Source: Oscillospiraceae bacterium (GTDB lineage: Bacteria; Bacillota; Clostridia; Oscillospirales; Ruminococcaceae). From it: a stretch of 64,000 nucleotides of DNA. A model generated the notes under the pieces. The model saw nothing but the letters and a program-made list of their open reading frames with translations, did not search any database and was not told where the DNA came from. Below, piece after piece: positions 1-64,000 of the stretch (within the stretch, counting starts at the first letter, position 1; each line of letters opens with the position of its first letter). The stretch lies in NCBI GenBank assembly GCA_021199855.1, contig JAJQHD010000036.1, positions 1 through 64,000 on the forward strand. Reading direction: 5' to 3'. A program made the translations under genes and the position numbers.

Positions 1-89
1 CCACACTAACTTCTACTTCTCTCTCAACTCTTGAATTTACTTTGGGAAGTCACGAAGGCAAGATTTTTTCAAATCCACCCCAAAACCTA

Positions 90-119
90 TTGACAACCCG
101 CCATATTTTATGTTATAAT
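90..119 (+). promoter_or_regulatory. Promoter of the first surface-protein gene
   Basis: TTGACA at 90-95 and TATAAT at 114-119 with an 18-base spacer and an extended -10 TG (111-112). This is a near-consensus vegetative promoter. The ribosome binding site AAAGGAGG lies at about 166-173, just before the ATG at 182. Confidence 0.8.
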
Positions 120-181
120 TAGATGAGGAAATTAAAATAAGTACTCACTTACTTTTTCAATACTAAAGGAGGAAACCCCTG

Positions 182-2461
182 ATGACAAAGAAGCTTTTTA
201 TAATTTTCCTGACCCTATGCCTTGCAATCACGGCGATGACGGTGATGACGATGGCGGCGGATACTTATGGACCTTTCACCTACACAATTTCAAACGGTGT
301 AGTAACTATCACTAGTTGCGGTGATTCAGTTGGTTCAAAAGAAGCCACTATACCGTCAACAATCGAAGGTTACCCGGTAACGGTTATTGGCGATAATGCT
401 TTCGGGAGTTCTACGGAGGCTGTTGTTATTCCTGTATCTATAACCACTATTGGGGAGAATGCTTTCCAAGGTAGCGAAGCCCTCACGAATGTTTACTATG
501 CCGGCAATGAGAGTGCATGGAACAGCATAACTATTGGTAGCGGCAATGCAAATCTGACGAATGCTTTTATCCACTACGGTAGGTCAGCGGTATTCGACTA
601 TACATGGGAAACAGACTTCGTATGGAGCGAGGATCTATCAGAATGCACGGTGAAGATTACTTGTGACAACTGTGGCTCTTCTAAAGATATTTCGTCTGAC
701 ATAAGCGCAGATACAACTGCTTATGCAACCTGCACTACAACAGGATCGATAACGTATACTGCAACAGTTACATTCAATTATGAAACTTATACTGACACAA
801 GAACTGTAACTACCCCCACAACCGAGCACACCTACGTTAACGGTGTCTGCTCCGTCTGCAATGCCGTCGAGCCTGATAGTATCTATGTCGGCAGTCTGAA
901 GCTTCATGACGGGTGCTACACTACTGACGGCTCAACTGAGACTTCAGGTGCGCCGGGGAGTTCTGTTACTAGCTATGCTTACTACTCGGATGGTACGTTG
1001 ACGCTTAACAATTTCTCATTTACTGGCGTTGCTGTCGACGTATTTGGCATATACTCTGACAGTGATTTAGCTATCGAACTGATAGGAACGAACACCATCA
1101 CGACAATAACCGCTTATGGCATTTGCGCGGATAGTAATCTTAGTATCAGCGGAACGGGAAGTCTGACCGTGACGGTTGAGAACAGTTCGAATTATACATA
1201 TGGAATTGCTTCTAATAATGGCGATATCACGATTTCGGAAAGCACAGTAACTGTCAGCTCAACGAGCGGTTCTGATGCGGCATTTGGAATCGATGCGGCA
1301 TCTGGATCTGTTATGATACAAGATGGCAGTACGGTAAATGCCACAGCGACGTCTGCTAGCGGATATGCTGAGGGTATCTACGTATATACTGTTCTTTCAA
1401 TCTCAGAGAGTACAGTAAATGCTGAAGCAACATCTGGCGGTGAAGCAACCGGCATCTATGCGATATTCGGCGTTGCAGTCGATAAAGAGAGCAATGTGAT
1501 TGCTACAGCGACATCTACAGGCACAGGCGAAAGTTCAGCCGGTGTGTTCTCACTCAGCGTTTCAGTAAAGGGCGAAAGTAGCGTTACCGCCACAGCAACG
1601 GCTTCCAATGATGGCGGAGAAGTTTATGCAATCTGTACGTATCAATTAGTCATGGAGGACAACAGTTCTATAACTGCAAATGCTGACAGCGATGATTACG
1701 CCTACGGAATTCTTGCAGAGGGTAGTATCGGAATTACCGAAAGTAAAGTAGTTGCTGATGCTTCAGGCTCTGGAGCTGGAGCTATCTATGCCGGCTATGC
1801 TACATTTTCCGGAAGCAATATTTCCGCCACAGCGACATCTGACACCGATAATGGGGTTGCCTTTGCGGTCTTTGCGGCGTCTGTTTTAATCGATGAGAGC
1901 AGTGAAGTTGAAGTGACAGCAACCGCAACCGGCGACGGTTCAACTGTAGCCGCGATATACTCCTATAACTCTTCCGGATGTGTAGGAGTCGCTGAAAGTA
2001 AACTGACCGCTAAAGCCAGTGGCGATATGGTATATGGAATCTATTCAACCGGAAATGTTGAAATCACAGACTGTGAAGCGGAAATCACTGTTTCAGGAAC
2101 AACGGCTTCTGCAATCTATGTTAATGAAGTTGACAGCAACATCATAATTTCCGGAAGCAAATTGACTGCTGAAGCGACATCAAGTGACAATTCTGAATCT
2201 GCACTTGCATTCTGCGCTACATCAGTTGCTATCAGCGATGGCAGTGTAGTCGATATAACAACAAGTGGCAATTATGCTAATGGTATCTTTGCTAATAAAG
2301 ATGTTATGATTACTGACAGCACCGTAACCGCTACATCCACCGGCGTCACCTATGCTTACGATATCTATGCGTCCGGGGACATTTCAATTTCCGGCAGTGA
2401 CGTGACCGCTACTGCGACTGCATCCGGCACAGGCAGTGAGGCTAGCGCAATATTCGCTTAA
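182..2461 (+). CDS. Secreted beta-helix surface protein, N-terminal part (frameshifted)
   Basis: N-terminal portion of a large secreted protein. A signal peptide covers about residues 1-26. A short BspA-like leucine-rich repeat follows (residues ~55-115, with ENAF and GDNAF motifs), then a segment with CDNC and CSVC pairs (~150-235), then about 500 residues of Ser/Thr/Ala-rich repeats of 20-40 residues with the recurring theme ISGSxVTATATS, typical of a right-handed parallel beta-helix. The frame ends at a TAA at 2459-2461. The same repeat pattern continues at once in the frame that is open from 2446, through 4044. One missing base near 2459 would join the two into a single protein of roughly 1,290 residues. 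The likely role is an adhesin or carbohydrate-contacting surface protein; the ligand is unknown. The start is set by an AAAGGAGG site 9 bases upstream. Confidence 0.85.
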   Translation: MTKKLFIIFLTLCLAITAMTVMTMAADTYGPFTYTISNGVVTITSCGDSVGSKEATIPSTIEGYPVTVIGDNAFGSSTEAVVIPVSITTIGENAFQGSEALTNVYYAGNESAWNSITIGSGNANLTNAFIHYGRSAVFDYTWETDFVWSEDLSECTVKITCDNCGSSKDISSDISADTTAYATCTTTGSITYTATVTFNYETYTDTRTVTTPTTEHTYVNGVCSVCNAVEPDSIYVGSLKLHDGCYTTDGSTETSGAPGSSVTSYAYYSDGTLTLNNFSFTGVAVDVFGIYSDSDLAIELIGTNTITTITAYGICADSNLSISGTGSLTVTVENSSNYTYGIASNNGDITISESTVTVSSTSGSDAAFGIDAASGSVMIQDGSTVNATATSASGYAEGIYVYTVLSISESTVNAEATSGGEATGIYAIFGVAVDKESNVIATATSTGTGESSAGVFSLSVSVKGESSVTATATASNDGGEVYAICTYQLVMEDNSSITANADSDDYAYGILAEGSIGITESKVVADASGSGAGAIYAGYATFSGSNISATATSDTDNGVAFAVFAASVLIDESSEVEVTATATGDGSTVAAIYSYNSSGCVGVAESKLTAKASGDMVYGIYSTGNVEITDCEAEITVSGTTASAIYVNEVDSNIIISGSKLTAEATSSDNSESALAFCATSVAISDGSVVDITTSGNYANGIFANKDVMITDSTVTATSTGVTYAYDIYASGDISISGSDVTATATASGTGSEASAIFA

Positions 2462-2724
2462 TAAATATCACCGAAAGTGAAGTAGTTGCGGAGGCGTCGG
2501 CGTATAAGATTGATGGAGCGATTCTTACATATAGCGCTGACAAGGATATTACTATAACCGACAGCGATGTAACCGTAACGTCAACAAGCGGAGATTACCG
2601 TGATAACGGAGGAGCAATCGCGACCTATGATACCGGTAGCGACATCATCATTTCCGGCAGTAAGATAACGGCAACTTCAATCAGCAGTTCAACAACAAGA
2701 AAGAACTACGGCGCAATCTCTGCT

Positions 2725-4044
2725 ATGGGCTCCGTTTCCGTTTCAGAGAGTGAACTTAAGCTTGAGTCCACAGGCGGATATGTCTATGGCGCACTTCATG
2801 CTGAAGAGAATATCACGGTAACAGACAGTGAGTTAGAGGCTACTGCCGATGGAATAGTGGGTTATGCAATAGAAGCCATTGAAGGAAATATCGCGATTTC
2901 CGGAAGCAATGTAACCGCAACTGCAACCGGCACGAATGCGCAGTCTGCAATCCGCGCAGACGGTGGCAATATTCAGTTCACTGACAGCCTTGTTGTCGCG
3001 GATGGTGGAATAGATGTTGCAGGCACCGTCACTGTTACTGCCGGCAATGACGTGCTGGAGGTTCTTGGCGGAGCGGCGTCTGCAAGTGCTACTGCGAAGG
3101 CTTATGTACAGGCTTCGGGGACTCTGGCGATTACAAATGCTACCTGGACTTCTGACTGGAATGGATACGGATATGTGGAGATTGCGTTGCATTCACATGT
3201 TTACGACGACGGAGTGGTCACTACTGCGCCTACTTGCACCGAAACAGGCGTGAAAACCTACACCTGTGCGTGCGGGGACAGTTATACAGAACCTGTTGAG
3301 GCAACCGGGCACACAGAATCTGAACCGGTTGTCGAGAATGAAGTCGCGGCTACGTGCACGAAGGATGGGTCGTATGATCTGGTGGTCTACTGCTCAGTCT
3401 GCGAAGCAGAGATTTCGAGAGTGACTATGGCAGGTGACCCTGCAACCGGTCATACATATGAATTCTCAGAGTTCACATGGGCTGAAGATCTCCTGTCAGC
3501 CAAGGCAGTCTATGCCTGCCACTGCGGAGAGACAATGACGGTCGATGCAACCGTTACAATGAAGGGCAGTAACGGCGTCTACACAATGACGGCAACAGTC
3601 ACCGACAGTGACGGCACAGTCCACACCGACACCCAGGTCGCCGGAATTAGCCTTACAACAATCGCGGCGGACTATACCTCGGTCAACGACGCAATTGCCG
3701 CGGCAAATGCTCTTGTTGCCAACAACTATACGAACTTTGATACAGTAACCAATGCAATCAATAAGGTTCAGTGGAACTTAAGCGTTGTGAACCAGGGAAC
3801 AGTCAACAACTACGCCGAAGCAATTGAAACCGCAATCGCAAATCTCATCCCGGTCACTATTGAAGAAACTGTCAATATCGAAGAGCCGATAGAGGACATG
3901 GATACTGAGGTTGAACCGGATGAAGATGAATCAGAGCCGGTTGAGACACCAGTAGATGAGAATCCGACAACCGGTGTTGCGGTAGCACTTCTGCCGATGG
4001 CAATTGCAATGGCGGGTGTGGTAAGCAGAAAGCGACTTGGCTGA
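2725..4044 (+). CDS. Surface protein, C-terminal part with NPTTG sorting signal
   Basis: Continuation of the protein starting at 182; the same frame is open from 2446, so the ATG at 2725 is only the first formal start and has no ribosome binding site. Residues 1-130 carry further beta-helix repeats. Next come Cys-rich units of a kind common in clostridial surface proteins (TCACGDSY, CSVCE, CHCGE) and a helical stretch (~310-375). An acidic spacer leads to the tail ENPTTG, a hydrophobic segment and RKR, an NPxTG-type cell-wall anchor. The last three codons and the stop lie in a 9-bp hairpin. Without the upstream signal peptide this part would not be exported, so either the gene is inactive or the frameshift is an assembly artefact. 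Confidence 0.8.
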   Translation: MGSVSVSESELKLESTGGYVYGALHAEENITVTDSELEATADGIVGYAIEAIEGNIAISGSNVTATATGTNAQSAIRADGGNIQFTDSLVVADGGIDVAGTVTVTAGNDVLEVLGGAASASATAKAYVQASGTLAITNATWTSDWNGYGYVEIALHSHVYDDGVVTTAPTCTETGVKTYTCACGDSYTEPVEATGHTESEPVVENEVAATCTKDGSYDLVVYCSVCEAEISRVTMAGDPATGHTYEFSEFTWAEDLLSAKAVYACHCGETMTVDATVTMKGSNGVYTMTATVTDSDGTVHTDTQVAGISLTTIAADYTSVNDAIAAANALVANNYTNFDTVTNAINKVQWNLSVVNQGTVNNYAEAIETAIANLIPVTIEETVNIEEPIEDMDTEVEPDEDESEPVETPVDENPTTGVAVALLPMAIAMAGVVSRKRLG

Positions 4045-4054
4045 CGCCAAGTCG
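4033..4054 (+). repeat. Hairpin around the stop codon, shared with the next gene
   Basis: Perfect inverted repeat CGACTTGGC / GCCAAGTCG with loop TGAC. The TGA stop (4042-4044) is in the loop and the 5' arm encodes Arg-Leu-Gly. The same hairpin is at 6188-6209. Confidence 0.85.
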
Positions 4055-4078
4055 GCGCCTCAGGCGAGAATGAGGGGT

Positions 4079-4105
4079 GCGCCCACGCAGTGGGCGCCTT
4101 TTTTT
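4079..4105 (+). terminator. Intrinsic terminator after the first surface protein
   Basis: GCGCCCAC, loop GCA, GTGGGCGC, then seven T: an 8-bp GC-rich stem with a U tract. Confidence 0.9.
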
Positions 4106-4211
4106 ATGCTCTATCAACATAAGTAAGTAATCGCTTATATGCAAAATGCACAAACAATTTTCGTCAAGACTGATGTAGATTCTTTAACAGGCTGAAATTG
4201 CACAAAACGGC

Positions 4212-4240
4212 TTGCAATGCGAGTTTTTGTGTGATATCAT
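4212..4240 (+). promoter_or_regulatory. Promoter of the second surface-protein gene
   Basis: TTGCAA at 4212-4217, a 17-base spacer and TATCAT at 4235-4240 with an extended TG. A TTGCACAA half-site at 4198-4205 resembles the operators described at 16.5 and 18.5 kb. Confidence 0.55.
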
Positions 4241-4294
4241 GAACCTATCTTTAAGAAGGGTTATTATACCCAGAGATGTTTGAGGAGGAACCAT

Positions 4295-6199
4295 ATGAAA
4301 AAATTATTACGCCTTGTGAGCGTCTTGCTTGTTGTTGCATTGACATGCACAATGCTCGCAGTCACCAGCTTTGCGGATGACAATGTCGCCGCAGTCACAA
4401 TCGATGGAGTCACCACCGAGTACGCAACGCTCAAAGAGGCATTTGCTGTCCTTACAAGTAGCACAACAGCAACTATTGATCTTTTGTGCGACACGTCTTA
4501 CTCAGGAACAGCCGCCTTGCAGTTCAATGGCACTGTCACTCTTAACCTGAACGGTCACACCATCACTGGCACATCGTCAGGCGCTGTCTTTGGCATCAAG
4601 GCAAGCTCAACAGTCACCATCTGCAATGGTACCATCACCGGCAAGAGCAATTCCGGCGTAGTCGCAGTAAACAACAAGAACACTGTTGTCAACCTTGAGA
4701 ATCTGACCCTGTCGAACACGAGCACTTCAAGCAGTTCTTCGTTCGCATACAGCGCTCTTCAGATGACACACAGCGTGTCCACAACTGTAACCGCGACAAA
4801 CTGCACATTTACAAGCGCAAGCTCAGCTGGTTCTGCCATCAGCTATTCCAATTCATCCAGTTCAAGAAGCTTGTCCCAGACTATCACCCTGAATGACTGC
4901 ACGCTGAGCGCCGCCAAGTATGGTATAAAGCTCTATGGCGGACATTCTTCCTATTCGTTCGATATTACTTTGAACGATTGCACTGTCACCACAACAGGCA
5001 CCGGCTCAACCGCCTTCTATGTCCAGGGACAGTCAAGCTCCTATAACGCGAAATTTGTCCTGACCATCAACGATACCACAATCAACAGCGAGAGCCTGAT
5101 AACCAACGCAAACAACTACATCAAGACTACTTCCACCGTTGACGTCACCGGCTGTAGCACATTGAATGTCGAGGAGCTCGACGGCAAGACTGCTCTTGAT
5201 TACGCAACACTGACAATCAGCAGTGGTAATTTCAGCGTCGATGTTTCCGACTACTACACCAGCACCGATTCCAACATGGTTTATGTTGAGACAGAGACCG
5301 GTAGCTTCGTCGCAGGATATGGCGCTACAGTTGAATATGACGATGCAGATGGAGTTGTTGAGGGCGTTGAGGCTGTCATCGCTCCCGATGAGAAGGTAAC
5401 CTTCTCTGTAGTCTGCGAAACCGGATATGAGGTATCGGAAGTAGCAGTTTACGAGCTCACTGATGTCAACGTAAGCATGGTTCAGATTGAAGTCATCGAC
5501 AACAATGACGGCACCTACACCTTCACAATGCCTGTTTACGTTTCAGTATCGTTCGCAAAGACCTTCTACATTGCTTCTGACGCTGAAACGGTAGCTGTTG
5601 AAAACGGTTCATACACAGTAACACCGACATCAGCCAACTATGGCGACACTGTAACTATCATCCCTAACCCCAACAAGGGCTACAAGGTTTCCGAGGTTAC
5701 TGTTGTTGACGAGAACGGCAGTCCTATTGAAGTCACATATAACGAAGCAAACGGCACCTACAGCTTTGTAATGCCGGCTGGTAGCGTAAGCATCTCTGTA
5801 AGCTACTATAAGGCTTCTGCGGTATTTGGCGGCGTCATCTATGTTGATGCTCAGTACCACGGAATTTTCATCGACGGACATCTCGCCTGCATTCCTCACT
5901 CGGTTGATGAGAGCGGCTACTGCACCGTCTGCCACGAGTATATCGGTGTAGAGGCTGAGGAGGACGTTGAGGACGTTGAGGAAGATGTTGAGGAAACCGA
6001 AACTGTCGAGGAGACCGTAAACATCGAAGAGCCTGCCGAGGGCACCGACACCGAATCCGAGCCGGATGATGAGTCAGGCGAGGAAGAAGTCACTGTTCCT
6101 GAAACAGAATCCAACCCGACAACCGGAGCCATGCTTATGCTCCTGCCGATGGCGATTGCCGCCACTGGGGTTGTTGCAGGGAAAAAGCGACTTGGCTGA
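4295..6199 (+). CDS. Secreted beta-helix surface protein with NPTTG anchor
   Basis: Predicted exported and wall-anchored protein of 634 residues, complete. The ATG at 4295 is chosen over the TTG at 4280 because GAGGAGGA (4282-4289) lies just before it and the signal peptide starts MKKLLRLVSVLL. Residues ~35-290 form parallel beta-helix strands (NLNGHTITG, ICNGTITGKS, ITLNDCTL). Two modules resembling the bacterial repeat domains of surface proteins follow (FSVVCETGYEVSEVAVYE and VTIIPNPNKGYKVSEVTV, each ending in a YTFTMP or YSFVMP strand). Then come a CTVC pair, an acidic spacer, the sorting motif SNPTTG, a hydrophobic stretch and GKKRLG. The spacer and anchor closely match those of the upstream gene (EETVNIEEP, LLPMAIA), so the tails share ancestry. 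No catalytic residues are recognisable; the ligand is unknown. Confidence 0.9.
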   Translation: MKKLLRLVSVLLVVALTCTMLAVTSFADDNVAAVTIDGVTTEYATLKEAFAVLTSSTTATIDLLCDTSYSGTAALQFNGTVTLNLNGHTITGTSSGAVFGIKASSTVTICNGTITGKSNSGVVAVNNKNTVVNLENLTLSNTSTSSSSSFAYSALQMTHSVSTTVTATNCTFTSASSAGSAISYSNSSSSRSLSQTITLNDCTLSAAKYGIKLYGGHSSYSFDITLNDCTVTTTGTGSTAFYVQGQSSSYNAKFVLTINDTTINSESLITNANNYIKTTSTVDVTGCSTLNVEELDGKTALDYATLTISSGNFSVDVSDYYTSTDSNMVYVETETGSFVAGYGATVEYDDADGVVEGVEAVIAPDEKVTFSVVCETGYEVSEVAVYELTDVNVSMVQIEVIDNNDGTYTFTMPVYVSVSFAKTFYIASDAETVAVENGSYTVTPTSANYGDTVTIIPNPNKGYKVSEVTVVDENGSPIEVTYNEANGTYSFVMPAGSVSISVSYYKASAVFGGVIYVDAQYHGIFIDGHLACIPHSVDESGYCTVCHEYIGVEAEEDVEDVEEDVEETETVEETVNIEEPAEGTDTESEPDDESGEEEVTVPETESNPTTGAMLMLLPMAIAATGVVAGKKRLG

Positions 6200-6209
6200 C
6201 GCCAAGTCG
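6188..6209 (+). repeat. Stop-codon hairpin, second copy
   Basis: Same sequence as at 4033-4054: the CGACTTGGC / GCCAAGTCG stem encloses the TGA stop at 6197-6199. Confidence 0.85.
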
Positions 6210-6230
6210 GCGCCTCCCGTTGGTCGGCGC

Positions 6231-6316
6231 ACCTCTCAGTCGGAGTTTGCGAAGCAAATCTCCCTGAGGTCGCCATCGGCGAACTCATGCGCTCCCCTTA
6301 ACAGGGGAGCCTTTTT
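6231..6316 (-). repeat. Dispersed palindromic repeat (family R1) ending in a terminator
   Basis: Reverse-oriented copy: CCTCTCAGTC, a variable arm, then GCTCCCCT-TAAC-AGGGGAGC at 6291-6310 followed by CTTTTT. The hairpin plus U tract also works as the terminator of the second surface-protein gene. Confidence 0.75.
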
Positions 6317-6331
6317 GTATGTGGCGCTTCT

Positions 6332-6380
6332 GGCTCCCCTTTTTAAGGGGAGCTGTCAGCCGCAGGCTGACTGAGAGGTG
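6332..6380 (+). repeat. Dispersed palindromic repeat (family R1)
   Basis: GGCTCCCCT / AGGGGAGCTGTCAG, a CAGCCG / AGGCTG arm, then ACTGAGAGG. It is inverted relative to the copy at 6231-6316, so the two form a large imperfect inverted repeat. Confidence 0.75.
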
Positions 6381-6417
6381 CGCAAGCCCGAAGGGCGAGC
6401 GCGTCGCCGAAGGCGAC

Positions 6418-6446
6418 TTGACACCCACTCCATTTTCCACTATAAT
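6418..6446 (+). promoter_or_regulatory. Promoter of tatD
   Basis: TTGACA (6418-6423), a 17-base spacer and TATAAT (6441-6446): an exact consensus promoter 28 bases before the start codon. Confidence 0.9.
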
Positions 6447-6473
6447 ATCTACAAAACTATTCCGGAGGTACCT

Positions 6474-7244
6474 ATGCTCTCCCACATTTTCGACACCCAT
6501 TCCCACTATGACGATCCGAAGTTCGACGGACTCAGGGACTACCTGATTCCGGCTCTGTTCGAGCTCAATATTTCGGGGATAATGCACGCCGCTACCGATT
6601 TGAAATCCTCCGAATTCGGCGTCAGTATGGCTAAAAAATACGATAAATACTACACCGCCGTCGGGGTTCACCCCGAGAATCTATATGATGCCAGTGGCGA
6701 CTATATTGACCGCCTGCGCGAGCTCGCAATCTCCGGAAATGCAAGAGCCATCGGCGAAATCGGGCTTGATTATCACTACGAAGGCTATGATAGAGATGCT
6801 CAGATAAAGGCTTTCAGAGAGCAGGTGGAGCTTGCAAATTCGCTTTCGTTGCCGGTAATAGTTCACTGCCGCGACGCAACAGGCGACTGCATGGAAATTC
6901 TGCGGGAGCTGAAGCCCCGGGGCGTCATGCACTGCTTTTCCGGCTCAGTTGAGACGGCGAAAGAGATAATCAACCTCGGCATGTATATAAGCTTCACCGG
7001 CGTTCTCACGTTCAAGAACGCCAAAAAATCTGTAGAGGTTCTGAAATCAATTCCGATAGACAGATACTTACTTGAGACCGACTGCCCCTACATGTCCCCT
7101 GAACCCCACAGAGGAAAGATTTGCGACAGTGCAATGATAAAGTATACAGCGAGAAAAGCGGCAGAAGTGCTAGGTATGAGCTATGAGGATTTGGTCGTGA
7201 AGACGGAAGAGAATGCGAAGAGGCTGTTTTTGCGTCAATTGTAG
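6474..7244 (+). CDS. tatD: TatD-family metal-dependent hydrolase
   Basis: Predicted cytoplasmic TIM-barrel hydrolase of 256 residues, the usual TatD/YcfH length. Metal-binding motifs are present: DTHSHYD near residue 7, GEIGLDYHY near 95, VHCRDA near 130, HCFSGS near 155 and ETDCPYMSP near 205. The family acts as DNA 3'-5' exonuclease or deoxyribonuclease in DNA quality control. The ATG at 6474 follows a CCGGAGG site; the frame is open further upstream, but that part is repeat-derived and overlaps the promoter. It is monocistronic, between two repeat blocks. In many Firmicutes tatD follows metG; here it does not. Confidence 0.93.
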   Translation: MLSHIFDTHSHYDDPKFDGLRDYLIPALFELNISGIMHAATDLKSSEFGVSMAKKYDKYYTAVGVHPENLYDASGDYIDRLRELAISGNARAIGEIGLDYHYEGYDRDAQIKAFREQVELANSLSLPVIVHCRDATGDCMEILRELKPRGVMHCFSGSVETAKEIINLGMYISFTGVLTFKNAKKSVEVLKSIPIDRYLLETDCPYMSPEPHRGKICDSAMIKYTARKAAEVLGMSYEDLVVKTEENAKRLFLRQL

Positions 7245-7271
7245 GGACGGATACCATCCGCCCGCGCCCCC
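7245..7271 (+). repeat. Partial copy of the GGGCGGAT palindrome (family R3)
   Basis: TAGGGACGGATACCATCCGCCCG closely resembles one arm of the 74-base inverted repeat at 57961-58034. It begins directly after the tatD stop codon. Confidence 0.6.
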
Positions 7272-7282
7272 TGCGGGGCGCA

Positions 7283-7333
7283 CCCCTCAGTCTCGCTTCG
7301 CGAGCCAGCTCCCCTTGACAGGGGAGCCTTTTT
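7283..7333 (-). repeat. Dispersed palindromic repeat R1 / tatD terminator
   Basis: CCCCTCAGTC, a CTCGCTTCGCGAG hairpin, then GCTCCCCT-TGAC-AGGGGAGC (7308-7327) and five T. It serves as the intrinsic terminator of tatD. Confidence 0.8.
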
Positions 7334-7367
7334 GAATTCTGTACAAACTTTTGATAGAACAAAAATA

Positions 7368-7416
7368 GCCTCCCCTGTCAAGGGGAGCTGGCTACCCGAA
7401 GGGCGGACTGAGGGGT
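7368..7416 (+). repeat. Dispersed palindromic repeat (family R1)
   Basis: GCCTCCCCT-GTCA-AGGGGAGCTGG with a CTACCCGAAGGGCGG arm, ending ACTGAGGGG. Inverted partner of the copy at 7283-7333. Confidence 0.75.
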
Positions 7417-7428
7417 TAAAAATACCCC

Positions 7429-7457
7429 TTGACAAACGCCTCAAAGTATGGTATTGT
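7429..7457 (+). promoter_or_regulatory. Promoter of the ACT-domain gene
   Basis: TTGACA at 7429-7434, a 17-base spacer and TATTGT at 7452-7457. Confidence 0.7.
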
Positions 7458-7516
7458 ATTCATGCTGAATACAGTTGTACTCAGCACGCAAACTTTCGGG
7501 CAAGAAGGTGACTAAT

Positions 7517-7963
7517 GTGGATTTGGGCGAAAAATATGTCGTTGTCAGGGCAGATGTCCTGCCGGATGTTATAGTAAAGGTAATAGAGGCAAAGAAGCTT
7601 CTCGCGACCGGCGAGTGCAAGTCATCATCAGAGGCTTGCCAGGCTGTCGGTATTTCGAGGAGTGCTTTCTATAAATACAAGGATTCGGCTTTCAACTACA
7701 GCGACGGCTTCGGCTCCCAGATTGTCACCTATTATCTCACCTTGTGCGACCGTGCAGGAGTTTTCAGCGAGGTGCTCAGGAGCCTCTACAGCCACGGTGC
7801 GAACATTCTCACAATGAATCAGAACATCCCAATCGATTCCGCCGCCACCGCCACCGTCACCGTCCGCTTCGACGACAACGGCGACCATAACGCCGCCGCC
7901 ATCTGCGAAGAGCTTTCCAGAATTGACGGGGTTATAAGAGCGGGGACGTCATACGGGAGATAG
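7517..7963 (+). CDS. ACT domain-containing regulator (UPF0735 / PheB-like)
   Basis: A 148-residue protein. The first half has the family signature VVRADVLPDV and a helix-turn-helix-like segment (SEACQAVGISRSAFYKYKD). The second half is an ACT domain (residues ~68-145: VTYYLTLCDRAGVFSEVL, GANILTMNQ), which usually binds amino acids. The GTG at 7517 is preferred to the TTG at 7475 because AAGAAGGTG lies 7 bases upstream and the relatives begin at about this residue. The gene is followed by homoserine dehydrogenase, as in other Firmicutes, so a role in sensing threonine, methionine or another aspartate-derived amino acid is likely but inferred. Confidence 0.88.
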   Translation: MDLGEKYVVVRADVLPDVIVKVIEAKKLLATGECKSSSEACQAVGISRSAFYKYKDSAFNYSDGFGSQIVTYYLTLCDRAGVFSEVLRSLYSHGANILTMNQNIPIDSAATATVTVRFDDNGDHNAAAICEELSRIDGVIRAGTSYGR

Positions 7964-7985
7964 GAACAGGCGCCGACTGCGTCGG

Positions 7986-8042
7986 CGCACCCCTCCACCA
8001 CCGCACTTCGTGCGGCGGTCCCCCTCCCCTTGACAGAGGAGG
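7986..8042 (-). repeat. Dispersed palindromic repeat, GTGGAGGGG subtype (R2)
   Basis: CCCCTCCACC, a CCGCACTTCGTGCGG hairpin and GGTCCCCCTCCCC. Same subtype as the copy at 36640-36689. Confidence 0.7.
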
Positions 8043-8084
8043 CAATAGCATCCTAATCCAAAAGCCTTTGGTAGGAGCAATTAT

Positions 8085-8130
8085 GGCTCCCCTGTTAAGG
8101 GGAGCTGTCGCCGTAGGCGACTGAGGGGTT
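8085..8130 (+). repeat. Dispersed palindromic repeat (family R1)
   Basis: GGCTCCCCT-GTTA-AGGGGAGCTGTCG, a CGCCGTAGGCG arm, then ACTGAGGGG. Confidence 0.75.
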
Positions 8131-8181
8131 TGCGAGCCCACAGGGCGAGCGTGCATAAATACATTTTCGGAGGAAAAAACA

Positions 8182-9432
8182 ATGCCAGTAACACAGATTG
8201 CTGTAATGGGCTTCGGAGTAGTAGGTTCCGGAACCGTTGAGCTTTTTTACCAGAATAAGGACGTCATCGAGAAGCGTTGCGGGCGGGAGCTCGACATCAA
8301 GTATATTCTCGACTTAAGAGATTTTCCGGGGAGCCCGTTTGAGGCTAAATTCACAAAGAACTTTGACGACATCTTAAACGACCCGGAGATAAAAGTCGTC
8401 GCCGAGGTTATGGGCGGCAAGACTTTTGCCTATGATTACACCAAGAGACTTCTTCAGAATGGCGTAAGCGTCGTCACTTCAAATAAAGAGCTCGTCGCCA
8501 CCCACGGCGCAGAGCTCCTCAAAATCGCAAAAGCGAACAACTGCAACTATCTCTTTGAGGCAAGCGTCGGCGGAGGAATCCCGATTATCAGACCTCTCCA
8601 TCAGTGCCTTGCCGCAAACCGTTTCAGCCGCATTGCGGGAATCCTGAATGGCACGACAAACTACATCCTCACGAAGATGATTTACGACCAGCGCTCGTTT
8701 GATCAGGCTCTTTCCCAGGCTCAACAGCTTGGCTATGCCGAGAAGGACCCGTCAGCCGACGTTGACGGTCATGACGCTACAAGAAAGCTCTGCATCTTAG
8801 GCTCACTTGCCTTTGGCAAGCACATCTATCCCGAGTATGTCCACTGCTCCGGCATCCACGAGATTACCCTCGACGACGTCGAGTATGCAGAGAGTGCCGG
8901 CTATGCCATCAAGCTCATCGGTCTTATTGAGAACACCGACACCGGAATTGTTGCGACAGTCTGCCCGAGACTCGTCAGCGTCAACAATCCTCTTTCGAGC
9001 GTAAACGACGTTTACAATGCCATCATGGTTACCGGCGATGCCGTCGGTGACTGCCTCTTCTATGGCAGAGGTGCCGGAAAGTTCCCGACCGCCTCGGCAG
9101 TTGTCGGAGACATCATCGACGCCGCCAAGCACGAGGGCAAGGACATTGTCTCCCTGAATTGGGGGGAGAGCGAGTCAAACGACTTCATCCGTCCTTACAA
9201 GTCCGCCGAAGTCAGTATCTACGCGAGAATCCGCACCGAAAACCAGGACGCCGACACTCTGAAGAGTGAAATCACGAACCTCTTCGGCTACGTCGACTTC
9301 ATCCCGAGAAAACAGCGCTCCCAGCACGAGCTCGCCTTCATCACCCCGGTGATGGTAGAGAGCGAAATTGACGAGCGCCTCAAAAAGCTCACCGAAGATT
9401 GCAAGCTGATGAAGAAGATAAGGCTTTTGTAA
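8182..9432 (+). CDS. hom: Homoserine dehydrogenase
   Basis: Converts L-aspartate semialdehyde to L-homoserine with NAD(P)H, the branch to threonine and methionine. It has 416 residues: an N-terminal Rossmann domain (MGFGVVGSGTVEL near residue 9), the catalytic domain with NKELVA (~98), EASVGGGIPII (~128), GILNGTTNYILTKM (~152) and DPSADVDGHDA (~190), and a C-terminal ACT-like domain (~345-405) expected to give feedback control. The start follows TTCGGAGGAA. The matching aspartate kinase is at 28-29.7 kb, so the two steps are encoded separately. Its immediate upstream neighbour is the ACT-domain regulator. Confidence 0.96.
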   Translation: MPVTQIAVMGFGVVGSGTVELFYQNKDVIEKRCGRELDIKYILDLRDFPGSPFEAKFTKNFDDILNDPEIKVVAEVMGGKTFAYDYTKRLLQNGVSVVTSNKELVATHGAELLKIAKANNCNYLFEASVGGGIPIIRPLHQCLAANRFSRIAGILNGTTNYILTKMIYDQRSFDQALSQAQQLGYAEKDPSADVDGHDATRKLCILGSLAFGKHIYPEYVHCSGIHEITLDDVEYAESAGYAIKLIGLIENTDTGIVATVCPRLVSVNNPLSSVNDVYNAIMVTGDAVGDCLFYGRGAGKFPTASAVVGDIIDAAKHEGKDIVSLNWGESESNDFIRPYKSAEVSIYARIRTENQDADTLKSEITNLFGYVDFIPRKQRSQHELAFITPVMVESEIDERLKKLTEDCKLMKKIRLL

Positions 9433-9485
9433 CCCCTCAGGCGCGTTTCACGCGCCAGCTCCCCTTTCAGGGGAGCCTTTTTTTG
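9433..9485 (-). terminator. hom terminator formed by an R1 repeat
   Basis: CCCCTCAGGCGCG-TTTCA-CGCGCC, then GCTCCCC-TTTCA-GGGGAGC (9458-9476) and seven T. It is a reverse-oriented R1 repeat abutting the hom stop codon and acts as terminator for the + strand. Confidence 0.85.
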
Positions 9486-9536
9486 ATTCTGCACAAATTT
9501 TTGTGTGGATACGCCGTAAAATGGAAGCAGCGATAC

Positions 9537-9553
9537 CTGTACAAATTGCACAA
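9537..9553 (+). promoter_or_regulatory. Operator-like site related to TTGTGCAAnTTGCACAA
   Basis: CTGTACAAATTGCACAA: the right half-site is perfect and the left half has two mismatches. It lies about 165 bases before the small membrane-protein genes. Between 9486 and 9719 no gene is seen; TACAAT at 9633-9638 may be a -10 box, but no well-spaced -35 accompanies it. Confidence 0.35.
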
Positions 9554-9719
9554 ATTTCGTCGCGATTGCCTATCGAATTAATGAATATTTCGCTGAAATT
9601 GTGTTGAAAGACTTGACTTTTGATTCGGGGGGTACAATGTAGGTAGGCGTTTTTAAAATCGCAGTCAATGTATACTGAATTGCGTGAAATGCCGTTTAAA
9701 ATATGTTGGGAGGGAAAGC

Positions 9720-10037
9720 ATGAATAGTATTAAAGAAAATTGTAGCTCGCGTTATCCGACAATATCAAGCCTGATTGTTTTGCTTGGGATGATATATTCC
9801 GCGCTACTGGGCGGCTTGCTTGCAGTAGTTTTAGCTGATGCCGGAAAAGGGTTGCTCGGGATAGTTGCTCTGATGGGCGTTGTCGTAGCCGGGTGTCTTA
9901 TCTCCTGGGCGATTTCGATTGCTACTCGTGGTATCGGAGAGATAATCAAGCATTCCGCTGAAAAGGCTACATTTTACGAAAACAAATATAATAGTATGCT
10001 TGCTGAAGCCGAGGTCAGACTTCCGGATGAGCAGTAA
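9720..10037 (+). CDS. Small membrane protein, first of three paralogues
   Basis: A 105-residue protein of unknown function. The N-terminus (MNSIKENC) matches the two following genes (MNNVKENSGK, MKNIKENSGK). It has two predicted transmembrane segments (~16-43 and ~49-75) and then the motif TRGIGEIIKHSAEKATFYE, which aligns with IRGFGEIVLYTAESATYLE in the next gene. The ATG at 9720 follows GGGAGG. The C-terminal tail is charged and probably cytoplasmic. The three genes form a tandem cluster with gaps of about 40 bases and are probably co-transcribed. Confidence 0.8.
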   Translation: MNSIKENCSSRYPTISSLIVLLGMIYSALLGGLLAVVLADAGKGLLGIVALMGVVVAGCLISWAISIATRGIGEIIKHSAEKATFYENKYNSMLAEAEVRLPDEQ

Positions 10038-10078
10038 GAAAACGCATTGAAAACAGTTTAATATGAAGGAGCACCACT

Positions 10079-10393
10079 ATGAATAATGTAAAAGAAAATT
10101 CTGGCAAGATAATTAAGACGATAGCTATGATTGTACTCGTAATGGGAGTTGTTATTTCAGTTGGTTCGGGTATTGCACCGTTAGCAGTTTTAGGAGGAAT
10201 GCTCGGCGGAGTAGGATTTGCACTCGGATTCGTTGCTTTCATCGTTGTAGCAGGTCTGGGCAGTCTCAGCGCATGGATAACATCCACTTTCATCCGCGGC
10301 TTCGGCGAAATCGTCCTTTACACCGCAGAAAGCGCCACATACCTTGAAGCCATCGAAAAGCTGTCGGCTCAGGATAAAGCTTCGGAGATTTGA
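10079..10393 (+). CDS. Small membrane protein, second paralogue
   Basis: A 104-residue protein, paralogous to the gene at 9720. It has the N-terminal motif MNNVKENSGK, two hydrophobic segments (~14-34 and ~37-65), the motif FIRGFGEIVLYTAESATYLEAIEKL and a short charged tail. GAAGGAG precedes the ATG. Function unknown; the arrangement resembles small two-helix proteins that in other Clostridia sometimes end in a zinc ribbon, as the third copy does. Confidence 0.8.
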   Translation: MNNVKENSGKIIKTIAMIVLVMGVVISVGSGIAPLAVLGGMLGGVGFALGFVAFIVVAGLGSLSAWITSTFIRGFGEIVLYTAESATYLEAIEKLSAQDKASEI

Positions 10394-10429
10394 TCAGGTA
10401 TCTGAGATTGCGATTAAGGAGATATACAC

Positions 10430-10809
10430 ATGAAGAATATTAAAGAAAATTCAGGAAAAAACATTAAGAACGTAGCAGATGGTGTATTAGGCTTAGGCGT
10501 AATCATCGCAGTTATTATGGGACTATCTTTGTTGGTAGTCGTTAGTAATTTAGTTAATGCCGTTGTGGGTATTATAGTATTTATTGTTGAGGCAGTTATA
10601 ATAATCGCCATAGCGTGGGTAATTTCAGTATTTTCCGCGGGTTCGGCGAGCTGGTTGAGAATGTCGCCGAGGGTCTTGCTACTCTTGATGAGATAAAGGA
10701 TGCGTGATCCGGATCATCACAGAATCAGGTCATCTGCGAAAACTGTGGGAAGCCAAATTATCCTGCCAATCGAACCTGCGTCTCCTGCGGGCAGGAGCTC
10801 GGAAACTGA
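10430..10809 (+). pseudogene. Third small membrane-protein paralogue with zinc ribbon, broken
   Basis: Starts MKNIKENSGKNIKN after AAGGAG and has two hydrophobic segments. At 10631-10634 the run TTTT should be TTTTT: with one more T the frame reads VFFRGFGELVENVAEGLATL, aligning with the RGFGE motif of both paralogues. As it stands the frame runs on with unrelated sequence to a stop at about 10696. In the restored frame a TGA at 10705-10707 follows KDA. Directly after it the same frame encodes a zinc ribbon (CENCGKP ... CVSCGQELGN) ending at 10809. So the gene has a frameshift and possibly an in-frame stop. It is either decayed or affected by a homopolymer sequencing error. Confidence 0.75.
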
Positions 10810-10822
10810 ACAATACATAAAC

Positions 10823-10856
10823 ATCTCCCCAAACCATATGGCTTGGGGAGATTTTA
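10823..10856. terminator. Bidirectional terminator between convergent genes
   Basis: ATCTCCCCAA / TTGGGGAGAT, a 10-bp stem with an inner CCATATGG palindrome, followed by TTTTA on the + strand and preceded by an A-rich stretch serving the - strand. Confidence 0.75.
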
Positions 10857-10979
10857 TCTGTTCAGTACTTGCATAAGGCTTTCAATATCCTCAAATGGTC
10901 CGAAGATATCTTCACCTTTCTCAGATGATTCCATAGCGGCGAGAGTAGTGGCGTTTGGAATTTCGGGGATTGCGCTCAT
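10854..10979 (-). CDS. Short RelB/DinJ-like antitoxin C-terminal fragment (41 aa)
   Basis: Small frame with its own strong ribosome binding site (TAGGAGGA, 8 bases before the ATG). The product reads MSAIPEIPNATTLAAMESSE, then KGEDIFGPFEDIESLMQVLN and a final R. This resembles the toxin-binding C-terminal region of RelB/DinJ antitoxins (IPNAETLAAME ... F..VEDLMEALN), but the ribbon-helix-helix DNA-binding domain is absent and no toxin gene is adjacent. A TTGACA lies about 50 bases upstream on the same strand, without a clear -10. It could be a remnant or a solitary antidote. The family call is from recall of the motif only. Confidence 0.55.
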   Translation of the reverse strand: MSAIPEIPNATTLAAMESSEKGEDIFGPFEDIESLMQVLNR

Positions 10980-11057
10980 AAAACTTCCTCCTATTTCGTT
11001 GAACTGTTGCTTTGTCAACGGTTTTTATTTCTCTAAAAGTTGCAAAGAATCACCCAT

Positions 11058-11104
11058 GGCTCCCCTTATTAAGGGGAGCTGGCAGCCGAAGGCTGACTGA
11101 GAGG
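11058..11104 (+). repeat. Dispersed palindromic repeat (family R1)
   Basis: GGCTCCCCT-TATTA-AGGGGAGCTGG, a CAGCCGAAGGCTG arm, then ACTGAGAGG. It ends directly at the htrA stop codon (11105-11107, - strand), so it supplies the 3' hairpin of the operon. Nothing else is seen between 10980 and 11104 except the upstream region of the 41-codon gene. Confidence 0.75.
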
Positions 11105-12493
11105 TTACTCCGTCTCCTGAATCGAGCTCGTTGTATCCTCCTCAAGCTTGAATGTGATTTCAAACTCGTTCCAGTTGCCGTCGTCGTCCATTCGGAGGAC
11201 TGTGGCGGTGATTTCGTCGCCGGAGCTGTACTGGAAGATTACTTCGTAGACATCATCGGCGGAGGTTACGGTTGTGCCGTCCATCTCAGTTATAACGTCG
11301 CCGATTTCGAGGTCAGTGTTTGAGATGTCGCATTCCTCATCAATTGCGGCGATGTAGAGACCGGCGGGGATGCCGTAGATAGAAGACATTGTGCTTGAAA
11401 TCTCATAGAAGCTGATTCCGACCTTCGGTCTGCCCAGGATTCCGCCGTTCTCGATGAGCTCTTCGATGATGGGAATTGCGGCGTTTATGGAAATGGCAAA
11501 GCCGATGTTGTCGTACTCGACAGCTTCAAGCTTTGAAGAAGTGATTCCCACGACCTGTCCCCACATGTTGACAAGCGCTCCACCCGAGTTGCCAGGGTTG
11601 ATTGCGGCGTCAATCTGGATGCATTCCATGCTGATATTGTCCGATTCAACGCTTATCATTCGGTTGAGTCCCGAAACGATTCCGGTCGTGACTGTCGATT
11701 CAAGTCCTGCAGGAGAGCCTAGCGTGACAACCTGTTCGCCGAGCTCAAGCTGGTCGGAATCTCCGAACTGCGCAGGAGTCAGGTCACTGGCGTTTATCTT
11801 GAGAACGGCAAGGTCGGTTCTCGAATCGCTTCCGACAACGGTTGCGTTGTACTCAGTGCCGTCATACAGCCGGACGATGATCGTCAGGTCGGCATCCTCG
11901 ATGACGTGTGCATTTGTGATGATGTAGCCGTCGGAGGTCATGATGATTCCGGAGCCCTGGGAGTAGGACGCAAAAATGGTGCTTCCGGTGTAAGCTTCGA
12001 TGGTAACTATAGACGGAGTGCAGGTGAGAGCTACGCCCTCAACGGTGTACCTTCCGTCGTCCTGATAGTATCTGTCTTCAAGCTCTTCATGCTGGACAAC
12101 GGGGATTGTGAACGTCTGGAAATTTCCGGTGCCGTTTATCATGTTCTTGATCCAGCCGGAGCCGAAAACATTATGTGCGGTGACAAAGAAGAGCACAATA
12201 AACAATACGAAGAAAAATAAAAAGCTGACCAGAAACGGGTGACCGTTCTTACGAACTCTTGTAACCGGCTTCGGAAGATAGTCGAGGTCTGCCGCCTCCA
12301 TATAGGCAAGCTCTCTCAGCTCGTCCTCAACCGATTGCTCCTCACGTACTTTCTTTTTCTTTGCCGGCTTTTCTTCGGGGACAGTTTCCTCAACGGTTAC
12401 TTCTGCGGGAGTATCCTCCGTGGGAACAGTCTCCTCGGGAGTGGTCTCCAAAGCGTCATCTCTTACTTCATTCTCTGGGGTAAATTCGTTCAT
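11105..12493 (-). CDS. htrA: HtrA/DegP-type membrane-anchored serine protease
   Basis: A 462-residue surface quality-control protease. It has a long acidic cytoplasmic region (1-85, with a KKKK cluster), one transmembrane helix (~86-106) and a trypsin-like domain with the triad His196 (TNAHV), Asp227 (RTDLAVL) and Ser303 (GNSGGAL). A C-terminal PDZ domain follows (~355-450), with motifs LEIGDVITEMDGT. The topology places the protease outside the cell. It is the last gene of a three-gene operon behind a response regulator and a Glu/Pro-rich membrane protein, so it is probably made in response to envelope stress. The acidic N-terminal extension is longer than in B. subtilis HtrA. Confidence 0.95.
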   Translation of the reverse strand: MNEFTPENEVRDDALETTPEETVPTEDTPAEVTVEETVPEEKPAKKKKVREEQSVEDELRELAYMEAADLDYLPKPVTRVRKNGHPFLVSFLFFFVLFIVLFFVTAHNVFGSGWIKNMINGTGNFQTFTIPVVQHEELEDRYYQDDGRYTVEGVALTCTPSIVTIEAYTGSTIFASYSQGSGIIMTSDGYIITNAHVIEDADLTIIVRLYDGTEYNATVVGSDSRTDLAVLKINASDLTPAQFGDSDQLELGEQVVTLGSPAGLESTVTTGIVSGLNRMISVESDNISMECIQIDAAINPGNSGGALVNMWGQVVGITSSKLEAVEYDNIGFAISINAAIPIIEELIENGGILGRPKVGISFYEISSTMSSIYGIPAGLYIAAIDEECDISNTDLEIGDVITEMDGTTVTSADDVYEVIFQYSSGDEITATVLRMDDDGNWNEFEITFKLEEDTTSSIQETE

Positions 12494-12520
12494 AAATGGT
12501 ATTGCCTTTCCGGAAGTAGC

Positions 12521-13414
12521 TTAGTCGTCGTCTTTCCTGTCGAGCAGCTTTACAGCCGCGGCAGTAGCCGCAACGATTGCGCCGACCTGCAGTAGAGTAC
12601 GGGTGTTGAAGCTGACGGTGTGATCGTTTTTCTTCTTCTGGGTCTTCTTGACCGTTGTCTTTTTAGCGGTGGTTTTCTGCGGCTTTTTGTATAACTCGGG
12701 ATATTTATATGCAGGAGTCTCCTCCTCGGCGTAATACCTGTCGTCATATTCATAGCTGAAGCCCTGGTCGCTGTCCTCGTCGCCGGCTCTTGCCTGTTCG
12801 AGAGAATCGACCGCTCTTTCCATGTTGTCAAGCTTTTCGATGAGCTTCTGAAGCTCTTCATGAAGAGAACTGTCCGGGTCTTCGGGAGCTTCTTCCGTGG
12901 CTTCCGGCTCGGGTTCAGACTCAGCAACCTCCTCAGCTTCCGGTTCGGTCTCTGGTTCAGTCTCTGGCTCAATCTCCGGTTCCGGTTCGGGAAGAGCTTC
13001 CTCCTCCGGCTCTGGAGCTTCTTCTATAACCTCTGGCTCTGGGAGAATTTCAGCCTTCAGCTCGGGAATAATCTCAGGCTCAGGCTCTGGTTCTGGTTCA
13101 ACTTCAACAGCCGGCTCTTCCTCCGGCTCGACAACTGTTTCAGGCTCGGAAACTGCTTCCGGTTCCGGAGTGACTTCTTCCTGGACAGGCTCTGGCTCCT
13201 GAACTGGTTCTTCTTCTATAACCGGCTCTTCTGCGACCGGAACCTCAATTTCGGGCTCGAGATCGGGCTCTTCAAGGACAGGCTTTTCGGGAACGACTTC
13301 TTCAGCCGCCTTAGCCGCTTCCACTTCTTTAGCCTTCATCTCCTCAGCGTACCTTTTCTGGATCTCCTCCTGCTTTTTCGTCAACGGGAAATCTTCGTCA
13401 AAGAAATCTATCAT
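12521..13414 (-). CDS. Glu/Pro-rich low-complexity protein with C-terminal membrane segment
   Basis: A 297-residue protein of unknown function. A short head ([19 protein letters not shown]) is followed by about 150 residues of low-complexity EPEPEPE sequence (~45-190), a coiled-coil segment (~195-225, [24 protein letters not shown]), a Tyr-rich acidic stretch, a Lys-rich block ([16 protein letters not shown]) and a hydrophobic segment near the C-terminus ([15 protein letters not shown]). There is no signal peptide. The start overlaps the response-regulator stop by four bases, which implies translational coupling. It could be an extended cytoplasmic spacer or scaffold tethered to the membrane; this is inference. 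Confidence 0.85.
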
Positions 13415-14136
13415 GGCTTTTTCCTTTCCTGTTCTTTATCGGCGTCCGAGCCTTCAAGCTCGAACTTATATCCGACGCTCCACACCGTCGTAAGCTTCCA
13501 GTTTTCCGAAACTCCGTCAATCTTTTTGCGGAGCCTTTTTATGTGGACGTCAATCGTCCGTGAACTTCCATAGTAGTCGTAACCCCAGACCTCATCGAGA
13601 AGCTGGTCACGGTTGAATACCGTGTTCGGGTGCGACGCCATGTAGTATAGTAGTTCGAGCTCTTTTGGAGGTGTCGGGATAATCTCGCCCTTGACCTTCA
13701 GCTCGTATCGGTTCATGTCGATGTCCAAGCCATCATAGTGAATCTCTTTCTTTGATTCCTGCGGCTTTGAGAGACCATAACGCCTGAGAACCGCCTTGAC
13801 TCTTGCGGCAACTTCACGGGTGTCGAACGGCTTTACAATGTAGTCGTCCGCTCCGAGCTCTAACCCAAGAACTTTATCGAATACTTCCGACTTCGAGGTT
13901 ATAAATATAATAGGTATGTCGGACTTTTTCCGGATTTCCCGGCAGACCTGCCAGCCGTCGACCGACGGAAGCGTCACTTCGAGTAGCACTAAATCCGGCT
14001 TGAGAGCGGAGAACTGCGTCAGCCCTTCACTGCCATCAAGGGCAATCATAACACTGTAGCCCTCTTTTTCGAGACAAAGCTTTATAAGCTCGCAGATATT
14101 TCTGTCACTGTCTATTATAAGAACTCTTCCGCTCAC
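13411..14136 (-). CDS. OmpR-family response regulator with atypical receiver
   Basis: A 241-residue DNA-binding regulator with a receiver domain (~1-115) and a winged-helix domain (~130-230, [33 protein letters not shown]). The receiver keeps the acidic pocket (LIIDSD) and the conserved Lys (DYIVKPF), but the phospho-acceptor position has Glu ([15 protein letters not shown], codon GAA). A Glu here can mimic phosphorylation, so the protein may be constitutively active or controlled otherwise. No histidine kinase is adjacent. The GTG at 14136 is chosen over the TTG at 14145 because GGAGGG is too close to the TTG. It heads the operon with the Glu/Pro-rich protein and htrA. Confidence 0.93.
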
Positions 14137-14182
14137 AAATACCAACTCCCTCCGGAAGCAATCACATAAATATCTATCCTAT

Positions 14183-14211
14183 ATTATAGACTATAATTCG
14201 CCCTTTTTCAA
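14183..14211 (-). promoter_or_regulatory. Promoter of the response-regulator operon
   Basis: On the - strand: TTGAAA (14206-14211), a 17-base spacer and TATAAT (14183-14188). Confidence 0.8.
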
Positions 14212-14412
14212 GAGCTTCTGCGATTTTTGTTGCCAAAAGATTAATAAAAGCCAAAACGCAAAAAATACACATTTCAGAAGCAGTATTGAGCCCTGATGCG
14301 AGTTTAAACGATATTCATGGTTTTTGATGGTGCAAGTTGGGAATTTTTAATTGCAATCCAGCCTGTCTTGTTGTGCAATCCGCCGAAAATCTGATTTCGT
14401 GACAAATATCGC
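14212..14412. other. Non-coding divergent intergenic region
   Basis: About 380 bases separate the divergent response-regulator operon and groES. Apart from the two promoters and CIRCE I see no gene. It contains a TTGTGCAA half-site around 14381, similar to the operators at 16.5 and 18.5 kb, and is AT-rich. Confidence 0.5.
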
Positions 14413-14440
14413 TTGATTTTTTTGCAGGGCGTGGTACAAT
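14413..14440 (+). promoter_or_regulatory. groESL promoter
   Basis: TTGATT (14413-14418), a 16-base spacer and TACAAT (14435-14440), directly before the CIRCE operator. Confidence 0.8.
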
Positions 14441-14444
14441 AGAT

Positions 14445-14471
14445 TTAGCACTCGGGAGCGAAGAGTGCCAA
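14445..14471 (+). promoter_or_regulatory. CIRCE operator (HrcA binding site)
   Basis: TTAGCACTC-N9-GAGTGCCAA: the conserved 9-9-9 inverted repeat with one mismatch in the right arm (consensus GAGTGCTAA). It sits at the transcription start of groES, so HrcA heat-shock repression is expected. hrcA itself is not in the window. Confidence 0.95.
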
Positions 14472-14514
14472 AACCAAAGATTTTATATTATAATCCATAA
14501 AGGAGGAAACATTC

Positions 14515-16462
<1,948 letters not shown>

Positions 16463-16500
16463 TCCCGAAACCTCAGATAGCAAGTAAACCGCCATATAGA

Positions 16501-16538
16501 ATCCGTCATCTCACATGCTGGGATGGCGGATTTCTTTG
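16501..16538 (+). terminator. groEL terminator
   Basis: ATCCGTCATCTC, loop ACATGCT, GGGATGGCGGAT: a 12-bp stem with two or three G-T pairs, then TTTCTTT. Confidence 0.8.
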
Positions 16539-16546
16539 AAGTCAAG

Positions 16547-16563
16547 TTGTGCAAATTGCACAA
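16547..16563 (+). promoter_or_regulatory. Distal operator, first CBM9-like gene
   Basis: TTGTGCAA-A-TTGCACAA, a perfect 8-1-8 inverted repeat. The second CBM9-like gene has a near-identical site at 18480-18496. Confidence 0.7.
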
Positions 16564-16578
16564 AAATATTTTCCATGT

Positions 16579-16623
16579 TTGTGAAAACTGTCAATGGTAA
16601 TCAAAACAAGCTTGTGGTAAAAT
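16579..16623 (+). promoter_or_regulatory. Proximal operator and extended -10 promoter, first CBM9-like gene
   Basis: The second operator TTGTGAAAACTGTCAAT (16579-16595) starts exactly 32 bases after the distal one. An extended -10, TGGTAAAAT (TAAAAT at 16618-16623), starts 39 bases after the proximal operator. No consensus -35 lies at 17 bases. The same geometry occurs at 18512-18556. Confidence 0.65.
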
Positions 16624-16656
16624 ATAAAGTATAAAATATCTTGGAGGATTACACTT

Positions 16657-18384
16657 ATGAAAAAATTAATTAGCATCCTGTGCGTAGTATTGATTCTCAG
16701 CCTTACTATGACAGCATTTCCATTCGCCGCAACGGCGGACATCGTGAACACATCAATTGAAGGAACAGCAGTTGTCGACGGCGTCAAGGACGACGCTTAC
16801 GATGGTGCGACCGCTCTTGAATTCGTCCAGAAGGGCGTCAATTATGGTGCGAACGTAGTTTTAGATGAGCCGATAGGCTATGCGTATATCATCAACGACA
16901 GCGAGTGGGTCTATGTCTATATTGACGTCATTGACGACAGTATCGACAAGTCAAACGTCAACACCTATGAGCAGGATTCAACCGAGGTCTTCTGGATGGA
17001 CGACAACGTCAAGTATCAGCTCCGGTGCAACTTTGACAGCGAAACCAGCGTTTCCGGAAGCGGAAAGGACTGGGCTGAAAAGGGAGCAGAGGTCGTCGGA
17101 GTCACAACCGACACCGGCTATGCAGTCGAGTACAAGTTCCCGATAACCGACGTTCTGAACAATCAGATCGAAATGTGCATCCAGATCAACGCCTGCACCA
17201 ACGGCACACGTAACTACACCTGCTACATCCTTGGCAATCAGGATGGAGACAACGCCGTCAGAAGACTCAGCCGTGACGAAACCGACTGGGACGTCTGGTG
17301 GACTTTGACCCTTGCCGGCGAGTTCGAGGACACAAGAGAAGAGACCGTTGAGCCTGCAATGGAAATCACCGTAAACAACTATCGGGAAATCCAGTCTGTT
17401 CCTTTCTCAGTTCAGGGCTACATGCAGGATCACATCAACTGGACATGGAATTCGGCAGGTTCATATACAACCGGAAAGCTTGGTGACACCCTTTCGATCA
17501 GTTGGAGTTACGACCAGTTCTCGTTCGAGGGCTATCTGACAGCAGACAACACCACCGATTGGATAGTCAATCCGACGTTTGCAATCTCCGTCGGAGATGC
17601 ACAGTATCTTCAGCTTCCTGACGACGCAGTAGCCGGCACTACAGGCGAAAGCGCAAGATACTCATTTACATACTCCGACATCACAATAACCGCAACCGGC
17701 TATGACGATGTTGTCATCTCAGGAGACGTTGTTGACGCAGTAAGATTCACCGTCAAGCAGGAGAACGGCTACACCTCCGGCATTTCAAAGGATATCGACC
17801 TTCTTTCCGGAATACTCGAACAGACCGGTCTTACCCTTGAAGAGTTCGCTTCCGACTATCTTCCGAATCTAACAAACATCTCATTTGATATAACTTTCGA
17901 CGCTTACGAGCTTGTAACCCTCGCTGATATTGACGCGTTCTTAGTAGACCTTGATGCAGAGGACGAGGAAGTTTTGGCTTCCCTGCAGGAGTACATAGAC
18001 AGAGTTGATGCCGCAGAGGAAATCATCAATGACGAGAATACAACTCTTGAAGAGAAGGAAGACGCTCTTGACGATGCCAAGAAGGCTGCAAACCGTGCGA
18101 CCAAGGCTGCCGAGGATTACACAAAGGCAACTGTTGCTGCCGATGAGCTCCAGGAAAGAGTAGCTGAGCTTACAGCTACAGTTGAAGCACTTTCCGGCGG
18201 TGATACAGCCGAAGAGGAAGAGGTTACAGCCGAAACAGCCGACACAGAGGCTGACACTGATGACAGCAGTTCAACTACTGAAACAGGCTCAGTAGGGCTG
18301 GTTGCCGGAATTATAATTCTTGTAGTAGTGATAGCTGTTGTTGTAGTTGTGATAGTTGTCGCCACAAGGAAGAAAAAGGCATAA
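16657..18384 (+). CDS. Membrane-anchored surface protein with CBM9-like domain, copy 1
   Basis: A 575-residue exported protein. A signal peptide (1-26, LSLTMTAFPFA) is followed by a domain of the carbohydrate family 9 / DOMON-like type (~30-225: VDGVKDDAYDGATALEF, EPIGYAYIINDSEWVYVYIDV, EVFWMDDN, DVWWTLTLAGEFED). A second beta-rich domain covers ~240-430 and a helical coiled-coil region ~435-510 (LDAEDEEVLASLQEYIDRVDAAEE). An acidic Ser/Thr linker leads to one C-terminal membrane helix and RKKKA. The sugar-binding role rests on fold resemblance only. The next gene is a full-length paralogue (LDAEDEEVLASLQEYIDRVD is identical), pointing to tandem duplication. GGAGG precedes the ATG. Confidence 0.88.
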   Translation: MKKLISILCVVLILSLTMTAFPFAATADIVNTSIEGTAVVDGVKDDAYDGATALEFVQKGVNYGANVVLDEPIGYAYIINDSEWVYVYIDVIDDSIDKSNVNTYEQDSTEVFWMDDNVKYQLRCNFDSETSVSGSGKDWAEKGAEVVGVTTDTGYAVEYKFPITDVLNNQIEMCIQINACTNGTRNYTCYILGNQDGDNAVRRLSRDETDWDVWWTLTLAGEFEDTREETVEPAMEITVNNYREIQSVPFSVQGYMQDHINWTWNSAGSYTTGKLGDTLSISWSYDQFSFEGYLTADNTTDWIVNPTFAISVGDAQYLQLPDDAVAGTTGESARYSFTYSDITITATGYDDVVISGDVVDAVRFTVKQENGYTSGISKDIDLLSGILEQTGLTLEEFASDYLPNLTNISFDITFDAYELVTLADIDAFLVDLDAEDEEVLASLQEYIDRVDAAEEIINDENTTLEEKEDALDDAKKAANRATKAAEDYTKATVAADELQERVAELTATVEALSGGDTAEEEEVTAETADTEADTDDSSSTTETGSVGLVAGIIILVVVIAVVVVVIVVATRKKKA

Positions 18385-18403
18385 TGGATAGAGTTCGATA
18401 GAT

Positions 18404-18441
18404 TTTGCCGTCTCTTAGAGATGAGGGACGGCAAATTTTTT
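18404..18441 (+). terminator. Terminator between the two paralogues
   Basis: TTTGCCGTC ... GACGGCAAA with a 14-base loop followed by six T, so the two paralogues are transcribed separately. Confidence 0.85.
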
Positions 18442-18479
18442 AGAAAATACAGACAAGTATACTCAGAAAGCTACACTGC

Positions 18480-18496
18480 TTGTGCAGGTTGCACAA
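18480..18496 (+). promoter_or_regulatory. Distal operator, second CBM9-like gene
   Basis: TTGTGCAG-G-TTGCACAA: the 8-1-8 inverted repeat with one mismatch. Confidence 0.65.
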
Positions 18497-18511
18497 AAAA
18501 CAGCTTTTTAT

Positions 18512-18556
18512 TTGTGCAAGTTGTCAATAGAATATCCCGACGATTTGTGTTATAAT
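18512..18556 (+). promoter_or_regulatory. Proximal operator and extended -10 promoter, second CBM9-like gene
   Basis: TTGTGCAAGTTGTCAAT (18512-18528) begins 32 bases after the distal site. TGTTATAAT gives an extended -10 (TATAAT at 18551-18556), starting 39 bases after the proximal operator. All spacings equal those of the first copy. Confidence 0.65.
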
Positions 18557-18592
18557 ATATCTCGCCAAATACTTTTAGGAGGTATTATAATA

Positions 18593-20287
18593 ATGAAGAG
18601 GCTAATTGGTATTATCTGCGTAGTCCTGGCTTTGACCATGGCTATGACAGCTATCTCATTCGCCGCAACAGCAGACATCGTTAACGAGTCTGTTGAAGGA
18701 ACCGCCACTGTTGACGGTACAAAGGACGATGCTTATGACGCTGCTACCGCTCTCGAATTCGTTCAGAAGGGCTCAAGCAACGGCGGAAGCGAAGTTCTCA
18801 GCGAACCGATAGGACGCGCATACATCATTAATGACGCTGAGTGGGTATACGTCTGGTTTGAGGTCTATGACGACTCTCTTGATCAGGGCTCAGCTAACAC
18901 TTACGAGCAGGACTCTGTTGAGTTCTTCTGGATGGACAACAACTCGAAGTATCAGCTTCGTGTCCGTTACGACGGAAGTATCAGTGCTGATACCGGCTCC
19001 GACTGGGCTGACAAGGGCGCTGAGTTCGTTGCAGTTACCACCGACAACGGTTATGCTGTAGAAGCTAAGTTCCCGATTACCGACGTCAAGTCGAACCAGA
19101 TCGAAATGACCTTGCAGATCAACGCCTGCACAGACGGCTCACGTGATTACACCTGCTACATCCTCGGCAATGACGACGCTGATAACGCTTATCAGAGAAC
19201 CAGCCGTGACACCGATTACGATGTTTGGTGGACTCTCACCCTCGCTGGCGAATTCGAAGACACCAGAGTTGAGACTGCTGATCTCCCGATGGAGCTCACT
19301 GCTGACAACTACACCACCGTTCAGGGCTTGAAGATTGGTGCTCAGGCTTATGGACAAGAGAATGTAACCTGGTCTAACTGGACCTCTGTTGGTTCCTACA
19401 CATCTGTTGGCTACGGCGGATCCGTAGACATCAGCTGGGATTATGATGCTTACACCTTCGACGGACTCTTCACCGAAGAGAACACCAGCGGATGGACTGT
19501 AAACCCTGCACTCGCAATTCAGATTCAGGATGACGGATATCTCCAGCTTCCTGACGATGCACAGACCGGCGACACCGGTGACAGTGCAAGATTCACATTC
19601 ACCTATTCTGACATCACCATCACCGCTGAAGGCTATGACGATATCGTTATCCCTGGCGACACTGTAACTACCAGATGGACCATCAAGGATGAGGGCGGCT
19701 GGACTTCCGGTACCTCCAAGGCTATCGACATCCTCGCTCCTATCATGTCCTCGACCGGTCTTGACCTTCAGGGCGTAGTTGAGCAGTATCTCCCGAGCAT
19801 GAAGAATGTTTCCTTCAGTCTTAGCTTCGACGCTTTCGAGCTCGTATATCCTGAGGATATCGATGCATTCTTAGTTGAACTCGATGCAGAGGACGAAGAG
19901 GTACTCGCTTCCTTGCAGGAATACATAGACAGAGTTGACGCCGCTGAAGAAATCATCAACAATTCCGAGTCCACCGCTGAAGAGATGGAAGATGCTCTTG
20001 ACGATGCCAAGAAGGCTGCTAACCGCTCAACCAAGGCTGCTGAGGGTTATCCGAAGGCAGAAGCTGCTGCTCAGGAACTTCAGGACAGAGTAACCGAACT
20101 CACCGCTACAGTTGAGTCACTCTCTGCTGACACCACTGAGGAGGAAGAGGTTGTTGAGGATACAGGCAGCACTGCTGACTCCAGCTCTAGCTCCACCGGC
20201 GTTATCGTTGGAATCATCATTGTTATCGTAGTAATCGTTGTCGTTGTCGTCGTAGTAGTCGTCACCGGCAAGAAAAAGAAGAAGTAA
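18593..20287 (+). CDS. Membrane-anchored surface protein with CBM9-like domain, copy 2
   Basis: A 564-residue paralogue of the gene at 16657 with the same order: signal peptide (MKRLIGIICVVLALTMAMTA), CBM9/DOMON-like domain (VDGTKDDAYDAATALEFVQK, EFFWMDNNSKYQLR), second beta domain, helical region with the conserved LDAEDEEVLASLQEYIDRVD, acidic Ser-rich linker and a Val/Ile-rich membrane helix ending GKKKKK. The ATG at 18593 is set by TAGGAGGTA; the frame extends upstream but there lacks a signal peptide. GCT, GAC and AAG codons dominate, which suggests strong expression. The ligand is unknown. Confidence 0.88.
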   Translation: MKRLIGIICVVLALTMAMTAISFAATADIVNESVEGTATVDGTKDDAYDAATALEFVQKGSSNGGSEVLSEPIGRAYIINDAEWVYVWFEVYDDSLDQGSANTYEQDSVEFFWMDNNSKYQLRVRYDGSISADTGSDWADKGAEFVAVTTDNGYAVEAKFPITDVKSNQIEMTLQINACTDGSRDYTCYILGNDDADNAYQRTSRDTDYDVWWTLTLAGEFEDTRVETADLPMELTADNYTTVQGLKIGAQAYGQENVTWSNWTSVGSYTSVGYGGSVDISWDYDAYTFDGLFTEENTSGWTVNPALAIQIQDDGYLQLPDDAQTGDTGDSARFTFTYSDITITAEGYDDIVIPGDTVTTRWTIKDEGGWTSGTSKAIDILAPIMSSTGLDLQGVVEQYLPSMKNVSFSLSFDAFELVYPEDIDAFLVELDAEDEEVLASLQEYIDRVDAAEEIINNSESTAEEMEDALDDAKKAANRSTKAAEGYPKAEAAAQELQDRVTELTATVESLSADTTEEEEVVEDTGSTADSSSSSTGVIVGIIIVIVVIVVVVVVVVVTGKKKKK

Positions 20288-20325
20288 TATCGATTAGCCA
20301 TCGATAGATGATAACTCTTAAAAAC

Positions 20326-20358
20326 CCGCCACCTGTAAAAAGGTGGCGGTGTTTTTTT
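20326..20358 (+). terminator. Terminator of the second CBM9-like gene
   Basis: CCGCCACCT, loop GTAAAA, AGGTGGCGG, TG and seven T. Confidence 0.9.
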
Positions 20359-20370
20359 CGCACTTCGTGC

Positions 20371-20415
20371 GCCCTCTCAGTCAGCTTCGCTGACAGCTCC
20401 CCCAAAGGGGGAGCC
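20371..20415 (-). repeat. Dispersed palindromic repeat (family R1)
   Basis: GCCCTCTCAGTC, an AGCTTCGCT arm, then GACAGCTCCCCCAAAGGGGGAGCC. Confidence 0.7.
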
Positions 20416-20441
20416 GAGATTTGCGGTGTTCGGAACTACTT

Positions 20442-20486
20442 GGCTCTCCCTCTGGGAGAGCTGTCGCCGTAGGCGACTGAGAGGGT
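20442..20486 (+). repeat. Dispersed palindromic repeat (family R1)
   Basis: GGCTCTCCCTCTGGGAGAGCTG, then TCGCCGTAGGCGA and CTGAGAGGG. Inverted partner of the copy at 20371-20415. Confidence 0.7.
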
Positions 20487-20529
20487 GCGAGCGAAGCGAG
20501 CGGGTTTCCGTAAGTTTAAAAACTTCCGA

Positions 20530-20559
20530 TTGACTTTCCTTCTCGAAATATGCTAAAAT
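20530..20559 (+). promoter_or_regulatory. Promoter upstream of the first MATE gene
   Basis: TTGACT (20530-20535), an 18-base spacer and TAAAAT (20554-20559). The ATG is about 120 bases downstream, leaving a leader that holds a strong hairpin. Confidence 0.65.
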
Positions 20560-20579
20560 CCATAAGTCGAACAGCGAAG

Positions 20580-20617
20580 GAAGCGTAGAATCACGACAGG
20601 TTCTGCGCTTCTTTTTG
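20580..20617 (+). promoter_or_regulatory. Leader hairpin with U tract (possible attenuator)
   Basis: GAAGCGTAGAATC, loop ACGACA, GGTTCTGCGCTTC: a 13-bp stem with two G-T pairs followed by TTTTT, inside the transcribed leader of the MATE gene. It would stop transcription unless an alternative structure forms. A second small stem GTTTT-ACGGC-AAAAC follows at about 20620. Confidence 0.5.
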
Positions 20618-20679
20618 TGCGTTTTACGGCAAAACTCGCCATATCCGACAAATTATGTATTTTAAAAGGAGTCAATCTA

Positions 20680-22083
20680 ATGGAACAAAGCAATTATTTG
20701 GGAACTGAAAGGGTAGGGAAGTTACTTCGGCAATTCGCAATCCCCTGCATCTGCTCACTCATCATTTCCTGCCTCTATAACATCGTCGACCAGATTTTCG
20801 TCGGAAACATGATAGGCTACGTCGCCAACGGTGCAACGGGAATCATCTTTCCGATAACGGTTGTCGGTTGGGGAATGTCATTATTCTTCGGCGACGGCGT
20901 CGCGGCAATGCTCTCGATGTGCCTGGGAAGCAACAAAACCGAGGATATTCATAAGTATGTCGGAAACGGAATCATGTGGACGGTAGTCTCAGGACTTGTT
21001 ATCATACTCATCAGCTATACAGCCGGCGACAGCCTTCTCTGGCTCATAGGCGCAACAAGTGAAAACATCGGTATGGCGCACGCCTACGGCTTCATCATCT
21101 ATGCCATGATGCCGCTTGCGATGCTCCAGAACTGCCTTGCTGCCATTATCCGTGCTGACGGCAGCCCGAAGTATTCGATGCTCGCTATGACTGTCGGTGC
21201 AGTTATCAACATTGTTGGAGATCCGATCTGCATTTCGTTTTGGGGAATCAGAGGCGCTGCAATCGCAACAATAGTCGGTCAGTTCGTCAGTTTCTCAATC
21301 TGCTTCGCATATCTTTTCAGAAGCAAGAACTTCAGTCTTTCGCTTAGTAGCTTTAAGCCGAGCTTCCATCTCACAAAGAAGATCATGTCCCTCGGCACCT
21401 CAAGCCTGTTGACACAGCTCTTCATCATGATCATCACTGTCGTCAATAATATTCTTCTTGTCAAGTTCGGCGCAATGTCAGAGTACGGCTCCGATATCCC
21501 GCTTTCGGCGTTCGTCGTAATCATGAAGCTGTTTCAGATTGTCCTCAATATCGCAATCGGAATCGCCGCCGGTGCACAGCCTATTGTCGGCTACAACTAC
21601 GGCGCAAAGAAATATGACCGAGTCATGGAGCTTCTCAAGCTCGTCATGAAGTGGACGGCGATTGTCTGCATCGTATGCACGGTTCTGTTCGAGGCAATCC
21701 CGCAGGCGTTCATTCTCATGTTCGGTGCGGACAGCGAGCTCTATCTTGAATTCGCAGTTCAGTGCCTGAGAATTTATCTCTCGCTCATCCTCTTCACCTG
21801 CCTGCAGAAGGTCTGCGCTATATTCCTACAGTCCATCGGTCACGCCAAGGAAGCGGCTCCGCTTTCAGCTTTGAGAGATGTTCTTTTGATAATATTCTCC
21901 CTCGTTGCAACTCAGCTCGTTGGAGTCACCGGCGTATTCTGGGCGGCACCGCTTGCTGACATAATCGCAATGGCAATCACGGTATTTGTCATGGCAAAGC
22001 TCTGGAAATCTCTGAAGCTCGAAAAGCTGGCAGAGGAAAAGGCACAGAATATGGTTCTGAGACCTCTGCCGTCCAAGCACTAA
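20680..22083 (+). CDS. MATE-family efflux transporter
   Basis: A 467-residue, 12-helix multidrug/toxin exporter of the MATE family driven by a Na+ or H+ gradient; substrate not predictable. Family landmarks include LLRQFAIPCICSLIISCLYNIVDQIFVGNMIG near the N-terminus, DPICISFWGIRGAAIATIVGQ and GAQPIVGYNYGAKKYDRV in the middle. The ATG at 20680 follows AAAAGGAG; the frame extends upstream but overlaps the leader. The hairpin with U tract in the leader suggests regulated expression. It is monocistronic. Confidence 0.93.
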   Translation: MEQSNYLGTERVGKLLRQFAIPCICSLIISCLYNIVDQIFVGNMIGYVANGATGIIFPITVVGWGMSLFFGDGVAAMLSMCLGSNKTEDIHKYVGNGIMWTVVSGLVIILISYTAGDSLLWLIGATSENIGMAHAYGFIIYAMMPLAMLQNCLAAIIRADGSPKYSMLAMTVGAVINIVGDPICISFWGIRGAAIATIVGQFVSFSICFAYLFRSKNFSLSLSSFKPSFHLTKKIMSLGTSSLLTQLFIMIITVVNNILLVKFGAMSEYGSDIPLSAFVVIMKLFQIVLNIAIGIAAGAQPIVGYNYGAKKYDRVMELLKLVMKWTAIVCIVCTVLFEAIPQAFILMFGADSELYLEFAVQCLRIYLSLILFTCLQKVCAIFLQSIGHAKEAAPLSALRDVLLIIFSLVATQLVGVTGVFWAAPLADIIAMAITVFVMAKLWKSLKLEKLAEEKAQNMVLRPLPSKH

Positions 22084-22087
22084 AATT

Positions 22088-22117
22088 AAAAGGCAAGCCA
22101 CAAAAGCTTGCCTTTTT
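22088..22117. terminator. Bidirectional terminator, MATE / sigA
   Basis: AAAAGGCAAGC, loop CACAAAA, GCTTGCCTTTTTTT, between the convergent MATE and sigA genes. Confidence 0.9.
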
Positions 22118-22128
22118 TTATATCCGGC

Positions 22129-23253
22129 TTAATCTATGAAGTCCTTAACCTTGTTCGACCTGTTCGGGTGTCTGAGCTTTCTTAATGCCTTCGCCTCAAT
22201 CTGTCTGATACGTTCACGTGTTACGTTGAACATCTGACCGACTTCTTCGAGAGTTCTGCTTCTGCCGTCCTCAAGACCGAATCTGAGTCTTAAAACCTTC
22301 TCTTCACGCTCAGTGAGAGTGCCCAGAACCTGATCAATCTGCTCTTTAAGAAGAACCTGTGAAGCGGCTTCCGTGGGCTCGGGGGCGTTTTCGTCGGGGA
22401 TGAAGTCGCCTAAATGGCTGTCCTCCTCCTCACCGATAGGAGTTTCAAGAGAAACGGGATCCTGAGCTATCCGCATAATTTCCCTGACCTTGTCGACCGG
22501 CATGTCGAGCTCTTCAGCGATTTCCTCAGCCGTCGGGTCTCTGCCGTTCTGGTGGAGAAGGGTGCTCGAAGCCTTCTTGACCTTCGTAATCGTCTCGACC
22601 ATGTGAACGGGGATTCGGATGGTTCTCGCCTGGTCGGCAATCGCCCTTGTTATCGACTGGCGAATCCACCATGTCGCGTAAGTAGAGAACTTGAAGCCTT
22701 TGGTGTAGTCGAATTTCTCAACCGCTTTGATGAGCCCTAAGTTGCCCTCCTGGATGAGGTCTAAAAAGCTCATGCCTCTTCCGCCGTATCTCTTGGCGAT
22801 GGAGACAACAAGTCTTAAGTTAGCCTCAGCAAGGCGCTTCTTTGCTTCCTTGTCGCCCTCCTGGATTCTCTTTGCGAGTTCAATCTCCTCTTCGGAGCTT
22901 AAAAGCGGGACTCTTCCTATCTCCTTGAGATAAATCTTGACCGGGTCGTCGATTGCAATCCCTTCGGCAAGCGAAATGTCATAGTCATCCTCGTTGACGT
23001 CTGGAACTTCGGCATCGTCTGGCATGTCTTCGAGCTCCATGTCGATGTCGATTTCTGAGAACGGGTCCGGCTCAATCTCGACGTCGTCGATTATTTCGAT
23101 GCCGTTTGTGGAGCAGGCATCGTAGAATTTGTCAATCTGCTCGGCGTCAAAGTCGGCATCTTCGAGTGCGTCGGTAATCTGCTGAGTCGTGAGCTTTCCC
23201 ACCGCCTTGCCGGTTTCTATAAGGCTGTCGATTACATTTTTCTTATCACTCAT
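22129..23253 (-). CDS. sigA: RNA polymerase primary sigma factor SigA (RpoD)
   Basis: A 374-residue housekeeping sigma factor recognising the TTGACA/TATAAT promoters seen throughout this window. It has a short region 1.1 with acidic stretches (1-100), region 1.2 ([17 protein letters not shown]), regions 2.1-2.4 ([29 protein letters not shown], then [19 protein letters not shown]), region 3 and region 4.2 ([28 protein letters not shown]). It is the last gene of the dgt-dnaG-sigA cluster, 19 bases after dnaG, as is classical in Gram-positives. Confidence 0.98.
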
Positions 23254-23272
23254 TGTTCATTCCTCCATTTTG

Positions 23273-25039
23273 TCAATTCTTCGATTGTCTGAGTTTTGAT
23301 GTATAGTCGAGGAAATCATCGTCCGACCATTTTGAAGCGTCGGTCTTAGTTTCGCTTTCCTCGTTAAGAATGCGGATATAGTCCGCAAGCGTGTTTTCAT
23401 CAATCATTATTTCGTTCGATATTATTGAAATATGGCTTATTCTGTCCATATACTCGCCGTAAAATTCGTTTTCGAGAGTTGTGACCGTCGCATATCCACC
23501 GCTTTTGTGGGTATTCCGGAGAATTTCATACGCTTTTTGGTTGAATTCGTCCGAGAATTTTCCTGCATCCAGCTGTGAGAACACCCAGTCCTGATGCTCG
23601 TGGTGCTTGAGAAGATAGGCTATAACGCCTTCCTCTGCTTTCTCACGCTTCGTAAGCGTCCTATTCGGATTGGCTGTGCGTGAACCGCTGACAGTTCGGA
23701 CAAGCTCTCTGTCGTTCTGCTTCCTTGCTTCCCGGTTCTTGTTTCTCAAGTACGCCTTGACTTCCTCCGAAAGATAGTCCTTCGTGACACTGTTTTCAAG
23801 AGCAACCTTCGAGATGTAGACGTCCCTCTGAACCGGGCTTTCGATTCCGGCGAGAACCGCAACAGTCCGTTTCAGGTACTCGACCTTGCCCATGTCCGTG
23901 TCGACATCCAGACCCTGCTTGCACTTCGCAAGCTCGAACTCGATTGAGCCTTCCGAGCCGTTCAAAAGTAGCCTGAACCGGTCGGCACCGAGCTTATTTA
24001 TGTAGTCGTCGACGTCCTTGACGCCGTCGCCCGAGATACGGACGACCTTCGATTTAAGACCAGCCGCCGAAAGTAGGCTTATCGCCGCCGAAGTAGCCTT
24101 CTGCCCAGCCGCATCAGCATCATAGCAGATGTAGACTTCGTCGCAGTACTGCGCCATCAGCCTGGCGTGCTCTGAAGTGATTGCCGTTCCGCATGTCGCG
24201 ACAGCTTCCGTGAACCCAGCCTGATGAAGCGTGATGACGTCAAGGTTTCCCTCGCATAATATCAGCCGCTTCGACTTCGCCGCAGTGTTCTTCGCGAAAT
24301 TCATCGCAAAAAGCGTCCGGCTCTTCTCATAAACGGGAGTTCCCCGGGAATTGAGGTACTTCATCCCTTGCGGGTTCGGTTCTAGCGTCCTTCCCGAAAA
24401 CGCAACCACGTTTCCTCTCAAATCGAAAATAGGGAACATAACCCGGTTCACAAAGAAGTCGAAGCACCTGCCGTTCTTCTTGCTGATAAGGGACGCATTC
24501 AGAAGCTCGTCCTCAGTGTAGCCAAGCGACAGCATGTGGTTAGTAAGGCTTGTCCACCGGTTCACGGCAACTCCCAGTCCAAAATGCTTTATCGTCTCGG
24601 GACGAAGCCGCCTTTTCTGAATCAGATATTCAAGCCCGGCTTTACCGTCCGGGGCTTTTAGGTTAGAGTAGAAGAACTTCGCGGCGTCCTTGTTCATTTG
24701 CAAGAGACGCTTTTTTGACGCCGCTTTTGCGTCTTCGTAGCCGTTTTCCGGAATCGCAATCCCGGCACGGTCGGCTAAGAACTTGACCGCCTCAGAAAAA
24801 TCGAGGCTCTCAATCTTGCTTATAAATGTGATAACACTGCCGCCTGCGCCGCAACCAAAGCAATAGAAGCTCCCGTTGTCCGGGTAGATAACGCAGGACG
24901 GAGTTTTTTCCGAATGGAACGGGCAGTTGCACTTATAGAGTCTGCCCGCACGCTTCAGGTCGACATACTGCCGGGCGACGTCCTCAATCCTGTTCGCGTC
25001 CTTAACCCGCTCCAAAAAATCGTCCGAAAACCGCGGCAT
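23273..25039 (-). CDS. dnaG: DNA primase DnaG
   Basis: A 588-residue primase that makes RNA primers at the replication fork. It has an N-terminal zinc-binding domain (CNCPFHSEKTPSC ... CFGCGAGG, residues ~38-65), the RNA polymerase core (~110-240), a TOPRIM domain (~255-340, LCEGNLDVITLHQAGF, YDADAAGQKA) and a C-terminal helicase-interaction region. It is second in the dgt-dnaG-sigA cluster. Length and motifs are normal. Confidence 0.97.
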   Translation of the reverse strand: MPRFSDDFLERVKDANRIEDVARQYVDLKRAGRLYKCNCPFHSEKTPSCVIYPDNGSFYCFGCGAGGSVITFISKIESLDFSEAVKFLADRAGIAIPENGYEDAKAASKKRLLQMNKDAAKFFYSNLKAPDGKAGLEYLIQKRRLRPETIKHFGLGVAVNRWTSLTNHMLSLGYTEDELLNASLISKKNGRCFDFFVNRVMFPIFDLRGNVVAFSGRTLEPNPQGMKYLNSRGTPVYEKSRTLFAMNFAKNTAAKSKRLILCEGNLDVITLHQAGFTEAVATCGTAITSEHARLMAQYCDEVYICYDADAAGQKATSAAISLLSAAGLKSKVVRISGDGVKDVDDYINKLGADRFRLLLNGSEGSIEFELAKCKQGLDVDTDMGKVEYLKRTVAVLAGIESPVQRDVYISKVALENSVTKDYLSEEVKAYLRNKNREARKQNDRELVRTVSGSRTANPNRTLTKREKAEEGVIAYLLKHHEHQDWVFSQLDAGKFSDEFNQKAYEILRNTHKSGGYATVTTLENEFYGEYMDRISHISIISNEIMIDENTLADYIRILNEESETKTDASKWSDDDFLDYTSKLRQSKN

Positions 25040-25079
25040 TATTCTCCCTCCTTCGCGTGTCTATGGGACTAAAATTGTA

Positions 25080-26087
25080 TCAGCAAACACTCCAGCTCTT
25101 CGGAACGTATAAGTCCATGAAGAGGTTGATGCAATACTTGTCGGTCATTCCGGCAATATAGTCGCAGACCGCCGTGTCGGCATCGAACCTGTTTGCAAGC
25201 TCGATATAATCTGGCGGAAGCCGCTTCGGCTCATCTAAGAAATACTTATACAGTTTCTCGAGCATAACCCTGGCTTTTTTCTCTTCCGACTTGCATAAGG
25301 GATTCGTGTAGACCTGTTCGTACATGAACTTGTGAAGAATATTCTCGGCGTTTCCGACATCTTCGTCAAAGTGGATGTTTTCAGCGCCATTCTTTACAAG
25401 ATTCGAGACAAGAGTCGTGATTCTCTTTGATTTTGTATCCCCGAGAACTTCAACCGCCTCTTTCGGCAGGTCTTCATCCTTAAGAACTCCAGCCCTGATG
25501 GCGTCTTCAATGTCGTGATTTATATAGGCGATTACGTCTGCCAAACGCACGACATAGCCTTCACGGGTCTCGGCAATCTCGTTTGTGTGCTTCACAATTC
25601 CGTCCCGTACTTCATATGTAAGGTTCAAGCCCTTGCCGTCCTTCTCTAAGACATCGACAACCCGAAGACTCTGCTGATAGTGCTTGAAGCCCTTTGGGGA
25701 GAGCTCGTTCAAAACAGCTTCTCCTGCATGTCCGAATGGCGTGTGCCCGAGGTCATGCCCGAGAGCAACGGCTTCGGTCAGGTCCTCATTTAAGCGCATA
25801 GCTCTTGCGATAGTTCTTGCAATCTGACTCACTTCGAGGGTGTGCGTGAGCCGGGTTCTGTAGTGGTCGCCAGTCGGGTTCAGGAAAACCTGAGTCTTCT
25901 GCTTGAGGCGCGAAAAGGCGTTGCAGTGAATAATCCTGTCCCGGTCCCTCTGGTAGCATGTTCTGAGTGGGTCGGGCGCTAAATATCTCTGCCTGCCCTT
26001 TGAGTCCTTCGACTTCGAAGCAAACTCGCAGAGCACCTTTTCTTCAATCATTTCCGTATAAACACGTGCATCAGTATTTTCGTTCAC
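25080..26087 (-). CDS. dgt: dGTP triphosphohydrolase-like HD-domain protein
   Basis: 335 residues. HD-superfamily nucleotidohydrolase that cleaves dNTPs to deoxynucleoside and triphosphate. Motifs: FSRLKQKTQVF, RTRLTHTLEVSQIAR (first His), ALGHDLGHTPFGHAGE (HD pair) and a later Asp in YVVRLADVIAYINHDIEDA. The GTG start follows GGAGGG by 6 bases. It belongs to the shorter Firmicute type and heads the dgt-dnaG-sigA cluster. Confidence 0.94.
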   Translation of the reverse strand: MNENTDARVYTEMIEEKVLCEFASKSKDSKGRQRYLAPDPLRTCYQRDRDRIIHCNAFSRLKQKTQVFLNPTGDHYRTRLTHTLEVSQIARTIARAMRLNEDLTEAVALGHDLGHTPFGHAGEAVLNELSPKGFKHYQQSLRVVDVLEKDGKGLNLTYEVRDGIVKHTNEIAETREGYVVRLADVIAYINHDIEDAIRAGVLKDEDLPKEAVEVLGDTKSKRITTLVSNLVKNGAENIHFDEDVGNAENILHKFMYEQVYTNPLCKSEEKKARVMLEKLYKYFLDEPKRLPPDYIELANRFDADTAVCDYIAGMTDKYCINLFMDLYVPKSWSVC

Positions 26088-26120
26088 GCATATCCCTCCT
26101 TTTGTGGTTCTATTACTTTA

Positions 26121-26176
26121 TACAAAATAAAACACGAATTTCCTTCATTTGTTCCGCGTAAAAGAGAAAATTCGTG
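26121..26176 (-). terminator. Probable terminator of the yigZ-like gene
   Basis: CACGAATT / AATTCGTG arms (26133-26140, 26169-26176) with a 28-base loop; on the - strand the stem is followed by TTTTATTTTG. It separates yigZ from dgt. Confidence 0.5.
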
Positions 26177-26191
26177 AGATATTACAAATTA

Positions 26192-26812
26192 TCAGGAGAA
26201 GTCAATCGTGGTTTCGTTAGATTTGACAATGTCCACACTGCCGTTCGTGAGGTCAACAAGCGCTTCCATCAGCCTGTCGCAGGCTTCAGCCTTGATTGCG
26301 GCAACGATTTTCACGTTTTCGGAAAATTCCGTATTGTCAACTCTTGCACCCTGTTCTCCCAAGCACCGGATGATTCTCTCATACCACGAATAATCGCTTT
26401 CGATTTCAAGATAATACCCTGACAGCATTTCTACAATTTCGGAAGCTCCAACCGCCAGCGAAGCCGCATTGGAATAAGCCCGTGTAAGTCCGCCTTTTCC
26501 AAGGAGAATCCCACCGAAATATCTCGTCACGACGATAACAAGATCTGTGAGCCCTGTCTTCTGAATTACATCTAAGATTGGAAGTCCCGCAGTGCCCTGA
26601 GGTTCGCCGTCGTCCGAATACCTCGTGATGAAGCCGTCCCGTAACACATAGGCATAGCAGTTGTGCCGGGCTTTGCGATTTTCCGACCGGATTTTTTCTA
26701 TAAACGCGACTGCTTCTTCATCCGACTTGACAGGGGAAATAGCGCCTATAAACTCGGATTTTTCGATGGTTATGCTGTCAGATGCAGTTTTTCTAATCGT
26801 TTTATAGCTCAT
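26192..26812 (-). CDS. YigZ / IMPACT family protein
   Basis: A 206-residue protein. The N-terminal IMPACT domain carries the family signature (KSEFIGAISPV, ARHNCYAYVL, DDGEPQGTAGLPIL, VVTRYFGGILLGKGGLTRAY, residues ~15-130). A C-terminal ferredoxin-like domain (DUF1949 type) covers ~140-205. The family is linked to translation control in eukaryotes; in bacteria the role is not settled. The ATG at 26812 (MSYKTIRKTASDS) is favoured because relatives start there; an upstream in-frame start would add 26 residues. Confidence 0.9.
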   Translation of the reverse strand: MSYKTIRKTASDSITIEKSEFIGAISPVKSDEEAVAFIEKIRSENRKARHNCYAYVLRDGFITRYSDDGEPQGTAGLPILDVIQKTGLTDLVIVVTRYFGGILLGKGGLTRAYSNAASLAVGASEIVEMLSGYYLEIESDYSWYERIIRCLGEQGARVDNTEFSENVKIVAAIKAEACDRLMEALVDLTNGSVDIVKSNETTIDFS

Positions 26813-26893
26813 TACATCGCCCCCGAAATCGAAAATGAACAAAGCGGCAACCTCTGAACGGCTACCGCTAAAGTCATCATTCTTATACAAGAA

Positions 26894-27109
26894 TTACTTG
26901 TCGCTCTTATTAAGACCGTAACGCTTGTTGAATCTGTCAACACGTCCGCCGGTGTCTACAAGCTTCTGCTTGCCGGTGAAGAACGGATGGCACTTTGAGC
27001 AAATTTCAACCTTGATGTCCTTCTTGGTGGAGCCGGTATGGATTACGTTTCCGCAAGCACAGGTGATAGTAGTTTGCTGGTAGTTAGGGTGAATTCCTTC
27101 CTTAGCCAT
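26894..27109 (-). CDS. rpmE: Ribosomal protein bL31
   Basis: A 71-residue large-subunit protein of the zinc-binding (C+) type, with CAC near residue 18 and CSKC near 37. It begins [17 protein letters not shown] and follows AAAGGAGGAA. Its 5' leader has a long-range hairpin that probably mediates autoregulation. Confidence 0.97.
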
Positions 27110-27124
27110 GAGATTTCCTCCTTT

Positions 27125-27164
27125 CTGAACTTATAAACATAGTAGCCCATCTTCCTAAGTTCAG
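27125..27164 (-). promoter_or_regulatory. Hairpin in the rpmE leader (probable L31 autoregulatory leader)
   Basis: On the - strand the leader folds into CTGAACTTA ... TAAGTTCAG, a perfect 9-bp stem closing a 22-base loop, immediately before the AAAGGAGG site of rpmE. L31 leaders with similar placement are described in Firmicutes; a match to that family is inferred, not tested. Confidence 0.55.
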
Positions 27165-27221
27165 ACAGTAGTACTATGGAATTTACATTATGAACCGCAT
27201 ACGCAATTTTTGACGATAGCT

Positions 27222-27250
27222 ATTATATCACAACCCGATAAGAAATGCAA
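27222..27250 (-). promoter_or_regulatory. rpmE promoter
   Basis: On the - strand: TTGCAT (27245-27250), a 17-base spacer and TATAAT (27222-27227). It leaves a leader of about 100 bases. Confidence 0.8.
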
Positions 27251-27269
27251 GCACTTTTTTCAGCTTTAT

Positions 27270-28334
27270 TCATCCCGCCCCAATATTTATCGCATCGAGA
27301 TACACATTCTCAAGACTGCTCCTGTCAACTGCGACAGCGAGAAGATACCACTCCTCATTGTTCTCGTCAAAGCTGTAGGTGAGATTATCTACACTCATGA
27401 AGACCTGATAATTATAGATGAATACGTCGGTGACCTCCGGCTTCTGAAGTGTGTTATCAAATGGAAGAACCATGATGAACAGAACGTACTCTTCAAAGAG
27501 CTCGAAGTCAAAAATAGCGCCGATGTACTTGACAAACTGCGTGTCAAGGTCGAAATCGGTTTTATATGTCTCATAGAAGCTGAGAAGCTCATCATACGTC
27601 TCGAGTGCGACGATATGGGTGCTGACATCTTCAGCAAGCGCAGGCGTCTTGAAGGTGAAAGGCCAGTATTCCGGGTAGTTATATATGAATCTTTCCGAGT
27701 CGTAGGCTCCGACATTCTCGTCATCAATAAGCTCCGTAATCTCAACAATGACATTGTCGGTGTCGACATCGTCAAATCCGCCTTTCAGGGCAGTGAATAT
27801 GAGGTGGTATATCGTTCCATCACTCAAAGGCGCATTCTCGGGAATATGCCTCGTCAGGCTGATTCTGAATGAACCGTCTGAGGAAAGCTCCAGTTCTTCA
27901 ACAGAATGGCTTACATATGTCGAGGGCTCGCTGATTACGACTATCATCACGTCGTTGTCCTCGAAAAATTCGTCCGAAAAAGAAGCCATTGTGATGGTGA
28001 ATCTCGCTCCGAACGAATAGATTTTCTCGGTTGCGTAGTAGTATTCCTCAGCCTCCGAGTAGGAGTGCATGATGAACGATTTCGGATAGCTGTCGGCGCC
28101 CTCGTACGCTAAAACCATCGTGAGAAAGCTTCCATAAAAGCCCCCGTCGTGGATGGTGCCGGAGATGGAAACGGTGTCCTCCGGGTCGGCGACGCTGGTC
28201 ACATCCTCGGAAACATCCTCCGTTGTCAGCTCTTTGTCACTCTGGACATCAGAGCAACCGCTGAAAAGCGACATTATAATCAGGCAGGCGGCGAAAACTG
28301 CCACTATTCTATTCAAAACAGTTTTCGTAGACAT
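27270..28334 (-). CDS. Predicted lipoprotein of unknown function
   Basis: A 354-residue lipoprotein. The signal peptide MSTKTVLNRIVAVFAACLII ends in the lipobox FSGC (Cys at residue ~28), so it is anchored to the outer face of the membrane. A Ser/Thr/Asp/Glu linker is followed by acidic, beta-rich sequence without recognisable motifs. The ATG at 28334 is chosen because it gives a proper signal peptide and has GAAGGAAGG upstream. It lies 19 bases after the aspartate kinase gene on the same strand and may be co-transcribed. No function is proposed. Confidence 0.8.
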   Translation of the reverse strand: MSTKTVLNRIVAVFAACLIIMSLFSGCSDVQSDKELTTEDVSEDVTSVADPEDTVSISGTIHDGGFYGSFLTMVLAYEGADSYPKSFIMHSYSEAEEYYYATEKIYSFGARFTITMASFSDEFFEDNDVMIVVISEPSTYVSHSVEELELSSDGSFRISLTRHIPENAPLSDGTIYHLIFTALKGGFDDVDTDNVIVEITELIDDENVGAYDSERFIYNYPEYWPFTFKTPALAEDVSTHIVALETYDELLSFYETYKTDFDLDTQFVKYIGAIFDFELFEEYVLFIMVLPFDNTLQKPEVTDVFIYNYQVFMSVDNLTYSFDENNEEWYLLAVAVDRSSLENVYLDAINIGAG

Positions 28335-28353
28335 CGCCTTCCTTCGGATGTGT

Positions 28354-29679
28354 TTATAGGTTCTGGGTGACAAAGATATCGTAGATAGCCTTTATAGAGG
28401 TCTCGAAGTCATCATTACTGATTCCGACTATGATGTTGAGCTCGCTTGAACCCTGGTCTATCATCTTGACGTTGACTTTTGCATGTGCAAGTGCCGCAAA
28501 GATTCTCGCCGCAGTACCACGCTGTTTTCTCATTCCTCGACCGACGACTGCAACGAGCGCAACGTCTCTGTCGACGTCGATTCTGTCCGGGTGAACGGTT
28601 CTGTCGAGAGACCGAAGAATCTGCTCTTCCTTCTCCTCAAATTCGCTCTTGTGGACGACAATGCTCATCGTGTCGATTCCTGAGGGCATGTGCTCGAACG
28701 AGATTCCGAAGTTCTCGAAAACTTCGAGGACCTTTCTGCCGAATCCTAATTCAGAATTCATCATGTCTTTTTCGATTGTGACGGTTACGAATCCGCAGTG
28801 ACCGGCAATTCCGGTGACTACATACTGGCTCGAATCTCCACCATCGTTTTCGACAATCATCGTTCCCGGGTCGTCCGGCTTATTGGTGTTTTTTATGTTG
28901 ATCGGAATGCAGGAACGGCGGACGGGGAAGATAGCATCCTCGTGCAATACTCCGGCACCCATGTATGAGAGCTCACGGAGTTCCTGATAGGTGATAGTCT
29001 TGATAGGAACCGGATCGGGGACGATTCTCGGGTCGCATACCAGGAAGCCCGAAACGTCCGTCCAGTTCTCGTACAAATCCGCTCCCATAGCCGCCGCAAC
29101 GATTGAACCGGTGATGTCCGAACCGCCACGAGAGAATGTCTTGATGGTGTCGTTCGGCATCGAACCGTAGAATCCAGGGATGACGGCATTTCCGACTTCG
29201 TCGAGCCTTTCCTTGACCGCATGGCAGGTCTCTTCAAGCTTTAATTTCGAATCGTTCGCAAAGAAAATCACTTCTGCGGCGTCGACAAACGCAAAGCCCA
29301 AATAAGCCGCTAAAATCTTGCCATTAAGATATTCTCCTCTTGAAGCGGCATAGTCACGTCCGGCTCTTGCCTTGAAGCCACGTTCGATTGTCTCGAACTC
29401 TTCATCTAAGCTCATGTCGAGCCCTAAGCCTTCGATTATGTCCATATACCTGGACTTGATAGCCGAGAACATCCCTTCAAAATCTCCGCCACGGGTTGCC
29501 ATGTCGTAACATGCATAGAGCATGTCGGTGACCTTCGTATCCTTTGAATTTCTCTTTCCCGGGGCAGAGGGAACCACATACTTTCTCGCCGGGTCGGCTT
29601 TAATTATGTTTGCAACCTTTATAAACTGGTTGGCGTCGGCTAGAGAGCTTCCGCCAAACTTGACTACTTTTACTGACAC
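28354..29679 (-). CDS. lysC: Aspartate kinase
   Basis: A 441-residue enzyme, the first step of lysine, threonine and methionine synthesis (aspartate + ATP to aspartyl phosphate). It has an N-terminal kinase domain with KVVKFGGSSLAD at the start, FSRGGSDITGSI (~195) and VSGFLVCDPRIVPDP (~220), and two C-terminal ACT domains (~300-440) for feedback by amino acids. The GTG at 29679 is preferred over the ATG at 29715: GGGAG lies 8 bases before it and the protein then begins MSVKVVKFGG. It pairs functionally with hom at 8.2 kb. Confidence 0.95.
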   Translation of the reverse strand: MSVKVVKFGGSSLADANQFIKVANIIKADPARKYVVPSAPGKRNSKDTKVTDMLYACYDMATRGGDFEGMFSAIKSRYMDIIEGLGLDMSLDEEFETIERGFKARAGRDYAASRGEYLNGKILAAYLGFAFVDAAEVIFFANDSKLKLEETCHAVKERLDEVGNAVIPGFYGSMPNDTIKTFSRGGSDITGSIVAAAMGADLYENWTDVSGFLVCDPRIVPDPVPIKTITYQELRELSYMGAGVLHEDAIFPVRRSCIPINIKNTNKPDDPGTMIVENDGGDSSQYVVTGIAGHCGFVTVTIEKDMMNSELGFGRKVLEVFENFGISFEHMPSGIDTMSIVVHKSEFEEKEEQILRSLDRTVHPDRIDVDRDVALVAVVGRGMRKQRGTAARIFAALAHAKVNVKMIDQGSSELNIIVGISNDDFETSIKAIYDIFVTQNL

Positions 29680-29747
29680 ACTGAAATCTCCCTTGCGTAA
29701 TGTTTGCCTGCTCATTAAGGAAAAGCCCTCACAAGACGGCTCATAAC

Positions 29748-29776
29748 ATTATATTATTTTGCACGCCCATAGTCAA
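29748..29776 (-). promoter_or_regulatory. Aspartate kinase promoter
   Basis: On the - strand: TTGACT (29771-29776), a 17-base spacer and TATAAT (29748-29753). A leader of about 60 bases follows; no riboswitch-like structure is seen. Confidence 0.85.
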
Positions 29777-29827
29777 CAGATTTCCTCAGGAAAATCGAAA
29801 AAATTTCTTTCCTAGGAACGCAACTGT

Positions 29828-29870
29828 CCGTCACTGAAAGACAAATTTCCGTAATCGTATTCAGTGACGG
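29828..29870. terminator. Long-loop hairpin after the coaD operon
   Basis: CCGTCACTGAA / TTCAGTGACGG, 11-bp perfect arms around a 21-base loop, 20 bases beyond the last gene of the rsmD-coaD operon. No clear U tract follows on either strand, so it may be a 3'-end stabiliser instead of a true terminator. Confidence 0.45.
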
Positions 29871-29891
29871 CAGAATTGGCTTTAAACAGAT

Positions 29892-30371
29892 TTACTGCTG
29901 ACCCTGATCCTGGTCGACCTTCTTGCCGGCGGCTTTGACTGTCTCGCGCGCAGACTTGATTTCACTAAGGGATTTTGTCAGTGACTTTTCGGTGTCGCCT
30001 AAAATTCCGTCAATCTTTTCGACCATAGCTTTCCTTATCTGAAGATCCATAGCATGAGACTGAGCGGTGATATCCTGAGCCGCCGCCTTAGCCTGCTTGA
30101 CAATCTCTTCTTCCGAGACAATCTTCTTCGCCTTCTCCTCGGCGTCCTTGATAATCTTCTCCGCCTTTTCGTTGGCATCCTGGATGATTGAAGAACGGTC
30201 TGCAACCATTTCCTTTGCCTTCCTTATCTCGGTGGGCAGATTGTAGCGGATGTTGTCGATGCAGTCACGAAGCTGGTCGGTGTCGACCATACTCTTCTTG
30301 TTCGAGAAGGGAACGGTGACCGCCTTGTCAAGAATCTCGTCCATCATCTCAAGGATTTCATCAATAGTCAT
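29892..30371 (-). CDS. Coiled-coil protein of unknown function downstream of coaD
   Basis: A 159-residue, strongly helical, charged protein. The central part (~55-100, ANEKAEKIIKDAEEKAKKIV) resembles the rod of ATP synthase b/E subunits or DivIVA-type proteins. There is no signal peptide or membrane helix. The start overlaps the coaD stop by one base (TAATG), so it is translationally coupled. Similar genes beside coaD in other Clostridia are usually labelled ATPase from coiled-coil similarity alone; I would not assign that. Confidence 0.8.
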   Translation of the reverse strand: MTIDEILEMMDEILDKAVTVPFSNKKSMVDTDQLRDCIDNIRYNLPTEIRKAKEMVADRSSIIQDANEKAEKIIKDAEEKAKKIVSEEEIVKQAKAAAQDITAQSHAMDLQIRKAMVEKIDGILGDTEKSLTKSLSEIKSARETVKAAGKKVDQDQGQQ

Positions 30372-30910
30372 TATTTTTCTACTCCTTCATTTGTATTAGC
30401 GTCCGCACTCAGATTTGTAATCCTTGCGGCAATTCTTTCCTTGATTTCAGCAGGCACGAAGCCACTGATGTCCCCGCCGAAGTAGGCAATCTGCTTCACC
30501 ATGCTCGAGCTTAAATACATGTTTTCCGAACGTGTGACGAGGAAGATCGTTTCCGCCTCCGGGCAGAGCTTCTTGTTTGCCAAAGCCATCTGGAATTCAT
30601 ATTCAAAGTCTGAAACAGCCCGTAGTCCCTTTACGATAGCCGTAGCTCCGCTCTTTTTGACAAAGTCGGCGAGAAGCCCGCCGTATGTCTCGACCTCTAC
30701 GTTCGGAAGATTCTTCGTGACGGTTTTAATCATCCCGACTCTCTCTTCGGGAGAAAACATCGGCTCCTTCGTAGGATTTATAGAGACTAGAACGATTACT
30801 TTATCGAAAACCGCCGCCGCACGCTGGATAATGTCCACGTGCCCGAGTGTAACCGGGTCGAAGCTTCCGGGACAGACTGCAATTCTTTGGTTGCTTGCAA
30901 CCGTACTCAT
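30371..30910 (-). CDS. coaD: Phosphopantetheine adenylyltransferase
   Basis: A 179-residue cytoplasmic enzyme catalysing the penultimate step of coenzyme A synthesis (4'-phosphopantetheine + ATP to dephospho-CoA). Motifs: the nucleotidyltransferase signature PGSFDPVTLGHVDIIQRA, KGLRAVSDFEYEFQMA, and the substrate-site region SENMYLSSSMVKQIAYFGGD. It overlaps rsmD by four bases, the usual rsmD-coaD arrangement. There is a short extension at both ends compared with the ~160-residue average. Confidence 0.97.
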   Translation of the reverse strand: MSTVASNQRIAVCPGSFDPVTLGHVDIIQRAAAVFDKVIVLVSINPTKEPMFSPEERVGMIKTVTKNLPNVEVETYGGLLADFVKKSGATAIVKGLRAVSDFEYEFQMALANKKLCPEAETIFLVTRSENMYLSSSMVKQIAYFGGDISGFVPAEIKERIAARITNLSADANTNEGVEK

Positions 30911-31476
30911 TCGTCCTCACCGTCCCCGTTATCTTTTATGAACATGCTGAGAGCCGTTTTCTTGCCACAGCTGTATCGCTTTCTCAGCTTCAAGCCCGCC
31001 ATTTCCTCAGGGAGAACAAGCCTCGCTTCGTGCTCGCAGACGACGATGCATTTGTCGCTCATAATCTCTGCGCAGAGTTCAAGTGATTTTTCCGTCAAAC
31101 CCTCCTCATATGGCGGGTCCATAAGAATGATGTCGAACTTTTCGTGCCCGCTTGCCGCCATTTTGAGGTAATTTATAGCGTCGGTGGTGATAATCTTCGA
31201 TTTGTCCTGAAGATTGCAGGCTTTCACGTTCTCCTTGATAATCCCGACAGCATCTCTTGCCCTCTCAACGAACACGGCGCTGTTGGCTCCCCGCGAAAGA
31301 GCCTCGATTCCAAGCTGTCCGCTTCCCGCATAGAGGTCCAAAACCCTCGTATACGGAACGTCAAACTGAATTATCGAGAATATAGTTCCCTTTAATTTGT
31401 CGGTAGTCGGTCTTGTCTCTTCGCCCTCCAGGGCTTTCAGCTTTCTTCCTCGCAGACTGCCGGTAATAACTCTCAT
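30907..31476 (-). CDS. rsmD: 16S rRNA (guanine966-N2)-methyltransferase
   Basis: A 189-residue SAM-dependent methyltransferase acting on the small subunit. Motifs: MRVITGSLRGRKL at the N-terminus, the SAM-binding loop VLDLYAGSGQLGIEALSRGA and catalytic DPPY near residue 125. It is first of the rsmD-coaD-coiled-coil operon, with four-base overlap to coaD. Confidence 0.96.
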   Translation of the reverse strand: MRVITGSLRGRKLKALEGEETRPTTDKLKGTIFSIIQFDVPYTRVLDLYAGSGQLGIEALSRGANSAVFVERARDAVGIIKENVKACNLQDKSKIITTDAINYLKMAASGHEKFDIILMDPPYEEGLTEKSLELCAEIMSDKCIVVCEHEARLVLPEEMAGLKLRKRYSCGKKTALSMFIKDNGDGEDE

Positions 31477-31504
31477 ACCATAGCCGCCTTTCTTATATTA
31501 TAGT

Positions 31505-32185
31505 TTATTGGTTTCCGGTACTGTATCTTTCGCGGTATTTCCTCATTGATTCCGCAAAGACCTCGCCGTTCGACGGCGGAGTGTAGGTGATTGTATTTGC
31601 GCCAGCCGCAATTGTCGCGGAAATCGATTCGTCCGTCGGACCACCCGTTGCGATAATCGGGAAGTCGGGGAACTCGTCGCGGATTTTCCGGACTAATGCC
31701 GGAGTTTTCGTCGAAGCCGCTACGTTAAGGATGTCCGCACCTGCGGAGATTCTTCTTCTGATATCCTGATTTTCGGAGACTACAGTCGCAACCACCGGAA
31801 TGTCAATCTTTGTCTTAATCTGTGTTATAATCTGCGGGTCTATAGGAGCGTTCACAACAACGGCAAAAGCTCCCTGATTCTCGGCAGTCTCTGCAAGTCT
31901 GACGGAGCGCTCACCGCCGGTGACTCCTCCTCCGACTCCAACGAACACCGGAACATTCGAAACTTCGATAATCGCCTGAGAGATGACCGGCTGTGGAGTG
32001 AACGGATAAACAGCAATCACTGCGTCCGCATTGATATTGTTGATAATTGCAACATCTGTCGAGAATACAAGCGACTTGATTCGCTTGCCGAAAATCACTA
32101 TTCCCGAACACTGGTAAATAGTATCTGGTACGCTGAGTGTATGACTTCTTAAAACGCCTGAGTATTCGGGTATCTTTTTTTGCAT
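31505..32185 (-). CDS. TIM-barrel protein of uncertain function
   Basis: A 226-residue protein. Internal strands (SLVFSTDVAIINNINADAVIAVYPF, PVFVGVGGGVTGG, AFAVVVNAPID, ADILNVAASTK) and a C-terminal phosphate-binding pattern (FPIIATGGPTDESISATIAAGANTI) fit a (beta/alpha)8 barrel of the kind that binds FMN or sugar phosphates. It is annotated merely as hydrolase in many Clostridia, without evidence I can see here. It sits between uvrC and rsmD on the same strand, with GGGAAAGGAA before the ATG. Confidence 0.75.
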   Translation of the reverse strand: MQKKIPEYSGVLRSHTLSVPDTIYQCSGIVIFGKRIKSLVFSTDVAIINNINADAVIAVYPFTPQPVISQAIIEVSNVPVFVGVGGGVTGGERSVRLAETAENQGAFAVVVNAPIDPQIITQIKTKIDIPVVATVVSENQDIRRRISAGADILNVAASTKTPALVRKIRDEFPDFPIIATGGPTDESISATIAAGANTITYTPPSNGEVFAESMRKYRERYSTGNQ

Positions 32186-32227
32186 TGTAGTTCCTTTCCC
32201 TGAAATTTTGCGTGGTGAATGGTATTG

Positions 32228-34078
32228 CTATTGCAGTTGGTCGATAAACTTCTCTTTTACTTCAGCCGCCTTTTCTGGGCTTATCTTCATAACTGATGCT
32301 ATGTCTTCTATTGTCGCCGATTTTAATTGTTGCTTGGTCTTAAATTCATTCAGAAGTGCCTGCGCTTTCTTCTCGCCGATGCCGTAGATTTTCGTGAGTT
32401 CAGTCTCGTGAGTGTGGGTCGAGCGCTTCTGTTTCTGGAATGTGATTGTATAGCGGTGCACCTCGTCCTGAAGCTTCGTAAGAAGTGCGAATACTGAGCG
32501 TGACTTTGAAATCTGGATTTCGCTTCTGTCAGCAGTGACGACTGCACGTGTGTGGTGCTTGTTGTCCTTGACGAGTCCGAATAGCGGGATATCCAGCCCA
32601 TACTCTTCAAGAAGCGGCAGAACCGCCGAGACGTGTCCTTTTCCGCCGTCTAAAAATATGACATCAGGCAAATGCTTGAAGCCTTCGTCCTTACATTCCG
32701 GGTCTAAGTAGTTTTCAAGCCGTCTTGAAATGACTTCACGCATACTGGCATAGTCATTCTGCTCAACGACCGTCTTTATGTTGAATTTCTTGTAATACTT
32801 TTTTGCGAACCGGCACTTGTCCATAACGACCATTCCGGCAACCATGTCGGTGGAGCCGAGGTTTGAGATGTCGTAGCACTCAATGTAGTTCGGCGTTTTC
32901 GTGAGTCCAAGAAGCTCTCCTAGCTCTTCCAAAACCGCAACTTCTTTTCCTGTCCTGCCGATTCTGACAGATAATTGCTCAACTGCGTTCTTTTCGGCGA
33001 GGTCGAGAAGTCCTTTCATCTCGCCACGCTTCGGGTTCACAATGCTTACAGCGTGCCCCGACTTCTCAGCAAGAAATCGCCTTATGTTGTCAGCCTCTTT
33101 TAACTCTTCATCGATGTAAATCTCTCTCGGAATCTTGACTGCCCGGTCGTAGTATTGAATCAAAAACTCTTCCCGGGTGGAAATGTCGTCTGTCGTCTCG
33201 CCCAGGATGAAATCCTGCTTGTCATAAAGCCTTCCAACACGATAGTTGAGGACGGAAATGCAGGTGATACCGCCGTTTTTGGCGAGGGCGAAGATGTCCG
33301 TGTCGGGCATGTTCTCCTCAAAAATCTTCTGGGTGTCGGCGGAACGGTTGATGGCGGCGATTCTGTCACGAATAACAGCCGCCTTCTCAAATTCAAGGTT
33401 TTCTGAAAGCCGGTTCATCTCTTCAGTCAGTTCTTCGACAGACTGCTTGCTCCCACTTTTTATATAGTCGACCGCCTGGTTTATAATTTCGGCATAGTCT
33501 TCTTTTGAGAAGCACCCCCGGCAGAGCCCGATGCACCGCTTAATCTGGAAGTTGAGGCAGGGTCTTTCTTTCCCAAAATCTCTCGGAAAGACTTTTTTGC
33601 AGGTCGGGAGCATGAAAACTCGGTTGACCTCTTCGACCGCCTGACTCGAAGTAAATCCGCTTGTATAGGGACCGATGAACGTGCCGGCACCCTTTTTCTG
33701 CATCTCCCGGGTGATTCGTGGGTACTCTTCATCCGAAATTTTGATGTAGGAATAGCCCTTGTCGTCCTTCAGAAGAATATTGTATTTCGGCTTGTGCTGT
33801 TTTATAAGGGAGGCTTCAAGGACAAGAGCCTCATAGTCGGATGAGGTGCAGATGAAGTCATAATCCCAGACGTTCGAGACCATCTTTGCAACTTTCGGCA
33901 GGTGGTCGTTGTCGTGGAAATAGGTCGAAACCCGGTTTCTTAGATTCTTCGCCTTGCCGATGTAGATGATGGTGCCGGCATGGTTTTTCATGATGTAGCA
34001 CCCGGGCGAAGTGGTTAAGGCACGGGTCTTCTCCCTGAGGTATTCAAGCCGTGGGTTGTCCTCTATGGTCACACGCAT
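32228..34078 (-). CDS. uvrC: Excinuclease ABC subunit C
   Basis: A 616-residue nucleotide excision repair nuclease that makes both incisions after UvrAB recognition. It has a GIY-YIG domain (GCYIMKNHAGTIIYIGKAKN, residues ~26-45), a UVR motif (~200-235), an RNase H-like domain (YIECYDISNLGSTDMVAGMVV ... FLDGGKGHVSAV) and a C-terminal helix-hairpin-helix pair (IYGIGEKKAQALL). Length is normal. It probably forms a transcription unit with the TIM-barrel gene. Confidence 0.97.
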   Translation of the reverse strand: MRVTIEDNPRLEYLREKTRALTTSPGCYIMKNHAGTIIYIGKAKNLRNRVSTYFHDNDHLPKVAKMVSNVWDYDFICTSSDYEALVLEASLIKQHKPKYNILLKDDKGYSYIKISDEEYPRITREMQKKGAGTFIGPYTSGFTSSQAVEEVNRVFMLPTCKKVFPRDFGKERPCLNFQIKRCIGLCRGCFSKEDYAEIINQAVDYIKSGSKQSVEELTEEMNRLSENLEFEKAAVIRDRIAAINRSADTQKIFEENMPDTDIFALAKNGGITCISVLNYRVGRLYDKQDFILGETTDDISTREEFLIQYYDRAVKIPREIYIDEELKEADNIRRFLAEKSGHAVSIVNPKRGEMKGLLDLAEKNAVEQLSVRIGRTGKEVAVLEELGELLGLTKTPNYIECYDISNLGSTDMVAGMVVMDKCRFAKKYYKKFNIKTVVEQNDYASMREVISRRLENYLDPECKDEGFKHLPDVIFLDGGKGHVSAVLPLLEEYGLDIPLFGLVKDNKHHTRAVVTADRSEIQISKSRSVFALLTKLQDEVHRYTITFQKQKRSTHTHETELTKIYGIGEKKAQALLNEFKTKQQLKSATIEDIASVMKISPEKAAEVKEKFIDQLQ

Positions 34079-34101
34079 ATAATCACCTTTTTTAAACGCC
34101 T

Positions 34102-36084
34102 TTATATCACATCCGCTAATCTCATACCGTCATAATCCCAATATTGAGCACCGTGGTATGCACCCGATGAATTTCCTTCACCTCTACGGTCTTGAATTTC
34201 TTTTGTCAGAGGAGATAGCTTCCACCTTTTTCCTTCAAATTCAACCTCGTTATCAGAAACAACCAAAGCGGATATAGAAGGATCTTTGTGAAATTGTATA
34301 TACTCACCGACAATTTGAAGCTCATTGAAGGATAATGCATGTTTCTCTTTTATAGAGAAGTTGTTTATCTTTCTCATTGCATCGGGAATAGGCAACACTT
34401 CTTTTACAAGAAAGTCAACTATCCATGAGCGTCTGTTTATGATTGTATCCTTACCCCAATGGTCTTGGTCTACTATCTTAGTTTTTGCAATTTGTAAACC
34501 GGCTTTATCTTGGTAGGTGTTCTTCTTCTCACTAAATGGCTTCTGTCCGAGTTCCTGATTATGACGTATCAAGGTCAGATTGCCTATGTTGTGTACATAT
34601 TCCTGATGTACAGATTCGTAGTCATCGCCTAATTCTTGTTTCCAAGCGTCGTTTAATGTTTGCGGCATAATATGCTCAATTTGCAAGTTCTTATCAGTCA
34701 TATCTGGTCGACTTTTTGTGATTTTCTCCTCGATTAGTGCAAGGAAGAACTTACAATACTTAAAATTGAAGAAGTTTGCACCATTAAGAGTGTTCACAAT
34801 TTCAATGTCATTGGGCAGGCGCAAATTACTTTCTTGATTAGCTAAAATTTTGAAAGTTTCCATTCGCTTATCGTCCGCTTTTTCCAGCCTACCGATTTGG
34901 CGCACGAGAGTTGGAAATGTTTTATTCTCAGCTTGAGTTAAACCGATAAGGCGACGTCTCATGCAATAAATAAGGAATGCATCAAGAATTTCCTCAATAC
35001 TGTTGTTGTTTATTTTTCCGTTTTGCCACTCGACTAAAAGAGCCAACAGGAAAGAATATGCTGTTGTAACACGAAGATATCTGATGTCAGATAGAATTTT
35101 GTCTACTTTATAATTGCCAGTTGACCTATCGGAGATGATACAACTGTAGAGCTCAGCATATTTAGATAGGTCGCTAAGAATGCTCTCTGCGCTTCTACTG
35201 CTTGCAATTGTATTCTTGAATTGAGCATACAACTCTTTGTAATTTGTTTCCTTTGCCTGCTTAAAAGAGTCTCCCATTTGCCACTGCATATAGTCTCTTA
35301 TGTATCCAGAAACTTGTGCGGGCAATGTTTTTTCGATGTGCAACCAATACTTTTGATAGTACTGCTCTTGCGTTTTCGCATTGAGACCTAAAAGTAAGTA
35401 ATTTCTTACAAGGTCAGCAAGGGAGAGCGGCTTGCCAAGAGAATTCATCGACTCGAATATTTCCTGTGGGTTTTCCCACGGATTTTTGGCGGGTTGAAGC
35501 TCAATAGTTACAATACTGAATTTATTAATACCACTATTGATAAGATTCTCTATTTTGTTACCGCTGTTACTGAACTCGCTGAGGCGTACTTTGAAGAGAT
35601 TATAATTGCTGTAGACTCTTGAAGTTTTTTCATTTCCGGATAACTCTTCTCCGAGAATAATCTTCTTGTAGGCACCCCAATCGGTTTCAACCTGTTTGAG
35701 CTTTATTTTATATTCAGAGTCACCGATAATGTTGTCATTCTTCAAGTATTTTGAGTCAATGTATTTCTTAAGATTGACGTCTTGCAACAAATCGCGAAGA
35801 GCAGTAAGAAAGAGCATAGTCGTGGTGATTCGCTGTTGTCCGTCAATCAGAATCAGCCTATTTGGTTGTCCGAAGACAGAATCTTCCTGAAAGTAGGTGA
35901 TTGTCCCAAAGAAGTGCTCAACAGCAGCTCCTGATACGTTTTTATCGCTCGTCTTAACAACATCTTCAAAAAATACATTGCATTGTTCTTCTGTCCACTC
36001 ATAATTTCTTTGGTATGGTGGAATAAAGAATGTGACATCATTATTAGATAGAAGACTTAATAGCTTTTGCTCTAGCGGTATCAT
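34102..36084 (-). CDS. DUF262/DUF1524 (GmrSD-like) restriction-type nuclease
   Basis: A 660-residue protein with the architecture of a modification-dependent (type IV-like) nuclease. The N-terminal DUF262 domain has IPPYQRNYEW (21-30) and LIDGQQRITTTM (79-90), a ParB-like NTPase motif. A long helical middle is followed by a DUF1524 HNH-type domain with QIEHIMPQTLNDAW and HNIGNLTLIRHNQELG (~465-520). A small C-terminal domain of ~90 residues follows. It stands alone between uvrC and cyclophilin, and its coding sequence is visibly more AT-rich than either neighbour, suggesting horizontal acquisition. The likely role is anti-phage defence; relatives include GmrSD and SspE. The nearest Shine-Dalgarno (GAGGAT) is rather far from the ATG. 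Confidence 0.88.
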   Translation of the reverse strand: MIPLEQKLLSLLSNNDVTFFIPPYQRNYEWTEEQCNVFFEDVVKTSDKNVSGAAVEHFFGTITYFQEDSVFGQPNRLILIDGQQRITTTMLFLTALRDLLQDVNLKKYIDSKYLKNDNIIGDSEYKIKLKQVETDWGAYKKIILGEELSGNEKTSRVYSNYNLFKVRLSEFSNSGNKIENLINSGINKFSIVTIELQPAKNPWENPQEIFESMNSLGKPLSLADLVRNYLLLGLNAKTQEQYYQKYWLHIEKTLPAQVSGYIRDYMQWQMGDSFKQAKETNYKELYAQFKNTIASSRSAESILSDLSKYAELYSCIISDRSTGNYKVDKILSDIRYLRVTTAYSFLLALLVEWQNGKINNNSIEEILDAFLIYCMRRRLIGLTQAENKTFPTLVRQIGRLEKADDKRMETFKILANQESNLRLPNDIEIVNTLNGANFFNFKYCKFFLALIEEKITKSRPDMTDKNLQIEHIMPQTLNDAWKQELGDDYESVHQEYVHNIGNLTLIRHNQELGQKPFSEKKNTYQDKAGLQIAKTKIVDQDHWGKDTIINRRSWIVDFLVKEVLPIPDAMRKINNFSIKEKHALSFNELQIVGEYIQFHKDPSISALVVSDNEVEFEGKRWKLSPLTKEIQDRRGEGNSSGAYHGAQYWDYDGMRLADVI

Positions 36085-36123
36085 TTTTATTAATTATCCT
36101 CAATTCTGGTTGCCTTAGTCAAA

Positions 36124-36609
36124 TCATTGATCAAAATAGTTCTCAATCCTGATAGTCTTGATTCTCTGGGGAACTACCGGTCTGTCGTTGACGTCTGTTC
36201 TGACGGAGGCAATCTCGTCGACAACGTCCATTCCTTCAACAACCGTGCCGAAAGCGGCATAGGAGCCGTCGAGGTAGAGGGAATCCTTGTGGACGATGAA
36301 GAACTGAGACGAAGCCGAGTTCGGGTCCTGAGCACGAGCCATCGAGATGGTTCCTCTCTTGTGCTTCAGAGTGTTGTTGACACCGTTAAGCCGGAACTCG
36401 CCGCGGATATTTTCGTCAGAACCGCCCATACCGGTGCCGGTCGGGTCTCCGCCCTGAATCATAAAGTTTTTAATAACTCTGTGGAAGATGAGTCCATCAT
36501 AGAAGTGCTCATTAACAAGCTTCTCGAAGTTCTTGACCGTCAGAGGCGCCTCCTTCGGGCAAAGCTCAATCTTAATCTTCCCACCGTTTTCCATTTCAAT
36601 TACTACCAT
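36124..36609 (-). CDS. Cyclophilin-type peptidyl-prolyl cis-trans isomerase
   Basis: A 161-residue cytoplasmic cyclophilin that speeds proline isomerisation in folding. Active-site motifs FHRVIKNFMIQGGDPTGTGMGG, KHKRGTISMARAQDPNSASSQFFI and DGSYAAFGTVVEGMDVVD are intact. There is no signal peptide. AGGAG precedes the ATG. No operon partner is evident. Confidence 0.96.
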   Translation of the reverse strand: MVVIEMENGGKIKIELCPKEAPLTVKNFEKLVNEHFYDGLIFHRVIKNFMIQGGDPTGTGMGGSDENIRGEFRLNGVNNTLKHKRGTISMARAQDPNSASSQFFIVHKDSLYLDGSYAAFGTVVEGMDVVDEIASVRTDVNDRPVVPQRIKTIRIENYFDQ

Positions 36610-36639
36610 AATATCGTCTCCTTTGATAAATCTGTATTA

Positions 36640-36689
36640 GCCTCCCCTGAAAGGGGAGGGGGACCATGCGAAGCATGGTGGAGGGGTTT
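36640..36689 (+). repeat. Dispersed palindromic repeat, GTGGAGGGG subtype (R2)
   Basis: GCCTCCCCTGAAAGGGGAGG, then GGGACCATGCGAAGCATGG and TGGAGGGGT. It runs into the stop codon of the adjacent lipoprotein gene (36688-36690). Confidence 0.7.
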
Positions 36690-37533
36690 AAAACTCACTT
36701 GCTTCCGTCTCCGTCAACCCGCTTGGAATCGTCATATCCATTCCGCTTACATCGATCTCGGCAATCTCGAAAGAATACCTCGTAAACGAGCCGGAGTCGG
36801 GATTTTTGTCAACGACGGTGAAAGTTTCGTCTGTATAGAACGTCCAGGTGGACGTCAAGGTGCTTCCGTGGGACAGGACGGTGTACTCTTCAATCACGCA
36901 GTCGCTTTCCTCACTTGTCGAAACGAGAGTGTAGTACTCTTTGCTGTAGCCGAACTCGATTTCTGAAGCCGTCGAGGTTCTTGCGTAGGAGTAATAGGTG
37001 TACGCATCCAAATCTATAACCGTAACAGTATCTGCCGTCATAACGATCTTCTGCGAATTGTTGATATAAACTTTATTGACGCCGTTTATATAGTATTCCC
37101 GTTCATAGAGGACAACCGTCTCGCCGTCGTAGGAAACTGCTTCGGTAAGCTTTGCATGGACTTGGGTAGAGTTCAGAAGTGTGAGATAGTCCATCGCAAT
37201 AGTGTCGGGAATGTAAGTGACTTCTTCCTCATCGTCAATCTCGACCGAATCTTCGTCGTCTTCGGTGGTGACTTCGTCCTCTGAGGAGTCTTCCACAGTT
37301 GTCACTTCGGGAGTATCCTCCGAGACCTCTGTTTCAGAAGTCGTATCTGCTTCAGTATAGTCGACGGAAGTCACAGCTTCGGCTTCACTTTCGGAAAAGG
37401 TAGTAACGACATTGTCCGGAACTCCGTTATATGATGTACTGCTTTCGTCTTGAATACTAACTTCAGCATTACTGCACGCTGATAATGAGATAAGCATACA
37501 GAAAGCCACTAAAAATGCAAGTAATCTCTTCAT
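36688..37533 (-). CDS. Predicted lipoprotein of unknown function
   Basis: A 281-residue lipoprotein. The signal peptide MKRLLAFLVAFCMLISL ends in the lipobox LSAC (Cys near residue 20). An acidic Thr/Glu/Asp-rich linker (~25-105) is followed by a beta-rich domain of ~175 residues (LLNSTQVHAKLTEAVSYDGETVVLYEREYYI, TWTFYTDETFTVVDKNP) that resembles extracytoplasmic lipoprotein folds with no clear ligand. The ATG at 37533 is chosen for the signal peptide and the GGAAAGGA site upstream. It is transcribed divergently from spoVAD. Confidence 0.82.
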   Translation of the reverse strand: MKRLLAFLVAFCMLISLSACSNAEVSIQDESSTSYNGVPDNVVTTFSESEAEAVTSVDYTEADTTSETEVSEDTPEVTTVEDSSEDEVTTEDDEDSVEIDDEEEVTYIPDTIAMDYLTLLNSTQVHAKLTEAVSYDGETVVLYEREYYINGVNKVYINNSQKIVMTADTVTVIDLDAYTYYSYARTSTASEIEFGYSKEYYTLVSTSEESDCVIEEYTVLSHGSTLTSTWTFYTDETFTVVDKNPDSGSFTRYSFEIAEIDVSGMDMTIPSGLTETEASEF

Positions 37534-37585
37534 AAAAACCGTCCTTTCCGGCGGAGCCTGTCTTTCTACAGAAAATACCAAGTTT

Positions 37586-37614
37586 ATTATATCACAGTCT
37601 TCCCCGGAATTCAA
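37586..37614 (-). promoter_or_regulatory. Promoter of the lipoprotein gene
   Basis: On the - strand: TTGAAT (37609-37614), a 17-base spacer and TATAAT (37586-37591). Confidence 0.8.
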
Positions 37615-37690
37615 GCTTTCATATTTCAAAACGCATAAATTAAACTGTTCTTGGAAAAATAGAAGCAAATAAAGCAGGGGAGTTGGATTT

Positions 37691-38710
37691 ATGTCACAAA
37701 GACTGGGTCAGTCAACAATAATGATGGACAATGCGGTTTCGATAAAGAGTTGGGCGTCGGTCGTCGGCAAGAAGGAGGGCGAAGGACCCTTCGGCGACTG
37801 CTTCGACTATGTCGATAAGGACGACCGCTTCGGTCAGGAAAGCTTCGAGAAGGCGGAGAGCGCAATGCAGGGTCTTGCCGTGCAGACGGCTCTTGAAAAG
37901 TGTCAGTTGAAGCCTGGCGACCTGTCGTTCATGTTCGGTGGAGACCTCTTGAATCAGTGTATCGGCACCAGCTTCGGGATAGGCGACTTCAACGTGCCTT
38001 TCTTGGGAATCTACGGTGCCTGTTCCACCATTGCCGAGGGCATACTTCTAGCCGCACTGACGGTCGATTCCGGAGCCGGAGATGTAGTTGCGGCGGTGAC
38101 TTCCTCACACTTCTGCACCGCCGAAAGGCAGTATCGCTTCCCACTCGAATACGGTGGACAGCGCACTCCCACTTCCCAGTGGACGGCAACCGCTTCGGGA
38201 GCAGTGATTTTGGAGAGAAGTAACGCCTCGCCGTTCGTCAGAGCCGTCACAATCGGCAGGATTGAGGACAAGGGAATCAAGGACGCGAACAACATGGGCG
38301 CCGCAATGGCTCCTGCGGCGTACTCCACGATAAAGCAGTTCCTTTCGGACACGAAAAAGTCACCTCTTGATTTCGACCGTATCGTCACCGGCGATTTGGG
38401 AAGAGTGGGCTCCCGTATCCTTGTCGAGCTCCTGCACCGGGACGGCATCGAAATTGCAGACAAGCATCTCGATTGCGGATGTATGCTCTTCGACCCTGAG
38501 AACCAGGACGTCCACGCCGGCGGCTCCGGCTGTGGCTGCTCGGCAAGCCTTCTTGCGGGGCACTTCCTCCCAGAACTGAAATCCGGAAAACTCAAAAACA
38601 TTCTCTTTGCCGCAACGGGTGCACTTCTCTCAACCACTTCGAGCCAGCAAGGCATGACGATACCCGGAATCTCGCATCTCATCTGGCTTTCAAGTGAAAT
38701 CGGGCTTTAA
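37691..38710 (+). CDS. spoVAD: Stage V sporulation protein AD
   Basis: A 339-residue protein with a thiolase-like fold. SpoVAD binds dipicolinic acid and with the other SpoVA proteins moves it into the forespore during sporulation. Characteristic segments: QSFEKAESAMQ region, DLLNQCIGTSFGI, FLGIYGACSTIAEGILL, TSSHFCTAERQYRFPLEYGGQRTP (given in two pieces as TSSHFCTAERQY and RFPLEYGGQRTP) and GSGCGCSAS near the C-terminus. GGGGAG precedes the ATG. spoVAE follows by 12 bases; spoVAC, normally just upstream, is not in this window. Transcription by a forespore sigma factor is expected, but I see no convincing site. Confidence 0.96.
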   Translation: MSQRLGQSTIMMDNAVSIKSWASVVGKKEGEGPFGDCFDYVDKDDRFGQESFEKAESAMQGLAVQTALEKCQLKPGDLSFMFGGDLLNQCIGTSFGIGDFNVPFLGIYGACSTIAEGILLAALTVDSGAGDVVAAVTSSHFCTAERQYRFPLEYGGQRTPTSQWTATASGAVILERSNASPFVRAVTIGRIEDKGIKDANNMGAAMAPAAYSTIKQFLSDTKKSPLDFDRIVTGDLGRVGSRILVELLHRDGIEIADKHLDCGCMLFDPENQDVHAGGSGCGCSASLLAGHFLPELKSGKLKNILFAATGALLSTTSSQQGMTIPGISHLIWLSSEIGL

Positions 38711-38722
38711 GGAGGAATCACA

Positions 38723-39082
38723 ATGCAGTATTTATGGGCATTTTTAGTAGGAGGAATCATCTGCGCCATCGGTCAGCTTCTCATCGACTTCACGAAGCTG
38801 ACTCCTGCAAGAATCCTGACACTCTACGTCGTCGCAGGAGTAATTCTGAGCGGCGTCGGAATATACCAGTACCTTGCCGACTTCGCCGGAGCAGGCGCCA
38901 CGGTGCCATTAACCGGATTCGGAAACTCGATAGCCAAAGGAATCCGGGAAGCCGTCGACGAAAAGGGCTTCCTGGGAATCTTCACCGGAGGACTCACCGC
39001 CTGTTCCGGCGGAATAACGGCGGCAATGGTCTTCTCACTCCTGGCGGCACTTGTGTTCAAGCCGAAGGCGAAATCGGCATAA
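38723..39082 (+). CDS. spoVAE: Stage V sporulation protein AE
   Basis: A 119-residue integral membrane protein with about four hydrophobic segments; component of the dipicolinate channel of the spore inner membrane (SpoVAEb type). Typical sequence: FLVGGIICAIGQLLID at the N-terminus and ITAAMVFSLLAALVFKPK at the end. AAGGAGGAA precedes the ATG, and it is in an operon with spoVAD. Confidence 0.95.
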   Translation: MQYLWAFLVGGIICAIGQLLIDFTKLTPARILTLYVVAGVILSGVGIYQYLADFAGAGATVPLTGFGNSIAKGIREAVDEKGFLGIFTGGLTACSGGITAAMVFSLLAALVFKPKAKSA

Positions 39083-39086
39083 AAAC

Positions 39087-39120
39087 AGCGCAGTCACCAA
39101 ATGACTGCGCTTTATTATTA
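39087..39120. terminator. Terminator between spoVAE and the second MATE gene
   Basis: AGCGCAGTCA, loop CCAAA, TGACTGCGCT, then TTATTATT; it serves both convergent genes. Confidence 0.85.
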
Positions 39121-39129
39121 ACTTCGTTA

Positions 39130-40461
39130 TTATAGATAGCCGTATTTCTTTCTCTTTGCGATTATGAACACCGAAGTCGTCGCGACCGCCATTATCTCTG
39201 CGGCAACAAGTGAAAACCAAATTCCGTCTATGTCCCAGATGATAGGGAAGATGAGCACCGCCGCAATCTGAAACACGAGAGTTCTGAGGAACGAGATTAT
39301 CGCCGAAATCACGCCGTTGTTGAGTGCTGTGAAGAAGGACGAGCCGTAAATCGCGAATCCCGCAAACAGGAACGAGAAGGAATAGATCCTGAATCCTCCG
39401 AGCGTGAGCTCAAGAAGCGCATCGTCATACCCGACAAACAGCATTGAAAGCGGTTTTGCCAGAAGCTCGGCACAGATGAGCATCGAAACCGAGAAGCACA
39501 GAATGATGGTAACGCTTTTTCGGAGCAGACCCTTGAGCTCGTCTTTGTTTCCGGCACCGTAGTGATAGCTGACAATCGGCGCTGAGCCGACTGAGTAGCC
39601 GATGAACACCGCTAAGAAAATCATGTTGACATACATGAGAACGCCATATGCGGCGACACCGTCGTTTCCGGCATACTGAAGAAGCTGGTAGTTATAGAGC
39701 ATCGAGACGGTCGACATCGCAATATTGCTCATCAGCTCCGACGAGCCGTTGGTGCAGGCTTTCAGGAGTGACCTGCCATCGAACCGGGTCTTGCCGAGCC
39801 TGAGAAGGCTCTTGTTCGGAAGAGCGAAGTATATAACCGGCACCAGTCCTCCGACACACTGGCTCATCGCCGTTGCGACAGCTGCTCCCACGAGCCCGAG
39901 GGACAAAGCTCCGACCAATACGGCATCCATAACTATATTTGTGCATCCCGCCGCAACGGTCGCGACAAGCCCGAGGTTCGGCTTTTCTGCCGTCACAAAC
40001 AGGCTCTGGAATTCGTATTGAAGCATATACGCCGGAAGCGCCAGAAGGATTATTCGCCCATAAATGACGCAGTCCTCAAGGATTTCGTCCTCTGCGCCGA
40101 GGAATATCGCAACCGGTCTTAAAACAGCGATTCCAACCGCCGCAACAACAATTCCCGCAAGAACCGAAATGTAGATGAACAGCGAAAACAGGCTGTTCGC
40201 CTTCTCCTTATCGCCCTCGCCCATCGTCTTCGCAATAATCGCGCTTCCGCCGGTTCCCATCATGAAGCCGAGCGCTCCCAAGACCATCAGAAACGGCATG
40301 ATGAGGTTAATTGCCGTGAACGGCGTTTTCCCGGCAAAATTCGAGACGAAGAACCCGTCCACCACGCCGTAAATAGACGTGAAAATCATCATAATAATAG
40401 ACGGCAAAGTGAATCTGAGAAGCCGCCTGAAATTGAATCTGTCCGAAAGCTGTATAGCCAT
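39130..40461 (-). CDS. MATE-family efflux transporter
   Basis: A 443-residue, 12-helix exporter, not closely similar to the MATE protein at 20.7 kb. Features: LLRFTLPSIIMMIFTSIYGVVDGFF at the N-terminus, MGTGGSAIIAKTMGEGD (the family ALG/AxxxG region), and VGSAPIVSYHYGAGN in the second half, which matches the NorM/DinF-like group. The ATG at 40461 is preferred because AGAAGGA lies 8 bases upstream. Substrate unknown. Confidence 0.92.
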   Translation of the reverse strand: MAIQLSDRFNFRRLLRFTLPSIIMMIFTSIYGVVDGFFVSNFAGKTPFTAINLIMPFLMVLGALGFMMGTGGSAIIAKTMGEGDKEKANSLFSLFIYISVLAGIVVAAVGIAVLRPVAIFLGAEDEILEDCVIYGRIILLALPAYMLQYEFQSLFVTAEKPNLGLVATVAAGCTNIVMDAVLVGALSLGLVGAAVATAMSQCVGGLVPVIYFALPNKSLLRLGKTRFDGRSLLKACTNGSSELMSNIAMSTVSMLYNYQLLQYAGNDGVAAYGVLMYVNMIFLAVFIGYSVGSAPIVSYHYGAGNKDELKGLLRKSVTIILCFSVSMLICAELLAKPLSMLFVGYDDALLELTLGGFRIYSFSFLFAGFAIYGSSFFTALNNGVISAIISFLRTLVFQIAAVLIFPIIWDIDGIWFSLVAAEIMAVATTSVFIIAKRKKYGYL

Positions 40462-40600
40462 AAAAACATCCTTCTGCTCACCCATATTTAAAAACAGAGT
40501 TGTGAGCAGAGATATTGTACTACATCGGAATTTTAATTGCAATAGGATGATAAGGAAAATTTGGGTAAAGAAAAGCTCAGTCCCACTTTTCTATTCATCT

Positions 40601-41106
40601 CTATTCTTCGCAGTCATACATATGCTTATCAACATAGCCCATCATCCGATTATTGAGAACTATGTACTCAATCAGCACCACAACCGGCGTGAAGGCGGAC
40701 ATTATCGGCTCTTCGAATATTATCGGTGCCGCAATCAGGAAGACGAGAGCAATCACTGCCGATATAACGAATTCCACAACATGCTCTTTTCTCCACTTTT
40801 TCTTCCAGTAATCGCTTTTCTCTTTGTTTGAGAACATTTCCGAGCGTGCAATTTTCATGACGTTCTCGTCTGCCTTTTGGCGGAAGCTTCTATCGTCAAG
40901 AACCTCGCCTGCAAGAAGCTCGTTTATGCTGACGTTAAAGGTTTCTGCCAACACCTCAAGCATATCAATGCTCGGCATATAGCTTCCGGTCTCCCAACGG
41001 GAGATTGTTTTATTGGTAATGCCAATCCGCCGCCAAGTTGTTCCTGAGTGAGGCCGTTCTGTTTGCGAAGCTCTGCAATAAATTTGCCGGTTTTGACCTG
41101 ATCCAT
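40601..41106 (-). pseudogene. XRE-family HTH membrane regulator, frameshifted
   Basis: Read from 41106 downward: MDQVKTGKFIAELRKQNGLT, then QEQLGG, the first half of a Cro/C1 helix-turn-helix. The frame then shifts; the rest (RIGITNKTISRWETGSYMPS, then IDMLEVLAETFNVSINELLAGE) is in another frame to 40601. The sequence CTTGGCGGCGGATT around 41028-41034 needs one extra base (for example GGCGGGCGG or GGCAGGCGG) to restore the ORF, giving about 168 residues. The C-terminal part has two hydrophobic segments (VVEFVISAVIALVFLIAAPI and a second one) and an acidic end, as in common clostridial HTH membrane proteins. No partner gene is evident. Confidence 0.85.
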
Positions 41107-41211
41107 ATTATCACCTCAAACTAATCATATCCGATTTCCCGTGAGAATTCAACCCCACAAACGGCGAATCGATTTTTTTCGTGAGATTTTCGCGTTTTTT
41201 CGCTTCCCAGA

Positions 41212-41249
41212 TTGTAACTCTTGCACTTACACCCAACTTGTGTTATAAT
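41212..41249 (+). promoter_or_regulatory. Rrf2 gene promoter with overlapping operator
   Basis: -35 TTGCAC (41221-41226), a 17-base spacer, extended -10 TGTTATAAT (TATAAT 41244-41249). An inverted repeat TTGTAA-n9-TTACA (41212-41231) surrounds the -35. The identical layout occurs before the ACGX peptide gene (42462-42482), implying autoregulation. Confidence 0.7.
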
Positions 41250-41280
41250 ATTCTCATCAAACTTAGGGAGCACCCATAAA

Positions 41281-41727
41281 ATGCAGATTTCAAGCAGATT
41301 CACAATTGCGATTCACATACTCACGTGCATCGAGACATTTAAAGACCAATACAAAACCACGAGCGAATTTCTGGCGGGGAGCATCAATGTCAACCCGGTC
41401 ATAATTCGCCGTATCTTGCAACAGCTCAAAGCCGCAGGGCTCATCACCGTGGCTCGGGGGAGCGGGGGAGCGTCGATTGCGAAACCACTTGACGAAATTA
41501 CTTTTTTAGATGTATATAACGCCGTTGAGTGCGTCGAGAGCGGCGAGCTCTTCCATTTCCACGAAAACCCGAGTCAGGCTTGCCCTGTCGGCAGGAATAT
41601 CCACGCTGCCCTTGACGATAAGCTCATGACGATTCAGCAGGCGATGGAGAACAAAATGCGGGAGATTACCGTCGCGGATGTTGTAAATGACACCAAAATT
41701 TGCATAGAAAAAGAGTCCGAAAGGTGA
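41281..41727 (+). CDS. Rrf2-family transcriptional regulator
   Basis: A 148-residue DNA-binding protein: MQISSRFTIAIHILTCIET, then the winged helix (~22-75, TTSEFLAGSINVNPVIIRRI, LQQLKAAGLITVARGSGGAS) and a dimerisation helix. The Rrf2 family includes Fe-S, cysteine and nitric-oxide sensors; this member has few cysteines (one near residue 13 and ACPVG near 100) and lacks the three-Cys cluster of IscR/NsrR, so it resembles the YwnA-type subgroup. The ATG at 41281 is preferred over the upstream frame, which would overlap the promoter. It heads the RiPP-like cluster and shares its operator with the peptide gene, so it is the probable regulator of that cluster. Confidence 0.9.
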   Translation: MQISSRFTIAIHILTCIETFKDQYKTTSEFLAGSINVNPVIIRRILQQLKAAGLITVARGSGGASIAKPLDEITFLDVYNAVECVESGELFHFHENPSQACPVGRNIHAALDDKLMTIQQAMENKMREITVADVVNDTKICIEKESER

Positions 41728-41731
41728 TTTT

Positions 41732-42364
41732 ATGACAGACAAGTATATAGAAGATATTTATAAAGTCAGGAAGACGTATCAACCAATCTACAGAGATAGC
41801 TATTTCGCAAAAAATGAGCCTGTGTTCAAGTTTTCGTATGCACCGCTTTACAAGTCATTGGATAGCCAATTTCCTTGGAGAAATGATTCTGAACAGACTG
41901 AACTGATTACGAAAATATGTTCCAATTTTAAATTTTCGGAGGATTATTTTGAATTAGAGAAGAGTGCTGAAGCGATGGCGACAGCTGCAAAAGAATGGGC
42001 TTCCAGCGAATATAATCTGATGATGCAACAAAAGCATAATAGTCTAACTGACTCATATATCGATGTGGCATTTAGTCAAATAAAGAGTTATTTGGAAATA
42101 GCCGTGAAGCTCGGGAATATAGATGCTCTTTGTGCTATGGGGTGGTACTATAAAGAACGAAGTTCTTACGGTTCGAGCTCTTGTGACATATACAAAAGTC
42201 AGGAGCACAAAAATTATAGATGCTTAAGCATTGCGTATTACAAAGTGGCGGCAGAGTATGGGCATTTGTACGCAATAGAAGAAGCAACGGCGGATTACAT
42301 TTTGAAAAACCAATCATTGGCGGATTATTTAAGATACTCGAAAACAATCCACCGTAGCTATTGA
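41732..42364 (+). CDS. Hypothetical protein with Sel1/TPR-like C-terminus
   Basis: A 210-residue protein of unknown function. No signal peptide. The second half holds helical repeat-like pieces (SYLEIAVKLGNIDALCAMGWYY, SIAYYKVAAEYGHLYAIEEA) that resemble Sel1-type repeats, which usually mediate protein contacts. AAAGGTG precedes the ATG, four bases after the Rrf2 stop, so the two are coupled. The coding sequence is more AT-rich than the surrounding genes, hinting at recent acquisition. I cannot tie it to a family. Confidence 0.7.
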   Translation: MTDKYIEDIYKVRKTYQPIYRDSYFAKNEPVFKFSYAPLYKSLDSQFPWRNDSEQTELITKICSNFKFSEDYFELEKSAEAMATAAKEWASSEYNLMMQQKHNSLTDSYIDVAFSQIKSYLEIAVKLGNIDALCAMGWYYKERSSYGSSSCDIYKSQEHKNYRCLSIAYYKVAAEYGHLYAIEEATADYILKNQSLADYLRYSKTIHRSY

Positions 42365-42461
42365 AATAACACTATTTGTTCTCAAAAAGAGTCCGAAAGC
42401 TAAGTTTCCGGACTTTTCTTTTACTGGTATAGACGGATTTATACTTCTTGAAAAATTTTAG

Positions 42462-42499
42462 TTGTAACTATTGACATTACAACTGTCATGTGCTATACT
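42462..42499 (+). promoter_or_regulatory. Promoter and operator of the ACGX peptide operon
   Basis: TTGACA (42471-42476), a 17-base spacer and TATACT (42494-42499). The inverted repeat TTGTAA-n9-TTACAA (42462-42482) straddles the -35 exactly as at the Rrf2 promoter. Region 42365-42461 shows no other feature. Confidence 0.85.
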
Positions 42500-42502
42500 C
42501 AT

Positions 42503-42525
42503 GTTGTAATCAAAAAGATTACAAC
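42503..42525 (+). promoter_or_regulatory. Second operator / hairpin downstream of the ACGX promoter
   Basis: GTTGTAATC-AAAAA-GATTACAAC: perfect 9-bp arms with a 5-base centre, at the transcription start, carrying the same TTGTAA half-site. It could be a second Rrf2 operator or a leader stem-loop. Confidence 0.65.
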
Positions 42526-42550
42526 AATATTTTTCGGAGGTAATTTAGCT

Positions 42551-42790
42551 ATGGCACTTTCTAATCTGGTTGGATGGACTGACGAGACCTCTACCGCATC
42601 TGCTTGCGGTACAGCTTGCGGAGCAGCTGATAAGGCGGAGGAAAAGCCGGCAGCATGTGGCTCTGCATGTGGTGCGGCTGATAAGCCTGCTGAGGCACCT
42701 GCAGCTTGCGGTTCTGCTTGTGGTGCAGCTGACAAGCCGGAAGAGAAGCCTGCCGCCTGTGGTTCTGCTTGCGGAGCTGGCGACAAGTAA
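42551..42790 (+). CDS. ACGX-repeat peptide (RiPP precursor candidate)
   Basis: A 79-residue peptide. A short leader (MALSNLVGWTDETSTAS) is followed by four units of 17 residues, ACGxACGAADKxxxxPA, the last one truncated to 11. The eight cysteines (19, 23, 36, 40, 53, 57, 70, 74) all lie in ACG triplets, arranged as pairs four residues apart. The repeats are also clear in the DNA (51-base period). It is followed by a radical SAM/SPASM protein of the type paired with such ACGX peptides, so thioether or other Cys/Ala crosslinking is plausible but inferred. GGAGG lies 10 bases before the ATG. Confidence 0.9.
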   Translation: MALSNLVGWTDETSTASACGTACGAADKAEEKPAACGSACGAADKPAEAPAACGSACGAADKPEEKPAACGSACGAGDK

Positions 42791-42808
42791 TTCTGTCCGC
42801 AACTTTTT

Positions 42809-42838
42809 GCCTGATGAGCCGATATCGGTTCATCGGGC
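42809..42838 (+). other. Perfect stem-loop between precursor and radical SAM gene
   Basis: GCCTGATGAGCCG, loop ATAT, CGGTTCATCGGGC: a 13-bp stem with two G-T pairs and no U tract. It could stabilise or process the precursor mRNA, giving more peptide than enzyme. Confidence 0.6.
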
Positions 42839-42898
42839 ATCTGCGAAACATTGTCCGTTTATCGGCTTTATACATAACTTCAGAGGAGACCGTGCAAT

Positions 42899-43954
42899 AT
42901 GAAACAATACTTTTCTTTTCAATGGCACATCACAGACGAGTGCGACCAGCGGTGCAAGCACTGCTACATCTTTTCCGAAAACGTCTGCAAAGAGCTGGAT
43001 TCAATGAACTGGTCGGAGATGTTAAAGACGTTCAAGAACTGCCTTGACTTCTGCGAAACATATAACCGTCTGCCGTATTTCTATGTCACCGGCGGCGACC
43101 CCATTCTTCACCCGGACTTCTGGAAACTACTTGGATTTATGAGAGAGTACGACATTCCCTTCACAATTTTAGGCAATCCGTTTCATCTTAATGATGAAGT
43201 GTGCCGCCGTCTGAAAGAGTACGGTTGCAGAAAGTATCAGCTCTCCATTGATGGAATGAGGAAAACGCATGACTGGTTCCGCAAGCCCGGTTCATTTGAT
43301 ATTACGCTCAAAAAGATAGGTTGCATCAACCGTGCGGGCATCCGAAGCGTTATCATGACCACCGTTTCAGGCACGAATATTGATGAAGTCCCCGACATTA
43401 TTGACGCTGTGGTTGCGGCAGGGGCAAACGTGTTCGCCTTTGCCCGTTACTGCCCGACTTCCGAGGAAAAGGATACCGGCATCGAACCGCTCCGCTATCG
43501 TAAACTATTAGCAGATTGCGATAAAAAATTCAAAGAATATGAAGCCGCAGGGTGCCAGACTTATTTCAACAAAAAAGACCATCTCTGGACTCTATACGAG
43601 TACGAAACCGGCGAATTCAAAATCCCCGAGAATGCTAAGAACGGGATGATTTACGGCGGCTGTAACTGTGGCAACTGCCATCTTACCATTCTGCCGACAG
43701 GCGATGTCTATGCCTGCCGTCGGGTGCAGAACAGCAAGGTCGGCAACGTCTTTGAAAGTCGCCTTGCCGATTTGTGGGTCACGAAGATGGAGGACTACCG
43801 GGATTATACGAAGTTTGAAAAGTGCTCAAAGTGCGAGCTTCTGGCATACTGCCGCGGCTGTCCCGCTGTGGCAAGTGGAAAGGATGGAAACTTCTATGCC
43901 GTTGACCCGCAGTGCTGGCATGAAATCCCGGAAAAGGAGGCTACAGAACAATGA
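42899..43954 (+). CDS. Radical SAM/SPASM enzyme, ACGX system
   Basis: A 351-residue enzyme. The N-terminal radical SAM cluster motif CX3CX2C is at Cys15, Cys19 and Cys22 (ECDQRCKHCY). A TIM-barrel core follows with TGGDPILHPDFW. The C-terminal SPASM region (~253-340) has Cys255, 257, 260, 273, 309, 312, 318, 321 and 339, enough for two auxiliary [4Fe-4S] clusters. This is the enzyme type that crosslinks or epimerises ribosomal peptides; the adjacent ACGX peptide is the obvious substrate. The stop overlaps the nitroreductase start by four bases. AGAGGAG precedes the ATG. Confidence 0.93.
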   Translation: MKQYFSFQWHITDECDQRCKHCYIFSENVCKELDSMNWSEMLKTFKNCLDFCETYNRLPYFYVTGGDPILHPDFWKLLGFMREYDIPFTILGNPFHLNDEVCRRLKEYGCRKYQLSIDGMRKTHDWFRKPGSFDITLKKIGCINRAGIRSVIMTTVSGTNIDEVPDIIDAVVAAGANVFAFARYCPTSEEKDTGIEPLRYRKLLADCDKKFKEYEAAGCQTYFNKKDHLWTLYEYETGEFKIPENAKNGMIYGGCNCGNCHLTILPTGDVYACRRVQNSKVGNVFESRLADLWVTKMEDYRDYTKFEKCSKCELLAYCRGCPAVASGKDGNFYAVDPQCWHEIPEKEATEQ

Positions 43955-44538
43955 GTAAACTGATGGAAACAATCCTGCACCGCCGTTCAATCCGCCGCTT
44001 CGACACAAGGCAGATTAGTGAGCAGGCATTGCAGGAAATTCTGCAAGCCGGTCTGTACGCTCCGAGTGCCGGAGGAGGACAGCGTGTGATTCTTGTCGTC
44101 TGTCAGGATAAAGAGGTCAACGAACGTCTTGGCAAGATCAAGCGTGCAAACTCAAATCCCCGTATGGCTACGGCTACAAATTATGTATCAAAAGAACAGC
44201 CCAGTATTGCAGACGACCCGAATATAAAAAACGCCTTTTATGATGCCCCGACGGTTATCACCATGTTTGCGCCGAAGAATTTTCTCTTTTCGGCGGAGGA
44301 TTGTGCGTGTGCCGCAGAAAACATGATGCTCGTGGCAGATTCACTGGGCATCGGCTCTTGCTATCTCGGGCAAGGTTGGGTGGCGTTCGCAGACCCTTAC
44401 GGTCAGGAAATTCTGAAAAAATGGAATATCCGCACCGATTACTATGCTGTCATGCAGCTTCTTCTCGGCTATCCCCGTGAGGGAGACCCTCATCCTACGG
44501 CTAAACCAAGAAAAGCCGACCGTATACTGAGATTTTAG
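43951..44538 (+). CDS. Nitroreductase-family flavoprotein
   Basis: A 195-residue FMN-dependent oxidoreductase of the nitroreductase superfamily. The start METILHRRSIRRFDTRQIS, APSAGGGQ (~38-45) and the C-terminal GYPREGDPHP are typical FMN-binding elements. DCACAAENMMLVADSLGIGSC supports the assignment. It overlaps the radical SAM gene by four bases, suggesting coupled expression; it could supply electrons or oxidise the modified peptide. Substrate unknown. Confidence 0.9.
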   Translation: MSKLMETILHRRSIRRFDTRQISEQALQEILQAGLYAPSAGGGQRVILVVCQDKEVNERLGKIKRANSNPRMATATNYVSKEQPSIADDPNIKNAFYDAPTVITMFAPKNFLFSAEDCACAAENMMLVADSLGIGSCYLGQGWVAFADPYGQEILKKWNIRTDYYAVMQLLLGYPREGDPHPTAKPRKADRILRF

Positions 44539-44553
44539 TTGGGAGGATTTATT

Positions 44554-45168
44554 ATGGACGCACAGACCTGTCTTAAGAAATTGCAATATGTCGGCGTGCT
44601 CGAATTTGCAACTGTGGATTCCGGCGGGAACCCGCAAATCAGAAATATCAGCGCCATTCACTATGAGCTCGACAGGATGTACTTTTTCACTGCAAGAGGA
44701 AAAAACTTCTGTCGTGAACTGTTGTCCGACGGAAGAGTGCAGATTCTCGGCTACACCCGCTATAAGGAAATGATTCGCCTCTCAGCAAAGGCGGTTCCAG
44801 TCTCCGAGGAAGACCAGCAGAAATGGACAGACGTTATTTTCAAAGAACAGCCCTATCTCAGCAATGTCTATCCCGGTGATACAAGAAAAATCGGAATTGT
44901 TTTTGAAATACATGATGCCGAAATCGAATATTTCAATCTCGGCGTAAACCCGATTTTCAGGGAGAGCTATACGATTGGAGAGGGAAAGGTTAAGCCGAAA
45001 GGCTATTACATCACTGATGCCTGCATCGGTTGCGGAAAATGCGTTAAGATATGCCCGCAAAAGGCAATCGAATCTGGCAAGCCGAGCATGATTCATCAGG
45101 AACACTGCCTGCACTGTGGCAACTGCTTTGAAAACTGCCCGGTAAAAGCTATCGAGAGAAGAGGATAA
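44554..45168 (+). CDS. Pyridoxamine 5'-phosphate oxidase-like protein with ferredoxin domain
   Basis: A 204-residue protein with two parts. The N-terminal split-barrel flavin-binding domain (~1-140, GVLEFATVDSGGNPQIRNIS, YFFTARGKNFCREL) is of the pyridoxamine-phosphate-oxidase-like class. The C-terminal 2x[4Fe-4S] ferredoxin domain has CIGCGKCVKICP (157-168) and CLHCGNCFENCP (185-196). It is a flavin/iron-sulphur electron carrier or reductase. The ATG at 44554 follows GGGAGGA. It lies 15 bases after the nitroreductase and two before the macrodomain gene. Confidence 0.88.
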   Translation: MDAQTCLKKLQYVGVLEFATVDSGGNPQIRNISAIHYELDRMYFFTARGKNFCRELLSDGRVQILGYTRYKEMIRLSAKAVPVSEEDQQKWTDVIFKEQPYLSNVYPGDTRKIGIVFEIHDAEIEYFNLGVNPIFRESYTIGEGKVKPKGYYITDACIGCGKCVKICPQKAIESGKPSMIHQEHCLHCGNCFENCPVKAIERRG

Positions 45169-45170
45169 GA

Positions 45171-45950
45171 ATGACCCAATCCGACCGCAGAATCTGGCTT
45201 ATAAAAGAGCTTCTTTCGGAGAACCCGCAGTATAGGGATTATGAAATCCCTGCTGACGAATACTCCCAGAAACGGCTTCTCAGGGCGCTTTTCAACGTCC
45301 GGCTTCCGAAGTCAATCAGCGATGAATTTTTGAAGATTCAGGACGAATATTTGCAGGAAGAGACCCGCCTGAAGGGAATTACAGATATAGACGATTTGGC
45401 ACCCGTTCGGGACGGCATTTATCTCTGGCAGGGCGACATAACGACGCTCCGGTGCGGAGCTATTGTCAATGCGGCGAATTCGGCACTTCTTGGGTGCTTC
45501 GCGCCAAACCACGGGTGCATCGACAACGCAATCCACACCTATTCGGGAATTCAGCTCCGCCTCGCCTGTAATGAGATTATGCAGAAGCAGGGTCACGAGG
45601 AGAAGACCGGCACAGCCAAGATAACTCCGGCGTTCAACCTCCCCTGCAAATATGTCATCCACACGGTAGGACCGATTGTTGGCTGGCATCTTACAGAGAA
45701 GGACAAGAAGCTTCTTGCTTCCTGCTATCGTTCATGTTTGGAAATTGCGGACGAAAACAATGTCCAGAGCATCGCTTTCTGCAGTATCTCCACCGGAGAA
45801 TTTCATTTCCCGAACGACAAGGCGGTCGAAATTGCTCTGAAAACAGTCACAGATTATAAGAAAGAAACCCACAGCGAAATAAAGGTGATATTCAATGTAT
45901 TTAAAGATGCCGACCTCGAAATCTATGAGAAGCTCCTCGGAACAGATTGA
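45171..45950 (+). CDS. Zinc-type macrodomain protein (ADP-ribosyl hydrolase)
   Basis: A 259-residue protein. An N-terminal helical region (~1-75) precedes a macrodomain (~80-255) with QGDITTLRCGAIVNAANSAL and the motif GCFAPNHGCIDNAIH. Cys109, His114 and Cys116 fit the zinc site of Zn-Macro proteins found beside SirTM sirtuins. Such enzymes remove ADP-ribose from proteins. The next gene, overlapping by 56 bases, is a SirTM-like sirtuin, so the two form a write/erase pair. There are two bases between it and the ferredoxin protein. Confidence 0.92.
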   Translation: MTQSDRRIWLIKELLSENPQYRDYEIPADEYSQKRLLRALFNVRLPKSISDEFLKIQDEYLQEETRLKGITDIDDLAPVRDGIYLWQGDITTLRCGAIVNAANSALLGCFAPNHGCIDNAIHTYSGIQLRLACNEIMQKQGHEEKTGTAKITPAFNLPCKYVIHTVGPIVGWHLTEKDKKLLASCYRSCLEIADENNVQSIAFCSISTGEFHFPNDKAVEIALKTVTDYKKETHSEIKVIFNVFKDADLEIYEKLLGTD

Positions 45951-46764
45951 GCGACTGAAGGAGGCTCTCGAAACAGCCGATGCAATTGTAATCGGTGCCG
46001 GAGCAGGGCTCTCAACCTCGGCAGGATTCAGCTATTCCGGCAAGAGATTTGAAGAGAATTTCTCCGACTTCGAGAAAAAGTACGGCTTCCACGACATGTA
46101 CTCGGGCGGCTTCTACCCTTACGAAACCCTCGAAGAATTCTGGGCGTTCTGGAGCAGGAATATCTGGCTGAACCGCTACACCGACGCCCTGAAGCCGGTC
46201 TATCAGGACCTTTTCGAGCTCGTCAAGGACAAGGACTACTTCGTCCTCACGACCAACGTCGACCACTGTTTCCAGAAGGCTGGCTTCGACAAGAAGCGCC
46301 TCTTCTACACCCAGGGTGACTACGGACTCTTCCAGTGCTCCGAGCCCTGCCATCAGAAGACCTACGATAACGAGGAAGTTATCAAAAAGATGATGGAAAC
46401 GCAGGAGAACATGCAGATTCCGTCCGACCTCGTCCCGAAATGCCCCGTTTGCGGCAAGCCAATGTCGATGAACCTTCGTTGCGACGACACCTTCGTAGAA
46501 GATGATGGCTGGCATCAGGCGGCAGAGAGATATTCAGAATTTCTTCGCCGCCACGATGGCTTGGCAACGCTGTATTTAGAACTCAGTGTCGGATTCAACA
46601 CCCCCGCCATCATCAAATACCCATTCTGGCAGATGACCCTAAAGAACCCGAAAGCGACCTACGCCTGCATAAACTACGGCGACGCCGCCTCACCATCGCA
46701 GATTGAAAGGCAGTCGATTTGCATTGATGATGACATCGGGAGGGTGCTGAAAAAGCTCGCGTAA
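45895..46764 (+). CDS. Class M (SirTM-like) sirtuin, predicted ADP-ribosyltransferase
   Basis: A 289-residue Sir2-superfamily protein. The NAD-binding loop GAGAGLSTSAG (34-44), TTNVDHCFQKAG (119-130) and four zinc cysteines (148, 152, 183, 186) are present. Where deacetylase sirtuins have the catalytic His (ELHG), this one reads LFYTQGDYGLF (~137-146), as in SirTM proteins, which transfer ADP-ribose to protein instead of deacetylating. The ATG at 45895 has AAAGGTG 7 bases upstream and overlaps the macrodomain gene; Met11 is an alternative start. In known SirTM operons the target is a GcvH-like protein; none is here, so the acceptor is unknown. Confidence 0.92.
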   Translation: MYLKMPTSKSMRSSSEQIERLKEALETADAIVIGAGAGLSTSAGFSYSGKRFEENFSDFEKKYGFHDMYSGGFYPYETLEEFWAFWSRNIWLNRYTDALKPVYQDLFELVKDKDYFVLTTNVDHCFQKAGFDKKRLFYTQGDYGLFQCSEPCHQKTYDNEEVIKKMMETQENMQIPSDLVPKCPVCGKPMSMNLRCDDTFVEDDGWHQAAERYSEFLRRHDGLATLYLELSVGFNTPAIIKYPFWQMTLKNPKATYACINYGDAASPSQIERQSICIDDDIGRVLKKLA

Positions 46765-46804
46765 AAGATTTTCCGCTTCCACGCAAATTTCTCGTGAAAA
46801 AGAC

Positions 46805-46833
46805 TTGATTTTTTCTCCGGGATGTGCTATTAT
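46805..46833 (+). promoter_or_regulatory. tRNA-Ala promoter
   Basis: TTGATT (46805-46810), a 17-base spacer and TATTAT (46828-46833). Confidence 0.7.
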
Positions 46834-46845
46834 ATTCGAAGTATT

Positions 46846-46921
46846 GGGGTATTAGCGCAGTTGGGAGCGCGCCACACTGGCAGTGTGGAGGTCACGGGTT
46901 CGAATCCCGTATGCTCCACCA
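46846..46921 (+). tRNA. tRNA-Ala (anticodon GGC)
   Basis: A 76-base cloverleaf with encoded CCA. Acceptor GGGGTAT / ATGCTCC, anticodon stem CCACA / TGTGG with loop CTGGCAG (anticodon GGC), T-arm GGGTTCGAATCCC. Confidence 0.95.
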
Positions 46922-46925
46922 AAGA

Positions 46926-46951
46926 AGCATCCGAACCCGGGTGCTTTTTTT
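46926..46951 (+). terminator. tRNA-Ala terminator
   Basis: AGCATCCG, loop AACC, CGGGTGCT and a run of seven T. Confidence 0.85.
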
Positions 46952-47012
46952 ATGAATCCTGAGTTTCGGCTCGGGATTCTTTATTTTTTCTTAAAATTTT
47001 TTATTTTCCCTC

Positions 47013-47041
47013 TTGACAAGCGCAATACTTCGTGATATGAT
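47013..47041 (+). promoter_or_regulatory. PadR operon promoter
   Basis: TTGACA (47013-47018), a 17-base spacer and TATGAT (47036-47041). Confidence 0.85.
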
Positions 47042-47079
47042 GTATAGCATAACGGGAGGTATTCAAAAGGAGGACTTCT

Positions 47080-47406
47080 ATGGATACACAATTAAAACGA
47101 GGGCTTCTGGATGTCTGCGTGTTGGCGGCAATCAAGGGTGAAGATTCCTATGGTTATAAAATTATCAAGGATCTCTCGCCGTACATCAGGCTGTCCGAGT
47201 CCACTCTCTACACCATTCTCAAACGCCTTGAATCGGCAGGAATGTTGACGGTCAGGAACGTCGAGCACGACGGCAGGCTCCGCAAGTACTACCACATCAC
47301 CGAAGCGGGGCTCAGGCGCATCGACGAGTTCAAGGTCGAGTGGAAAGAGATTTTCGCAATCTATCAATTTATAACCAAGGAGGATAATGAAAATGGGGAA
47401 AAATGA
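47080..47406 (+). CDS. PadR-family transcriptional regulator
   Basis: A 108-residue winged-helix repressor: LKRGLLDVCVLAAIKGEDSYGYKI is the family start, STLYTILKRLESAGML the recognition helix, and the C-terminal helix dimerises. PadR proteins beside DUF1700/DUF4097 genes usually control their own operon in response to envelope stress or drugs; here that is inferred from context. AAAAGGAGG lies before the ATG. It overlaps the next gene by 14 bases. Confidence 0.93.
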   Translation: MDTQLKRGLLDVCVLAAIKGEDSYGYKIIKDLSPYIRLSESTLYTILKRLESAGMLTVRNVEHDGRLRKYYHITEAGLRRIDEFKVEWKEIFAIYQFITKEDNENGEK

Positions 47407-47992
47407 ATTTTTGGAGAAGCTCCGGCTCCGCCTTTCGGGGATTCCGCAGGTCGACGCTGACGAGCGTGTGAGCTTCTATAGCGAGATGATTGATGACAGA
47501 ATCGAAGAGGGACTCACCGAAGAGCAAGCTGTTGCGGAGCTCGGCACGGTTGACGAAATCGTCGCGCAGATTCTCTCGGAAGTTCCGCTGACGGCTATCG
47601 TCAAGGAAAAGGTGAAGTCGAGCCGGGCACTTCGTGTCGGAGAAATCCTGCTGATTATTCTCGGCTCGCCACTCTGGATTTCGCTTTTGGTGGCAGTTTT
47701 TGCGGTAGTAATTTCCGTCTATGTAACAATCTGGAGCGTAATTGTCGCCATCTGGGCGGTTGACTTCTCGTTTGCGGTCGTTGCAGTCAGCGGAATATTC
47801 TCGCTGTTCGTGTTCGCAGCAACTGGAAAACTGATCTCCGGCATCGCCATGCTCGGCGTAGGAATTGCCTTCGTGGGAATCACAATTCTCGGCTTCTTAA
47901 TCTGCCTTTGGGTGACTAAGGCGATTATCTGGGCGACAAAATGGGTATTCCTTAAAATCAAATCAGGGTTAATAAGAAAGGAAACAGTATGA
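47393..47992 (+). CDS. DUF1700 (HAAS) membrane protein
   Basis: A 199-residue protein: an N-terminal HAAS-type helical domain (~1-75, EFLEKLRLRLSGIPQVDADE) and four to five hydrophobic segments (~85-190). It is a predicted membrane partner of PadR and DUF4097 proteins. The ATG at 47393 lies 9 bases after AAGGAGG; the earlier ATG at 47387 is too close to that site (3 bases). The overlap with PadR suggests translational coupling. Its biochemical role is not known. Confidence 0.88.
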   Translation: MGKNEFLEKLRLRLSGIPQVDADERVSFYSEMIDDRIEEGLTEEQAVAELGTVDEIVAQILSEVPLTAIVKEKVKSSRALRVGEILLIILGSPLWISLLVAVFAVVISVYVTIWSVIVAIWAVDFSFAVVAVSGIFSLFVFAATGKLISGIAMLGVGIAFVGITILGFLICLWVTKAIIWATKWVFLKIKSGLIRKETV

Positions 47993-48657
47993 TGAGCAGA
48001 ACAAAAAAATGGATAATAGCCGCAGTGATTCTCGTGGCAGTTGGCGGAGTGATTTTCCTCGGATCATTGGCGGCGGTCGGCTTCGACGCTTCAAGGTTGG
48101 AAACGTGGTTTTTCCACACCAATACTTACGAATTTGCGGACGATTTCGACAACATCTCAATCAATTCAGACATCGCCGGAGTGACGATTCTCCCGTCGTA
48201 TGACGGCGTTTGCAAGGTAATCTGCTATGAGGACGACACCCTCAGTCACACCGTCAAGGTCGAAAACGGCACTCTCTCGATTGAATCGGTCAACACCCGC
48301 AAGTGGTACAACAACATCGGCATTCACGTTGACGACCCGTCAGTAACGGTCTATCTCCCTGAAAAGACATATGCTTCGGTTTCCGTGACAGTTACGACCG
48401 GCGCCATCACGCTTGAAAACGTCATCTGCGACAGCCTCAACGCCGCAGTCACCACCGGCAACATAAGCCTCGAAGGCTGTGACGCCGGCGAAATGAATCT
48501 CGAAACCAGGATTGGCAATATCGAAGGCACAGTTCTCTCCGACAAAATCTTCGTAGCCACCGCCGACCTCGGCAACGTGTCTGTCCCGTCCACTACTTCC
48601 GGCGGAATCTGCTGGGCTACTACGGAGATAGGGGAGATTAAGCTTGAGATTGAATAG
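47989..48657 (+). CDS. DUF4097 beta-strand repeat protein, membrane-anchored
   Basis: A 222-residue protein with one N-terminal hydrophobic segment (~8-30) followed by a beta-solenoid-like DUF4097 region (SINSDIAGVTILPSYDG, VTVTTGAITLENVICDSLNAAV, TTGNISLEG, RIGNIEGTVLS). It is probably exposed outside the membrane. A second ATG three bases on (47992) is equally possible. It is the third gene of the PadR-DUF1700-DUF4097 operon, a common set in Firmicutes. Function unknown. Confidence 0.88.
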   Translation: MMSRTKKWIIAAVILVAVGGVIFLGSLAAVGFDASRLETWFFHTNTYEFADDFDNISINSDIAGVTILPSYDGVCKVICYEDDTLSHTVKVENGTLSIESVNTRKWYNNIGIHVDDPSVTVYLPEKTYASVSVTVTTGAITLENVICDSLNAAVTTGNISLEGCDAGEMNLETRIGNIEGTVLSDKIFVATADLGNVSVPSTTSGGICWATTEIGEIKLEIE

Positions 48658-48711
48658 AAGCGGGTTCTGAGTAATTATTTCCGCCATCCGCAAAATTTTC
48701 GATTTTAGATA

Positions 48712-48740
48712 TTGACAAATGCGCTCGTGTTTGCTATAAT
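48712..48740 (+). promoter_or_regulatory. tRNA-Lys promoter
   Basis: TTGACA (48712-48717), a 17-base spacer and TATAAT (48735-48740): perfect consensus. Confidence 0.9.
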
Positions 48741-48756
48741 AACGTAGTTGTGAACC

Positions 48757-48832
48757 GAGCCATTAGCTCAGCTGGCAGAGCATTTCACTTTTAATGAAAG
48801 GGTCTGGAGTTCGATTCTCCAATGGCTCACCA
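48757..48832 (+). tRNA. tRNA-Lys (anticodon TTT)
   Basis: A 76-base cloverleaf with encoded CCA. Acceptor GAGCCAT / ATGGCTC, anticodon stem TTTCA / TGAAA with loop CTTTTAA (anticodon TTT), T-arm GGAGTTCGATTCTCC. Confidence 0.95.
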
Positions 48833-48841
48833 TAACCTCAA

Positions 48842-48868
48842 AAAGTACCCATCTCCGGGTGCTTTTTT
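48842..48868 (+). terminator. tRNA-Lys terminator
   Basis: GTACCC, loop ATCTCC, GGGTGC and six T. Beyond it, up to the citrate synthase promoter (49025), the sequence is AT-rich and I see no gene. Confidence 0.75.
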
Positions 48869-49024
48869 ATTTTCCCAACAAATCCACGCCATTCTGTCCT
48901 CAATTTTCAACAAAAATTGCATTTTCCTCCCGTCAAGAGATTCAATTTTTCTTCTCAAAAACTCCCATATTCAGTGCAAAAGGGCGAAAAATGAAGTTTC
49001 ATCTTCTCAAAAGCTTCATTTTGG

Positions 49025-49053
49025 TTGACTTTCAAAATTTCGTGTGATAAAAT
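49025..49053 (+). promoter_or_regulatory. Citrate synthase promoter
   Basis: TTGACT (49025-49030), a 17-base spacer and TAAAAT (49048-49053). Confidence 0.8.
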
Positions 49054-49123
49054 TACAAGAAGTAATAATAAAATGAGGCGTAATGGAACCACTTATTTGC
49101 ATTTATGGAAAGAGGAGATTATC

Positions 49124-50479
49124 ATGCAGTTAAAAATAGATGAAGCAACAAGGGACAGATTCAGGCAAACATTCCTGGAAAATAACCGGATTGACCCGAA
49201 ATATTATAACCGCTACGACGTCAAGCGTGGACTCCGTAACGCCGACGGCACCGGTGTTCTTGCCGGGCTCACAAATATATGTAACGTACACGGCTACGTC
49301 ATGAACGAAGGCGAAAAGCAGAACATCGAGGGCGAGCTCTACTACCGTGGTTACAACGTCAAGGACATCGTCGCAGGAATCCAGGGTGCCGACCGGTTTG
49401 GCTATGAAGAGGTTGCATACCTTCTTATAATGGGCAAGCTCCCGACTTCTGAGGAGCTTGCGGGCTTCCAGAGACTTCTTGCTCAGAACCGTGAGCTCCC
49501 TTCCGGCTTCTTCGAGGACATGATTCTCAAAGCACCATCGAAGAACATCATGAACAAGATTTCCCGTTCGATTCTTGCACTCTATTCTTATGAAGAAGGC
49601 CCCGAAGCGAAGGCTCCCGAGGACGAGCTTTATTGCGCACTTTCAATCATCGCAAAGATGCCGGTAATTATGACTTCAGCGTATCAGGTAAAGCGCAGAG
49701 CCTTCGACGGCGGAAGCATGTACATGCATCAGATTCGCCCGGAGGAGTGCACCGCCGAGACAATTCTGTCTCTTTTAAGACCGGACAGAGCGTATACATA
49801 CGACGAGGCAAAGCTATTAGATCTGATTCTTCTTTTGCACGCAGAGCACGGCGGCGGTAATAACTCAACATTTGCCTGCCGTGTCCTGACTTCTTCCGGA
49901 ACCGACCCTTATTCCGCATATGCGGCGGCTGTCGGCTCCCTCAAAGGTCCCCGTCATGGCGGTGCGAACCTGAAAGTTCTCGAACAGCTCGATTACATCG
50001 AGGCAAACGTCAAGCACTGGAATGACGACGGCGAAGTTGCGGATATGCTCACGAAGATTGTCCGCAAGGAAGCTTCCGACAGAACAGGACTTATCTACGG
50101 CATGGGACATGCTGTCTACACGCTTTCTGACCCGAGAGCCGTAATTTTGAAGAAAACAGCCCTCCAGATGGCGAAGGGAACCGAATTTGAGCCTCAGTTC
50201 TCGCTTCTGAACTCAATCGAAAGGCTTGCACCCGAGGTCTTCCACCGTGAAACCGGCTTGGAGAAGGCTCTTTGCGCTAATGTCGATATGTATTCCGGAC
50301 TCTGCTACCGTATGCTCGGAATCCCGGAGGAGCTTGCAACCGCACTCTTTGCAACTGCAAGGATGGCGGGCTGGTCTGCACACAGATTTGAAGAGAAGGT
50401 CACCGGCGGTAGAATCATCCGTCCTGCATACAAGGCGGTCGGCAAGCCGAAAGTATATCAGGATATAACCGAAAGATAA
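49124..50479 (+). CDS. gltA: Citrate synthase
   Basis: A 451-residue enzyme condensing oxaloacetate with acetyl-CoA, probably for glutamate synthesis in this anaerobe. Active-site regions: LLHAEHGGGNNSTFACRVL (His near residue 245), GPRHGGANLKVLEQL and YGMGHAVYTLSDPRA with the second His, and the C-terminal Arg-rich GWSAHRFEEKV. It belongs to the clostridial long group with an N-terminal extension that has YYRGYNVKDI. The ATG at 49124 follows AGAGGAG; the frame extends upstream over the promoter. Monocistronic, next to tRNA-Lys. Confidence 0.93.
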   Translation: MQLKIDEATRDRFRQTFLENNRIDPKYYNRYDVKRGLRNADGTGVLAGLTNICNVHGYVMNEGEKQNIEGELYYRGYNVKDIVAGIQGADRFGYEEVAYLLIMGKLPTSEELAGFQRLLAQNRELPSGFFEDMILKAPSKNIMNKISRSILALYSYEEGPEAKAPEDELYCALSIIAKMPVIMTSAYQVKRRAFDGGSMYMHQIRPEECTAETILSLLRPDRAYTYDEAKLLDLILLLHAEHGGGNNSTFACRVLTSSGTDPYSAYAAAVGSLKGPRHGGANLKVLEQLDYIEANVKHWNDDGEVADMLTKIVRKEASDRTGLIYGMGHAVYTLSDPRAVILKKTALQMAKGTEFEPQFSLLNSIERLAPEVFHRETGLEKALCANVDMYSGLCYRMLGIPEELATALFATARMAGWSAHRFEEKVTGGRIIRPAYKAVGKPKVYQDITER

Positions 50480-50632
50480 TATTCTCATATAAATCGGAAT
50501 TTTACGGGACAATTTAAAATCTTTGCGGTAGAATTTTATTTGACATTCTGATATAATCATGGTAGAATAAAAACTGTGTAGGCTGGTTTCAGAATTAAAT
50601 CAACAAAAGCCTTGAAAGTGAGGATTAAAACG

Positions 50633-50896
50633 GTGAAAGACGCAAGCCTGCTTGTTATGATAGGTCAGCTCGGGCTTTCGGTTGCTATCCCACTTGCCGG
50701 GTGCATAATCCTTGCAGCTTGGCTGAAAAACAAATTCTCGCTTGGAGTATGGGTGATTTTCGTGGGGGCAATCCTCGGCGGAATCTTAGCGATAAGCGGT
50801 TTTCGTTCGACTCTTAAGACGATGGAGAACATCACCAATCAGGATGACGACAAGGACAAAAAGCCTCCCGTAACCGGCTTCAATAATCACGATTAA
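50633..50896 (+). CDS. atpZ: AtpZ/AtpI-type small membrane protein
   Basis: 87 residues with two membrane helices (LVMIGQLGLSVAIPLAGCIIL, WVIFVGAILGGILAISGF) and a Lys/Asp-rich tail. Proteins of this family precede the ATP synthase operon and aid assembly or Mg2+/Ca2+ transport. The GTG at 50633 is preferred to the TTG at 50612 because GTGAGG lies 9 bases upstream and homologues start there. First gene of the atp operon. Confidence 0.8.
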   Translation: MKDASLLVMIGQLGLSVAIPLAGCIILAAWLKNKFSLGVWVIFVGAILGGILAISGFRSTLKTMENITNQDDDKDKKPPVTGFNNHD

Positions 50897-50907
50897 TAGG
50901 AGAAGAA

Positions 50908-51365
50908 ATGGATTCCCGTAAGGAAGTTTTGCATGAAACTCTGATTATAACAATAGGGCAGGTAATCTGCATCGCCGCAATGTTCGGAATCTTCGCTTTG
51001 CTCGGATATTTTGATAGCACCGTAGTTTTTGGTGGAATCCTGGGCGGGGTGTTGGCAATTCTCAATTTCCTGTTCATGGCAATCTCAGTCTGCGTCGCAT
51101 CCGACAGAGCCGTCGCACAGGACGTCAAGGGCGGAAAAAGTCTGATGACATTCTCGATGGTTCTTCGGTATGCGGTCATATTCATAGTATGGGTAGCGGG
51201 TGCTGTGAGCGGGCTTTGCAATGCGATAGCACTTGTCTTGCCAATAGTATTTGTTCGACCGACGATAACGGTCTGGGAGTTTTTCCGCAAGAAGGAGAAT
51301 CCTGCGGTCACTGCGACTGCGGAAACGCCTTCCGAAGAAGAGTCCGAAGAAGAAGGTGAAACCTG

Positions 51366-51366
<1 letters not shown>
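50908..51366 (+). CDS. atpI: ATP synthase subunit I-like protein
   Basis: A 152-residue membrane protein with four hydrophobic segments (QVICIAAMFGIFALLGYFD, FGGILGGVLAILNFLFMAI, and two later) and an acidic tail. Position and topology fit AtpI, which helps assemble the c ring. ATAGGAGAAG precedes the ATG; the stop overlaps the atpB start by one base (TGATG), typical of the operon. Confidence 0.8.
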
Positions 51367-52576
<1,210 letters not shown>

Positions 52577-52612
52577 GACAGGTTCTGACATTTCCGAAGG
52601 GAGGAATTGACA

Positions 52613-53113
52613 ATGTACGAGGAGATTCTGGGCGTCAACGTGTGGACAGCCCTGTTCACGCTTGCCAACACTCTTCTTTTGTTCTTTGTCCTGAAGAAAT
52701 TTCTGTTCAAGCCGGTTATGAAAATAATCGACGACCGACAGAAGGAAATAGACGACCTCTACAACAGTGCAGATACCGCCAAGGCTGAGGCGGATGAAAT
52801 GCGTGATGAGTATCAGAAGAAGCTCGAAGAAGCCCGTGAAACCGGCGACAAGATTATTTCTGACGCCGTAACCCGTGCCCAGAGCCGTGAAGAAGAGATA
52901 GTCTCAAAGGCAAACAAAGAGGCTAGCGCAATTCTGGAAAAGGCTCAGGAAGACATCGCCCTCGAAAAGAAGAAAGCCATGGGCGAAGTCAAGGACAACA
53001 TCTCGGTAATTGCTGTGAGCATCGCAGGCAGAGTTGTCGAAAGGGAGCTCACTTCGGCTGACCAGAGCCGACTTGTTGACAGCTTTATCGACGATTTGGG
53101 TGACCTGTCATGA
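52613..53113 (+). CDS. atpF: ATP synthase subunit b
   Basis: A 166-residue peripheral stalk protein: one N-terminal membrane helix (VWTALFTLANTLLLFFVLKKFLF) and a long charged coiled coil. The ATG at 52613 lies 6 bases after AAGGGAGGAA; a TTG six bases earlier is less likely. It overlaps atpH by four bases. Confidence 0.95.
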   Translation: MYEEILGVNVWTALFTLANTLLLFFVLKKFLFKPVMKIIDDRQKEIDDLYNSADTAKAEADEMRDEYQKKLEEARETGDKIISDAVTRAQSREEEIVSKANKEASAILEKAQEDIALEKKKAMGEVKDNISVIAVSIAGRVVERELTSADQSRLVDSFIDDLGDLS

Positions 53114-53658
53114 GTGGTCTTGCTAATAATTACGGCTCGGCTCTCTATTCTGTAGCGATGAGTGAAAACCTCACCGAAGAGGTTTATAACGAGCTTACGG
53201 AGCTTGAAGACGTTTTCGCAAATGAGCCAGAGTACTTAAAACTCCTTTCTGCGGCGAATGTCGCAAAGGAGGAAAGGCTCAGCTTGGTTGACGATTGCCT
53301 CGGCGGCAAAGTTCACCCGTATGTCTTAAACTTCATGAAGCTTTTGGCGGAAAAATCAATCGCCATGCATTATTCTGATTGCGTAAAAGCCTACCGTGAA
53401 AGATACTATTTTGATAACGGCATTATGCCGGTTACTGCAGTAACTGCGGTGCCTTTGAGTGATTCCCAGTCGAAGAGACTGACGGATAAAATAGCGTCTC
53501 TCAGCGGCAAGAAGATAATTCTCACGAACAAGGTCGACCCGTCCTGCCTCGGTGGAGTTAAACTCAGCTACGACTCGAAGCAGATTGACGGCACCGTTTC
53601 ACATCGTCTGAAAGAGGTCTCGGAGCTATTGAAGCTTGACGCTTCAGTGGCGACATGA
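53110..53658 (+). CDS. atpH: ATP synthase subunit delta
   Basis: A 182-residue stator protein linking F1 to subunit b. N-terminal NNYGSALYSVAMSENL, central KLLAEKSIAMH, and C-terminal DPSCLGGVKLSYDSKQIDGTV are family features. Overlaps atpF by four bases. Confidence 0.94.
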   Translation: MSGLANNYGSALYSVAMSENLTEEVYNELTELEDVFANEPEYLKLLSAANVAKEERLSLVDDCLGGKVHPYVLNFMKLLAEKSIAMHYSDCVKAYRERYYFDNGIMPVTAVTAVPLSDSQSKRLTDKIASLSGKKIILTNKVDPSCLGGVKLSYDSKQIDGTVSHRLKEVSELLKLDASVAT

Positions 53659-53676
53659 TATAAAAGGAAGAAGCCA

Positions 53677-55188
53677 ATGGATATAAAATCTGATGAAATT
53701 GTAAAAATAATCAGCAACCGAATCAAGAACTACGAAACTAAGCTTGAGCAGGTCAATGTCGGAACCGTGGTTTCGGTAAGTGACGGCATTGCGAAGGTTT
53801 CGGGTCTCGACGGCGTCATGTACGGCGAGCTTGTCGAGTTTGAGAACGGCGCACACGGAATGGCGCAGAACCTCGAAGAGGACACCGTCTCGGTCGTCAT
53901 CATGGATAACGACCAGGGAATAAAAGAGGGCGACTCGGTAAAGATTACCGGCAATGTCGTCTCCGTTCCCGTAGGCGAAGCTCTTATCGGAAGAGTTGTA
54001 AATGCTTTGGGTCAGCCTATCGACGGCAAGGGACCGATTGAGACGACCGAAACAAGACCTATTGAGTCTCCTGCACCGGGCATTATCGACCGTGAGCCGG
54101 TAACAGTGCCGCTTCAGACGGGTATCAAAGCAATCGACTCGATGATTCCTATCGGACGTGGTCAGCGTGAGCTCATCATCGGCGACCGCCAGACAGGTAA
54201 GACCACAATAGCTACCGACACCATCCTCAACCAGAAGGGCAAGGGAGTTGTCTGCGTCTATGTCGCAATTGGTCTTAAGCGTTCTACTGTTGCACAGGTC
54301 GTAAAGAATCTAACCGACGGCGGAGCTATGGACTATACAATAGTCGTTTCGGCAACTGCTTCGGAGCTTCCCACCATGCAGTATATCGCACCCTATAGCG
54401 GCTGTGCTATGGGCGAGTACTTCATGTATAACGGCAAGGATGTCCTGGTTGTGTATGATGATTTAAGCAAGCACGCAGTTGCTTACAGAACAATATCGCT
54501 CCTCATCCGCCGTCCGCCGGGACGTGAAGCATACCCCGGAGATGTTTTCTATCTCCATTCGAGACTTCTCGAAAGAGCGGCGCATTTGTCCAAAGAAAAA
54601 GGCGGAGGAAGCATGACAGCTCTTCCGATAATCGAAACACAGGCGGGAGACGTTTCCGCATATATACCTACAAACGTAATTTCAATCACCGACGGTCAGA
54701 TTTACCTCGAAACCGAGCTCTTCAACGCAGGCGTAATGCCGGCTATCAACCCGGGTATTTCGGTATCCCGTGTCGGAGGCAACGCCCAGATTAAGGCGAT
54801 GAAGAAGGTTTCGGGTTCTTTGAAGCTCATCTATTCGCAGTATCGTGAACTTCAGTCGTTCGCACAGTTCAGCTCAGATCTTGATGCCGACACGAAGGCA
54901 CAGCTCGATTTAGGTGAAAGAATCGTCGCAGTCCTGAAACAGAAGAACAACAATCCTATCGACGTAGCTCAGCAGGTCTGCATCTTCTATGCCACAACAA
55001 ATGGCTACTTAAAAAACATCCCCGTCGATAAGATTCCCGACTATGAGACTGATTTGCAGGAGCATATGCTCAATCACCATAACGGTGTTCTGGAGGCTAT
55101 TCGCTCAACAGGAAAGTTTGAACCGGAGACGGAAACCGAGCTCAAGACAGCACTTGAAGAGATAGCAGTCAGGTATTCTGACAAATAA
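53677..55188 (+). CDS. atpA: ATP synthase subunit alpha
   Basis: 503 residues. F1 non-catalytic nucleotide-binding subunit with the Walker A motif GDRQTGKT (~169-176), GQRELIIG before it, and the signature [23 protein letters not shown] precedes the ATG. Normal length. Confidence 0.98.
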
Positions 55189-55199
55189 GGAGACATCTA

Positions 55200-57872
<2,673 letters not shown>

Positions 57873-57879
57873 ATAAAAG

Positions 57880-57909
57880 TCCCGCAAGAAATTTTTTGCG
57901 GGATTTTTT
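57880..57909 (+). terminator. atp operon terminator
   Basis: TCCCGCAA, a loop of about 8 bases, TTGCGGGA and six T. Confidence 0.92.
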
Positions 57910-57960
57910 AGAAATGATGCAATAATTCGGGCGCATAATTTGTATTATAGGTAGAAACAT

Positions 57961-58034
57961 TGTAGGGGCGGATATCATCCGCCCGAATTACCTCGATTCG
58001 ACCCAAAAACGGGCGGATAATATCCGCCCCTACA
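57961..58034. repeat. Long inverted repeat of nested palindromes (family R3)
   Basis: Arms of about 25 bases (TGTAGGGGCGGATATCATCC at the left, GGATAATATCCGCCCCTACA at the right) around a 24-base centre. Each arm is itself a small palindrome (GGGCGGAT / ATCCGCCC). A partial copy follows tatD at 7245. It resembles a MITE-like or REP-like element, with no transposase nearby. Confidence 0.75.
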
Positions 58035-58055
58035 GAAAAGAAAGGAGAGGTTTTT

Positions 58056-58214
58056 ATGAGAAGATTATTACTGATTTTAACCTGCCTCGCAGTTCTTTTA
58101 AGCCTTGCCGGCTGTGCGGGAGTTAACGTAAGCGACTTCGTTGAAACCAACTACAGCGATTCACACGAAACTGAAGCCAAGGAGTCCATTTCCGAAGTCT
58201 TAATGCCGATTTGA
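58056..58214 (+). CDS. Lipoprotein signal peptide, N-terminal part of a frameshifted gene
   Basis: 52 codons: MRRLLLILTCLAVLLSLAGC gives a lipobox LAGC at Cys20, followed by an acidic linker ending EVLMPI and a TGA. In the next frame the sequence reads PDLSDCTVTVARMFDV and continues to 60493. One missing G at CCGAT (58206-58210; expected CCGGAT) explains the break. AAAGGAGAGG precedes the ATG. Confidence 0.8.
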   Translation: MRRLLLILTCLAVLLSLAGCAGVNVSDFVETNYSDSHETEAKESISEVLMPI

Positions 58215-60493
58215 GCGACTGCACCGTTACAGTTGCGAGAATGTTCGACGTCCAAGCCTTGAACGACCCGATTGCTCTTACTGACGACGAGCTTGCGGAG
58301 TTCGTAAGCACTCTTGAAAACGCCGAAATCGCTGAAGAGCCCACTGAGCTCGAAGACTTCGATACTGATTCCATAGTTACTCACTACACTGTCGCGCTTT
58401 CTGACGGCACCGAGCTTGAACTGAGCTACTACGAATCGCGCCACTGGAACAGCTCCACAGCGGTTTACGACCCCGATTGTTATCTGGTCGTTGGCGGCGA
58501 GCTGTTCACAACTGACGAGGAGAGCATAAACACGCTCGAAAGTTACTACCGCGAAACCTATTCAAGCGACTACACCCTCTACGAGATTTGCTATGCCGAA
58601 TACAAGCACGATTCGGGCGAATGGAGCGACGTCTGCTATAGTCAGGTGAGAAACTGGATTCTCGGTAACGCCTACTTAATCGCAAACCCCGGTGATTATA
58701 GCTATTATTCCGGCGATTGGTCGGAAAGGCGGGAAAGAGAAAAAGCTGAGATGGACGAAATTCTATCCACCATCGATGACATTCTCCCGTATGTTCTCCG
58801 GGACGACGGCACTGTGAATGAAGACAGATTTGTCAACGACGGCGAGATGGTTCCCTATAAAATCGATGAGCCCGTGAACCCGCTTCTTGATGCCGATTTT
58901 GAGGGTGCAACCGTCTATGTCATGCGAAATTACAATATCGAAGGTCTCGACGACCCAATCCCGATGGACGCTGAAGCTCAGGAGGAGTTTTTAAGCCTCC
59001 TCATGAGCCTTGAGATGGACGAGACCCCGACGGTCGATGATAATATGTATGCTGGTGGTGAGTATTTTCCGTGCTATACGATTGCTTTCCCGGACGGTTC
59101 GGAGTACCTTATATACTTCATGGCGGTTTCCGTTCCTGTCGGCAACAATCTCAATGGTGACGCCCGCTATATCGTCATTGGCGACTATAAGTACTGCATT
59201 CCCTATGAGGCTTTCTCCTCCGGACTGATTGACGAGCTTGAAAGCTATTATGATGAGCAGTACCGGATTGATTACGCCTTCCACGAGGTCTGCTACCTTG
59301 AATTCAAGCACTCTGTAGGCTCGATGACCGATTCGGACTATGAAGCCGGTAAGCAAGCGCTCATCGACGATGGCTACTTCAGCTCTCTTGACGAATACGA
59401 CGCCATCGCCGCCTCAGTAGATGACTATCAGGCATATCTGACGCCGAAGCCGGATTTCTCCAACTGCACAGTGACAGTCACCAGAATGTTTGACGTCCAG
59501 GCTCTTAACGACCCTATCAATCTTGAGGGAGACGAGTATACTGATTTCATCTCTGCCTATAAGAATGCAGATATTGGTGCAGAGCCTACGGAGCTTGAAG
59601 ATTTCGATGCGGATTCTGTCACCACCCACTACACCATAACCCTTTTAAGCGGCACAGTGATTAAACTAAGCAGTTACGAAGATTATATAGTCGTAAACGG
59701 TGAGCTGTTCACCATCGACGAGGAAAGCCTTGCAAAAATCGAAAGCTATTTCCTTGAAATCTATTCTGAAGACTATAAGATTCACGAAATCTGTTATGCC
59801 GAGTATAAGCTTGAGTCTGGCGAGTGGACAGAGGATTGCTATGATGAGGTAAGGTATAAAATTCCGAGAAACAGCTTTTATATTGCAGACCCGGACGGCA
59901 ACTATTTTTCTACCGGCGATTGGGAGGAACGAACTGCGAGAGAGCAAGCCGAGCTTGACGAGATTCTAGCAGGAATCGACGACATCATGCCCTATATTCT
60001 CAAGGATGACGGCACCGTCAATGAGGACAGATATGTCAGTGACAACGAGATGCTTCCATACAAGATAGATGAGCCGGTTAATCCGCTTCTTGATGCCGAC
60101 TTTGAAGGATGCGCGGTCTATACAACGACAAATGATCCGGTTCAGATTGATGAAGAGACCAAGAACGAGTTTCTTACGCTTATTATGAGCCTTGAGATGG
60201 ACGAAACCCCGATGGTTGACGATAATTTCTACGAAGGCGGAGATTACGGCGCCGGTTATACTATAGTCCTTTCAGACGGTTCAGAATACCGGGTATGCTT
60301 CATGGCAGTTTCCGCTCCCGTCGGCAACGGTCTCAGCGGCAGTGCGCGGTATGTCATAGTTAACGGCTACAAATACTGCATCACAAATTCGGATGTTGAC
60401 GACCTGTTTGAAGAGCTCACGAGCTATTACCATGAAATTGCTTCCTCAATCGATGATGATGAAGATTATGATATCGTAGTAACAGATGAATAA
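58211..60493 (+). CDS. Tandem-duplicated lipoprotein, body (frameshifted from its signal peptide)
   Basis: A 760-residue body without its own signal peptide, in frame with nothing upstream except across the break at ~58208. It contains two long homologous units (residues ~2-415 and ~416-755). Each begins CTVTVxRMFDVQALNDPI and carries a second, weaker lobe (DADFEGxxVY, EMDETPxVDDN, MAVSxPVGN). So the protein is a duplication of a two-lobe unit. Acidic, Tyr-rich, probably on the cell surface; no family recognised. The TTG at 58211 is only the first formal start and lacks a ribosome binding site. The next gene is another small lipoprotein. Confidence 0.8.
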   Translation: MSDCTVTVARMFDVQALNDPIALTDDELAEFVSTLENAEIAEEPTELEDFDTDSIVTHYTVALSDGTELELSYYESRHWNSSTAVYDPDCYLVVGGELFTTDEESINTLESYYRETYSSDYTLYEICYAEYKHDSGEWSDVCYSQVRNWILGNAYLIANPGDYSYYSGDWSERREREKAEMDEILSTIDDILPYVLRDDGTVNEDRFVNDGEMVPYKIDEPVNPLLDADFEGATVYVMRNYNIEGLDDPIPMDAEAQEEFLSLLMSLEMDETPTVDDNMYAGGEYFPCYTIAFPDGSEYLIYFMAVSVPVGNNLNGDARYIVIGDYKYCIPYEAFSSGLIDELESYYDEQYRIDYAFHEVCYLEFKHSVGSMTDSDYEAGKQALIDDGYFSSLDEYDAIAASVDDYQAYLTPKPDFSNCTVTVTRMFDVQALNDPINLEGDEYTDFISAYKNADIGAEPTELEDFDADSVTTHYTITLLSGTVIKLSSYEDYIVVNGELFTIDEESLAKIESYFLEIYSEDYKIHEICYAEYKLESGEWTEDCYDEVRYKIPRNSFYIADPDGNYFSTGDWEERTAREQAELDEILAGIDDIMPYILKDDGTVNEDRYVSDNEMLPYKIDEPVNPLLDADFEGCAVYTTTNDPVQIDEETKNEFLTLIMSLEMDETPMVDDNFYEGGDYGAGYTIVLSDGSEYRVCFMAVSAPVGNGLSGSARYVIVNGYKYCITNSDVDDLFEELTSYYHEIASSIDDDEDYDIVVTDE

Positions 60494-60513
60494 TTTTGAA
60501 AGGTGTGCTTGCT

Positions 60514-60984
60514 ATGAAAAGAATTTTGCTGATTTTAACCTCACTTGCAGTTCTTTTGAGTTTTGCGGCTTGCGGCAGTGAAACGGTTGAGTTTAACGAT
60601 GCGGAAATCTCCGAGTTCTGCGACCTGATGGACGCCTGCTTCGGTGTCGGTCCCGGGTCTGCGGGAAGTTCGCTCCGGTCGGTTTCTGCGGCAGGAAGTC
60701 TTCTTGATTGGGCAGAAGACCATAGCGACATGCTCACCGAAGAAACTCTCGAAGAGCTTTTAGGTGAGTGGGACGGTTATGATTGGGATTATGAGGATTT
60801 AGAGGAGAGCTGGAATTCGGTAGCGGGCTCTATTGAAGAGATAGTTTCAGATCCGACGGACGAGTCGCTTCTTGGACTACTTGACGACTCCGGCTACACT
60901 CTACAGCACGAATCCTACGGCGAAGACCTCGCCGAACTGCTGATTACCGTAATCGGAAATCATTACACTATAGAGACAGAGTAA
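60514..60984 (+). CDS. Small predicted lipoprotein
   Basis: 156 residues. The signal peptide MKRILLILTSLAVLLSFAAC ends in a lipobox (FAAC, Cys20) and is nearly the same as that of the preceding lipoprotein, so the two genes share ancestry at the 5' end. The mature part is acidic and helical (EFCDLMDACFG, SLLDWAEDHSDML, DLEESWNSVAGSIEEIV). AAAGGTG precedes the ATG at 60514. Twenty bases separate it from the previous gene; probably one operon. Function unknown. Confidence 0.8.
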   Translation: MKRILLILTSLAVLLSFAACGSETVEFNDAEISEFCDLMDACFGVGPGSAGSSLRSVSAAGSLLDWAEDHSDMLTEETLEELLGEWDGYDWDYEDLEESWNSVAGSIEEIVSDPTDESLLGLLDDSGYTLQHESYGEDLAELLITVIGNHYTIETE

Positions 60985-60993
60985 AAAAATCAA

Positions 60994-61018
60994 CCGTAAG
61001 GGCAAATCCTTACGGCTG
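60994..61018. terminator. Bidirectional terminator
   Basis: CCGTAAGG, loop GCAAAT, CCTTACGG, then CTGTTTT on the + strand; on the - strand the stem is followed by TTGATTTTTTT, ending the activase gene. Confidence 0.85.
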
Positions 61019-61023
61019 TTTTA

Positions 61024-64000
61024 TTATGCCTTGACTTTTTCGGCTTGCTTCTTCGCAACTTCTTTCTGAGCAGACGTCAGCATCAGCTTGATTCTGTTGA
61101 ACTGGTTGACTTCGGAAGCACCCGGGTCGTAGTCAACTGCGACGATGTTCGCCTCGGGATAGTGCTTCTTCAGAGCCTTGATGGCGCCCTTGCCGACAAC
61201 GTGGTTCGGAAGACATGCGAACGGCTGAATACAAACTATGTTCGGGACACCCATTTCGATGAGCTCCGCCATTTCGCCGGTTAAAAGCCATCCCTCGCCG
61301 TATTGGTTGCCGATTGAGATAACCGGCTTGGCAAGGTCTGCTACGTGCCGGATGTCGCTCGGAGCTTCAAAGCGTTTGCTCTTTTCAAGGGCATCAGTAG
61401 CAGGCTTACGGAGCATCTTAATTGCCTTGATACCCGCTTCGTTCACGAACTGCGAACGGTAACTTGTGCCTAAGTACTTGTGCTTGTAGACAGCATTGTA
61501 GAGGCTGTAATTCATGAAGTCCATAAGGTCGGGGACAACTGCCTCAGCGCCTTCGCTTTCGAGGAGGTCAACAAGGTGGTTGTTCGCAAGCGGCATGTAC
61601 TTGACGAGGATTTCGCCGACAATGCCAACACGAGGTTTCACGATAGTCGGGTCAATCGGCAGGTTGTCGAATGCATCTACAATGCCCTGGCAAACTTTTT
61701 TGTATGACATCCCGTTCTCGTTGTCGATAAGGGAGTCGATGGCAATCTTCTGCCACTTGTCGTGGAGCTTGTTCGCAGAACCGGCTTCGAGCTCATACGG
61801 TCTCGTCCGATAAAGGCACCTCATGAACAGGTCGCCATAGACGATAGCCTTCGCCATATCGAGAAGGAAAGGGACAGTAATCTTGAAGCCCTCGTTCGTC
61901 TCCATTCCGTTTGCGTTAAGAGAAATAACCGGAATGTGCCCGAGATTTACTTTTTCAAGAGCACGCCGAATAAATCCGACATAGTTGCTTGCTCTGCAAC
62001 ATCCGCCTGTCTGGGTCATGATAATGGCGAGATGGTCGGTGTCGTACTTTCCGGAGAGCACCGCCTCCATAATCTGCCCGACAACGGTAATCGACGGGAA
62101 GCAGGCGTCGTTGTTGACAAACTTCAAGCCCATATCGATAGCCGAGCGGTTGTCGTTGTCAAGGACAACTAGGTTATAGCCATGCTTCTTCGCTACCGGT
62201 TCTATTATGTCGAAGTGAATCGGGCTCATCTGTGGTGCGATGATGGTGTAGCCTTCTTCGCGCATCTTCTTCGTGAATGTAGCTCGATTGTATGCGGCAG
62301 TTCTGGGAACAGCCTTGATTCCGCTTCTGTCACGCTGGTTCATTGCTGAAAGAAGACTTCTGATTCTTATTCTTGCGGCGCCAAGATTGGAGACTTCGTC
62401 TATTTTAAGAACAGTGTAGAGCTTGTTCGAGCCGTTGAGGATTTCCTGAACCTGGTCAGTAGTGACGGCGTCGAGTCCGCAGCCGAACGAGTTAAGCTGG
62501 ATAAGCTCCAGATCGTCCCGGTTTCTTATGTACTCAGCGGCGGCATAGAGCCTTGAATGGAACACCCATTGGTCGTTAGATCTGAGCGGGCTGTCGGTCA
62601 TAAAGTCGTTCGGGAGGCTGTCCTCAGTGAGAACTGCCAGCCCATACGAGGCAATCATCTCGGGGATTCCGTGGTTGATTTCCGGGTCGACGTGATAGGG
62701 TCTGCCCGCAAGCATGATTCCCTTGCGGTGGTTGTCCTCCATCCATTTTAAGATTTCAGCGCCTTTGTCTCGGATGTCAGCCTTCGCCTTGTGCTGTTCC
62801 TCCCAAGCCTCTTGGACGGCGGCTCTTACTTCCTTTTCGGAAATATTCCACTCTTCCTTGCAGACCGCAACCAACCTGTCAGCGGCGGTCTTCTCACTTG
62901 TGAAGGCAATGAACGGACGAATAAGCCGGACGTCGCCGTCGATAACACCCTCGACGTTGTTCTTTAAATTCTCGGGATAGGAGATAACGATTGGGCAGTT
63001 GTAGTGATTCTGCGCCGTCTTCGACTCCATGTGTTCGTAGAAGACGCAGGGGTGGAAGATGGTCTTGATGCCGTGATCTATCAGCCACTGGACGTGCCCG
63101 TGCGAGAGCTTCGCCGGGTAACATTCTGACTCTGAGGGAATACTCTCCATTCCGAGCTCGTAAATCTTGTGACTCGATTTCGGCGACAATTCGACTCTGA
63201 ATCCGAGCTTTGTAAAGAAGGTCGCCCAGAACGGATAGTTTTCGTAGATGTTAAGTACTCTCGGGATTCCGATAACGCCACGTGTCGGGTTTTCAAGCGG
63301 CTCATAGCCGAAAATCCTCTCGTACTTATATTCCATCATGTTGGGACCCTTGTCGGTACTGGCGGTGTTCCCAAGTCCCTTTTCACAGCGGTTTCCGGTG
63401 ATGTGCCGCCTGCCGCCCGAGAAAGTGTTTATAGTGAGCATACAGCTGTTCGAGCATCCACGGCAGTGGGTGGTCGCAGTCTTGTATGTAAGATTCTCGA
63501 TTTCGGAAATCGGAAGCATCGAGCTCTCGCCGCCATCGTATCTGTCCTTAGCGATAAGAGCCGCACCGAATGCACCCATGATTCCCGCAATGTCGGGGCA
63601 GATTGCGTCCGCACCGGAAATCTTCTCGAAGGCTCTGAGAACCGCCTTGTTCATGAATGTTCCGCCCTGAACTACTACACTGGAACCGAGTTCCTGTGCG
63701 CTCGAAAGCTTAATAACCTTGAACAGAGCATTTTTGATGACTGAGTAGGCGAGTCCCGCTGAGATGTCCTCGACAGTTGCGCCTTCTTTTTGCGCCTGCT
63801 TTACATTCGAGTTCATGAAGACGGTGCATCTTGTTCCCAAATCAATCGGGTGCTTCGCATAAAGTGCCTTCTCGGCAAATTCCTGGGCGGTATACCCGAG
63901 GGATTGTGCAAAATTCTCGATAAACGAGCCGCAACCGGAAGAGCAGGCTTCGTTGAGTAAAATCGTGTCAACCGAGCCGTCTTTAAGCTTTATGCACTTC
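61024..64000 (-). CDS. 2-hydroxyacyl-CoA dehydratase activase fusion (partial, runs off right edge)
   Basis: At least 991 residues; the N-terminus lies beyond position 64000. The frame is open through the edge: sequence there reads LLNEACSSGCGSFIENFAQSLGYTA in part (NEACSSGCGSFIENFAQSLG), then HPIDLGTRCTVFMNSNVKQA, the BadF/BcrA/HgdC-type ATPase domain with its bridging [4Fe-4S] cysteines. A Cys-rich linker (HCRGCSNSC), a DUF2229-type domain (PYHVDPEINHGIPEMIASYG) and an HgdB-like region follow (TQTGGCCRASNYVGFIRRAL, NQYGEGWLLTGEMAELI). Such fusions are thought to activate or contribute to radical dehydration of 2-hydroxyacyl-CoA; the exact substrate is not known. The first ATPase copy is presumably off the window. 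Confidence 0.9.
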   Translation of the reverse strand, partial: KCIKLKDGSVDTILLNEACSSGCGSFIENFAQSLGYTAQEFAEKALYAKHPIDLGTRCTVFMNSNVKQAQKEGATVEDISAGLAYSVIKNALFKVIKLSSAQELGSSVVVQGGTFMNKAVLRAFEKISGADAICPDIAGIMGAFGAALIAKDRYDGGESSMLPISEIENLTYKTATTHCRGCSNSCMLTINTFSGGRRHITGNRCEKGLGNTASTDKGPNMMEYKYERIFGYEPLENPTRGVIGIPRVLNIYENYPFWATFFTKLGFRVELSPKSSHKIYELGMESIPSESECYPAKLSHGHVQWLIDHGIKTIFHPCVFYEHMESKTAQNHYNCPIVISYPENLKNNVEGVIDGDVRLIRPFIAFTSEKTAADRLVAVCKEEWNISEKEVRAAVQEAWEEQHKAKADIRDKGAEILKWMEDNHRKGIMLAGRPYHVDPEINHGIPEMIASYGLAVLTEDSLPNDFMTDSPLRSNDQWVFHSRLYAAAEYIRNRDDLELIQLNSFGCGLDAVTTDQVQEILNGSNKLYTVLKIDEVSNLGAARIRIRSLLSAMNQRDRSGIKAVPRTAAYNRATFTKKMREEGYTIIAPQMSPIHFDIIEPVAKKHGYNLVVLDNDNRSAIDMGLKFVNNDACFPSITVVGQIMEAVLSGKYDTDHLAIIMTQTGGCCRASNYVGFIRRALEKVNLGHIPVISLNANGMETNEGFKITVPFLLDMAKAIVYGDLFMRCLYRTRPYELEAGSANKLHDKWQKIAIDSLIDNENGMSYKKVCQGIVDAFDNLPIDPTIVKPRVGIVGEILVKYMPLANNHLVDLLESEGAEAVVPDLMDFMNYSLYNAVYKHKYLGTSYRSQFVNEAGIKAIKMLRKPATDALEKSKRFEAPSDIRHVADLAKPVISIGNQYGEGWLLTGEMAELIEMGVPNIVCIQPFACLPNHVVGKGAIKALKKHYPEANIVAVDYDPGASEVNQFNRIKLMLTSAQKEVAKKQAEKVKA

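Follow-up and report, generated by a model that had tools for sequence, protein, structure and literature searches.

The extended SirTM operon of Staphylococcaceae and Lactobacillales brings together GcvH-L, LplA2, a zinc macrodomain (Zn-Macro), the sirtuin SirTM, OYE and LLM, and the class-M motifs of such sirtuins have been defined (PMC4518038). For SirTM/Zn-Macro pairs outside the GcvH-L operon, the targets are stated as unknown in PMC11490716. The ACGX system is described in NCBIfam by one-line entries that name an enzyme and a peptide only, with SirTM/Zn-Macro and flavin partners unmentioned there. SPASM enzymes that, as in the ACGX system, act on a Cys peptide are also found in the SbtM thio(seleno)oxazole and PapB ranthipeptide systems. 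No paper on the type of SirTM operon described below was found in the literature searched.

In the window (the whole 64,000-nucleotide stretch of an Oscillospiraceae contig that was analysed), genes for an ACGX-repeat peptide, a radical SAM/SPASM enzyme, a nitroreductase, a PNPOx-ferredoxin protein, a Zn-Macro and a SirTM follow one another on the plus strand (42551-46764; Table 1). Open reading frames and NCBIfam, Pfam and PDB matches bore out the gene content and order given in an earlier sequence-only reading, which had counted seven genes while listing eight. We read the locus, with a probability of roughly 0.45 and on the evidence of sequence, as an operon for redox or electrophile stress in which a reversible ADP-ribosylation switch would act on exchangeable partners.

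Table 1. Features of the ACGX/SirTM locus, in order of position within the window.
Feature	Position	Strand	Evidence
Rrf2-family regulator	41281-41727	+	PF02082 113.7 bits
210-aa protein, no family detected	41732-42364	+	Pfam/NCBIfam search
Stem-loop with T-rich tail, terminator-like	42390-42414	.	between upstream genes and operon
Operator-like dyad 1, GTTGTAA-N9-TTACAAC	42461-42483	.	exact, 23 bp; seen in relatives
Promoter-like site, TTGACA-17-TATACT, TG before -10	42471-42499	+	score 11/12
Operator-like dyad 2	42503-42525	.	exact, 23 bp; 42 bp from dyad 1
ACGX-repeat peptide, 79 aa	42551-42790	+	TIGR04341 76.4 bits, cut-off 28
Stem-loop between peptide and enzyme genes	42808-42839	+	folding of gap
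Radical SAM/SPASM enzyme, ACGX system	42899-43954	+	TIGR04340 596.3 bits, cut-off 400; alignment
Nitroreductase-family flavoprotein	43951-44538	+	PF00881 90.1 bits
PNPOx-like flavin domain fused to two 4Fe-4S (Fer4) motifs	44554-45168	+	PF01243 31.5, PF00037 51.9 bits
Zinc macrodomain (predicted ADP-ribose hydrolase)	45171-45950	+	NF003163 367.9 bits, cut-off 272; PDB 8rsi, 5kiv, 8rsl
SirTM class-M sirtuin (ADP-ribosyltransferase family, by sequence)	45895-46764	+	PDB 5a3a E 2.8e-73

Like the extended SirTM operon, the locus has an adjacent Zn-Macro and class-M sirtuin, two flavin-type oxidoreductases, a sulfur-bearing candidate carrier and hints of a connection with redox stress. Unlike it, the locus is without GcvH-L, LplA, OYE or LLM among its eight genes, and the place of the carrier is taken by a Cys peptide and its radical SAM enzyme. 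The absence of a GcvH-like protein from the operon, as claimed earlier, was confirmed by NCBIfam and Pfam searches of the eight genes, in which neither the GcvH-L nor the LplA2 family was found, so that the locus falls outside the GcvH-L extended SirTM operons. GcvH was also rejected as a hidden target in this genome, because the sole GcvH-family match is biotin-carrier-like, a naming that rests on a biotin motif.

The Zn-Macro aligns with PDB 8rsi over residues 6 to 256 (E 2.3e-78), and its eight-residue zinc loop, CFAPNHGC, aligns to CFIPMHNC of that structure, placing it among the MacroD-type Zn-Macros. Its reading frame overlaps that of the SirTM, which makes the latter macrodomain-linked; the SirTM start may be an internal ATG at 45925. 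The SirTM carries the class-M motifs (QG in place of HG, catalytic Asn and Arg, and GVGx[NT]TP), and its active-site N, Q and R aligned with those of 5a3a. TTN, QG and VGx[NT]TP were kept in all 52 ACGX-linked SirTMs tested (52/52), the active-site Arg having been checked in the alignment of the window protein only.

Peptide and enzyme both scored above the NCBIfam cut-offs that define the ACGX system. The peptide has the leader MALSNLVGW, contains four CX3C and four CX3D motifs, the latter as in PapA, and is one of 71 ACGX peptides with a recognizable leader. Among the 472 Cys residues of these peptides, Gly comes next in 470 and the residue at +4 is Asp in 238 and Cys in 207. A few of the peptides, the G521 one among them, have no Asp at this position. 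The enzyme fell below the cut-offs of the SbtM model (TIGR04082, 153.6 bits, cut-off 350), which was the closest other model, and of the PapB model (57.6 bits, cut-off 340). The stem-loop that the sequence-only reading had placed between the peptide and enzyme genes is present and recurs across ACGX loci, 54 of 63 peptide-enzyme gaps of 60-200 bases folding with z<-2 (30 mononucleotide shuffles per gap). Rfam at the gathering threshold returned tRNA only, with no match for the hairpin.

The Rrf2 and 210-aa genes, which the earlier description placed in one row with the others, are probably a separate unit, because a terminator-like stem-loop and the best-scoring promoter-like site precede the operon. 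The stem-loop was called on the minus strand by the scan, the plus-strand tail being TTTTCTTTT, and one site scoring as high as the promoter-like site lies behind the operon at 47013. The two dyads were the sole genome-wide matches with up to one mismatch allowed, to a pattern drawn up after the sites had been seen, which makes the expectation of 0 chance matches a post hoc figure; an earlier pattern with a 6-base core spacer missed both and gave one unrelated, chance-level match. The Rrf2 protein is likely a regulator in its own transcription unit. Its nearest NCBIfam model is the redox-sensitive HypR (NF041852, 58.1 bits, below the cut-off of 180), and for one HxlR example the nearest model is the redox regulator RrpB, also below cut-off. 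For the 210-aa protein, Pfam and NCBIfam gave nothing beyond DUF3775 at E 0.48 and lent no support to its earlier label 'Sel1-like'; its gene was present only in L037 among the loci searched, and the protein is probably outside the system.

At 29 of the 53 loci with enough flank, a SirTM begins downstream of the ACGX enzyme at a distance of 6 kb or less, and no SirTM lies within 6 kb at the other 24, of which 20 are in genomes with a SirTM elsewhere. Four rows were left out before this count: L035 and L036, which share their contigs with L043 and L044; L041, whose enzyme runs off the contig; and L042, in which the enzyme is truncated and a SirTM is linked. A SirTM is thus nearby or elsewhere in the genome for 49/53 ACGX loci (29 + 20), which favours a functional tie between the two. 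Within a class sample of 391 genomes, SirTM was carried by 16/17 ACGX genomes vs 50/374 others (Fisher p 1e-12) and lay within 5 kb in 13 of the 17; in genus g86 it was linked in 9/9 ACGX genomes. The sequence-only reading was to be abandoned if the pair lay near ACGX systems in this genome alone; since the linkage recurs in other genomes (29/53 loci, 13/17 genomes), this ground for rejection falls away, and these counts, with the 9/9 of g86, rule against a one-genome accident.

ACGX and SirTM are both patchy accessory genes, and the linkage could be pure hitch-hiking, with accessory genes of gut Clostridia gathering in the same islands; such an origin is improbable in our view. Shared ancestry was controlled by genus and order contrasts, in samples that are taxonomically uneven and whose rows are non-independent, which leaves hitch-hiking some room, but the association holds within both. 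In the genus of the window, SirTM was present in 5/5 ACGX genomes (one of them with a truncated enzyme) vs 11/26 others (p 0.043), or in 4/4 vs 12/27 (about p 0.06) when the genome with the truncated enzyme, G009, is set aside, and in the other genera of the order in 3/3 ACGX genomes (one partial) vs 8/65 (p 0.003). Strand and spacing, which count against hitch-hiking, are mostly constant, the Zn-Macro usually standing about 0.7 kb before the SirTM, with 12 loci with a linked SirTM in which it is not at its usual place. By parsimony the linkage label changes 16 times, and at least five of these changes are forced. The underlying tree, a quick one, holds 103 SirTMs (98 labelled), with 46/100 inner branches open and rows partly picked for ACGX. 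In G521, the peptide, enzyme, nitroreductase and PNPOx-ferredoxin genes are accompanied by a SirTM of just 47% identity, which stands in reverse order with the Zn-Macro.

The linkage is one-sided, as the ACGX enzyme is absent from 46/58 SirTM loci. Such Clostridia pairs have the same Zn-Macro and SirTM and often the same kind of regulator, but have no peptide cassette and carry other middle genes or none recognised. Within the genus of the window the frame of Rrf2, Zn-Macro and SirTM is kept, the Rrf2 gene holding the same position, and the middle genes are swapped behind the same promoter, so that similar Zn-Macros (85-88% identity) and SirTMs (83-93%) adjoin other cassettes, which argues against strict specificity for the ACGX peptide. 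The sequences of neither protein differed clearly by cassette inside the genus, and specialisation of either to its cassette was not seen in this comparison. A single partner common to all SirTM loci was likewise rejected, since 30/58 had none of the ACGX enzyme, PNPOx-ferredoxin, NAD-binding protein or PNPOx. The genes adjoining these partner-less loci are mixed, in a listing that includes spurious frames. The swapped cassettes and the partner-less loci also speak for an alternative in which SirTM/Zn-Macro acts on one or more cell proteins outside the operon, the ACGX cassette and the pair having no more in common than their stress regulator and a site that is convenient for insertion. Rrf2 relatives with twin dyads of the same type precede cupin genes in other members of the genus, with no SirTM at that spot, which fits this alternative too. 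It deserves serious consideration, although we lean against it, as it leaves unexplained both the 20/24 unlinked ACGX loci in SirTM genomes and the repeated re-assembly of the linkage seen in the SirTM tree and in G521.

Under the stress-operon reading that we prefer, a redox regulator (Rrf2 here, HxlR in most relatives) would open the operon under stress, and the hairpin after the first gene would hold enzyme levels below that of the peptide. The radical SAM enzyme would convert Cys-Gly units to a reactive sulfur group, either a thiooxazole as made by SbtM or a CX3D thioether as made by PapB, and the peptide might then act inside the cell as a thiol, metal or electron carrier, alongside the nitroreductase and PNPOx-ferredoxin proteins. 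SirTM would place ADP-ribose on the carrier encoded in the operon or on that carrier's redox partner, and Zn-Macro would restore the target, a step for which lipoyl-GcvH-L in staphylococci and streptococci would be the model. The linkage and co-occurrence counts, the dyads and promoter-like site, and the redox models nearest to the Rrf2 and HxlR proteins speak for this reading. Against it stand the 24/53 ACGX loci with no SirTM nearby, the 12 linked loci with no Zn-Macro at its usual place, the 46/58 SirTM loci that have no ACGX enzyme, the similarity of the pair across cassettes, the lower mirror-tree correlation of the radical SAM enzyme with SirTM, and the peptides with no Asp at +4. The ACGX locus supplies a small set of candidate targets for SirTM/Zn-Macro pairs, with cassette swaps within one genus as natural controls, and, as the pairing recurs in many species, it offers a concrete place to seek them. 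It also connects reversible protein modification with a modified-peptide family that is uncharacterised.

A narrower version holds that the matured ACGX peptide is itself the reversible ADP-ribosylation substrate and that SirTM/Zn-Macro is a general plug-in switch, with recombination replacing one target cassette by another. SirTM would cap the Asp/Glu or Cys residues of the repeats and Zn-Macro would uncap them, the peptide standing in the role that lipoyl-GcvH-L has in staphylococci. This version is doubtful, and a dedicated peptide substrate is disfavoured because the pair adjoins other cassettes and because of the many SirTM loci without the enzyme. The acidic content of the peptides was equal with a linked SirTM (0.121, n=36) and without (0.120, n=18), and the idea that acidity tracks SirTM presence was rejected. 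Should the peptide prove to be the target, we know of no earlier radical-SAM-modified peptide for which ADP-ribosylation acts as a switch.

The true partner could also be the PNPOx-ferredoxin or another flavin protein, the ACGX peptide being a bystander in the same redox pathway. The PNPOx-ferredoxin gene lies upstream at 19/58 SirTM loci, ten of them without the ACGX enzyme, which speaks for such a partner, but at the thresholds used it was not seen at the other 39, and it is missing at 6/29 SirTM-linked ACGX loci with enough flank, so that we regard this alternative as unlikely. The nitroreductase is present at 38/53 ACGX loci. Mirror-tree correlation between Zn-Macro and PNPOx-ferredoxin, which favours a flavin partner, was 0.71; that between Zn-Macro and SirTM was 0.74, compared with a lower 0.41 between the radical SAM enzyme and SirTM.

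The linkage between the ACGX system, a cysteine-rich ACGX-repeat peptide (TIGR04341) with its radical SAM/SPASM enzyme (TIGR04340), and the pair of class-M sirtuin (SirTM) and zinc macrodomain (Zn-Macro) is real and recurrent. The sequence-only reading had drawn this linkage from the window and proposed counting how often it recurs; the count of ACGX neighbourhoods upholds it. Relatives of the enzyme numbered at least 549 in a scan of named genomes, and the best 80 of these, with the window and four further loci (dropped rows excluded), made a set of 85. Among the 53 with at least 6 kb 3' of the enzyme (from the best 80 of at least 549 plus five), a SirTM starts within 6 kb downstream on the same strand in 29, a Zn-Macro is present in 23 and both are in 22; a fusion of a PNPOx-like domain to two 4Fe-4S motifs (PNPOx-ferredoxin) is found in 33/53, a nitroreductase in 38/53, a quinone-oxidoreductase-like enzyme in 12/53 and one or other of the last two in 50/53, while SirTM is found in 43/85 once the flank condition is dropped. 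Where no SirTM is nearby (24 loci), one occurs elsewhere in the genome in 20, bringing SirTM to 49/53 in all. Upstream, with enough left flank and in the same best 80 of at least 549 plus five, a divergent HxlR regulator is present in 55/68 loci and Rrf2 takes this place in 5/68; the nearest models, both under cut-off, are the redox factor RrpB for one HxlR example and HypR for the window Rrf2.

Thirteen genomes were checked for Zn-Macro, 12 of them picked because their SirTM-linked ACGX loci had none at the usual place, and a full-length copy is carried by 12/13. Twelve ACGX loci have a SirTM and no Zn-Macro within 6 kb downstream (L055, L057, L062, L073, L074, L077, L079, L085, L088, L092, L108, L122); one is present in the genome for 11/12, and L088 has one upstream.

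Of 391 genomes sampled from the class, a sample taken as unbiased, 17 have the ACGX enzyme (above cut-off in 16) and 66 have SirTM, which is carried by 16/17 ACGX genomes against 50/374 others (Fisher p 1e-12). By coordinates, 13/17 have enzyme and SirTM on the same strand and no more than 5 kb apart; SirTM is on a different contig in three, including G424, whose contig stops 1.7 kb 3' of the enzyme, and absent in one, where the enzyme is below cut-off. The contrast holds in the window's genus, where SirTM is found in 5/5 genomes with ACGX (the enzyme being truncated in one) against 11/26 others (one of them a fragment). Genera of the same order outside it give 3/3 (one partial) against 8/65. 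In genus g86, ACGX is present in 9/12 genomes and SirTM-linked in 9/9, with SirTM in two of the other three. The ACGX enzyme is found in only 12/58 SirTM loci with 4 kb upstream; therefore, given 16/17 genomes and 49/53 loci, ACGX mostly implies SirTM and SirTM does not imply ACGX.

Features of the window locus
Feature	Positions	Strand	Remark
Rrf2 regulator	41281-41727	+	
210-aa protein, no detected family	41732-42364	+	
Terminator-like stem-loop	42390-42414		separates upstream genes from peptide gene
Two dyads, GTTGTAA-N9-TTACAAC	42461-42483, 42503-42525		42 bp apart
Promoter-like site	42471-42499		11/12 positions; immediately 5' of peptide gene
ACGX-repeat peptide, 79 aa	42551-42790	+	above NCBIfam ACGX-system cut-off
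Hairpin 3' of peptide gene	42808-42839		
Radical SAM/SPASM enzyme	42899-43954	+	above NCBIfam ACGX-system cut-off
Nitroreductase	43951-44538	+	
PNPOx-ferredoxin	44554-45168	+	PNPOx-like domain, two fused 4Fe-4S motifs
Zn-Macro	45171-45950	+	above NCBIfam protein-ADP-ribose hydrolase cut-off
SirTM sirtuin	45895-46764	+	alignment to 5a3a

From enzyme to SirTM, adjacent genes overlap or are spaced by at most 15 bases. The SirTM aligns over 16-285 with that of S. pyogenes (5a3a) and has the QG, TTN and VGxNTP motifs, as defined in PMC4518038, and the active-site Arg; the Zn-Macro has a zinc loop of eight residues (CFAPNHGC versus CFIPMHNC of 8rsi in the alignment), the length being taken from PMC11490716. 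A tRNA-Ala (anticodon ggc; 46846-46921) lies immediately 3' of the operon, and at 40601-41106 on the - strand what appears by eye to be a single helix-turn-helix regulator gene is broken into two frames (40924-41106 and 40601-40978).

The promoter-like site, dyads and terminator-like stem-loop before the peptide gene suggest that the Rrf2 and 210-aa genes are probably a transcription unit of their own. The only equal-scoring site in 41000-47100 is at 47013, 3' of the operon. The two dyads are the only matches to their pattern within the 64-kb window and, with up to one mismatch, genome-wide; the pattern was composed after the sites had been seen, and its chance expectation of 0 is post hoc. 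Peptide-enzyme gaps of 60-200 bases (n=63) have folding z below -1 in 61 and below -2 in 54, against 30 mononucleotide shuffles per gap, and the hairpin fits a device that would yield peptide in excess over enzyme.

Within the window's genus, the frame of Rrf2 and Zn-Macro-SirTM is conserved, with the same neighbour genes in several genomes, and cassettes are exchanged in its middle behind a common control region, similar promoter and dyads preceding each type. The middle is the ACGX cassette in the window, G001, G013 and G025. G027, G005 and G029 have an NAD(P)-binding protein there (PF13460 by a test of the G025 copy), G024 combines that protein with other genes and a PNPOx-ferredoxin relic, and G030 has PNPOx, a component of an ECF transporter and a 37% identical PNPOx-ferredoxin protein. 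G025 has the NAD-binding gene and ACGX cassette consecutively, each preceded by dyads. Locus L147 joins an ACGX peptide relic to genes for the flavin/ferredoxin protein, Zn-Macro and SirTM, and no radical SAM enzyme was found at this locus; in G019 the NAD-binding gene survives beside a SirTM reduced to a 46-residue relic. Twin dyads and Rrf2 relatives also precede cupin-like genes elsewhere in the genus (one gene tested as cupin), which would make them a wider regulon type. At six loci (L213, L214, L217, L219, L220, L221) the genes are small and the dyads 42 bp apart; an Rrf2 relative sits across the dyads at four of them and about 1.4 kb away at L221, and none was found at L220.

The linkage appears to have been assembled more than once. 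With 103 SirTMs in a quick tree, 98 of them labelled for ACGX linkage, parsimony counts 16 changes of label, at least five of which well supported branches make unavoidable; label shuffling gives 32.5 changes on average, with 0/500 as low as 16. Genome G521 combines peptide, enzyme, nitroreductase and PNPOx-ferredoxin genes with a SirTM just 47% identical to the window's, in reversed order, SirTM preceding Zn-Macro.

Recognisable leaders occur in 71 peptides among the loci examined, and 46/71 have MALSNL, then F/S/A/V/T, then GW. Their 472 Cys are followed by Gly in 470, and at +4 by Asp in 238 and Cys in 207 (shuffles about 6% and 9%). PapB crosslinks the CX3D motif (PMC9413430), which the G521 peptide lacks, and SbtM forms thiooxazole from Cys (PMC11002830); a thiooxazole peptide having Cys-Gly units binds Cu(I) (PMC12538549). 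PapB-type crosslinking and SbtM-type thiooxazole formation are both candidate chemistries, the ACGX enzyme scoring 57.6 bits against the PapB model (340 needed) and 153.6 against SbtM (350 needed), its closest other model.

SirTM adds ADP-ribose and Zn-Macro removes it; the one known SirTM target is lipoyl-GcvH-L, encoded within an operon induced by oxidative stress, and Zn-Macros of lone pairs are described as not acting on GcvH-L, with targets unknown (PMC4518038; PMC11490716). The target here may be a redox partner encoded in the operon, and the modified ACGX peptide would be the nearest counterpart of lipoyl-GcvH-L. That the peptide is the SirTM substrate is an attractive guess, to which we give about one chance in four. 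SirTM identity is 91-93% in ACGX genomes G001, G013 and G025 and 83-93% in ACGX-free G005, G024, G027, G029 and G030 (Zn-Macro 84-88% and 85-88%, respectively); since genomes with ACGX and those lacking it have similar pairs, the pair is not visibly fitted to the peptide, which counts against a peptide target. Distance correlations are highest for Zn-Macro-SirTM (0.74), then Zn-Macro-PNPOx-ferredoxin (0.71), and lower for enzyme-Zn-Macro (0.59) and enzyme-SirTM (0.41), which also counts against the modified peptide as an operon-borne target.

In the open literature searched, a scope outside which supplements and most subscription papers lie, no listed title or abstract opening describes this linkage, and "radical SAM" and "nitroreductase" are absent from the main text of both SirTM papers (PMC4518038; PMC11490716). 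The wording "one type of extended operon" (PMC4518038) leaves room for other SirTM operon types. The SirTM/Zn-Macro operon with an ACGX cassette is a variant not found in the open literature searched, an absence that is not proof of novelty.

Other sirtuins were also seen. Deacylase sirtuins carry HG where two further SIR2 proteins at locus L002 (G000:C38, 1363-2845), in tandem 3' of two nitroreductase-like genes and above the PF02146 cut-off, both show QG, and these two are a possible second set of ADP-ribosylating sirtuins. The genome of L062 has, besides its ACGX-linked SirTM, three tandem SirTM-like genes (G508:C65:15286-17840), 36-38% identical to the window's.
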